A stretch of 34,450 nucleotides of DNA from Muribaculaceae bacterium (GTDB taxonomy: Bacteria; Cyanobacteriota; Vampirovibrionia; Gastranaerophilales; Gastranaerophilaceae). Under the pieces are notes generated by a model, which was given only the letters and a program-made list of their open reading frames with translations, was not told the DNA's origin and ran no database searches. Of the stretch, positions 1-34,450 are shown piece after piece. Numbering within the stretch: the stretch's first letter is position 1; each line of letters opens with the position of its first letter. The stretch is from positions 8,530 through 42,979 of the forward strand of contig JAMPCZ010000002.1 of NCBI GenBank assembly GCA_023665935.1, given 5' to 3'. The position numbers and the translations under genes are program-made.

Positions 1-136
1 TTGCCACCTCGCCCGCTGTGCTTACAGCAACGCCAATAATCGCATGAGGACCGAGCCTCACCGCACCTGCTGTGTGCGAGCTGGAGGGTCCTATCATTAT
101 CGGCGATATTATATCAAATAGTGTTGACTTTTTCAT
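1..136 (-). CDS. sdaAB: L-serine dehydratase (Fe-S type) beta subunit, partial
   Basis: Only the first 45 codons lie in the window; the gene runs off the left edge. The translation begins [20 protein letters not shown] and continues HTAGAVRLG. The [12 protein letters not shown] motif is the N-terminal signature of the beta subunit (or beta domain of the fused form) of iron-sulfur L-serine ammonia-lyase, which converts serine to pyruvate and ammonia in the cytoplasm. The ATG directly abuts the TAA stop of the upstream 80-residue gene, so translation is probably coupled to it. It appears to be the last visible gene of the operon that starts near 5491. The residues after RLG are less typical of the family. 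Whether the alpha domain is fused or encoded separately cannot be seen. Confidence 0.8.
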
Positions 137-379
137 TTAGTATCCTTCTTGCAAATTCTTTTCAATATTTTCTTTTAGTAATTTTGTTTGTTCTATTTCT
201 TCCAATTTTGAGTCAATTGCTTGTTGTTGGGTTTTTATTTGGGTATTGTCATCAAACGGATTTTTTCTGCCTGAATTGTGATGGAATAATCCAAAATACA
301 GAATAATTCCGATAGTTAAAACGATTAACAATTCTAATATACCAAACGCCTTATTTTTTCGTGTTTCCCGACTTTTCAT
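137..379 (-). CDS. Small pseudopilin-like membrane protein
   Basis: An 80-residue protein of unknown role. After a short basic leader it has KAFGILELLIVLTIGIILYF: a hydrophobic helix preceded by a site that fits a type IV prepilin cleavage signal. If cleaved after Ala11, Phe is +1 and Glu16 is +5, the hallmark of type III signal sequences, although Ala replaces the usual Gly at -1. The remainder (about 35-80) is polar and rich in Gln, Lys and Glu, probably helical. It begins 2 nt after the stop of the preceding small gene and ends directly at the sdaAB start, so it belongs to the RNase G operon. A plain single-pass membrane protein is the alternative. No homologue is recognised. Confidence 0.6.
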   Translation of the reverse strand: MKSRETRKNKAFGILELLIVLTIGIILYFGLFHHNSGRKNPFDDNTQIKTQQQAIDSKLEEIEQTKLLKENIEKNLQEGY

Positions 380-381
380 CT

Positions 382-684
382 TTATCCCTTATTCTTTGTG
401 ATAAATGACATTATTGCTTCATCTGTGTCTGAGGGCGTTTTGAGTGAATCTTTGCTTAGTTTAAAGTCTTTTATTTGATTTGCAACAAAAAACTTGTTAT
501 ATAGTGATAATCCGACCGAAATTATTATCGAAAATACTACAACTCCGCCCATTGCAAGTGAGAATTTTGTAATCATTGTTTTTAATTCGGCAGGAAGTGT
601 TGGTGCAGCAAAGGCAACATCAGCAGTGCAAAAAAGCACTGCTAATGTTGTCGATACTATTATTTGTGAAATTTTATTCTTCAC
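382..684 (-). CDS. Small secreted or membrane protein, unknown
   Basis: A 100-residue protein with an apparent signal peptide (basic start, hydrophobic stretch to about residue 27, possible cleavage after AFA). A second strongly hydrophobic segment lies at about residues 42-65, followed by a lysine/aspartate-rich tail. It may be a single-pass inner-membrane protein with a cytoplasmic tail, or, with two hydrophobic helices, a small pilin-like subunit; neither is proven. Its start overlaps the 3' end of the RNase G gene by 11 nt, a sign of translational coupling, and the pseudopilin-like gene follows after 2 nt. Family not recognised. Confidence 0.6.
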   Translation of the reverse strand: MKNKISQIIVSTTLAVLFCTADVAFAAPTLPAELKTMITKFSLAMGGVVVFSIIISVGLSLYNKFFVANQIKDFKLSKDSLKTPSDTDEAIMSFITKNKG

Positions 685-2521
685 TTACTTCCTCTGTTTT
701 TTTAGTAGTTTTTCTTGTTTTTGAAGACCCTCTGTTTGGTCTGCGGGTTCTCTTTTTCGGAGCTTCTTCTACTGGTTGTTCAACCGTATCAGGGGTTTCT
801 GTTGGTTCTACAGCAGGTTCTGCGGACGGCTCAACTGCTTCGGTTTGTTCTGATTTTTTAGAAGCAGCCTTTCTTTTTCTTGATTTTCCCTTAATTTTTG
901 GTTCTTCAGTTTTAATTTCTTCAACCGCTTGAGTTTGTTCGGCTGAATCCGCAACGGTTTCGGTTACAACAGGCTCTGTCGTTTCAACCTTGGTTTCTTC
1001 AACTTTTGGTGCTTCTTCTTGAGCTTTAAATTTATTTCTTCTGTTGTTTCTGTTACGTTTGTTTGTTTCCTTTTTAGCGATTTCTTCAGCAGCAACAGCA
1101 GACGGCTCCGTTTCTATCGCAATTTTGGTAGCTTGTTCTGCAACCGGTTCAGGTTCGGTATTTTGAGCCTGATTGTTATTATTTTTATTATTGAATTTGT
1201 TATTTTTCTTGTTAAAATTGCTTATCGGTAGTTTTGTTTTAGCTGCTTTTGCTCTGTATTCGCCTTCTGCTGTCGGTGTTGCAAAGTTAAATTCAATGAT
1301 ATGTTCTCCGCTTCCTTGGCAGTGCGGGCATTTCTTTGTAAAGATTTCAGATAAAGACTGACCTTGACGGTGTCTTGTAAGCTCAACCAATCCAAGGTCT
1401 GACAGTTGTCCGACTTGAGGTTTTGCCTTATCAGGTTCCAGGGCAATCTCAAGTTCTTCCATCATTGCAAGTTTGTCGGCTCTTGTCATCATATCAATAA
1501 AGTCGATAATAATCATTCCGCCGATATTTCTAAGTCTTAACTGACGTGCGATTTCGTGTACAGCCTCAATGTTTGTTTTCAAAATTGTTTCGTCTTGGGT
1601 TGCGGAACTTATGAATTTACCACTGTTAACGTCAATTACGGTTAACGCTTCGGTTTGTTGAATAAACAGGTATCCGCCTGATGGCATATTAACTTTGACA
1701 TTTAATGCTGCTTTTATTTCTTTGTGAATATCCATAGCGATTAAAAGCGGTTCTGTTCCTTTGTACAAAGTAACTTGTGTTCCTTTTGCCATATGCCAGT
1801 TTTGCAAGATTGACTGAACTCTGCTCATTGCAAACGGAGTATCAACAATAATTTCCTTAACATCATCCGTGCAGGCTTCACGAATAACTCTATATAGTAA
1901 ATCTTGATCTCTGTAGATAAGATTTGGCGGGTCAAGAGTTTCTGCTGACGTAATGATATTATTCCATTTTTCCAATAGAATTTCCAAATCTTCCTGGATG
2001 TCTGCTTCTGATTGACCTTCGGCTTCGGTTCTGATAATTACACCGACACCCACAGGTTTAATAAGATTGATGATTGATTTCAATCTTGCTCTTTCCTTAG
2101 AATTCTCGATTTTTTTACTTACGCTGACACCCGGTTCATGCGGCATCAATACCAGGAATCTTCCCGGAAGACTTATTTCGGTTGTAACTCTTGGACCTTT
2201 GTGCCCGGTCGGTTCTTTTACAACTTGAACAATAAGTTTCTGTTTTGGTGATAATTTTTGTTTTAATGAGCCCTTGCCCATGACATCTTGGGCGTGTAAA
2301 AATCCCATTTTGTCAGTCCCGACATTTACGAATGCGGCATCAATACTCGGAAGAATATTATCAACCGTTGCAAGATAAACATCGCCTAATAGGACGTCAC
2401 CTCTGTGAATAAAGAAATCTGTAACTTTTTTGTTTTCAAGAACGGCTGCTATATTATCTCGTTCTGCAATAACAATCTTTTTTTCAACTGTTTGATTTGA
2501 ATTTCTGTTTTTGTCGTTCAT
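674..2521 (-). CDS. rng: Ribonuclease E/G family protein
   Basis: Endoribonuclease of the RNase E/G family, acting on rRNA precursors and mRNA in the cytoplasm. An S1-like region is near the N-terminus (FIHRGDVLLGDVYLATV, then AAFVNVG). The catalytic domain carries the two metal-binding aspartates in VIDVNSG and IIIDFIDM, and the CPHCQGSGE zinc-link motif is present. After about residue 410 comes a roughly 200-residue low-complexity tail, first Asn/Lys-rich, then alternating Glu/Pro/Val/Thr and Lys/Arg patches. It resembles the disordered tail of RNase E more than short RNase G. I start at the ATG at 2521 because AAAAGGA lies just upstream; an in-frame ATG at 2545 would overlap the preceding gene. 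It sits directly downstream of the B12/radical-SAM gene, a pairing common in several phyla, but rplU-rpmA, which often follow, are absent. Confidence 0.93.
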   Translation of the reverse strand: MNDKNRNSNQTVEKKIVIAERDNIAAVLENKKVTDFFIHRGDVLLGDVYLATVDNILPSIDAAFVNVGTDKMGFLHAQDVMGKGSLKQKLSPKQKLIVQVVKEPTGHKGPRVTTEISLPGRFLVLMPHEPGVSVSKKIENSKERARLKSIINLIKPVGVGVIIRTEAEGQSEADIQEDLEILLEKWNNIITSAETLDPPNLIYRDQDLLYRVIREACTDDVKEIIVDTPFAMSRVQSILQNWHMAKGTQVTLYKGTEPLLIAMDIHKEIKAALNVKVNMPSGGYLFIQQTEALTVIDVNSGKFISSATQDETILKTNIEAVHEIARQLRLRNIGGMIIIDFIDMMTRADKLAMMEELEIALEPDKAKPQVGQLSDLGLVELTRHRQGQSLSEIFTKKCPHCQGSGEHIIEFNFATPTAEGEYRAKAAKTKLPISNFNKKNNKFNNKNNNNQAQNTEPEPVAEQATKIAIETEPSAVAAEEIAKKETNKRNRNNRRNKFKAQEEAPKVEETKVETTEPVVTETVADSAEQTQAVEEIKTEEPKIKGKSRKRKAASKKSEQTEAVEPSAEPAVEPTETPDTVEQPVEEAPKKRTRRPNRGSSKTRKTTKKTEEVSEE

Positions 2522-2534
2522 AAAAAATCCTTTT

Positions 2535-5132
2535 CTATAACTCATGCAAAGACTCGGTTAAGAATTTTTCGCGCGTAACTTCAAACACCACATTAGGTGC
2601 GATAACGTTCATAAGAACGTCTGCTCTCAACGCCGGAATATCGCTATTCTGTCCGGTCTTTAATACTATGTACAAACAATCATTTTCAAATCGATGTGAA
2701 CCGATTGAACGTTTGATGTCTGCTTTTTTTACTAAACCTTTTTTGTTTTTCTTCTCGATTACAATCTTATCAGAAGATAAAACCTTTTCTGTATTATATA
2801 CGAAATCCTCAAATTCGTAAATACCCGGATTAAAGATTTTTACCTTATATTCCGCCCAGCATGCACTTTGGTCTATTGACGGAGCAGAACGGTCAATCTT
2901 TTTGACGGCTATTATTTCAGATTCCTTCGGCAGGACTTTTGACAGTTCCTCTTTTACGTAATTTTCATCAACATCTTCCCAAAGTTCGACATCAACCAGC
3001 TCTGTTTTACTTTCGCAAAACAGCGGAAGAGCTACCCCCATTGAAATTTTCATTGTCGGGTTATAACCGTAAGAAAATGCAACTTTAAGATTTGAACGTG
3101 AAATCGATTTGAAGAATGTATTTTGCCAATCTAAATGTGAAAAATACTTTAAAATGCCGGTTTTGGTTAATTTTATTCTGTATCTGAAACTTTCTTTGAC
3201 ATTTTTCGGGCAAAGTGACGGGTTAACGTGCTCTTTAGTTGTGATTTCCTGAGCTTTGCTGCTTGCTTTGTATTGCGGAGCCATAATTTTTTTGACTCCA
3301 AGGTTCTTGCAAACCCCGCAGTTTACACATTTTTGCTGGCAGGTCGGTACAATATGCGCAGAATTCATATCTGTTTCGTGCGCTTTTATGTATTCTGCCT
3401 TGAACCAGTCTTTATCTATTCCGACATCAACAAAATCCCACGGCAGTGGCTCGTCTAAATTATATTGAGTTTGGGCAAGTTTATTCAAATCCAGTCCGAG
3501 TTCTTTTGCGGTGTCAAACCATACCTCTTTATCAAAATGTTCTCCCCAGGCATCCAGGTAACAGCCTTTTTTGTACAAGGCTTCAATATATTTTGCTAAA
3601 TTCCTGTCCCCGCGGGTAAGCACAGCCTCAAGCAGTGATACGAATTTTTCGTGATAGTTAACTTTGACACCTTTTATATGTTTAACCCTATCCATAAGGT
3701 GATGTATATGTTCGGTCACCTTTTCCAAATCCATTTGAGGACACCATTGGAACGGTGTAAAAGGTTTCGGTACAAATATTGATAAGGTGCAGGTCAAATC
3801 AAGTGAGTGTTTTAACCCTTTTTCTTTTTTTAGAAGTTTTGAACGCCAGCGTATTTTTCTGAAAAGTTCCGCCATTTCGTCCATATCTTCTATTGTTTCG
3901 GTTGGAAGTCCGCATATAAAGTAGAACTTGACTCTTGACCAGCCGTTTTCATATAGGGTTAATACGGCGTTTAGGATTTGTTCTTCCGTGATATTTTTCT
4001 TTATAACATCACGCAGTCTTTGGCTTCCTGCTTCCGGAGCAAGTGTCATTGTTGATTTTCTTACGCTTTGAACAAGATTAGCCAGTTCAAGGTTAAATCC
4101 GTCTATTCTTTGGCTTGGTAATGATACTGAAATCTTACGGTCATTAAAATCTACGGCAAGTTCTTTTATTACCTCGTTGATATTTGCATAGTCGTTTGAA
4201 GATAGTGATAATAGCGAGTATTCATCATACCCGGTTGTATTAACAAGTTTTTTTGTTAAATCAATAATTTCTTCTGCGCTTCGTTCTCTAATCGGTAGAG
4301 TGACGTGTCCCGGCTGACAGAATCTGCACATTCTGCCGCAGCCTCTGCGAATTTCGACAACTGCGCGGTCTTGGAGTGAAGATGAGAACGGTATCGGATA
4401 AGATACTGCCGCGGTTTCGGGTGATAATTGAGCTATACGCTTTTTGACTTTGGGGTAATTGTTCTTAGTCGATATATTTACCCTTTTCTTGAAATCAGAG
4501 ATTTCTGTCCTCATGTCAGGGGTGGACATCATTTTAAGCCCCCATCTGCCTGAGTTTTCGCCTTCGCATAAAGCTTTTATTCTCTCTGCTCGCGGCATTC
4601 CTTTTGTTTCTTCCAAAATTTTACAAGCTTCAAGTATGGAGTCTTCCCCATCGCCAATCATAAAAACGTCAATAAATTCACTCATTGGAAGCGGGTTAAA
4701 TGTACAAGGACCCCCTGCCATAATAATCGGGTCATCATCCGTTCTGTCTTCGTTTCTGTATGGAATTCCTGACATCTCAAGCATCTTTAATATTGTCGGG
4801 TATGACATTTCATACTGTATAGAAAATCCGATGGCATCAAACTCCTTGAGTGCTCTTTTTGATTCGACACCATAAAGAGTTGCCGGTTTGAAATCCGGTT
4901 CAGGTGCGTAAACTCTGTCACACATAAACTCAGGATTTTTATTTATTAATTCATATAAAATTCTTACACCTAAGTTTGAAATTCCAATTTCGTATTTGTC
5001 GGGAAAAGCCAATGCAAACCGAAGTTTCGCACTGTCAAAATCTTTATTGTGGGATAAATATTCTCCGCCTACATATTGGTAAGGTTTGAAACATTTATAT
5101 AAGCTTTCGTGGTACTTTTTAAAAAAACACAT
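2535..5132 (-). CDS. B12-binding/radical SAM protein fused to a TIGR03936-type domain
   Basis: An 865-residue protein of the TIGR03960 type. Residues about 1-200 form a cobalamin-binding-like N-terminal region (IIMAGGPCTFNP, FMIGDGEDS). Residues about 255-480 are a radical SAM domain with the 4Fe-4S ligands C265, C269 and C272 in RRGCGRMCRFCQPG. A cysteine cluster at 598-608 (CQQKCVNCGVC) could hold a second metal site. Residues about 648-865 match the DUF2344/TIGR03936 domain, which many species encode as a separate gene, so this is the fused form. The reaction is unknown; the recurring linkage to RNase G suggests RNA or ribosome modification (inference). AAAAGGAT lies just before the ATG. 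A shorter paralogue lies at 31116-32735. Confidence 0.92.
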   Translation of the reverse strand: MCFFKKYHESLYKCFKPYQYVGGEYLSHNKDFDSAKLRFALAFPDKYEIGISNLGVRILYELINKNPEFMCDRVYAPEPDFKPATLYGVESKRALKEFDAIGFSIQYEMSYPTILKMLEMSGIPYRNEDRTDDDPIIMAGGPCTFNPLPMSEFIDVFMIGDGEDSILEACKILEETKGMPRAERIKALCEGENSGRWGLKMMSTPDMRTEISDFKKRVNISTKNNYPKVKKRIAQLSPETAAVSYPIPFSSSLQDRAVVEIRRGCGRMCRFCQPGHVTLPIRERSAEEIIDLTKKLVNTTGYDEYSLLSLSSNDYANINEVIKELAVDFNDRKISVSLPSQRIDGFNLELANLVQSVRKSTMTLAPEAGSQRLRDVIKKNITEEQILNAVLTLYENGWSRVKFYFICGLPTETIEDMDEMAELFRKIRWRSKLLKKEKGLKHSLDLTCTLSIFVPKPFTPFQWCPQMDLEKVTEHIHHLMDRVKHIKGVKVNYHEKFVSLLEAVLTRGDRNLAKYIEALYKKGCYLDAWGEHFDKEVWFDTAKELGLDLNKLAQTQYNLDEPLPWDFVDVGIDKDWFKAEYIKAHETDMNSAHIVPTCQQKCVNCGVCKNLGVKKIMAPQYKASSKAQEITTKEHVNPSLCPKNVKESFRYRIKLTKTGILKYFSHLDWQNTFFKSISRSNLKVAFSYGYNPTMKISMGVALPLFCESKTELVDVELWEDVDENYVKEELSKVLPKESEIIAVKKIDRSAPSIDQSACWAEYKVKIFNPGIYEFEDFVYNTEKVLSSDKIVIEKKNKKGLVKKADIKRSIGSHRFENDCLYIVLKTGQNSDIPALRADVLMNVIAPNVVFEVTREKFLTESLHEL

Positions 5133-5146
5133 ATCCTTTTCTCTTT

Positions 5147-5491
5147 TTAAGCTAAATCTTCAGGGAAGTATTTGTCAACTTCAATAATAATTCCGTTTAG
5201 TGTATTTTCTTCAAATGATTTCATAAATTTAAACAAGTCAGAATTTGCAACCTGATACCTGTATAATACGGTTTCGTTGTCTAATTCGCGCATTACGGTA
5301 ACCATATAGTGACACTTTTGGGCATAATGCAATAAATTTTCTTTGTTAAATCTGTTTCCGTTAGTATCCCGTTTTAGCTTTATATAATTAAATCCTGCGT
5401 AGAATTTGATTCTGTCGGAAGTCGCATCATTCAGTAATTTTTTGCTGCCGGAAAATAAATTTATTACATTCGTATTATCATTATCAGACAT
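5147..5491 (-). CDS. Hypothetical protein, first gene of the radical SAM/RNase G operon
   Basis: A 114-residue soluble protein with no recognised domain. It has a polar Asn/Asp-rich start, a mixed alpha/beta middle (FYAGFNYIKLKRD, YMVTVMRELDNETVLYRYQV) and an acidic C-terminus. No signal peptide or membrane segment is visible. An AGGAGGAGAG ribosome-binding site precedes the ATG. Its stop is 14 nt from the start of the radical SAM gene, so it probably heads that operon. A TTTACA / TATTCT pair lies upstream on the minus strand, but the spacing of about 15 bp is not ideal. Function unknown. Confidence 0.7.
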   Translation of the reverse strand: MSDNDNTNVINLFSGSKKLLNDATSDRIKFYAGFNYIKLKRDTNGNRFNKENLLHYAQKCHYMVTVMRELDNETVLYRYQVANSDLFKFMKSFEENTLNGIIIEVDKYFPEDLA

Positions 5492-5549
5492 AATACTCTC
5501 CTCCTACTCAATTAAACAATAGAATAGGAAAAAAGTCTAAATGTAAAGA

Positions 5550-5852
5550 TTATTTTTTCTGAATTTCTTTAAGATATTTTACAACTTTTAGAGCGGTTTC
5601 ACGTCGAACTTCAACCGGAGAAAGTCTTAAATATTCAATGGCATGCGAAACTTTGATATTTTTATCGTACCAGCGTTTCATGATGTAGTTGTACTGATCT
5701 TCAAGACTTAGTTTTTCAAGTTCAACATCTTTTAATAACTCAATAATATAATCTGCGCATCTAACCTGGATATCTTCGGAAGCTTTCTCCAATTCGTTGA
5801 TAGCACGGCTTAAGACCGCATCGATGTCATACCATCTTTTAAACATGTTCAT
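5550..5852 (-). CDS. Small protein with two tandem KRWYD repeats
   Basis: A 100-residue, mostly helical, soluble protein. It is built of two tandem copies of a unit of about 41 residues: residues 4-44 and 58-98 align without gaps. Both begin (F/M)KRWYD and share S-x-A-I at the same offset, later an Ala and a terminal Leu-Lys pair. A linker of about 13 residues joins them. No family is recognised; an adaptor or nucleic-acid-binding role is possible but unsupported. It is separated from the next minus gene by about 60 nt and is divergent from the Gly/Tyr/Met-rich gene at 5962, with AT-rich promoter-like DNA between them. Confidence 0.65.
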   Translation of the reverse strand: MNMFKRWYDIDAVLSRAINELEKASEDIQVRCADYIIELLKDVELEKLSLEDQYNYIMKRWYDKNIKVSHAIEYLRLSPVEVRRETALKVVKYLKEIQKK

Positions 5853-5961
5853 ATTTATATCCTCATATTGTTAAGATTATTAAAGCAGATTTTTACAAAA
5901 AAGTAAATTATTTTACAAAAAAATACTTTATATAAGTGTAGGTTAACAGAAGGTTATAGTT

Positions 5962-6321
5962 ATGATTGACAGGTTAGATTATTACATCCCGGAAAGCAGA
6001 TTGGGCTATAATTCAGGTATGGGTTATGGTATGGGATACGGCATGGGTATGGGAATGCCAATCGGATACGGCTACGGCGGCGGTTACGTGATGAATCGCG
6101 ATATGTTTACTTTAAGAGGTCCGTTAGCTTGGGATCAGTATGGTGACCCGGCAGCTCAAACAAAAACAAAAGAAAAAGAAGGCGGAATTTGGAAAAAAGT
6201 TTTAGGCGGTGCCGCTATTGTCGGAGCAAGTATTTTAGCATGGCGGACTCCTGCAATTAAGGATGTTCTTATCAAAGGAAAAGATTACGTTGTCGACCTT
6301 GTTAAAAAGTTTATAAAATAG
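5962..6321 (+). CDS. Gly/Tyr/Met-rich protein with C-terminal hydrophobic helix
   Basis: A 119-residue protein of unknown family. Residues about 15-43 are a low-complexity run of Gly, Tyr and Met (repeats of GYGMGYGMGMG type). A short folded-looking part follows (MFTLRGPLAWDQYGDP), then a charged Lys/Glu stretch. A hydrophobic helix (VLGGAAIVGASILAW, about 79-94) could be a membrane anchor or amphipathic helix, and the tail is basic. The low-complexity part recalls sticky or self-associating segments in coat and surface proteins (inference). It is a single-gene unit: divergent from the WYD-repeat gene and closed by a clear terminator at 6369-6394. Confidence 0.65.
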   Translation: MIDRLDYYIPESRLGYNSGMGYGMGYGMGMGMPIGYGYGGGYVMNRDMFTLRGPLAWDQYGDPAAQTKTKEKEGGIWKKVLGGAAIVGASILAWRTPAIKDVLIKGKDYVVDLVKKFIK

Positions 6322-6368
6322 TGTGTAATTTCTCGTAAATATTTGTAGTGTAATAGTGTGTAATTTAT

Positions 6369-6394
6369 GCAGGATTGTAAAATCCTGCTTTTTT
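6369..6394 (+). terminator. Rho-independent terminator after the Gly/Tyr/Met-rich gene
   Basis: A perfect 8-bp stem (GCAGGATT / AATCCTGC) with a GTAA loop is followed by six T residues on the plus strand, 47 nt after the stop codon. Confidence 0.85.
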
Positions 6395-6412
6395 ATGTTA
6401 TAAATTGTATAG

Positions 6413-6482
6413 GTCATTCTGAGCCGTAACAGAAGAGATTTTTCGCATTGCTCAGGATGATTTAAACGGCGGAGAATCTCAT
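6413..6482. repeat. Dispersed palindromic repeat (GTCATTCTGAG type)
   Basis: GTCATTCTGAG at the left is partly inverted by CTCAGGATGAT at 6451-6461, and the element ends in GGAGAATCTCAT. The same words recur at 18800-18870, 19007-19425, 23138-23170 and 27512-27606. It lies just upstream of the YajQ gene's ribosome-binding site. Confidence 0.65.
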
Positions 6483-6499
6483 GATTTTAGGAGTATGTT

Positions 6500-7000
6500 A
6501 TGGCAAAAGAATGCAGTTTTGATATTGTATCTGAGTACAATAAGCAAGAATTGGTTAACGCAATTGATCAGGTAAAAAGAGAATTAACTTCAAGATTTGA
6601 TTTGAAAAATTCTAATTCTCAAGTTGATTTGGAGGCTGATAAGGCTATTACGATTACAACTAATGATGAAATGAAGCTTAGAAATATAATTGATATCTTG
6701 CAATCAAAGCTTGTAAAAAGAAATTTGAGTATTAAAATTCTTGACCCAAAACCTGTTGAAAATGCGCTGGGTGGTAATGTTCGTCAGGTTTTTGAGCTTA
6801 AAAAAGGTTTGACTCAGGAGCTTGCAAAAACTATTGTTGCCGATATTAAGGCTACAAAATTGAAAGTTCAAGCCTCTATTCAAGGTGAACAAGTCAGGGT
6901 AAGCGGCAAAGATAAGGATGATTTACAAAGTGTTATCCAAATGTTGCGAAGTAATGAGGATAAATACGATTATCCGCTTCAATTTACTAATTACAGATAA
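6500..7000 (+). CDS. yajQ: YajQ-family nucleotide/cyclic-di-GMP-binding protein
   Basis: A 166-residue cytoplasmic protein matching the YajQ/UPF0234 family in length and motifs. It opens with ECSFDIVSEYNKQELVNAID and has FDLKNSNSQVDL, then ALGGNVRQ, GLTQELAKTIVADIK, LKVQASIQGEQVRVSGK and the typical C-terminal YDYPLQFTNYR. Family members are two-lobed RRM-like proteins; some bind cyclic di-GMP or nucleic acid and act as effectors. No cyclic-di-GMP synthase is visible here, although a cyclic nucleotide synthase is the next, convergent gene. TAGGAG lies 6 nt before the ATG. Confidence 0.93.
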   Translation: MAKECSFDIVSEYNKQELVNAIDQVKRELTSRFDLKNSNSQVDLEADKAITITTNDEMKLRNIIDILQSKLVKRNLSIKILDPKPVENALGGNVRQVFELKKGLTQELAKTIVADIKATKLKVQASIQGEQVRVSGKDKDDLQSVIQMLRSNEDKYDYPLQFTNYR

Positions 7001-7024
7001 GATTTTTGAAATTATGATTACAAA

Positions 7025-7079
7025 CCGCCCAAAATTTTGTCATTCTGAGCTTGATTCAGAATCTTGAAGTTTTGGGCGG
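7025..7079. terminator. Bidirectional stem-loop with a repeat in its loop
   Basis: A perfect 10-bp stem (CCGCCCAAAA at 7025-7034, TTTTGGGCGG at 7070-7079) encloses a 35-nt loop. The loop carries a CATTCTGAG...TTCAGAATC palindrome of the dispersed-repeat type. It lies between the convergent yajQ and adenylate cyclase genes. There is little T-tract on either strand, so efficiency is uncertain. Confidence 0.6.
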
Positions 7080-7111
7080 CTTTGTGAAACTTTGCGAGCT
7101 TGTTAAATATA

Positions 7112-9088
7112 TTAACGATTTTTATCTATTCGCAAAACTTCGTAGATATTCATTTTTTTAGCTTTTCCGCGGATTTGAACTTCACTGATTTTTATTACAT
7201 CCGCAATATCTGCAATGTGCGAGTATGTTGAAGAACTGACAAGCAGGTTTGTTTTGTATACTTTGTTGTAACTTTCAATACGGCTTGCAAGGTTTACTGT
7301 ATCGCCGATAACTGTATATTCCATGCGGGTTTCTGTACCAATGTTTCCGATAAATACCTCACCTGTGTTTATACCTACTCCGATTTCAATTTTTGGTTTG
7401 CCCTCAAAAATCCATTTTTCGCGCAGGTATTCAACTTTTTTAAGCATTTCATAAGCACATTTTACTGCATTTTGCGGGTGGTTAATATCTTGTATCGGTT
7501 CTCCAAATATTGCCATAACCGCATCCCCGATAAATTTGTTAATTACACCGTTGTATTTTGAAATAATAGGTTCCATTTCAGAGAAATACTCATTCAGAAT
7601 AACTGAAACTTCTTCTGCTGACATTTTTTCACTAAGACTTGTAAAACCTCTAATATCTGAAAATAACACCGTTACAATCGCACGTTTGCCGCCAAGCTTC
7701 AGGTCATCAATGTTACTTACGACATTTTTCATGATGTCTTGGGACAAATATTTGCCCATAGCCTGTTTTATCTTTTCTTTATTGCGGTTTTCGGAGATAA
7801 ATTTGAAGGAGAATCCGAAAATCATAGTTACAAGCTGAATTGCAATCGGTGTAATAAAATCAATCAGGTAACCAAAATATGTTGATATTACGCAAATTAC
7901 GAATAGCAAGCCGTCTATCAGTAGTATAGAGCCCAGTGATTTAATAAAATTAAGTTTAAATATACAGAAAATTGTAAGTAATGCAATAATCATTATTGAA
8001 ACCAGTTTCCCGTATATAGTTGCAATATACATAAACTCATTATTTTCGATATTACTGTAGATTGTAGCTTGAACATCAACTCCGGGGTGTCTGCTAGATA
8101 ATGGCGTTTTTAATACATCAGATGTCGGACCGTCTATAAATTCACCGATGAAAACTGGTGTGTTTTTGTTAAATATAGCGTTGATTTGGGTTTCCTCGTA
8201 GGTTAGAGTTTCCCCGTTTTTTAACTTTCGATATAAGTCGATAATTTTGTACGCCGAGATTGCAAAATGAGTGTAATCCCCTTTGATTTTTGTGTCATTG
8301 TACAGATATGTCGGGAAATAGTAATACTTAATATTTGTTTGAACTTCTCCGTTTCTGATATTATTATGCGGGATTTTTAAGTTTGTTTTATCAACCGTAA
8401 TATATTTGTCATCCAGGCTTATTTCATTGGTATTATTTCCGACCAAATACATTTTTAATGGCAGGGAGGCATAATATCGGTCATTAATTTGAATCAGATT
8501 AGATGCTGAAAAAACGGTACCCGTACTGTTATCATCTTTTATTTTTACCGAAGCGAAATTTTTTGCGGCATTTAGGTAACAGTTTTCAACCTTTGAAATG
8601 TTTTTAAAAGTCTTGTCTTTATTTTTGCTATCGGTGCTTATTTTTAGTGCGAATTTGTCTTCAAATGTTTTTAATTTTTGGATATCTTCATTGTTTAACG
8701 GATTTTTTGACGGAGTAAACCCGACAACAAGATTGTCCATTTTTGCTACTTGATTGAGAAATTTTTTGTCATTTTCACTTTGAGGATTTATTGAGGTAAT
8801 TGTGTAATCCAGTCCTACAACTTTAACCTTTGCGTAAGTATGAAAATAATCCAAGAGTTCGGTTATAAGCGAGCGGTTCCAGGTTCCGTAATGGTTATAA
8901 GCAGCCTGGTCTGCAACTACAATTATTGAATTGTTGTCCGTTCCTGTTTTATTTGTAAAGTTTGAAAGGAAAAAACTCCTGGCATTTAGTTCTAAAAACA
9001 TTGTTGAAAGAACAAATGTTACAGCAGCAAGTATTAAATACAAAACAAACGAGTATACGTAAAATAATTTATTTTTTAACTTTTTCAT
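7112..9088 (-). CDS. CHASE2-domain class III adenylate/guanylate cyclase
   Basis: A 658-residue membrane sensor. TM1 is at about 12-32. An extracytoplasmic CHASE2-type sensory domain follows (about 40-345; it includes VVGLDYTI and FIGEFIDGPTSDVLKTPL). Two or three membrane helices (about 355-430) lead to a catalytic domain (about 468-655). The metal-binding residues are D478 (LFSDIRGFT) and D522 (GDAVMAIFGEP). K518 sits at the purine-recognition position, and T592 (EYTVIGD) replaces the usual Asp, which places it in class IIIb with adenylate-type specificity. N599 and R603 (NLASR) are the transition-state residues. The catalytic set looks complete, so cAMP production is expected. GGGAG precedes the ATG. 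It is divergent from the aldolase operon with a 62-bp gap; no cAMP-binding regulator is visible here. Confidence 0.93.
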   Translation of the reverse strand: MKKLKNKLFYVYSFVLYLILAAVTFVLSTMFLELNARSFFLSNFTNKTGTDNNSIIVVADQAAYNHYGTWNRSLITELLDYFHTYAKVKVVGLDYTITSINPQSENDKKFLNQVAKMDNLVVGFTPSKNPLNNEDIQKLKTFEDKFALKISTDSKNKDKTFKNISKVENCYLNAAKNFASVKIKDDNSTGTVFSASNLIQINDRYYASLPLKMYLVGNNTNEISLDDKYITVDKTNLKIPHNNIRNGEVQTNIKYYYFPTYLYNDTKIKGDYTHFAISAYKIIDLYRKLKNGETLTYEETQINAIFNKNTPVFIGEFIDGPTSDVLKTPLSSRHPGVDVQATIYSNIENNEFMYIATIYGKLVSIMIIALLTIFCIFKLNFIKSLGSILLIDGLLFVICVISTYFGYLIDFITPIAIQLVTMIFGFSFKFISENRNKEKIKQAMGKYLSQDIMKNVVSNIDDLKLGGKRAIVTVLFSDIRGFTSLSEKMSAEEVSVILNEYFSEMEPIISKYNGVINKFIGDAVMAIFGEPIQDINHPQNAVKCAYEMLKKVEYLREKWIFEGKPKIEIGVGINTGEVFIGNIGTETRMEYTVIGDTVNLASRIESYNKVYKTNLLVSSSTYSHIADIADVIKISEVQIRGKAKKMNIYEVLRIDKNR

Positions 9089-9150
9089 TGGTTGCTCCCT
9101 AATCCGATATTAATGCTATAATATAATAAATTTTAGAAAAAGGATAGATT

Positions 9151-9762
9151 ATGAAGATAAATTTATTGGAAAAATTAAGAGAAAATAAAGTTTTACCTAT
9201 TATAAGAAGTTCAAATCCGGAAGAGGTTGTCGGCATTGTGAACGCATTGATTGACGGCGGACTGGATATGATGGAAGTCAATGTTGAGAATCCGAGAATT
9301 TTTGATGCTATTGCTAAAGTATCAGATAATGCGATTATTTGTGCTGGCGGGATAATCACTTCAATTCAGGCTCAGGCGGTAATGGATTGCGGTGCTCAAG
9401 TTATATCTTCTCCAATATTTCAGGAAAGTTTGTTGAAAATTTCAAAGGATAAACAATTACCGTTTATTGCCGGTACATCTACTGCAAATGAAGCTTATAA
9501 CGCTTGGAAATCACGAATACCGGTTGTAAAAATTTATCCTATCAGTGCGATGGGCGGAGTCAGTTATATTGAAAACCTGCTAAGACCCATGCCGTTTTTG
9601 AATGTAATTCCTCAAGGTAATGTCGCGTTATCAGAGGTTAGAAGTTATATTGACGCGGGTGCATTGGCTGTAGGTGTCGGCAGAAACCTTACTAAAGGGG
9701 CTTCTTATTCAGAAATTACAAAGTGTGCGAAAGATTTATTGGAGCAATTGAATAATGGTTGA
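9151..9762 (+). CDS. eda: KDPG/KDPGal-type aldolase
   Basis: A 203-residue TIM-barrel aldolase of the Eda/DgoA family, cleaving a 2-keto-3-deoxy-6-phospho sugar acid to pyruvate and glyceraldehyde 3-phosphate. It shows the N-terminal VLPIIRSSNPEEV, catalytic Glu42 in DMMEVNVENP, Schiff-base Lys127 in VVKIYPISAMGG and the C-terminal IDAGALAVGVGRNL. Two loops differ from classical Eda: the LRTP segment reads VENP, and the phosphate loop normally reading PTGG is PQGN. Substrate preference (gluconate or galactonate type) is therefore open. AAAAAGGATAG precedes the start and a TATAAT box lies upstream near 9115. The next gene, a KDG-type kinase, overlaps by 8 nt and would supply the phosphorylated substrate. 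Confidence 0.85.
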   Translation: MKINLLEKLRENKVLPIIRSSNPEEVVGIVNALIDGGLDMMEVNVENPRIFDAIAKVSDNAIICAGGIITSIQAQAVMDCGAQVISSPIFQESLLKISKDKQLPFIAGTSTANEAYNAWKSRIPVVKIYPISAMGGVSYIENLLRPMPFLNVIPQGNVALSEVRSYIDAGALAVGVGRNLTKGASYSEITKCAKDLLEQLNNG

Positions 9763-10690
9763 TATTGTTACTATTGGGGAATCCCTTGTTGAATTCTCGA
9801 CTAATCAAAAATTACAGGATGCGGAATGTTTGCACAAGTATTATGGCGGCGATTCTTTGGTCGTTGCTATTGCCGCAAGAAGATTGAATTCTTCAGTAGG
9901 GTTTGTGACTTGTCTTGGAAATGATGCGTTCAAGGATTATATGCTCAAAAGCTGGGAAAAAGAAGGGCTTGATACATCGCATGTGAAGATTGTTAATGAG
10001 AAAAACGGGATGTATATGGTTTCAAGACCGGGTGATGGCGAAAAGGAGTTTATTTACTACCGCAAGAAAATTGCTCCTGCAAAATTATCAATAGATGATA
10101 TTGATGAAGATTATATAAAAAACGCAAAAATAGTTTATGCTTCAGGAATTACCCAATCTTTGTCTATTGCCGCAAGAGAAGCGGTTAAAAAAGCTTTTGA
10201 GATAGCAAAAGATAACGGTGTCCTAACTGCATATGACCCGAATTATTCATCTTTGATTTCAACTACGGATGATGCGAAAGAGTATTTTGACGAGATTTTG
10301 CCGTTGACTGATATTCTGTTTATGAGTTCAAAATATGACACAAAAAGTATTTTTGAAATAAGTTCACTTGAAAATATAATGAAAATGTTGACGGATTCAG
10401 GCATTCAGACTGTTGTGATTAAATCGGGCTGCGATAGCGGTTACTATGTAAATTCGCAGGGTAACACTGTTTTTGTTCCGTTTTATACCGATAAAGTTGT
10501 TGATACTACATCTTCGGGGGATGCTTTTAACGGTGCGTTTTTACATGCTTTGATAAATAACTGTAATGCTGTTGAGGCGGCAAAGTTAGCATCTATAGAT
10601 GCAGGATTGCAGGCTCAGGGTATTGGTGCGGTTAAATCTGTTCCGACTTATGATGAAGTTTACAATATTTATAATGCCGGAGAAATTTAA
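9755..10690 (+). CDS. kdgK: PfkB-family sugar kinase, probably 2-keto-3-deoxygluconate kinase
   Basis: A 311-residue ribokinase/PfkB-fold kinase. It begins DIVTIGESLVEF; the substrate-binding GGD lies at about 31-33, and the C-terminal PfkB signature is DTTSSGDAFNGAF with catalytic base Asp256. The usual GAGD anion-hole segment reads SSGD. Its identity as KDG kinase rests mainly on the neighbour: its product is the substrate of the overlapping upstream aldolase. Another sugar specificity within PfkB is possible. GGAG lies 9 nt before the ATG, inside the aldolase gene. The stop shares a base with the next start. Confidence 0.85.
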   Translation: MVDIVTIGESLVEFSTNQKLQDAECLHKYYGGDSLVVAIAARRLNSSVGFVTCLGNDAFKDYMLKSWEKEGLDTSHVKIVNEKNGMYMVSRPGDGEKEFIYYRKKIAPAKLSIDDIDEDYIKNAKIVYASGITQSLSIAAREAVKKAFEIAKDNGVLTAYDPNYSSLISTTDDAKEYFDEILPLTDILFMSSKYDTKSIFEISSLENIMKMLTDSGIQTVVIKSGCDSGYYVNSQGNTVFVPFYTDKVVDTTSSGDAFNGAFLHALINNCNAVEAAKLASIDAGLQAQGIGAVKSVPTYDEVYNIYNAGEI

Positions 10691-11709
10691 TGGCAAAAAA
10701 ACGGTTTGTACTTTCGGGATATTTTGGATTTAGAAATTTTGGTGATGAAGCCATTTTGTCTGTTTTGGTAAACAAATTAAAAGAACTTGACTGTCATATT
10801 ACTGTGATATCCTCTCATACTGAGTATACAAAGTCTAAGTTTGCACATATTCGCAGTGTTTATACTTTTAATATGTCGGCAATAGTTTCTTCAGTTATGA
10901 AAACTGATTATTTAATATCCGGCGGGGGCAGTCTTTTACAGGATGTCACCAGTTTTAAAAGTTTGATTTATTACCTTTTGGTAATTTTTCTGGGGTTGTT
11001 ATTTGGAAAAAAAGTTATAATTTTTGCTCAGGGAATCGGTCCTGTTACCAACCCGCTGGGGCAATTTCTTACTAAAACACTCTTAAGGCATTGTACTTAC
11101 GTTAGTGTACGGGACAAAAAGAGTTTTGATTTGCTAAAAAGCTGGGGCATAAATGCTGATTTACTTTGCGACCCTGTCTTTTCAACGCAAATTGAACCCG
11201 CCGAGAAAAATGGTTCGGTTGCCGTTCAGTTAAGAGATTTTAAAACCATGAACGAAGATTTTATCGACAGGCTGGCACAGCAAGTTTGCAAGGATTTCCC
11301 TGACCGCCAAATTGATGTTTATTCCTTCCAAGATGATATTGACAAGAATGTTTGTGAGCGATTTATCAATTCTCTTAATCTGCTCAACCCTGAGATAAAG
11401 ACAGTTTTACATACAAATTTAACTGATTCTGAAATAGTTTCAGGGATTTCTAAGTCGGAATATCTTATAGCTATGAGATTTCATGCTATTATTATCGGTC
11501 TGATTTCTAATGTTAAAACCCTGGCAATTGATTATGACATAAAAGTCCAAAAACTCGCTGCTGAGTTTAATTTGCCGATTATTGACTTGAAATCACCGTT
11601 TGCAGATGGATTTGAAAGGTTAAAATCCCAGGATTTAGCTGCGATTAAGAAAATTGTTGGCTCAAAAGCTTTTGACTGGAGTGGTTTTTTTAATACTATT
11701 TCGGAGTAG
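10690..11709 (+). CDS. csaB: Polysaccharide pyruvyl transferase CsaB
   Basis: A 339-residue enzyme of the CsaB type, which transfers a pyruvyl group from phosphoenolpyruvate to a cell-wall polysaccharide; in other bacteria the ketal anchors SLH-domain S-layer proteins. Visible features are the N-terminal SGYFGFRNFGDEAILSVLV, the glycine-rich ISGGGSLLQDVTS, IFAQGIGPV and the C-terminal AMRFHAIIIGL. Length and order fit the family. The start overlaps the kinase stop by one base, so it is the third gene of the operon. Co-expression with enzymes that yield pyruvate is suggestive, but the direct donor is PEP. A bidirectional terminator follows at 11790. Confidence 0.92.
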   Translation: MAKKRFVLSGYFGFRNFGDEAILSVLVNKLKELDCHITVISSHTEYTKSKFAHIRSVYTFNMSAIVSSVMKTDYLISGGGSLLQDVTSFKSLIYYLLVIFLGLLFGKKVIIFAQGIGPVTNPLGQFLTKTLLRHCTYVSVRDKKSFDLLKSWGINADLLCDPVFSTQIEPAEKNGSVAVQLRDFKTMNEDFIDRLAQQVCKDFPDRQIDVYSFQDDIDKNVCERFINSLNLLNPEIKTVLHTNLTDSEIVSGISKSEYLIAMRFHAIIIGLISNVKTLAIDYDIKVQKLAAEFNLPIIDLKSPFADGFERLKSQDLAAIKKIVGSKAFDWSGFFNTISE

Positions 11710-11789
11710 AATATTAGCTATTTGTAAATTTGCCACTCAGTATTTGAATAAAACAGATGGTTTTGTGATGCCGTTAAAATTAACAACAA

Positions 11790-11813
11790 AAAAGAACCCT
11801 TACGGGTTCTTTT
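11790..11813. terminator. Bidirectional terminator between csaB and tRNA-Leu
   Basis: A perfect 10-bp stem (AAAAGAACCC / GGGTTCTTTT) with a TTAC loop, A-rich on the left and T-rich on the right. It can serve csaB on plus and the tRNA transcript on minus. Confidence 0.85.
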
Positions 11814-11819
11814 AAGATT

Positions 11820-11906
11820 TGCTCCAGGCCAGACTTGAACTGGCACTGGGTTATACGCCCAATTGGATTTTAAGTCCAACGCGTCTACCGATTCCGCCAC
11901 TGGAGC
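11820..11906 (-). tRNA. tRNA-Leu(UAA)
   Basis: Read on minus, an 87-nt class II tRNA. The acceptor stem is GCTCCAG/CTGGAGC, the D-loop contains AATCGGTAGACGC, the anticodon stem-loop is TTGGA-CTTAAAA-TCCAA (anticodon UAA), a long variable arm follows, and the T-arm has GTTCAAGTC. The discriminator is A and CCA is not encoded. The anticodon loop is continuous: the group I intron found in this tRNA in many Cyanobacteria is absent. An inverted partial copy of its D-arm and a repeat of its 5' end lie just upstream. Confidence 0.95.
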
Positions 11907-11958
11907 ATGCGGCATAAGGTTGTCATCTTTCCAGCGGAATCGGTAGACTTCGTCTACC
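11883..11958. repeat. Inverted partial duplication of the tRNA-Leu D-arm
   Basis: The 15 bases at 11883-11897 (inside the tRNA gene) are the exact reverse complement of 11934-11948 in its leader. 11942-11948 (GGTAGAC) can instead pair with 11952-11958 (GTCTACC). The precursor RNA therefore has two competing foldings, one of which would occupy the tRNA D-arm. Confidence 0.8.
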
Positions 11959-12036
11959 TTACCTCTCCTCGAACGTGACATTTAGTCACCTTCTCGTCGG
12001 CAGAGTGCCACTGGAGCATGCGGTATAATGTTGTCA
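11896..12036. repeat. Direct repeat spanning the tRNA-Leu 5' end and flank
   Basis: Two 30-bp copies, 11896-11925 and 12007-12036, differ at two positions. The first covers the tRNA acceptor 5' strand plus 5' flank; the second sits 111 bp further upstream of the tRNA. Between them, 11949-12006 holds no recognisable gene, only a GTGAC/GTCAC hairpin and a weak tRNA-like GTTCGA. Confidence 0.75.
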
Positions 12037-12073
12037 ATGACCACCGAACTCTGTTCGATAACCACTATTCAAT

Positions 12074-12100
12074 GGTATAACAAACATTTATCATTGTCAA
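12074..12100 (-). promoter_or_regulatory. Possible promoter for tRNA-Leu
   Basis: On minus, TTGACA (12095-12100) and TATACC (12074-12079) are 15 bp apart, slightly short. It overlaps the last codon of the patatin gene. The tRNA may also be co-transcribed with that gene. Confidence 0.35.
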
Positions 12101-13299
12101 TCAGAATATTTATTCAAATATTTTAGAATTCCGTTTTCTCGATCTTTTAAATCCTCAATGATTGAATTTAAAGCTTTTGTCACAGTATCCGCGTTTGTGC
12201 AGGTTGAACGCCCCAGTAAACCTGATTTTATGTTCCCGAATGCAAGTTTTTGGAATGCTGATATTGCATCTGTAAGTTCAGAATCAATTATATTATTCAC
12301 TTTTGCCAAATATATATACAATTCAGCGATGGAATTTTTTGCTGCTGTATATTTTTTTAGAACAAAAAATCCTTGAATATTTAATAATTTATCCAATATT
12401 TCGGAGTAAATTTCAGAAATTTTTTGTTTTTTAAGTACTAAATAGTTTTTAAAATAATCCATTGTTTGTCTGTAACCATCGTTAATAATAGCCTGGCGTT
12501 TTTCTGTCGGGTAATTAAAGTCAACAACTACAACATTTCCGGTATCAATTGTTAAATAATCGTATTTGTCTTTTTTTCCGTATATGCTTTTTATAAATTC
12601 GGTTTCAGATGCGGTTATGCAGGTGTACATGCCGTTAACGTATTCTATCGGTCCTGAATCGTTTTCCGAATATGTTCCTTCAAGTCTTACTTCAAGAATT
12701 CTGTCGGGTGTATTCTTAAGGTTTTTGGAAAGTGTCCACATCGGTTTTCCCTTCATCAAATCACCATCAACCAGTAACTCATCTTCAAGTGATATCGGGC
12801 GCATCAAACCCGGCATACAGCATGAAATTCTTATAGCTAAAGCGATTTCAAAATCAGGAGTTTCAAATGTCGAAAATTCTTTGCACGCAAAAGTTTTCAT
12901 GTTTGTTGTGATAATGACCAGGTTTTTGTCTATGTCTTTAAATGTTACCCGTCTGCATTGCCCTTTAAGATAGGCTTCTTTGTAATACTTTTTCTCAATC
13001 AAATCTCTTAACCAATCAAGAAAAACCTCGCCTTTACTTAGAGCAAATTTTTGATTGAAGCCGAAAGAGAGATCTCGGAATAACTCAAAGTTTACGGACA
13101 GGAACACATCTGCAATTTCTTCTGCCGTATATCCGACTGCGTATAATGCAGCAATCATTGAGCCGACAGATGACCCGGCAAGTGTGGTCGGTTCTATGCC
13201 GATTTGTTCCAAAGCTTTTAAGACTCCGACATGCGCAGCTCCTCTAATTGCTCCGCCGCCTAATAAACATGTATATTTAAAATTATTGTGCTCTCTCAT
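12097..13299 (-). CDS. Patatin-like phospholipase
   Basis: A 400-residue protein whose first 200 or so residues are a patatin (RssA-like) lipid acyl hydrolase domain. The oxyanion glycine loop is LLGGGAIRGAAHVG (about 12-25), the nucleophile is Ser44 in GSSVG, and the catalytic Asp179 is in LLVDGD. The Ser-Asp dyad is intact, so hydrolysis of membrane phospholipid or fatty acyl esters is expected. Residues about 270-400 are a mostly helical, unrecognised C-terminal region. There is no signal peptide, so it is probably cytoplasmic or peripheral to the membrane. GGAG lies 6 nt upstream of the ATG. The preceding gene on minus is closed by a terminator at 13322. Confidence 0.9.
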   Translation of the reverse strand: MREHNNFKYTCLLGGGAIRGAAHVGVLKALEQIGIEPTTLAGSSVGSMIAALYAVGYTAEEIADVFLSVNFELFRDLSFGFNQKFALSKGEVFLDWLRDLIEKKYYKEAYLKGQCRRVTFKDIDKNLVIITTNMKTFACKEFSTFETPDFEIALAIRISCCMPGLMRPISLEDELLVDGDLMKGKPMWTLSKNLKNTPDRILEVRLEGTYSENDSGPIEYVNGMYTCITASETEFIKSIYGKKDKYDYLTIDTGNVVVVDFNYPTEKRQAIINDGYRQTMDYFKNYLVLKKQKISEIYSEILDKLLNIQGFFVLKKYTAAKNSIAELYIYLAKVNNIIDSELTDAISAFQKLAFGNIKSGLLGRSTCTNADTVTKALNSIIEDLKDRENGILKYLNKYSD

Positions 13300-13321
13300 A
13301 ACTTCTCCATTTTATCATGAA

Positions 13322-13354
13322 AAAAGGGTTAACCCTTATCCGGTTAGCCCTTTT
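13322..13354 (-). terminator. Terminator after the HEAT-like gene
   Basis: A 13-bp stem with one G-T pair (AAAAGGGTTAACC / GGTTAGCCCTTTT), followed on minus by a T-tract (CCCTTTTTTC), 23 nt past the stop of the HEAT-like gene. Confidence 0.85.
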
Positions 13355-13376
13355 CTTTTAAAACATTGTCTTCAAA

Positions 13377-13658
13377 TTAAGCTGCAACACCTTTAATTTC
13401 TCTAATCAAATATTTAGCAACCCATTCAAAATCTTTGTTGTCGTGAGCTGCTTTTTGTAAATATTCAACTGAAGCATCACCTAATCTGATAAGAGTCATT
13501 GCAACAACACCTCTTTTGATACCTCTGACTACTTGTAATTGATTAACAAGTTCCGGTAACACTTCTGTTCCGATACTAACTAATTCGTTTTCAAGTTTAT
13601 TTTTTGTTGTATTGTCTGCATTTTCTAATTCTGATAAAATTTCATTAACTGATGGCAT
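13377..13658 (-). CDS. Small HEAT-like helical repeat protein
   Basis: A 93-residue all-helical soluble protein. The pattern VLPELVNQLQ...RGVVAMTLIRLGDASVEYLQKA resembles one or two HEAT/PBS-type helical hairpins, in which a conserved Arg and an Ala-Leu-Gly-Asp turn join helices A and B. It probably mediates protein-protein contacts; partner unknown. It is transcribed alone: a terminator follows, and an AT-rich region with a TATAAT box (minus) and GGAGAT precede the ATG. Confidence 0.6.
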   Translation of the reverse strand: MPSVNEILSELENADNTTKNKLENELVSIGTEVLPELVNQLQVVRGIKRGVVAMTLIRLGDASVEYLQKAAHDNKDFEWVAKYLIREIKGVAA

Positions 13659-13771
13659 GTTATTATCTCCATATTTAATCTCATTTACATTATTATTATA
13701 ATTTAAAAAATAACACTTCCTTGATTTCCTTACATAATCTTTATATCTTATAAAGATTATTAATATTATCT

Positions 13772-15748
13772 TTATTTCGGTTCTTTGAAATAGTCCCGAA
13801 TATCGTACTTGTTATAGGTTAAATCAAACATTTTCTCGGAAATCGTTTCTGCCCAATCATCAAAACCTTCTATTTCTCCACGTCTTGCCATTGCATCAAT
13901 TGCGATAAGATGTTTTAAGAAATTATCTCGGACACTCGGGTTTTGAACGAACCAGGTATACACTTTCCTGTCACCTTTTACGACTGTGTTGCAGGTTTTG
14001 CAGAGTCCTATCATGTTGTGAATATCTTTTTCCCCACCCTTAATCATTGCTATAAAATGGTCTGTTGTACCAATATCCGAGGTGAATATTTTGAATAGGA
14101 TTGAATATAATTCATCTTTATCTTTCAATCTGTCAAATTCATTTGTTTTGACGAGTGAATTTTCAAAACATGCTATTCTTATTTTGTTAAGCAGTGTGTA
14201 CACTCCGACCGGCATATCTTCACTTAGATTAATTCTGTCGGTAAGTTCTATTGCCATGTCTTTATAATTGAAATCTTGTTTGAATTTTTCCCGATTTGTT
14301 ATTTCTTTTAATATTTCAATTACTTTATCATAATTTTCGGCTTCTTGTGCGGTATTATTTCTTTGAATTGCGGGGCGGAGTCTGTTGAATTCTGTCATTA
14401 TTCCGTTGATTTTTTGTGCTGAAACATTATCCATTTCTTTTTGGACATTTTCAACAAATTCTCTTATTGACATTCCGGCGGAAGATTTTTCAAGTTCAAA
14501 GATTATATCTGCTGCGGGTTTTGCGTAAACTCCTATATATTTATCATATTTTTTCAAAACCCCGATATAACCTTGTATTGTCGAACGTGCTTTTAATTCA
14601 GTTTCGATTTGTTTTTTTGTTTCGTGGGGCAGCATTGTTGAGCCGCATCCGGCACACGGTATATCGGTTTTTGACTGCGTAAGCGGGGTGAATTCCGAAT
14701 GTCTGGAAGCCATGTGATTAAGCTTTTTCATTGCGATAATTTCGTCAGGCGAGAATGTAATATTATGCTGCGAAATTCTATCTATAAATCTGCTTAAATA
14801 TACAATATAAGGAGCATTGGTAAGATGGTTTTTCTGTCCCATAACGACGGAAATATCCTGCAGGTATTTTCTGATATTTTCTTTAAAATCCGGTCGGGTC
14901 AAATCTGTCGGGGATAGAAATGTTTTGCCGTGTTCCCCTATTGAACAGGATTTGCAAGTTATTATTTCGTTGTTTGGATTTTCAGTATCCCAAGTTCTGC
15001 TTATTTTTCCTGATTCCATTAAACTTTTTGAAAATATCCGCGATACCATTATTTGAGCAAGTTCGCCGGCAGTTTTTTCTTTGTAATCAGGGATTTTAAA
15101 TACAAACAGATGGTTGCTTGAATCTTCCAATCCTAAAATTGTTTTATTAAGGATATCTAAATATTCCTGTTTTGAGGCAGTTTTAAAACTTTTGATTATT
15201 GGTAAAAGTTTTTGTTTATAAGATACATGACTTACCGCCAGCGGAAGTGTTTTCAAGGTTTCGAAAAGTTTATTTTGGATTTCCTCGGATTGTGTTATTG
15301 AATATTCTATTAAATAATTGTTTGAGGCTTCGACGTGTCTTTTATGTCTTAAAAAAGCCGATTTACTGAGTTTTGCAAAATAGTCGGTGAAGTCTAAATT
15401 CAAATTGTTTGAGTTTTCGCTGCTGCCTTTCAGTATATCTTTCATTGATTCAGGGATGTAGTCTTTGTATTCGTGCAAAATTTTCGTGAAATCTTCGACA
15501 GTTTGCACATTTGCAGCTCTTTCTACTATTTTTGATAACTCTTTTTCGTTAAGCATTGCTTTTCCGCAAATCGGACAGTGGATTCCGCTTGTTTCCATGG
15601 CTTGTTCAATGTATGATTTCTCACCCTTGAATGACAACAGGAAAGTATCTGCCATAGGTTGAGTGGAAAGCAACGGTTTTTCGTTCTTTTTTATATTTGC
15701 AGATGGGGTTGTATAAATATTATAATTTAATAGAGGTAAAATTTTCAT
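13772..15748 (-). CDS. Duplicated CxxC/HNH-like zinc protein
   Basis: A 658-residue protein of two tandem modules. Each starts with a CxxC knuckle (C58/C61 in CPICGKAML; C365/C368 in CAGCGSTML), continues with a long helical region of about 180-200 residues, and ends with another CxxC (C265/C268; C583/C586) and a final helical stretch. In module 2 the last part reads TTDHFIAMIKGGEKDIHNM then LCKTCN, which fits an HNH/McrA-type fold with D563, H564, N578 and the zinc cysteines. In module 1 the DH pair and Gly-rich turn are gone. The first 42 residues are disordered-looking and end LLSFKG, a leader style I associate with Gastranaerophilales proteins (memory, not tested). There is no signal peptide. 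A role as nuclease or effector is inference. Confidence 0.7.
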   Translation of the reverse strand: MKILPLLNYNIYTTPSANIKKNEKPLLSTQPMADTFLLSFKGEKSYIEQAMETSGIHCPICGKAMLNEKELSKIVERAANVQTVEDFTKILHEYKDYIPESMKDILKGSSENSNNLNLDFTDYFAKLSKSAFLRHKRHVEASNNYLIEYSITQSEEIQNKLFETLKTLPLAVSHVSYKQKLLPIIKSFKTASKQEYLDILNKTILGLEDSSNHLFVFKIPDYKEKTAGELAQIMVSRIFSKSLMESGKISRTWDTENPNNEIITCKSCSIGEHGKTFLSPTDLTRPDFKENIRKYLQDISVVMGQKNHLTNAPYIVYLSRFIDRISQHNITFSPDEIIAMKKLNHMASRHSEFTPLTQSKTDIPCAGCGSTMLPHETKKQIETELKARSTIQGYIGVLKKYDKYIGVYAKPAADIIFELEKSSAGMSIREFVENVQKEMDNVSAQKINGIMTEFNRLRPAIQRNNTAQEAENYDKVIEILKEITNREKFKQDFNYKDMAIELTDRINLSEDMPVGVYTLLNKIRIACFENSLVKTNEFDRLKDKDELYSILFKIFTSDIGTTDHFIAMIKGGEKDIHNMIGLCKTCNTVVKGDRKVYTWFVQNPSVRDNFLKHLIAIDAMARRGEIEGFDDWAETISEKMFDLTYNKYDIRDYFKEPK

Positions 15749-15760
15749 TCCAAAAATAGT

Positions 15761-15793
15761 AACACCCGAACAAAAATTTTTTTGCCCGGGGTT
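15761..15793 (-). terminator. Possible terminator after trxB
   Basis: An imperfect inverted repeat (AACACCCGAACAAAAA and its partner ending CCCGGGGTT) lies between the trxB stop and the next minus gene. It has several mismatches and only a short T-run. Confidence 0.4.
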
Positions 15794-15805
15794 AGCATTT
15801 TATTT

Positions 15806-16744
15806 TTAGACTTGGATTTCTTTTAGTGAATCAATGTATTTTACGGCGTAAACTCCTGCAATAGCACCATCAGAGGCGGCTGTAACAACTTGTCTTAGCG
15901 GGGTGTTTCTTACATCTCCGACAGCATAAACTCCTTCAATTGAAGTTTTCATTGTATTATCAGTTATAATAAATCCTTTACTATCGAGTTTTAACTGTGC
16001 ACTGAAATGCTCAATATTCGGACAAATTCCGATGTATGGAAATACGCCGTCTACAGAAATTTCTGAAACCTTCTCGGTTTTCATATTTTTTATAATAATA
16101 TTTGATACTGTGTCGTTTCCTTTTATTTCGCAAACACACGAATCCCAGATTATTTCGATTTTTTCATTATTAAAAGCTCTTTTTTGGATAATTTTATCGG
16201 CTCTAAGTTCATCCCGTCTGTGAATCAGGTAAACTTTTGAGGCGAATTTTGTCAAATATGCAGCTTCTTCGACAGCCGAATTTCCGCCGCCGATTACCGC
16301 GATTGTTTTGTCTTTATAAAATGCTCCGTCACATACTGCACAATAGCTGACTCCACGTCCAAAGTATTCCTTTTCTCCCGAAATTCCTAGCTGCATAGGA
16401 CTTGCGCCGGTTGCAATAATAACGGTTTTTGATTTGAATTCCGCCTCTTTTGTCTTGATTACTTTTGGGGTTGAAATTAAATCTACGGATTCAATTTCCT
16501 GCAACTGAAATTTTTGAATTCCGAATGAATCCGCTTGGGTTTCAAATTTTTCCATCAATTCAAATCCGCCGATTTTTGAATACCCCGGATAGTTTTCCAA
16601 TTCAAGATAATTTGATGGTTGCCCACCAAACATATTGGTATCAATAATTGCGCATTTGACTCCGCCGCGCGCGGCATAGATTCCTGCGCTTAAGCCGGCA
16701 GGACCAGCCCCGAGTATAATTGTATCAAAGTTAAAAGTTTCCAT
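15806..16744 (-). CDS. trxB: Thioredoxin reductase
   Basis: A 312-residue FAD/NAD(P)H disulfide oxidoreductase of normal TrxB length. The FAD-binding motif is ILGAGPAGLSAGIYAARGG (about 10-28). The redox-active pair is C135/C138 in CAVCDG (Ala in place of the common Thr). The second dinucleotide fold has VIGGGNSAVEEA and HRRDELRA, whose Arg pair suggests NADPH. The C-terminal FAD contact is GVYAVGDVRNTPLRQVVTAASDG. It should reduce thioredoxin in the cytoplasm. No thioredoxin is adjacent; a glutaredoxin lies at 24420. The upstream secreted-protein gene and pgi are on the same strand with 9-nt and 1-nt gaps, so pgi, the secreted protein and trxB probably form one operon. Confidence 0.96.
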   Translation of the reverse strand: METFNFDTIILGAGPAGLSAGIYAARGGVKCAIIDTNMFGGQPSNYLELENYPGYSKIGGFELMEKFETQADSFGIQKFQLQEIESVDLISTPKVIKTKEAEFKSKTVIIATGASPMQLGISGEKEYFGRGVSYCAVCDGAFYKDKTIAVIGGGNSAVEEAAYLTKFASKVYLIHRRDELRADKIIQKRAFNNEKIEIIWDSCVCEIKGNDTVSNIIIKNMKTEKVSEISVDGVFPYIGICPNIEHFSAQLKLDSKGFIITDNTMKTSIEGVYAVGDVRNTPLRQVVTAASDGAIAGVYAVKYIDSLKEIQV

Positions 16745-16753
16745 TTCTTATCC

Positions 16754-17263
16754 TCAATCGTTTAAAATACTTTCGCCTGCAATTCTTTCTCCTTTTAGAG
16801 AATATGTTGCGGTTTCGGTCTTGATAATATTTCCGTTAACTTCTGATATCGTGTCCAGTTTTAATTTATTTGTTCCTTCAAAACTTTCTGAGCTAATTGT
16901 TATTTTGACAGTATCAGTTAATTTTTTATTCCCGGAGGTTCCGCATTTAGTGAATGTGACAGTATTACCGTCGACTTCGTTTATTTCAACTCTTGCGCTT
17001 GCTCCGGAAAACGGATTACTTAAATTAATGACGTTATTTTCTGTTGATAAGTTCCATAAATCTAAACTTTTTTCTTTAAATTTTACTGGAGAATCTGTAT
17101 CAATAAGTTTAGAGCTGACTCTCCATAATCCGTACATATCGTTTGGAACAGCCATTACAGCACCTTTTAGTACGGGTGAAGAATTGTCGTTATTTGCAAA
17201 TGTTCGGATAGTACCTGAAATTGCCAGTAATAATATTGCAATTAATATAGATTTTTTTATCAT
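16754..17263 (-). CDS. Secreted protein of unknown function
   Basis: A 169-residue protein with a clear signal peptide (KKSILIAILLLAISGTIRTFA, cleavage about residue 23). The mature part is beta-rich with alternating hydrophobic and polar residues (ARVEINEVDGNTVTFTKC, DTVKITISSESF), suggesting a small beta-barrel or sandwich in the periplasm or outside the cell. It has a single cysteine in the mature part, so no internal disulfide. The ATG lies one base past the pgi stop, and trxB follows after 9 nt; the reason for this pairing is unknown. Family not recognised. Confidence 0.65.
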   Translation of the reverse strand: MIKKSILIAILLLAISGTIRTFANNDNSSPVLKGAVMAVPNDMYGLWRVSSKLIDTDSPVKFKEKSLDLWNLSTENNVINLSNPFSGASARVEINEVDGNTVTFTKCGTSGNKKLTDTVKITISSESFEGTNKLKLDTISEVNGNIIKTETATYSLKGERIAGESILND

Positions 17264-17264
17264 A

Positions 17265-18656
17265 TTAAACTTTTGCCATTTTCATTTGAAGTGTTTTTGC
17301 AGAATCTTCGTAACCGGCTCTGCCCATCAGTGCGTAGGTGTAATTTTTAGCTTGTTCAACGCCCGGTTGATTGAATGTGTTTATGTTGTAGAGCTCTCCG
17401 GCGATAGCTGTTTGAACTTCAAGCATATAAAGCAGCTGTGCAAGGTAATATCCGTTAACTTTCGGGATTGTTATGGTAACAGTCGGTCTTGCGTAGTCGG
17501 AAAGAGATACTCTTGTTGAATCGGCTTCCGCGTTAATTAAGTCATTCATTGTTTTTCCGCCGAGGTATCCGATTCCCGTATATTCAAATATACGTGGAAT
17601 TTCCAATGTTGTATCAAACTCGCCCACTCTAATGAATGTGATTGCTTTATCATTTGGACCTTCGTTGTACAGTTGAATTTGGGAGTGCTGATCTGTTGCT
17701 CCGACTGATTTAACCGGTGTTTGACCGATATGGACGTGATTTCCCTGTTTGTCCGTATCTTTACCTAAAGATTCAGCCCAAAGCTGGACATACCAATCCG
17801 AAACGTATTTTAATCTGCTGGAATAAGGCATCATTACTGAAATATTTTTGCCGCACTTTGTATCAAGCAAATATTGAATCAAAGCATTTTGTGCGGCTAT
17901 ATTTTCGTTGATATCGGTGTTTTTTAGGGCTAAATCCATATCTTTGATGCCGTTCATTATTTCATCAATATCAATTCCCACAAGCGCGAACGGTAAAAGT
18001 CCGACAGCCGAAAATACTGAAAATCTGCCGCCAACATCATCAGGAACAACAAAGGTTTTGTAACCTTCCTGCTCTGCAATTTGGCGAAGAACACCTGTCT
18101 GCCTGTCGGTTGTTGCAACAACATTTTTTCGATATTCATCTTCACCAAGTTCTTTTTCCAGTCTGTCTTTGACCACCATAAATTGGGACATTGTTTCTGC
18201 GGTAGAACCTGATTTTGTTATTACATTAACAAGTGTTTTCTTTAAATCCAGGATATCTAATAATCCGTTAATTGTGTCGGGATCAATGTTATCCAAAAAG
18301 AATATTCTAGGGAAGTTATTGCGTTGTTCGCTAGTCAAAAGATTCCAGTAAGGTTTTAATAGAGCTTCTGTCACCGCGATTCCGCCAAGCGCAGAACCTC
18401 CGATACCAAGGACTAAAATATTTTCAAATCTTCTGCGTACAATAGATGCGTATTCTTTTACATACCATAATGTTTCTTCGTTGTAGCCAAGATTCATCCA
18501 TTGAAGCCATTGTCCCGGTTTGTCCTTACGTTTGTTTAAGTCGCTGATGATTTCTGCTATTCTGCTCTTATATTCGGAAAATTCCTGTTGAATATTCAGT
18601 CCGTTTCCCGGTCCGACAACCAGTAAGTCCGCGTTTTCATAATCAAACGTAATCAT
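17265..18656 (-). CDS. pgi: Glucose-6-phosphate isomerase
   Basis: A 463-residue enzyme interconverting glucose 6-phosphate and fructose 6-phosphate. It has the two SIS sugar-isomerase domains: ILVLGIGGSALGG (about 80-92) and VITKSGSTAETMSQF (about 145-159) contact the phosphate. Further on are YSSRLKYVSDWYVQLWAESLGK and the GATDQHSQIQLYNEGP segment with the catalytic His. It is shorter than the 550-residue E. coli form and matches the compact form of Firmicutes and Cyanobacteria-related groups. It is the first gene of a likely pgi, secreted protein, trxB operon. A TATATAAAAT-like box lies upstream near 18705. Confidence 0.96.
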   Translation of the reverse strand: MITFDYENADLLVVGPGNGLNIQQEFSEYKSRIAEIISDLNKRKDKPGQWLQWMNLGYNEETLWYVKEYASIVRRRFENILVLGIGGSALGGIAVTEALLKPYWNLLTSEQRNNFPRIFFLDNIDPDTINGLLDILDLKKTLVNVITKSGSTAETMSQFMVVKDRLEKELGEDEYRKNVVATTDRQTGVLRQIAEQEGYKTFVVPDDVGGRFSVFSAVGLLPFALVGIDIDEIMNGIKDMDLALKNTDINENIAAQNALIQYLLDTKCGKNISVMMPYSSRLKYVSDWYVQLWAESLGKDTDKQGNHVHIGQTPVKSVGATDQHSQIQLYNEGPNDKAITFIRVGEFDTTLEIPRIFEYTGIGYLGGKTMNDLINAEADSTRVSLSDYARPTVTITIPKVNGYYLAQLLYMLEVQTAIAGELYNINTFNQPGVEQAKNYTYALMGRAGYEDSAKTLQMKMAKV

Positions 18657-18799
18657 TGATACTCTAAATCCCTTCCCTTGTGTAATAACCTCTACATTTA
18701 TTTTATATAATCAACTTAAAAATACAAGTGCTTGTGTTAATTCGTCATTCTGAACTTATCTCTTTATGTCATCCATCTTTTATTAGCACACAAATATTC

Positions 18800-18870
18800 G
18801 TCATTCTGAGCGAAGCGAAGAATCTCATAATAAAAAGAGATTCTTCGGTCGTAACCTCCCTCAGAATGAC
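18800..18870. repeat. Long palindromic repeat element
   Basis: GTCATTCTGAG (18800-18810) pairs exactly with CTCAGAATGAC (18860-18870), and the inner arm CGAAGAATCTC (18816-18826) pairs exactly with GAGATTCTTCG (18837-18847). A partial copy begins at 18744. It is the most complete copy of the dispersed element in this window. Confidence 0.8.
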
Positions 18871-19006
18871 ATAAAATTAATCCCCCGCCCCTTGTGGAAC
18901 AAGAAGAACCAACGAACTTGAGAGTTGTGTGATTCTGTTTCCCAAATGGGTGAGGGGAAGTAAAGGTAAGTGGGGTCACCCTTGACATATCCTATGACAA
19001 ATTGAA

Positions 19007-19425
19007 CTGTCACCCTGAACTGCGGATTTTGGCAAGAGCGGAGTGGAACGAGCTCGTCCAGGCGAGAGCTGCGTTGAGAGCAAGCGAGCAGAAGGTGAAA
19101 GCGGCAGCGAACCTGTTTTATGCGAGCGCAGTGACAAGCCGGTCGAGCCGCCAAGAATCCAAGACTGATTCAGGGTCTATCCAATTTGATGAAAAAGCCC
19201 TACGGGATGAACCAACATTGATAGATTCCGGGTCGGAGCCCGGAATGACAAAAAATAACTATATTGTTGTCATTCTGAGGGCTTTAGCCCGAAAGAATCC
19301 AGCCGATAGTTCAAAAAGCTGGATTGCTTCGCATTCGCTCGCAATGACGACTTTGTTGCAATGTTATTGTCATCCTGAACGGTATTAGTTTAAAGCGCGT
19401 ACCGTAAGCGAAGAATCTCATGTTT
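19007..19425. repeat. Cluster of degenerate palindromic repeats
   Basis: Within the 836-bp gene-free gap 18657-19492. Successive units begin TGTCACCCTGAAC, GTCATTCTGAG or GTCATCCTGAAC and contain GAATC or GAATCTC arms. They include a perfect hairpin ATTCCGGG/CCCGGAAT (19225-19232 with 19239-19246) and a GCTGGATTGCTTCGC...GCAATGAC unit. 19020-19160 is distinctly more GC-rich than flanking genes. Open frames here on both strands have no ribosome-binding site or family resemblance; I see no gene. Confidence 0.65.
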
Positions 19426-19492
19426 TTTAAAGATTCTCCGCCTCGTAAACTTATTCATAATGCCATCAATTATCTCATCGGGCTATTTATCC

Positions 19493-21637
19493 CTAGCCGT
19501 TTTGACTGAATTTGAATGTTCTTTCAATGTTTTTATCCATTGCTTTTTTTACTGAATCATATTCTGTTTGTAGTGAATTGTGTTCAGTATCAATATTTTT
19601 AAGCTGGATGTCAAACATATTATCTTTTGATTTGATATCATTGATAGCTCTTGTGTATTCAGCTTCAGCTTTTGCTACCGCTGCTTCATCAGTTTCTTCG
19701 GTAATTCTTGTACAAGTTTTGAATTCTAGTGATTGCCAGTTGAAAGATTTATCAACTTGTTCAAGAAGGACGATGCCGCTTTCGATAGCATATTCAAGCC
19801 ATTTTGAAGATGCAGCCAAGCCGTTTTCCAAAGTTTTGTAACCTTGCTGCATTCTTTTGAACAAGTTAGTGTACCATTGAGCTTTAGCATCTGCGTTACC
19901 TGTGTTGGTTGTGTCCATAGCATCTACCCAAGCGTAATTTGGGGTACCTGTTTCTTCCATTACTTGTTCTACAATGAAGCTTTTGATTACTGTTTTGAAG
20001 TTCTCGTTCATAAATGTTGTACCAACATTTAATGGATTTCCTGATTCGTCATTGCTATTTTTTGCAAGCCATAGAACATACTCTTCATCCAATAAATCAT
20101 TTAGTTTTAAGTATGATTTTTCAATAGCTTCATTAATTGTTGTAGCTTCGTGGTGTTTTGTTTCATCTGAACCGTCTTCTTTAAATGCGAATTGGTACTT
20201 TGTAGTATCACAATCATTGAAGATAGCCTTTAAAAATGCATTTTGAGTATTGGTGTAGTTTTCAATTAGTGTTACTACTGCAGGAGGAAGACCATTTTGA
20301 TTTTGAAGCAAATACTTTCCGAATTTAGCATAATCTATGTTATTTTTTAAGATGTCTAATAATTCGCGGTTTAATCTTTCGATTTGTCCTTGTTGAGCTG
20401 ATTGTTCAACATATGTTTCTTTTATTTTTGCAGTCATCGTGGTAGTATCCACGTTGGTAATTTTTGTTGTTCCGATTTTTGTCGTACCATCTTCATCATA
20501 TTCAACTAACTCAAATTTACCAAGAAATTCTGTAATTGTTGGACCTGTTATTCCATCAGTATTCCTAGGGTCAAATATGCCATTCACAAAACTGGTTTCT
20601 GTTCCGCCGTATATATATTTAAGCCCTGTATCAGCTGTAGAATTTGGATTCTCATTGCTGTCATAACCACTGCTTACTTTAACTTTGTCAACTGTGAAAT
20701 CATTATTGATGATAATAGTAACTTCACCAACTGTTAAAGAATAAGTTAAATCAGGGTTTTGGTAGATGTCAACTGTTGAATTAACTGTTAAATTCCCAGC
20801 TGTGTAGTTGTAACTTTTCATTAAAGCATCCATGGCATTTTGTGTAGCCTCCCCATGTAAGCCATTAACGAATGATTGAGTTGTGGAGTTATTGTAATTA
20901 TAAGTGTTTTCGTAATAGTATTTCTTATCCTTATTATTATAATCCTTACTCGTATAGGCAGCTTTTAAATAACTTAAATTTTCCGCTACGGTATGACCAT
21001 TAACATACGTATAACCGCCATCAGTTTTGTCAGCACCTGAGCCTTTTGAACCCAAATATGTGTCTGCGTAGTTTTTCAATCCGTTGTATAGTGAATTTTT
21101 TGCAGTATTGAAATTAGAATACGCAGTTTTGTATTTTTCAACTTCTACTGAATTTTCATATGAGCCGTAAGCTTCATACCATGCTTGAAGCTGGTCAGTA
21201 GTAATATAGTTGAATGGTTCAGGATAATCAGGGTTTTCTTTGTTTGAAATTTTTTCAAAGTAAGTAGTTGTGTATTCCAAACCGTGAGATTTTAAGTATT
21301 TATTCAAATCACCGTTTGCGTTTTGGAACATTCTTGCTTCGTTTTCGCTAACCAATAGTTGTCCTGAAGTGTTTGTAATTCCGTATTGAGTATTGTAAGA
21401 GCTGTATGCTGTTAAAGCATTGAAAGTTAAAGGTTGAGTGATTGCAGCACCTGTTTCATCATAATTGGTGAATTTCATGGTTGCATTGTTCAACGCATTA
21501 ATGTATGCTTCACTAGCTTGTGAGCTTTGTGCAGCAAGGCGCATTTTTGCATTATTGATGGTTTGAGATCTTAACTCATTGTCAGATAAACGAGCGGTTA
21601 AGGTTAGTAACCTGGCTTGTGATGCTGCCATTCCCAT
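19493..21637 (-). CDS. Large putative structural or surface protein
   Basis: A 714-residue protein, rich in Asn, Thr and Tyr. There is no classical signal peptide. The N-terminal 40 residues (MGMAASQARLLTLTARLSDN, then ELRSQTINNAKMRLAAQ) and the C-terminal 45 (DIQLKNIDTEHNSLQTEYDS, then VKKAMDKNIERTFKFSQ) are predicted helical or coiled-coil. The variable middle contains beta-type stretches (YSLTVGEVTIIINNDFTVDKVKV). Helical ends around a variable centre recall axial proteins such as flagellins and hook-type or needle-complex proteins, but no family match is certain. I believe this N-terminus recurs in Gastranaerophilales (memory). AAAGGA lies 10 nt before the ATG, and the upstream region shares a promoter layout with two other unknown genes here. 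Confidence 0.6.
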   Translation of the reverse strand: MGMAASQARLLTLTARLSDNELRSQTINNAKMRLAAQSSQASEAYINALNNATMKFTNYDETGAAITQPLTFNALTAYSSYNTQYGITNTSGQLLVSENEARMFQNANGDLNKYLKSHGLEYTTTYFEKISNKENPDYPEPFNYITTDQLQAWYEAYGSYENSVEVEKYKTAYSNFNTAKNSLYNGLKNYADTYLGSKGSGADKTDGGYTYVNGHTVAENLSYLKAAYTSKDYNNKDKKYYYENTYNYNNSTTQSFVNGLHGEATQNAMDALMKSYNYTAGNLTVNSTVDIYQNPDLTYSLTVGEVTIIINNDFTVDKVKVSSGYDSNENPNSTADTGLKYIYGGTETSFVNGIFDPRNTDGITGPTITEFLGKFELVEYDEDGTTKIGTTKITNVDTTTMTAKIKETYVEQSAQQGQIERLNRELLDILKNNIDYAKFGKYLLQNQNGLPPAVVTLIENYTNTQNAFLKAIFNDCDTTKYQFAFKEDGSDETKHHEATTINEAIEKSYLKLNDLLDEEYVLWLAKNSNDESGNPLNVGTTFMNENFKTVIKSFIVEQVMEETGTPNYAWVDAMDTTNTGNADAKAQWYTNLFKRMQQGYKTLENGLAASSKWLEYAIESGIVLLEQVDKSFNWQSLEFKTCTRITEETDEAAVAKAEAEYTRAINDIKSKDNMFDIQLKNIDTEHNSLQTEYDSVKKAMDKNIERTFKFSQNG

Positions 21638-21679
21638 AATTGCGTTGTCCTTTCGATTTCCTTAAAACTTTTCTTGTTC

Positions 21680-21744
21680 TATTAATCGGCATTTTTTCGT
21701 GAATCTTTAATATTTTGAGCCGTATTGTTAAGATTTCGTTACAA
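21680..21744 (-). promoter_or_regulatory. Shared-architecture promoter, 714-residue gene
   Basis: On minus, TTGTAAC (21738-21744) lies 52 bp upstream of TTAATA (21680-21685), about 40 bp before the start codon. The same layout occurs at 29873-29937 (52 bp) and 22218-22271 (41 bp). Confidence 0.45.
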
Positions 21745-21761
21745 AAATATTTCCCAAATTT

Positions 21762-21797
21762 AAAGGACAGAATTATTTAATTCTGTCCTTTTTTTTT
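21762..21797. terminator. Strong hairpin terminator
   Basis: A 14-bp inverted repeat (21762-21775 with 21778-21791, GGACAGAAT core) has a long T-run to 21797 on plus and a short one on minus. It ends the 119-residue gene on minus; the better T-tract faces the other way, so it may also block antisense transcription. Confidence 0.75.
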
Positions 21798-21823
21798 ATC
21801 ATCCATCATTAATTTAATCACTA

Positions 21824-22183
21824 TTATCCGACTGAGGAAAATGATGAGCATGAACTTCCGGAGAAGGAACCGCCGCCGCAGTCAAATCCGCCGCTTGAGA
21901 ATCCGCAATCCCCAAGCATTGCAACTGCTGCACTGAATCCGCTCATAAAACCTGAATCTTCACCGTCTGTAAAGTTGTAATTTGCATACATCGCATAGTC
22001 AATTGCGACAGGATTAGAAGAAATATATGTATCATATTCGCTTAGTGTTAACAAGCTTTTTGCATCGCTCAGGCTCATTGCTAAAATCCCTGCGTTTTCA
22101 ACCGGTTGGTTCTTTACGTTATTTGAATGATTAGCTTTTGAACTTCTTGATTTTGTTGCTTTGTCACCGAATAATAATATCAT
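21824..22183 (-). CDS. Protein with Gly/Ser/Cys-rich tail, unknown
   Basis: A 119-residue protein. Residues 1-80 are mixed (LLFGDKATKSRSSKANHS, then SLSDAKSLLTLSEYDTYIS). From about residue 88 the sequence is small-residue-rich and holds four Cys (DCGFSSGGFDCGGGSFSGSS, then CSSFSS), a tail that could cross-link, bind metal, or be a self-association segment. No signal peptide is visible. AGGAG precedes the start by 8 nt. It is a single-gene unit with a strong terminator and a promoter layout shared with the 714- and 181-residue genes. Function unknown. Confidence 0.6.
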   Translation of the reverse strand: MILLFGDKATKSRSSKANHSNNVKNQPVENAGILAMSLSDAKSLLTLSEYDTYISSNPVAIDYAMYANYNFTDGEDSGFMSGFSAAVAMLGDCGFSSGGFDCGGGSFSGSSCSSFSSVG

Positions 22184-22217
22184 TTTTAAGCTCCTAATAT
22201 CTCGTATTCTTTACACC

Positions 22218-22271
22218 TATATAAACGATTTTGAAAATTCCGTTTTTCAGCATGGATATTTTTCGTTACAA
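22218..22271 (-). promoter_or_regulatory. Shared-architecture promoter, 119-residue gene
   Basis: On minus, TTGTAAC (22265-22271) lies 41 bp upstream of TATATA (22218-22223). The 13-mer AATCGTTTATATA here (22218-22230) is identical to that at 29873-29885. Confidence 0.5.
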
Positions 22272-22376
22272 TTCTTCATATTAATTTAAGGCTTTAGGTG
22301 TACTTGTCTAAACCCATGGATTGATGTGCAAAAGTTTCACCTCGTGTAATATAGACGTGTTAGGGAGGGATAAGAA

Positions 22377-23024
22377 ATGAAAAAGTTAGTTTCAATATTC
22401 ATGTTCTTAATTATGTTAATATTTTCTTCCGCTGCGGCATTTGCAGCCGGTAATAACCTGCATACAATAACATTAGAAAAAAATAATTTAGGTTATAATA
22501 TCATTCTTGGTTCAGACAAAGTTGCAAAGGTTACTAAAAAAACACTTTCAGAAAATGAACTTATCTTAACTTTATACGGTGTAAGTTCTTCTGAATCGGT
22601 TAATGCAATCTATAAAGGCATAAATAATATTAACAGTTTAATTATTGAAAATACTTCGCCAAATAAATTAAAAGTCTATATAAAGGCTGATGATATCAAG
22701 AATTCAACGATTATGATTGAGCCTATTATCGGAGAAACGACTATTGTTGCAGAATCTCTGCCGCTTGATAAAGTTCTTTGGGTAGTTTTTGTACTAGCTC
22801 TGTTTGCGGTGATTTTCAAGGTTTCTAAAGATATTTCAGAAGATGAAGATAAGATTCTTATCAAAAAAGACATAAAGGACAGAGAAATTGAATTGTACAG
22901 ACGATACAAATCAGGCGGATTTGTCGGTGCAGAACTCTCAGCCGGGTCTGATTTGAGAATGAGAAAAATGATTAAAAAGATTGACAGAAGAATTGACGAA
23001 AGACTCGCTTCTTCTGTAAGATAG
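22377..23024 (+). CDS. Single-pass membrane protein, possible AMIN-like domain
   Basis: A 215-residue protein with a signal peptide (to AFA at about 23) and a periplasmic beta-rich domain of about 100 residues (GYNIILGSDKVAKV, ELILTLYGVSSSESVNAIYK, LKVYIKAD). The strand pattern loosely resembles AMIN domains of envelope proteins. A transmembrane helix (VLWVVFVLALFAVIF, about 139-153) follows, then a highly charged cytoplasmic tail with many Arg and Lys. GGGAGGGAT precedes the ATG; a TTGATG-18 bp-TGTAAT promoter-like pair lies at about 22321-22350. It is alone on its strand and ends at the terminator at 23073. Envelope role is inference. Confidence 0.6.
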   Translation: MKKLVSIFMFLIMLIFSSAAAFAAGNNLHTITLEKNNLGYNIILGSDKVAKVTKKTLSENELILTLYGVSSSESVNAIYKGINNINSLIIENTSPNKLKVYIKADDIKNSTIMIEPIIGETTIVAESLPLDKVLWVVFVLALFAVIFKVSKDISEDEDKILIKKDIKDREIELYRRYKSGGFVGAELSAGSDLRMRKMIKKIDRRIDERLASSVR

Positions 23025-23072
23025 AAATTTTAAACCTCAAAAACTTAAATATATCCCTAAAACATTTTATTC

Positions 23073-23102
23073 TGGCAAGTTTATACTTGCCATTTATTTT
23101 TT
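23073..23102 (+). terminator. Terminator after the membrane protein gene
   Basis: A perfect 8-bp stem (TGGCAAGT / ACTTGCCA) with a TTAT loop, then TTTATTTTTTT. Confidence 0.85.
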
Positions 23103-23137
23103 TATATACAAGTTTACTCTAGTTCTTATAAAAACAC

Positions 23138-23170
23138 CGTCATTCTTAGGCTTTAGCCGAAGAATCCTAG
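23138..23170. repeat. Dispersed palindromic repeat, possible wecB terminator
   Basis: GTCATTCTTAGGCTTTAGCC then GAAGAATCC: arms ATTCTT (23142-23147) and AAGAAT (23160-23165) pair, with GGCT/AGCC inside. It directly follows the wecB stop on minus, with a T-run beyond, so this copy may terminate wecB. Confidence 0.55.
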
Positions 23171-23174
23171 AACT

Positions 23175-24296
23175 CTATGAAAAATATTTATCAATGATAT
23201 TTTTTATAATAACGGAGGAATCGCCTTTTCCGTAAGGATTAAGAGCTTTCAGACGGGTTTGTTCACGCGTTTTTGAAAGGATTTCGGAAGCATAAGACGT
23301 AATCTTATCATAGTCAGCTCCGACAAGAACAGAAACCCCTGCGTCAATGCCTTCTTGACGTTCTGTTTCATATCTCATTACAAGTGTCGGGCAGCCAAAC
23401 GAAGGTGCTTCTTCCTGGATTCCGCCCGAATCTGTTAATATCAGTTTAGCATTTTTCATCAGGTATACCAAATACGGATAATCAAGCGGACTCAAGAGGT
23501 ATACATTCTTAAATTCGCCAAGGCGTGAATATATTTTACATTTTACATTCGGATTCGGATGGACAGGAATTACAAACTTATGGTCTGAGTATGTTTTAAC
23601 CAAATATGTAATTGCATCCAAAATTTTATCAATTCTTTCCCCGTGATTTTCTCTTCTGTGTGCAGTAATCAGGACAGTTTTATCATCAATCGGAATATCT
23701 TTTTGAGCAAAAAATTCTTTGGCTTGCTCCATTGTTTTTTCTGATAAGCAGAAAAGAGCGTCGATTACGGTATTTCCGGTGACATGAATCTTATTTTCGC
23801 TTATATCTTCTTTTAGTAATGCGTTTTTATTTTTTTCAGTCGGAGCAAAATGCAATTCTGCAACGCGTGAAGTCATTTGACGCATAACTTCTTCCGGGAA
23901 CGGTTCATAAATATCATAAGAACGCAGTCCCGCTTCTACGTGAAATACAGGAATTTTATTATAAAAACTTGCCAAGGCTCCGCATAATACGGTCATTGTG
24001 TCCCCTTGAACAATTGTTGCATCAATTTTATTATCGGTGAAAACTTTTCCGAGCGATGTCAGAATTCTTGATTGGACTTCCACCAAAGTTTGATTCTCGC
24101 GCATACTGTCAAGGTTTATATCCGCCTGCAAGCCGAAATATGCCAAGGTTTGATTGGATAATTCTTTTTGCTGCTCTGTATTGCAGACAATAACTCTGTA
24201 CTGCTCAGGGTATTTTTTTAATTCCAATATTATCGGGGCTAATTTTATAACCTCCGGTCTTGTTCCAAAAACAAATAGTATATTCTTCTTATTCAT
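23175..24296 (-). CDS. wecB: UDP-N-acetylglucosamine 2-epimerase (non-hydrolysing)
   Basis: Epimerises UDP-GlcNAc to UDP-ManNAc for surface polysaccharide synthesis. The 373-residue protein starts NILFVFGTRPEVIKLAPI and has IVQGDTMTVLCGA, VFHVEAGLRS, the MRQMTSRVAELHFAPTE segment, TAHRRENHGERI and DSGGIQEEAPSFGCPTLVMR with ETERQEG, all family-typical. I chose the ATG at 24296; a TTG-initiated 12-residue extension to 24332 is possible but would run through a TATAAT-like sequence. The mRNA leader is probably very short and no good Shine-Dalgarno is seen. It fits with CsaB as part of cell-surface carbohydrate metabolism. Confidence 0.95.
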   Translation of the reverse strand: MNKKNILFVFGTRPEVIKLAPIILELKKYPEQYRVIVCNTEQQKELSNQTLAYFGLQADINLDSMRENQTLVEVQSRILTSLGKVFTDNKIDATIVQGDTMTVLCGALASFYNKIPVFHVEAGLRSYDIYEPFPEEVMRQMTSRVAELHFAPTEKNKNALLKEDISENKIHVTGNTVIDALFCLSEKTMEQAKEFFAQKDIPIDDKTVLITAHRRENHGERIDKILDAITYLVKTYSDHKFVIPVHPNPNVKCKIYSRLGEFKNVYLLSPLDYPYLVYLMKNAKLILTDSGGIQEEAPSFGCPTLVMRYETERQEGIDAGVSVLVGADYDKITSYASEILSKTREQTRLKALNPYGKGDSSVIIKNIIDKYFS

Positions 24297-24419
24297 AACT
24301 TGAAGTTTATTATAAAAATTATAAATTTGCAATTAACAATAATTATCCGGGTGGCTAATCCTCAGTCGAGTTTAATTATTTTTCAGCTTTTCATATTATG
24401 GTTTGAAAAGGAGATAGCT

Positions 24420-24656
24420 ATGTTTGATTTGTTTATACTTGAATCTTGTCCGTATTGTCAAAGAGTTATGGCTTATTTGAAAGAAAATAATATATCATTT
24501 CATAAATTTGATATTTCAAATAGAGATAACGTTCAAAAATTGCTTAAACTAGGCGGAATGGAGCAGGTTCCATTTTTATACGATGAGGAAAACGACGTCA
24601 GAATGTATGAGTCTGATGATATTATTGCTTATTTGAATAGTTTTAAAAAGGTGTAA
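24420..24656 (+). CDS. Glutaredoxin
   Basis: A 78-residue thiol-disulfide oxidoreductase. The active site is C10-P-Y-C13; the cis-proline motif is QVPFLYD, and the C-terminal DDIIAYL helix is typical. I start at the ATG at 24420, preceded by GGAGATAG, not at the longer frame upstream, whose extra 40 residues are hydrophobic, lack a ribosome-binding site and would not fit the fold. It ends 2 nt before the Hcp-like gene, so the two are co-translated. It could use glutathione or another small thiol, or thioredoxin reductase (15806), as reductant; this is unknown. Confidence 0.9.
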   Translation: MFDLFILESCPYCQRVMAYLKENNISFHKFDISNRDNVQKLLKLGGMEQVPFLYDEENDVRMYESDDIIAYLNSFKKV

Positions 24657-24658
24657 AT

Positions 24659-26278
24659 ATGAGTTTTAATTATAATCCAAAAAGTTCTTATGTTGATGTA
24701 AATGAGTGTACTTCACGCGGTGCATGCTCGATTTCGCCCTCAATTTCTGCTTTATCAGAACTGGGGATGAAGTTTTTAGAGTTTGTTTCCTATTATGTTT
24801 TAAAGCTTGAAAAACTGGGTGCGCAAAATGACAAAATGAAGCTTGAAATTATTAATACTCTTGCAAGTTTTGTGTCAATCAATGAATTCAGTGAAGAACA
24901 GTTGTTTTCACTTGTAGAACAAGCGTATTTCATGTTTAAAGAAACACAAAATACCTATAAGGATTATTGCAAACGAAACGGGATAGTTTATAAAGAACTT
25001 TCCGATAAAATTCCGTTTTCTGATAAAACGCCCCTTGCAAAAGCAATTTCAATCGGTGAAAAACTTGTTCTGAAAAGTTCCTCATCCAAAAATCAAGAAC
25101 TTAAAAACTTGATTTCTATTTTAGATATTGTGATTAAAAGTGTAAGTATAAATATAATAAAACTTACAGATTTTAACGAATTTGACACCGAAGCTGCCGA
25201 TAAAGTTTTATCAGCCTTGAATTTATTTAATCGTCGTCAAATCAGCACCGAAAAAATTTCCGGCGAAATAACTTCTCTTGCGGATTTGGATAAATCGCTG
25301 CAACTAAAGATAAGCGATAATTTATTGTCCTCGTTCGGCGGAATTTCTGAGGTAAAAGTTTCGCATTCGACAAGGGGCGGCAAGGCAATACTTGTATCGG
25401 GTAATAATTTCTTTGATTTGTTAAAAATATTGAGAGAAACTAAAAATCAGGAAATAGATATTTATACGCATTCAAATCTTTTGATTACGCACGCGCTCAA
25501 GGTTTTTCAGGAGTTTGACAACTTAAGAGGGCATTACGGTGATTTGACAGAGAGCTGCATTTTGGATTTTGCAACTTTTCCGGGTGCAATATTACTAACA
25601 AAAAACTCAAAAAATAATACTGAATATCTCTATCGCGGCAGATTGTATTCCAACGATTTTATTGTTCCAAAAGGCGTTATAAAGATTGAAGATAATAATT
25701 ATAATGACTTGATTGAGGCTGCAAAATCAGCAAAAGGTTTTTCTAAAGGTAAAACTAAACCTGATACAATTGTGGGATATGATGAAGCTGACTTGTTTGA
25801 GAAAATCGAAAACATTTTTGAACGGCTTAATGATAATGAACTTTCACGATTGTTTATTTTAGGAACCGAAGCGCACAGGTTTATACAAAAAGAATATTTT
25901 GACGAATTTTTTGAGGCATTAGCTGATGATGAATTTGTGATAAGTTTTTCTTATTCTTCGGACAAGGACCATGTTTTAACTATACCTATAGGGAACTATA
26001 TTCCACTAGGTACCGGGATATTAAATTCAATATTTAAAAACTTTTCACTACAGGATGACAGACTGCATTTTATGTTTTCGACGTGTGATGTAATGACAGT
26101 TTCAAGTATTATCAATTTGGCATCAAGCGGCGCAAGAAATATCTATATGGCTAAATGCTCGCCAACACTTGTAAATCCTTCTGTTTTTGAAACTTTCAGA
26201 CAACAATACAGTATAAAAGTTTTAGATAAAGCGGTTTCGGACTTGTCTAAAATCCGCAATGAAAAAAGCACCCAATAA
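24659..26278 (+). CDS. Hybrid-cluster-protein (Hcp)-like protein lacking cluster ligands
   Basis: A 539-residue protein whose second half follows Hcp (hydroxylamine reductase/NO-reductase) block by block: GGKAILVSGNNFFDLL, IDIYTHSNLLITHA, FATFPGAILLTKNS, LFILGTEAHRFIQKEYFDEF, SSGARNIYMAK and SPTLVNPSVFETF. In my by-eye alignment the four cysteines that ligate the hybrid Fe-S-O cluster are replaced: TNC by KNS317, GGC by GTE404, ACGK by a Ser (about 433) and GQC by a Gly (about 451). H271 remains. The N-terminal cubane motif is reduced to C17 and C23 (NECTSRGACS). The canonical reductase is thus unlikely; it may be a repurposed scaffold or hold a different cofactor. It sits 2 nt after a glutaredoxin gene. 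It could belong to an already catalogued but uncharacterised Hcp-like group. Confidence 0.8.
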   Translation: MSFNYNPKSSYVDVNECTSRGACSISPSISALSELGMKFLEFVSYYVLKLEKLGAQNDKMKLEIINTLASFVSINEFSEEQLFSLVEQAYFMFKETQNTYKDYCKRNGIVYKELSDKIPFSDKTPLAKAISIGEKLVLKSSSSKNQELKNLISILDIVIKSVSINIIKLTDFNEFDTEAADKVLSALNLFNRRQISTEKISGEITSLADLDKSLQLKISDNLLSSFGGISEVKVSHSTRGGKAILVSGNNFFDLLKILRETKNQEIDIYTHSNLLITHALKVFQEFDNLRGHYGDLTESCILDFATFPGAILLTKNSKNNTEYLYRGRLYSNDFIVPKGVIKIEDNNYNDLIEAAKSAKGFSKGKTKPDTIVGYDEADLFEKIENIFERLNDNELSRLFILGTEAHRFIQKEYFDEFFEALADDEFVISFSYSSDKDHVLTIPIGNYIPLGTGILNSIFKNFSLQDDRLHFMFSTCDVMTVSSIINLASSGARNIYMAKCSPTLVNPSVFETFRQQYSIKVLDKAVSDLSKIRNEKSTQ

Positions 26279-26293
26279 ATATTGAGTGCTTTT
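26264..26293. terminator. Bidirectional terminator between Hcp-like gene and rpsG
   Basis: Stem AAAAGCAC(C)CAAT / ATTG(A)GTGCTTTT with one mismatch and an AAAT loop. It overlaps the last codons and stop of the Hcp-like gene. On minus the stem is followed by TTTTTT, fitting termination of the rpsL-rpsG transcript. Confidence 0.85.
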
Positions 26294-26361
26294 CAATATG
26301 TTTACTTACACCAGCTTATAATAAAGATTGAATATTATAAGCAATCGGTTGGATACCCGGA

Positions 26362-26832
26362 TTAGTATCTGTAATGAGCAAAAGCTTTGTTAGCTTCAGC
26401 CATTCTGTGGGTATCTTCACGTTTTTTGCAAGCTGCACCTTGTCCGTTAGATGCGTCAATCAATTCATTTGTTAATTTGTCAATGAATGATTTTCCGCCT
26501 CTTTTCTTAGCTGATTCAATCAACCAAGAAGAAGAAAGAGCAAAACCTCTGTCTGCTTTAACTTCGATAGGAACTTGGTAAGTAGAACCACCGATACGAC
26601 GAGCTTTAACTTCCAATAAAGGAGTAGCATTTGTCATAGCTTTTTGGAACAATTCGATTGGATCTTCATTTGTTCTTTCTTTGATTCTTTCCATTGTTCC
26701 GTAGAAAATCTTTTCAGCTAAAGACTTTTTACCACGTCGCATAATTCTGTTGATGAATTTTGAAACATCAACGCTGTTATATACAGGATCTGCTAAAGGT
26801 ATTCTTCTTGCAGGTTTAGAACGTCTTGACAT
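26362..26832 (-). CDS. rpsG: 30S ribosomal protein S7
   Basis: A 156-residue S7, the primary binder of the 16S rRNA 3' domain. Characteristic segments are [81 protein letters not shown] and the C-terminal KKREDTHRMAEANKAFAHYR. Length is standard. Its ATG overlaps the rpsL stop by one base. fusA and tuf, which commonly follow in the str operon, are absent: a convergent gene and a terminator come next. Confidence 0.98.
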   Translation of the reverse strand: MSRRSKPARRIPLADPVYNSVDVSKFINRIMRRGKKSLAEKIFYGTMERIKERTNEDPIELFQKAMTNATPLLEVKARRIGGSTYQVPIEVKADRGFALSSSWLIESAKKRGGKSFIDKLTNELIDASNGQGAACKKREDTHRMAEANKAFAHYRY

Positions 26833-27218
26833 TACTTCTTACCTCCCTTTGCATTCTTTTTAGCACCATATTTAGATCTGCTTTGAGTTCTGTTAGCAAC
26901 ACCTGCAGTATCTAATGTACCGCGGACAATGTGATAACGAACACCAGGTAAATCCTTAACACGACCGCCTCTTATAAGAACAACACTGTGTTCTTGCAAG
27001 TTGTGTCCAATACCCGGAATATATGAAGTAACTTCAAATCCGTTAGTTAATCTAACCCTGGCAACTTTTCTAAGTGCTGAGTTTGGTTTTTTAGGGGTTG
27101 TAGTATAAACCCTTGTACATACTCCGCGTCTTTGTGGACAATTCATCAAAGCCGGAGATTTAGTTTTGTCTTGAAGCTTTTTACGTTCAGAACGAACAAG
27201 CTGGTTAATAGTTGGCAT
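26832..27218 (-). CDS. rpsL: 30S ribosomal protein S12
   Basis: A decoding-site ribosomal protein of 128 residues from the MPTINQLVR start, which AAAAGGAG precedes; an in-frame ATG 8 codons upstream is rejected because it would place the ribosome-binding site inside the gene. [18 protein letters not shown] and [17 protein letters not shown] carry the usual lysines at the two streptomycin-contact loops, the sensitive-type sequence. The C-terminus is [16 protein letters not shown] good promoter at 27349-27377 gives a leader of about 120 nt. Confidence 0.98.
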
Positions 27219-27348
27219 AATTTCTCCTTTTAATTTTACCAAATTGCACTGACTAAGCCTGATTGGGAGCTTGTGCTTCGCGTCCCGGCTTTTACATATT
27301 CATACGAGCCGTCAAATCCAGCACGAAAATTTCGACTAGTACACTTAT

Positions 27349-27377
27349 ATCTAACATCAAGCAGGGCTAAATGTCAA
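27349..27377 (-). promoter_or_regulatory. rpsL-rpsG promoter
   Basis: On minus, TTGACA (27372-27377), 17-bp spacer, TTAGAT (27349-27354). The expected start near 27342 leaves about 120 nt of leader, long enough for ribosomal-protein autoregulation, but no known leader fold was recognised. Confidence 0.65.
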
Positions 27378-27382
27378 GTATA

Positions 27383-27460
27383 TGTAAGTGAATAGGTAAA
27401 TAAGTTAATAAGTTAATAAGAGAGTAAGTTAATAGGTGAATGGGTTAATAAGTTGATAAG
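27383..27460. repeat. Degenerate short tandem repeat (GTTAATAA type)
   Basis: About ten imperfect 7-9 bp units of the form AAGTTAAT / AGGTGAAT in tandem, directly upstream of the rpsL promoter. Together with 27461-27605 this makes up the rest of the gap; no gene is seen in it. Confidence 0.65.
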
Positions 27461-27511
27461 AATTATCTCTACATTTGCAATGTTTATCACCTTGTGAGCT
27501 TGTAAAATATT

Positions 27512-27606
27512 CGTCATTGCGAGCGTATGTGAAGCAATCCGGGTCAAATTCAGACAAATATCACAAGCAAAAGATTCTTTGCTTTGCTCAGAAATCCTGA
27601 GAATCT
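27512..27606. repeat. Dispersed palindromic repeat pair
   Basis: GTCATTGCGAGCGTATGTGA then AGCAATCC, followed by AGATTCTTTGCTTTGCTCAG and CTGAGAATCT; the latter arms AGATTCT...GAATCT are inverted. It abuts the stop codon of the Tic20-like gene. Confidence 0.6.
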
Positions 27607-28016
27607 TACCTTACGGCATAATCAATAATTTTTGATACCCCCGGGATTCTCGGTTTTTTACCCATCAGACTGAATGTGCAGCCATACAAAATTATTGCAA
27701 TTAAAAATGTTTGTAATAGAGAGTATTCACCAAAAAATGGTCTGTTAAGCAAAAAGCCGATTTGGGCGGTAAGTGTATTGATAAGCGGGATATATGATAA
27801 AATCCCTGCAATTAACTCGAGGCACTTTGAAATTACATAAAGTGACAGCGATATAAATATTGATTGAAAGACGTTAAATTGCAAGAATTTGGACGGAGTT
27901 TTTCTCAAAAAATACATGATGACCAGTATAATCATGCCTGCCCACCCCGCACTGATATAAGATGCTGTGCTGAAAATTTTATCAGTCAATTTAACCTGTT
28001 CAAGGTTAGCTCTCAT
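27606..28016 (-). CDS. Tic20-like small multi-pass membrane protein
   Basis: A 136-residue protein with four predicted membrane helices (about 20-40, 50-70, 75-90, 100-118). The loop after helix 1 (LRKTPSKFLQFNVFQSIFIS) resembles the cyanobacterial Tic20/Ycf60 signature in which a charged F-[IL]-R/Q-F-N-x-x-Q-A/S motif enters helix 2. Tic20 is part of the chloroplast import translocon; the bacterial role is unknown. The start overlaps the stop of the TPR gene by one base, so they are coupled. The assignment rests on this one motif plus topology, so confidence is moderate; a DUF4870-type protein is the alternative. Confidence 0.55.
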   Translation of the reverse strand: MRANLEQVKLTDKIFSTASYISAGWAGMIILVIMYFLRKTPSKFLQFNVFQSIFISLSLYVISKCLELIAGILSYIPLINTLTAQIGFLLNRPFFGEYSLLQTFLIAIILYGCTFSLMGKKPRIPGVSKIIDYAVR

Positions 28017-29071
28017 TATTTTTCTCCACGGACAGATTTAACGTAATCTTCCATAACCTGACTGTAAATTAATCTGTATTCGTCATTATCAGGCGCAAGG
28101 CTGATAGATGCACGGTACGCTTGAATAGCCTGTTCCAAATCTTTATTCAAATAGTGGACATTACCTAAAAGCATGTAAGTTTCAGGGTTGTTCTGTTCTA
28201 CTTGAAGGGCTTTTCTATACAGTTTAACCGCATCATCAAGTCTGTTCAGGCTTGAATACAGATTAGCCAAAAGTACATACGCATTCGGAGCCTTTGGCTC
28301 AAATTCAATAGCTGTGTTAAACATTTGTTCAGCTTTGTCAAACTCTTTGAATTCGGTCATCGAAATTGCATAGCAAATGTATATTTTATATTTGTCATCC
28401 GTCATGGACAAAGCCTTATCGTAGTATGTATACGCTTGTGCTTTGTCTTTTGTAAGTGTAAGCGCATTAGCTATACATACCGCTACAAGTTCATTGTCCG
28501 GGTGAAGTACAAAAACCTTTTTGAAAAGCTTTAGAGCTGTTTCATAATCAAACAGCTTAAAACATACGTTACCTAAGTCGATCAACGCGTTGCAGTTTTC
28601 AGGGTCAAGCGATAGTGATTTTTCGTAATACGCTTTAGCTTCGACATAATCCTCAATATCCTGATATAACAATGCGATAGCGTTATATATTTCAGGGTTT
28701 GTTGAATTCAAGTCGATTGCTCTGTTGTAGTAGAACAAAGCTTTTGAAAAGTTTTTCCATTCAGCAAAAACATTACCGATATTGTAATATATCAGATAGT
28801 TTTTCGGGTTAACTTCCAACGCTTTATTGTAGTAAGAGAGCGATTTTCTAAAATCACGTTCATAAAACCACATCGTACCCATGCCAACGAGAGCCTGAAC
28901 ATCGTCAGGTTTGATTGCAAGCAGGCTGTCCAACACAGACATAACTTTGTCGTAATCCTTCTGGACAAGATAAAGCTCTGACAACTGGTGATAATTCTCA
29001 ATATTGTTCGGCTCTTTAGCCATCTTAACGACCAGGGCGTTAATTTTCTCATTTAAACTTAGATTTTCCAT
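28016..29071 (-). CDS. TPR-repeat protein
   Basis: A 351-residue protein made almost wholly of about nine tandem tetratricopeptide repeats (for example ALFYYNRAIDLNSTNPEIYN, AKAYYEKSLSLDPENCNALI, AVKLYRKALQVEQNNPETYM), each near 34 residues with the W/L-G-Y-A-F-A-P pattern. No signal peptide or membrane helix, so it is a cytoplasmic scaffold for protein complexes. It is coupled by a 1-nt overlap to the Tic20-like membrane gene, which suggests the scaffold works at the membrane with it (inference). The promoter at 29079-29107 would start transcription about at the ATG. Confidence 0.9.
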   Translation of the reverse strand: MENLSLNEKINALVVKMAKEPNNIENYHQLSELYLVQKDYDKVMSVLDSLLAIKPDDVQALVGMGTMWFYERDFRKSLSYYNKALEVNPKNYLIYYNIGNVFAEWKNFSKALFYYNRAIDLNSTNPEIYNAIALLYQDIEDYVEAKAYYEKSLSLDPENCNALIDLGNVCFKLFDYETALKLFKKVFVLHPDNELVAVCIANALTLTKDKAQAYTYYDKALSMTDDKYKIYICYAISMTEFKEFDKAEQMFNTAIEFEPKAPNAYVLLANLYSSLNRLDDAVKLYRKALQVEQNNPETYMLLGNVHYLNKDLEQAIQAYRASISLAPDNDEYRLIYSQVMEDYVKSVRGEK

Positions 29072-29078
29072 GCCCTAA

Positions 29079-29107
29079 TTGTATCTGATTATTGAGATTT
29101 TGTAAAT
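29079..29107 (-). promoter_or_regulatory. Promoter of the TPR gene, possibly leaderless
   Basis: On minus, TTTACA (29102-29107), exactly 17 bp, TACAAT (29079-29084). The -10 box ends only 7 bases before the ATG at 29071, so the +1 should fall at or beside the A of ATG. Confidence 0.65.
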
Positions 29108-29288
29108 CGGTTAACAGAAATTAACATAATTTAACGGATAAATAGCTTATGCTCTCAACAATAGCAAGACAATATACCTGCCCTAATTGTTTAAATTTGG
29201 CTTTACTTCTATTTTCTACTTTAAATTACTATTTAATTCTATCTTCTAATTTCTATCTATCAGTTCAGTTTAAAATTGCAGTCAACTA

Positions 29289-29834
29289 TTAGTTACCACC
29301 GCTTGAATATTGCGGTATTAACTCTTTAGCCCCGCCTTTTTCCATATCTTGACAGAACTTCAAGTCGCCTTCAGCGAGTTGAGCTTGAGAATCAAGTTGA
29401 TCAAGTTCGGCTTTCAACAAGAATTCCTCATCTTTCAATGGTTCAAGCTGAGTGTCACGCAAGTTTTCATAATAGTCTGTTATCTGTTGTTCCACTGTTG
29501 TGTAGTACGCATCTACTTGACTTGTACACATTGCAAGTTTGTTGTTGTATTGAGCTAGTTTTGTTTGATCAACACTTGTCGGATCTCCAGATGACAATCC
29601 TGTAAGCCCAAGTTCGTCTGCAAGTTGAGTTTGCAAGTTAGCCTTAACTTGATTCATTTGAGCTTTCAAGTTGTTCTTGTCAGTCTGTTCGGCTCTGCTA
29701 ATCTGCTTATCCACGATTCCGACTTGTTTGGTTGCCCTTTGAAGTCTTACCTGGATACGCATTTTTTGGGATTCGATTTCCCGTTTCCGTCTGCTGGCAG
29801 ACAGTTTTCCAAATGCACCTAATAAGAAACTCAT
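29289..29834 (-). CDS. Coiled-coil protein, unknown
   Basis: A 181-residue protein that is helical over most of its length: residues about 10-65 (ASRRKREIESQKMRIQVRLQ) and 100-165 (VDAYYTTVEQQITDYYENLR, DEEFLLKAELDQLDSQAQLA) form two long coiled-coil candidates around a Gly/Ser/Asp-rich turn. The tail is GGAKELIPQYSSGGN. No signal peptide. The N-terminal LLGAFGKLSASRRKREIESQ weakly recalls the N-terminus of the 714-residue protein, and the C-terminal charged coil recalls its C-terminus, so the two may share a filament or secretion system (inference). AAGGAT precedes the ATG. 29072-29288, downstream of it, is low-complexity AT-rich DNA with no gene seen. Confidence 0.6.
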   Translation of the reverse strand: MSFLLGAFGKLSASRRKREIESQKMRIQVRLQRATKQVGIVDKQISRAEQTDKNNLKAQMNQVKANLQTQLADELGLTGLSSGDPTSVDQTKLAQYNNKLAMCTSQVDAYYTTVEQQITDYYENLRDTQLEPLKDEEFLLKAELDQLDSQAQLAEGDLKFCQDMEKGGAKELIPQYSSGGN

Positions 29835-29872
29835 TTTTCTAATCCTTGTGTTAGTATTGTAGTGTCCGTAAT

Positions 29873-29937
29873 TATATAAACGATTCCTTTTGCTTATAAT
29901 TGCTTTTTCTCAGCTCATATATTAAGAATTGTTACAA
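29873..29937 (-). promoter_or_regulatory. Shared-architecture promoter, 181-residue gene
   Basis: On minus, TTGTAAC (29931-29937) lies 52 bp upstream of TATATA (29873-29878), the spacing seen at 21680-21744, and the AATCGTTTATATA 13-mer matches 22218-22230. Confidence 0.5.
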
Positions 29938-30011
29938 CTCTATGAAATATTTGAGTATATACTTTTTATATCGCAAAGTATCTATCCCAGTATTTACGCT
30001 AATATAGCAGG

Positions 30012-30040
30012 TTGATAATTTTTCATGTTTTTTGTAAAAT
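30012..30040 (+). promoter_or_regulatory. Promoter of the AI-2E family transporter gene
   Basis: TTGATA (30012-30017), 17-bp spacer ending TTTG, TAAAAT (30035-30040). Confidence 0.5.
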
Positions 30041-30079
30041 TATTCTATACTTTATTAATTCATCGGGGAGATTTTTAAC

Positions 30080-31123
30080 ATGTTTAAAAAATTTTTTAAT
30101 ACAAAGACAATAATTTTCATGATTTTGGCTATTGGGCTTCTACTTCTCATGCCAAAACTTATTGGACTTTTTATGATTCTGTTTGCATCTTATGTTCTTG
30201 CAGCAGCTTTAAACCCGTTTGTTAACAAACTGGAGTTGAAGTTCAAAAACCGTGCAGCATCTGCTTCTGTTGTTGTTATTAGTGCTATTGTTGCTTTATT
30301 TGCTCTTATTTTGCCAATAATAGTTATGTGCTATAAAGAGGTTGAATTGTTTATTTCACTTATGCCGCAGAAGGCTATGAATTTATATAATTTTGTTACT
30401 CATTCAAAACTTTACGGACATACAATATCTGATTTAATCCCGATGGAACAATTGGCTGATGCCTCTTCTAATATTGCGCAGAATGTTTTGAATCAATCAG
30501 TTAATTTCACAATGGCTCTTGCTCAAATGTTGTTCTTTGCATTGGCTCTTACAATGTTTATATATTACATTTTGGTTGACAAAAGCTATCTAAGAGGAAA
30601 GTTTATAGAATTTTTCCCGCCGGCATTGAAAGAAAAAGCAAGCTGCATTTTACATAACATAACATCTAAAGTCGGTAATTATGTCCGCGCTCAGGTAATA
30701 TCAATGATTGCTGTCGGATTAATGATTACCCTTGTTGTTGCAGTCTTGGGTATTGATTATCCTATTTTGCTTGGGTTAATTGCAGGAATTCTTGATATTA
30801 TTCCGCTGCTTGGACCGACAATCGCTTTAGCCGTAATCGTTGCGGTTGCTTTCCCTCTTGGAATTACAAAAATAATTTTGGCATGTATTTTGTTCCTTGC
30901 TGCTCAGCAAGTTTCAAATTACGTAATTCGTCCGTTCTTGTTCGGGCGTTTTATGAAGCTTCACCCGATAACAATCCTTGTTGCAATATTCGTTGCCCAG
31001 GAGTTCCTCGGAGTTTGGGGTGTTATCTTGTCACCTGCAATTGCGGCGACTCTTTGTGTTTTGGTAGATGAGTTATACTTAACACCTATCAATGAAATAG
31101 AAAGCGGAACTACCGGTGAATAA
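30080..31123 (+). CDS. AI-2E/PerM-family transporter
   Basis: A 347-residue polytopic inner-membrane protein with about seven or eight helices. The family pattern is visible: two N-terminal helices, a helix at about 64-84, a periplasmic/amphipathic region (GHTISDLIPMEQLADASSNI), then a tight C-terminal bundle with LGIDYPILLGLIAGILDIIP, LLGPTIALAVIVAVAF, VSNYVIRPFLFGRFMKLHPI and ILSPAIAATLCVLVDEL. Members export AI-2 or act as Na+/H+ antiporters; substrate cannot be predicted here. GGGGAG precedes the ATG. The next gene overlaps by 8 nt. Confidence 0.92.
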   Translation: MFKKFFNTKTIIFMILAIGLLLLMPKLIGLFMILFASYVLAAALNPFVNKLELKFKNRAASASVVVISAIVALFALILPIIVMCYKEVELFISLMPQKAMNLYNFVTHSKLYGHTISDLIPMEQLADASSNIAQNVLNQSVNFTMALAQMLFFALALTMFIYYILVDKSYLRGKFIEFFPPALKEKASCILHNITSKVGNYVRAQVISMIAVGLMITLVVAVLGIDYPILLGLIAGILDIIPLLGPTIALAVIVAVAFPLGITKIILACILFLAAQQVSNYVIRPFLFGRFMKLHPITILVAIFVAQEFLGVWGVILSPAIAATLCVLVDELYLTPINEIESGTTGE

Positions 31124-32735
31124 TTCTAAAGACGAAATCTTTTTATATCCGCGGCAGGTTCGCAAGGATGCGGATTATAATATGTGGTTTGTTTTTCCGG
31201 GGATTGAATCTTTCGCGCTTTCTTCGCTTGGATATCTGTGGCTTTTTCGGGAACTCGACATGCTTGAGGATGTCGATATTGAAAGAATTTACTCCGATAC
31301 AAAAACCACAAGGATAATGCGTAATAAAGTCGATTTAATCGCATTTTCGCTAAGCTTTGATATGGATTTTCTTGAGGTTTTCAAAACTTTGGAGTGGTGC
31401 GGTTTTCCGTTCAAATCCCGTGAACGCTCGGATGATATCCCTTTAATATTTGCCGGAGGTCCTGTTGTGACCTCAAACCCCGAGCCATATAGAGATATTT
31501 TCGATTTCTTCATCATTGGGGAAGGCGAGTCCTCGCCGGACGGGGTATCATGCTACCAGTTTACGCAATCAGACTCAGGTATTTCTAATTTAGATTTATC
31601 TTGTGGTGTTAATGGACGGGTTGTTGAGTTATGCTGTAAGATGAAAGGGCGACCTAAATCTGAGATTTTAAAAGAATTAGCTAAATTTGAATGTGTATAT
31701 GTGCCGGGAATTACTGATAGAGTTGTGAAATCAACTAAAAAACTTGCGCAGTGTGTTTATACACCAATTATTAGCGAAAAATCTTTTTTCTCTAATACTT
31801 TTATTTTAGAGGTTGAACGCGGCTGTGCAAATAGATGCGGTTTTTGTTTGGCATCATATATAAACCTTCCGATTCGTTTTGTCCCATATGAAGAGATAAT
31901 TGACTCAATAGAACTAGGTTTAAAGCATACAAATAAAATCGCATTACTTGGTGCGCAAATTACGGCACACCCGAGATTTGTCGATATTTGCAAGTATATT
32001 GAAGACAAAATTGACAATGGTCATAATATTGAAATGGGCATTTCATCATTGCGTGTAGATTCTTTTACTGTTCCGATTGTGCGCTCGTTAGTTAAAGCGG
32101 GACAGAGAAATTTAACGCTGGCAATAGAGGCCGGAAGTGAACGATTAAGACGAGTTATAAATAAAAACCTTACAGAAGAACAGATATATTCGGCAATTGA
32201 TGCTGCGATAGAATGCGGGCTGCGCGGAATGAAGTTTTACGGAATGTTAGGGCTTCCGACAGAAACCCCGGATGATGTTGAAGAACTTGTGAATCTTGCA
32301 AAAAGAATTAAATCTAAATATAAAGGTTTTGATTTGTCTTTTGGTTTTTCGACCTTTGTTCCGAAGGCTGCAACTCCGTTTCAGTGGTTTGGAAGGGACA
32401 GTGAAAAATCCTTAGAAACAAAATCTAAATATTTGCAAAAAGAATTGCATAAAATTGGGGTGCAAGTTAGTGTTTCAAGTCCGAAATGGGATTATTATCA
32501 AGCGGTGCTTTCCCGCGGTGATAGTCGCTTGGCTGATTATCTCATTGAAGTCTACAAGCTTGGCGGAAAATTGGGCGCGTTTAAGAAAGCCGCTAAGAAT
32601 TTGAAAATAGATACTGACTATTACGCAATATCAACTTACCCGTACGACAAATCTTTGCCTTGGGATTTTATAGAAATGCGCCCCGGAAAAGATTTTTTAA
32701 TCAACGAATCAAAACGGTTAGTTCATACTTCTTAA
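31116..32735 (+). CDS. B12-binding-like/radical SAM protein, short paralogue
   Basis: A 539-residue protein homologous to the N-terminal two-thirds of the 865-residue protein at 2535: shared PLIFAGGPVVTSNPEPY, FDFFIIGEGE, LAIEAGSERLRRVINKNLTE, FYGMLGLPTETPDDVEEL, FVPKAATPFQWF and SLPWDF. The radical SAM cysteines C237, C241 and C244 (RGCANRCGFC) are intact. It lacks the C-terminal DUF2344-like domain and the Cys cluster. About 28 residues at 139-167, between GEGE and VVELC, look inserted into the cobalamin-type domain. Start is GTG, overlapping the transporter gene by 8 nt. Reaction unknown. Confidence 0.88.
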   Translation: MNNSKDEIFLYPRQVRKDADYNMWFVFPGIESFALSSLGYLWLFRELDMLEDVDIERIYSDTKTTRIMRNKVDLIAFSLSFDMDFLEVFKTLEWCGFPFKSRERSDDIPLIFAGGPVVTSNPEPYRDIFDFFIIGEGESSPDGVSCYQFTQSDSGISNLDLSCGVNGRVVELCCKMKGRPKSEILKELAKFECVYVPGITDRVVKSTKKLAQCVYTPIISEKSFFSNTFILEVERGCANRCGFCLASYINLPIRFVPYEEIIDSIELGLKHTNKIALLGAQITAHPRFVDICKYIEDKIDNGHNIEMGISSLRVDSFTVPIVRSLVKAGQRNLTLAIEAGSERLRRVINKNLTEEQIYSAIDAAIECGLRGMKFYGMLGLPTETPDDVEELVNLAKRIKSKYKGFDLSFGFSTFVPKAATPFQWFGRDSEKSLETKSKYLQKELHKIGVQVSVSSPKWDYYQAVLSRGDSRLADYLIEVYKLGGKLGAFKKAAKNLKIDTDYYAISTYPYDKSLPWDFIEMRPGKDFLINESKRLVHTS

Positions 32736-32809
32736 TATTTGGGCAATTCTTCTGCTAAAAATATCTTTATATTACTAAGAAGGCAATTTATATATATAGG
32801 AGAATTATT

Positions 32810-33151
32810 ATGAACAGTGTAGATTTAGGCGTAGCAAATTGTAATGTAAAAGAGCTTACAACTGAGCAGAAGGCTGAGGTTCGTAAGGTTATTGTAGAAC
32901 AATACAAACAAATTGAGTCTAATAATCTTGAGCGAACTCCAAACTGTGATGAATATTTTGGTGCCGCTTATTGCTTCTCTCCAAAAACTGTCGCTAACGG
33001 TGTTATAAGCTTGACTGCAGTTGTTACTGCACTAAAAACTCTAGCTCAAACAGGTTTTGACATTTGGGATGAATTTACCAAACGCTTTGGAAAACCTGAA
33101 TCAAAAGAAGAAGAACAAGCATTGAAAGCTGCATTAAATGTTGATGTTTAG
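32810..33151 (+). CDS. Small hypothetical protein
   Basis: A 113-residue soluble protein with no recognised family. The N-terminal half is charged helix (TEQKAEVRKVIVEQYKQIES), the middle (NLERTPNCDEYFGAAYCFSP) has two of the three cysteines, a mildly hydrophobic helix is at about 63-80, and the acidic-basic tail is KRFGKPESKEEEQALKAALN. GGAG lies 8 nt before the ATG, supporting translation. It converges on the histidine phosphatase gene with a 2-nt gap and no terminator. Confidence 0.6.
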   Translation: MNSVDLGVANCNVKELTTEQKAEVRKVIVEQYKQIESNNLERTPNCDEYFGAAYCFSPKTVANGVISLTAVVTALKTLAQTGFDIWDEFTKRFGKPESKEEEQALKAALNVDV

Positions 33152-33153
33152 CA

Positions 33154-33771
33154 CTACAAAGGAGTGTGATCCGAATAAACAAGGCTTGCCCAATCGTCAA
33201 AATAGCTGATTTGTGTCGCACTGCCGGTTCTTATAAATATTTTTGAAAGTTTATCAGCAGGTATATCGAGTGCCGCGCAGATTGCAGCTTGAATGACCTC
33301 AGGATGCGTCACAATGATTATTCTGTTTCCGATGTTATCTTCGACAAGTTTTTCAATAACTGTTTTAACCCTGGATATAAATTCTGTCGAACTTTCAGCA
33401 TCGCCCATAGTTTCGTTTGGCGTAAGAAGCAGGTTTGTAAAATCAGGATATTTGTTCAAGAGGTTTTCTACTGTTAAGCCGCTCCATTTGCCGAATTTTC
33501 TTGATGTCAACTCATCAAGAGTTTCATAATCTTTTTTGAACATCTTTGCTATCATCATAGCCGATTGAGCAGTTCTGACAGATGGAGAAGCGTATATTGC
33601 ATCGTTTTTTACACCGCGAGCTTTAAAGTATTTAGCCAGTGATTCCATCTCCTCAATCCCGGATTCTGATAACGGCGGATAATTCTGTGCGTCTGAAAAT
33701 CTACCCTCCTCAGAATAAATTGTTGCTCCGTGACATACAAATGTTATTTTACATTTTCTGTGGAAATACAT
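33154..33771 (-). CDS. Histidine phosphatase family protein with altered RHG motif
   Basis: A 205-residue protein of the phosphoglycerate-mutase-like (branch 1) superfamily. The catalytic His14 is present, but the motif reads FVC13-HG instead of R-H-G, so the first phosphate-binding Arg is a Cys (codon TGT; one transition from CGT). Other core residues remain: Arg66 (SPSVRTAQSA), acid Glu87 (LDELTSRKFGKWSG) and second His156 (VTHPEVI). Length fits the family. It may be a weak or altered phosphatase, or non-catalytic. It is convergent with the small hypothetical gene and divergent from leuD. Confidence 0.85.
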   Translation of the reverse strand: MYFHRKCKITFVCHGATIYSEEGRFSDAQNYPPLSESGIEEMESLAKYFKARGVKNDAIYASPSVRTAQSAMMIAKMFKKDYETLDELTSRKFGKWSGLTVENLLNKYPDFTNLLLTPNETMGDAESSTEFISRVKTVIEKLVEDNIGNRIIIVTHPEVIQAAICAALDIPADKLSKIFIRTGSATQISYFDDWASLVYSDHTPL

Positions 33772-33848
33772 ATCAGCTCCTTTATATATTTACATTATAG
33801 CATAGTTTTTATTTTTGCGGTAGTATATAGAAAAAGGAGATTATGCAC

Positions 33849-34346
33849 ATGAAGGGAACAGCTTTTAAATTCGGAGATAATATTTCAACAGACCATATCG
33901 CGCCCGGCAGATTGTATCACTTACGTTCAAATTTGGACGAATTTGCCAAGCACGTATTGGAGGATGCTGATGAAACTTTTGCTGCAAGAATGAAAAAAGG
34001 TGATTTTGTTGTTGCCGGTTCTAATTTCGGGCTTGGGTCTTCAAGAGAGCATGCTCCGTTGATTATGAAAATTGCCGGAGTTGGTGCGGTTTTAGCAAAA
34101 TCTTTTGCAAGGATTTTTTACAGAAATGCAATAAATATCGGACTTTTGGCAATTGAATGCGATACAGATGCTATTGATGATGGCGATGAATTGGAATTAG
34201 ACGTTGAAAAAGGTGTGATAACAAATCTCACGAATGGTTCCATTATTCAAATTGAGCCGCTTCCGCCTGTTATGATTAAACTGCTTCAAGATGGCGGATT
34301 GGTTGAGCATATTAAGAAAAACGGCGATTTTAAACTTACTGACTAA
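33849..34346 (+). CDS. leuD: 3-isopropylmalate dehydratase small subunit
   Basis: A swivel-domain subunit of about 165 residues of the isopropylmalate isomerase/homoaconitase family (short archaeal-bacterial type). It starts MKGTAFKFGDNISTDHIAPG and has VAGSNFGLGSSREHAP and SFARIFYRNAINIGL, the substrate-contacting SREHAP and RNA-N-GL motifs. With the large subunit (LeuC, not in view) it isomerises 2- to 3-isopropylmalate in leucine synthesis. Of two in-frame ATGs (33843, 33849) I choose 33849, because AAGGAG is 9 nt upstream of it but only 3 nt from the first. Confidence 0.9.
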   Translation: MKGTAFKFGDNISTDHIAPGRLYHLRSNLDEFAKHVLEDADETFAARMKKGDFVVAGSNFGLGSSREHAPLIMKIAGVGAVLAKSFARIFYRNAINIGLLAIECDTDAIDDGDELELDVEKGVITNLTNGSIIQIEPLPPVMIKLLQDGGLVEHIKKNGDFKLTD

Positions 34347-34438
34347 TTGTTTTTGCCGTAATATCTTAATATATTGAGTTTATTATAGATGTGTACTATT
34401 CTATTTTATAGGACAGACTTATTTTAAAGGGAGAAAGC

Positions 34439-34450
34439 ATGAATATTCAA
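34439..34450 (+). CDS. Start of the next gene, partial
   Basis: ATG followed by three codons (Asn-Ile-Gln) before the window edge. AAAGGGAG lies 7 nt upstream, a good ribosome-binding site. Too short to identify; leuB often follows leuD, but that is only context. Confidence 0.45.

Follow-up and report, generated by a model that had tools for sequence, protein, structure and literature searches.

A protein encoded directly downstream of a glutaredoxin gene in Candidatus Gastranaerophilales, here called pHcp, is best explained as a functional, cluster-free member of the fold superfamily of hybrid cluster proteins (Hcp) and carbon monoxide dehydrogenases (CODH). The window, the 34,450-nucleotide stretch of DNA that we analysed, covers positions 8530-42979 of its contig in a 2.03-Mb genome of this order. 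On its plus strand it carries a glutaredoxin gene (grx; 78 residues, active site CPYC) that runs from an ATG at 24420 to the end of its stop codon at 24656, followed after 2 nt by the 539-residue pHcp gene (24659 to 26278), in agreement with the preliminary description of the locus. The pair is flanked by a divergent UDP-GlcNAc 2-epimerase-like gene and the convergent rpsG/rpsL genes.

Searches matched pHcp to the NCBIfam hydroxylamine reductase model (E 1.4e-48), to TIGR01703 (E 2.2e-48) and to the Hcp structure 8cnr in the PDB (E 8e-23). Its 56.4 bits against the Pfam Prismane superfamily (PF03063; E 2.9e-15) exceed the gathering cut-off of 27, and its score of about 165 bits lies far below the 361-367 bits of the NCBIfam Hcp equivalog cut-offs. 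An AlphaFold2 model computed from 53 sequences (pLDDT 88.5, pTM 0.88) is predicted to adopt the three-domain Hcp fold, with residues 1-23 lacking confident placement and residues 15-23 below a pLDDT of 50. All top Foldseek matches to this model were Hcps (E values from 1e-26 to 5e-21; TM scores of 0.61-0.80, normalised by query length), followed by CODHs, and VIA-align gave Z scores of 31-36 for Hcps versus about 18-20 for CODHs, so that Ni,Fe-CODH, at about 19, is not the best structural match in the superfamily. The preliminary description had aligned the second half of the protein with Hcp and proposed a structural comparison. The homology is real and far above chance, but the PDB, Foldseek and VIA-align matches extend it beyond that half, with the Hcp fold conserved over the full length.

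The residues that hold the Hcp clusters are gone. We aligned pHcp to 22 complete canonical Hcps encoded in related genomes; these proteins show no variation at any ligand position (D. vulgaris Hcp numbering). The columns of the hybrid-cluster ligands His244, Glu268, Cys312 and the persulfide ligand Cys406 are occupied by Asn249 (25403-25405), Asn273 (25475-25477), Ser317 (25607-25609) and Glu404 (25868-25870), respectively, all on the plus strand as are the positions below. The Cys434 column corresponds to Tyr432/Ser433, with an alignment uncertainty of a residue or two, a deletion at about 451-454 removes the Cys459 column, and the Glu494 column holds Asp477. The hybrid-cluster ligand positions thus contain neither Cys nor His. 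Two of the four cubane cysteines are left, Cys17 and Cys23 in the motif NECTSRGAC (residues 15-23; 24701-24727), a CxxxxxC remnant of the former [4Fe-4S] motif that the preliminary description had recognised correctly. Only six cysteines occur in the whole protein (17, 23, 104, 300, 476 and 500), so a small alignment shift cannot restore the four of the hybrid cluster. That description had also named Ser317, Glu404, a Ser near 433 and a Gly near 451 as replacements for these four; the loss itself and the first two replacements hold, the third is subject to the uncertainty at Tyr432/Ser433, and the last position is a deletion. The lost His and Glu ligands were not on its list.

These losses extend across the family. 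All 68 glutaredoxin-linked rows that we aligned lack the His ligand and each of the four Cys ligands; the Glu268 column in the same rows holds Asn, Asp, Glu, Gly or Ser, and the Glu494 column mostly Asp or Asn. The main clade keeps Cys17 and Cys23; a second clade, linked to a Grx3-type glutaredoxin, does not keep both. Because the defining cluster ligands were sought and not found, we do not class pHcp as an Hcp; we place it within the Hcp superfamily as a variant.

Scanning genome contigs with the single protein found no relatives, and a profile search was required. The profile matched 324 of the order's 383 genomes, almost all of them from a single family and covering 36 of 51 genera; the count includes the divergent clades as well as one or more canonical Hcps. 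Named records among the relatives are Candidatus Gastranaerophilales or Melainabacteria metagenome-assembled genomes. For close pairs, dN/dS was 0.04-0.23 for pHcp and 0.02-0.23 for grx, so pHcp is under purifying selection; together with the near family-wide presence, this supports the earlier description of a repurposed protein. pHcp evolves fast, with 69% identity to its nearest homologue versus 91% for the flanking wecB. Some members of the genus carry a canonical Hcp as well as pHcp; in the window's genome, whose assembly is 88.6% complete, we detected no canonical Hcp.

The grx product scores 38.8 bits against PF00462 (cut-off 22.9) and carries the CPYC site, identifying a glutaredoxin domain. 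It is closest to Grx2 N-terminal/GST_N-like and YruB-type glutaredoxins, matches Pfam Glutaredoxin/GST_N_3, and lies below the curated cut-offs for both Grx2 (43.9 of 133 bits) and Grx3 (27.7 of 90 bits). A glutaredoxin gene lies directly upstream of pHcp in 29/29 loci with upstream DNA in a first locus set and in 69/71 loci of a wider profile scan that overlaps it, with about -14 to +23 nt between grx and the nearest in-frame pHcp ATG. In main-clade loci with upstream DNA, this neighbour is an orthologue of the window's grx. The search for homologues sharing the ligand loss and the neighbour, proposed at the outset, found ligand-less proteins in 68 aligned rows and an upstream glutaredoxin gene in all but two loci of the wider scan.

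Part of this coupling is synteny, since the main clade carries the pair mostly at one site, between wecB and rpsG. One locus (L114) has the pair relocated to another site. In 9 of the 69 linked loci (L153-L161), a glutaredoxin of a different subfamily, Grx3-type, adjoins pHcp at a third site, and the L153 protein reaches 90.1 bits against the TIGR02181 cut-off of 90. These nine form the Grx3-linked clade, sister to the main clade in a quick tree whose root was not inferred (99 SH-aLRT). A different subfamily at a different site argues that the coupling exceeds inherited synteny, and the two glutaredoxin subfamilies came to stand beside one Hcp-like lineage either by replacement or by independent association. 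A mirror-tree comparison of grx and pHcp, given wecB, yielded a modest partial r of 0.39, which we do not count as proof.

The pairing is not universal. No adjacent grx was found at the very divergent pHcp homologues in genomes labelled g33, g38 and g40 or at the Adamsella-type intermediates, and in g50, which has two tandem pHcp genes, grx lies on another contig. In two genomes of the same genus pHcp is cleanly absent from the wecB-rpsG site, where grx remains intact (L164:6165-6936 and L193:921-1662). We also sampled 18 genomes that gave no strong pHcp match, and each of them retains some PF00462 match. grx is therefore retained without pHcp, and main-clade pHcp rarely occurs without an adjacent grx. 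The earlier claim that the Hcp homologue is tied to a thiol redox partner stands as a real, conserved association, including in the Grx3-linked clade at another locus, and does not extend to every homologue. In most genomes of the window's genus, the glutaredoxin next to pHcp is the only one detected. The L164 and L193 loci amount to natural pHcp deletions and are useful comparators.

A monothiol CPYS glutaredoxin adjoins pHcp in three loci. The related L129 and L135 combine it with an intact pHcp that has Cys476 and Cys500. In L102 (the same locus as L010; G018:C90) it accompanies a pHcp with an in-frame stop near codon 60, so that either the two genes appear to be damaged jointly or the assembly contains an error there.

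Describing the protein as a fold without its metal site was accurate for the ligands and told half the story. Two new invariant cysteines, absent from that account, stand beside the old cluster positions: Cys476, in a Cys476-Asp477 dipeptide (26084-26089) whose Asp occupies the column of ligand Glu494, and Cys500 (26156-26158), at the Thr/Ser column of the canonical G-P-(T/S) motif. Both occur in 59/59 main-clade rows, 9/9 Grx3-linked rows and 0/22 canonical Hcps, whose residue in the Cys500 column is Thr, Ser or Asn. The few fixed differences between the main clade and canonical Hcps comprise Tyr to Cys476, Asn to His292 (25532-25534; the Asn is invariant in canonical Hcps), Glu to Asp303, Glu to Asp477 and some packing residues. 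His292 is present in 92% of the main clade and 9/9 Grx3-linked rows. The two cysteines are kept where the nearby His292 or His271 has been lost (for example L127, L137, L141, L150, L210 and L212). In the third and most divergent clade, six of the seven sampled rows have both cysteines and one has neither, a pattern that in these alignments looks like the behaviour of a pair. The predicted structure puts each cysteine after a strand (469-473 and 494-497), the two strands being consecutive in a beta-alpha-beta unit of the domain in which Hcps hold the hybrid cluster. Because Cys476 adjoins the Glu494 column, the pair probably faces the old cluster pocket. We found no statement on equivalent residues in two structural papers (PMC10210160 and PMC10502027).

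The third clade, from g33, g38 and g40 (L208-L217), consists of very divergent Hcp-like proteins of about 475-510 residues, mostly with Cys476/Cys500 and without an adjacent grx; the L208 homologue adjoins genes resembling flagellar basal-body rod genes. The tandem duplicates of g50 (L233:949-4217 and L232:417-3685) have equivalents of Cys476 and Cys500 in 4/4 copies; the first copy of each tandem retains Cys at Cys312 and Glu at Glu268, and the second has neither.

Glutathione supply was assessed from its biosynthetic genes. A gamma-glutamylcysteine ligase-type gene (GCS2) was found in 39/40 genomes and a glutathione synthetase-type gene (GSH-S_ATP) in 18/26, the window's genome included in both cases; a search for GshF returned weak partial matches only. 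We considered a link between loss of the synthetase and loss of pHcp, suggested by a genome lacking both (G013), and dropped it on finding two that lack the synthetase only (G001 and G014).

From the observed anatomy and genetic coupling of pHcp we infer a redox chemistry. We tentatively propose, as a reading that comes close to probable without reaching it, that Cys476 and Cys500 form a redox pair in the former cluster pocket, with the adjacent glutaredoxin and glutathione as its reductants. In the space that the cluster has vacated, the two cysteines would act as a redox-active dithiol/disulfide, and the product of the upstream gene, fed by glutathione, would reduce or deglutathionylate them. 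pHcp may then act as a thiol-disulfide oxidoreductase or a thiol-based redox sensor in place of the metal-based NO/hydroxylamine reductase role. A more specific version, in which the Fe-S-O hybrid cluster was exchanged for a cysteine pair recharged by glutaredoxin and glutathione that acts on or senses NO- or sulfur-derived species such as S-nitrosothiols and persulfides, is conceivable and rather doubtful. Ancestry is the sole basis for the NO-stress function raised in the preliminary description, which is not supported as stated. Two observations count against the thiol-redox reading as a whole: the CPYS glutaredoxins of L102, L129 and L135 are unable to use the dithiol route to reduce a protein disulfide, and the third clade keeps the cysteine pair without a neighbouring grx, as g50 does with its grx elsewhere.

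The same cysteines could equally bind metal. A different metal centre might occupy the old pocket, held by Cys476 and Cys500 with His292 and/or Asp303 and Asp477, for example a mononuclear Zn or Fe site or a [2Fe-2S] cluster delivered by the glutaredoxin. Canonical Hcp lacks Cys476, Cys500 and His292, all three of which are close to fixation in both glutaredoxin-linked clades; the main clade has Asp303 throughout, and certain glutaredoxins are able to carry [2Fe-2S] clusters. However, several lineages that keep both cysteines have lost His292 or His271, leaving two cysteines and acids, and CPYC glutaredoxins are usually reductases and not cluster carriers. We consider such a centre unlikely and downgrade a His292-based site in particular because His292 varies. 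Somewhat more unlikely is a pseudoenzyme that serves as scaffold or regulator by binding the glutaredoxin or a different partner, its conserved cysteines being purely structural. It would account for a retained fold from which every canonical catalytic Cys and His ligand has gone, and for the fast sequence evolution, but cytosolic proteins seldom contain structural disulfides, Cys476 and Cys500 appear together and were lost together in the one case seen, and genomes without pHcp keep grx, which makes pHcp dispensable for grx retention.

The remaining readings are far less probable. That pHcp is a genuine Hcp with misaligned ligands, or one that uses alternative ligands to build its [4Fe-4S] and hybrid clusters, draws on the Cys17 and Cys23 retained in the main clade and on Asp or Glu at some former Glu columns; it is highly improbable given six cysteines in the whole protein, two lost cubane cysteines, and the absence of the hybrid-cluster His and all four Cys from every aligned glutaredoxin-linked row. 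Most improbable is a decaying, functionless hcp copy hitch-hiking beside grx. The single wecB-rpsG site in the main clade, the absence of the gene there in two same-genus genomes and the internal stop at L010/L102 would fit decay, which is disfavoured by the low dN/dS of pHcp, the matches in most genomes of the order, the relocated pair in L114 and the second association with another type of glutaredoxin.

A search of papers available without subscription turned up neither an Hcp without its ligands nor an Hcp-like protein paired with a glutaredoxin, and to our knowledge few redox systems have been characterised in the Gastranaerophilales of animal guts. With Hcp itself (prismane, hydroxylamine reductase; TIGR01703, PDB 7de4, 8cnr and 1e1d), pHcp shares the whole-length fold (TM 0.76-0.80), conserved glycines, the YTH motif and a similar length. 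It differs in having no hybrid-cluster Cys/His ligands, an incomplete cubane motif, the new Cys476/Cys500, a score far under the family cut-off and a glutaredoxin neighbour. Ni,Fe-carbon monoxide dehydrogenase (CooS) has the superfamily fold in common with pHcp and is much more distant than Hcp, at about 630 residues versus 539. The window's grx resembles glutaredoxin 2/YruB-type and glutaredoxin 3 proteins in its CPYC site and Pfam Glutaredoxin/GST_N_3 match, but it is single-domain and under every equivalog cut-off, unlike the L153 protein at the Grx3 cut-off; we know of neither type as an Hcp partner. Degenerate Hcp-like proteins of sister families (L061-L065, Adamsella and relatives) also miss several cluster ligands; unlike pHcp, each retains some, the Cys476/Cys500 pair is complete in none of them, and a grx of the window's type adjoins none of their genes. 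Because their partial losses differ, these sequences suggest that cluster sites have been eroded repeatedly in this order. Members of the Hcp/CODH superfamily are noted for their elaborate metal clusters; a widely conserved branch that dropped them, gained a cysteine pair and became coupled to glutaredoxin in two ways would show a metalloenzyme scaffold turned into a thiol-based redox protein and, if the proposal is true, a metal-free solution within that superfamily.
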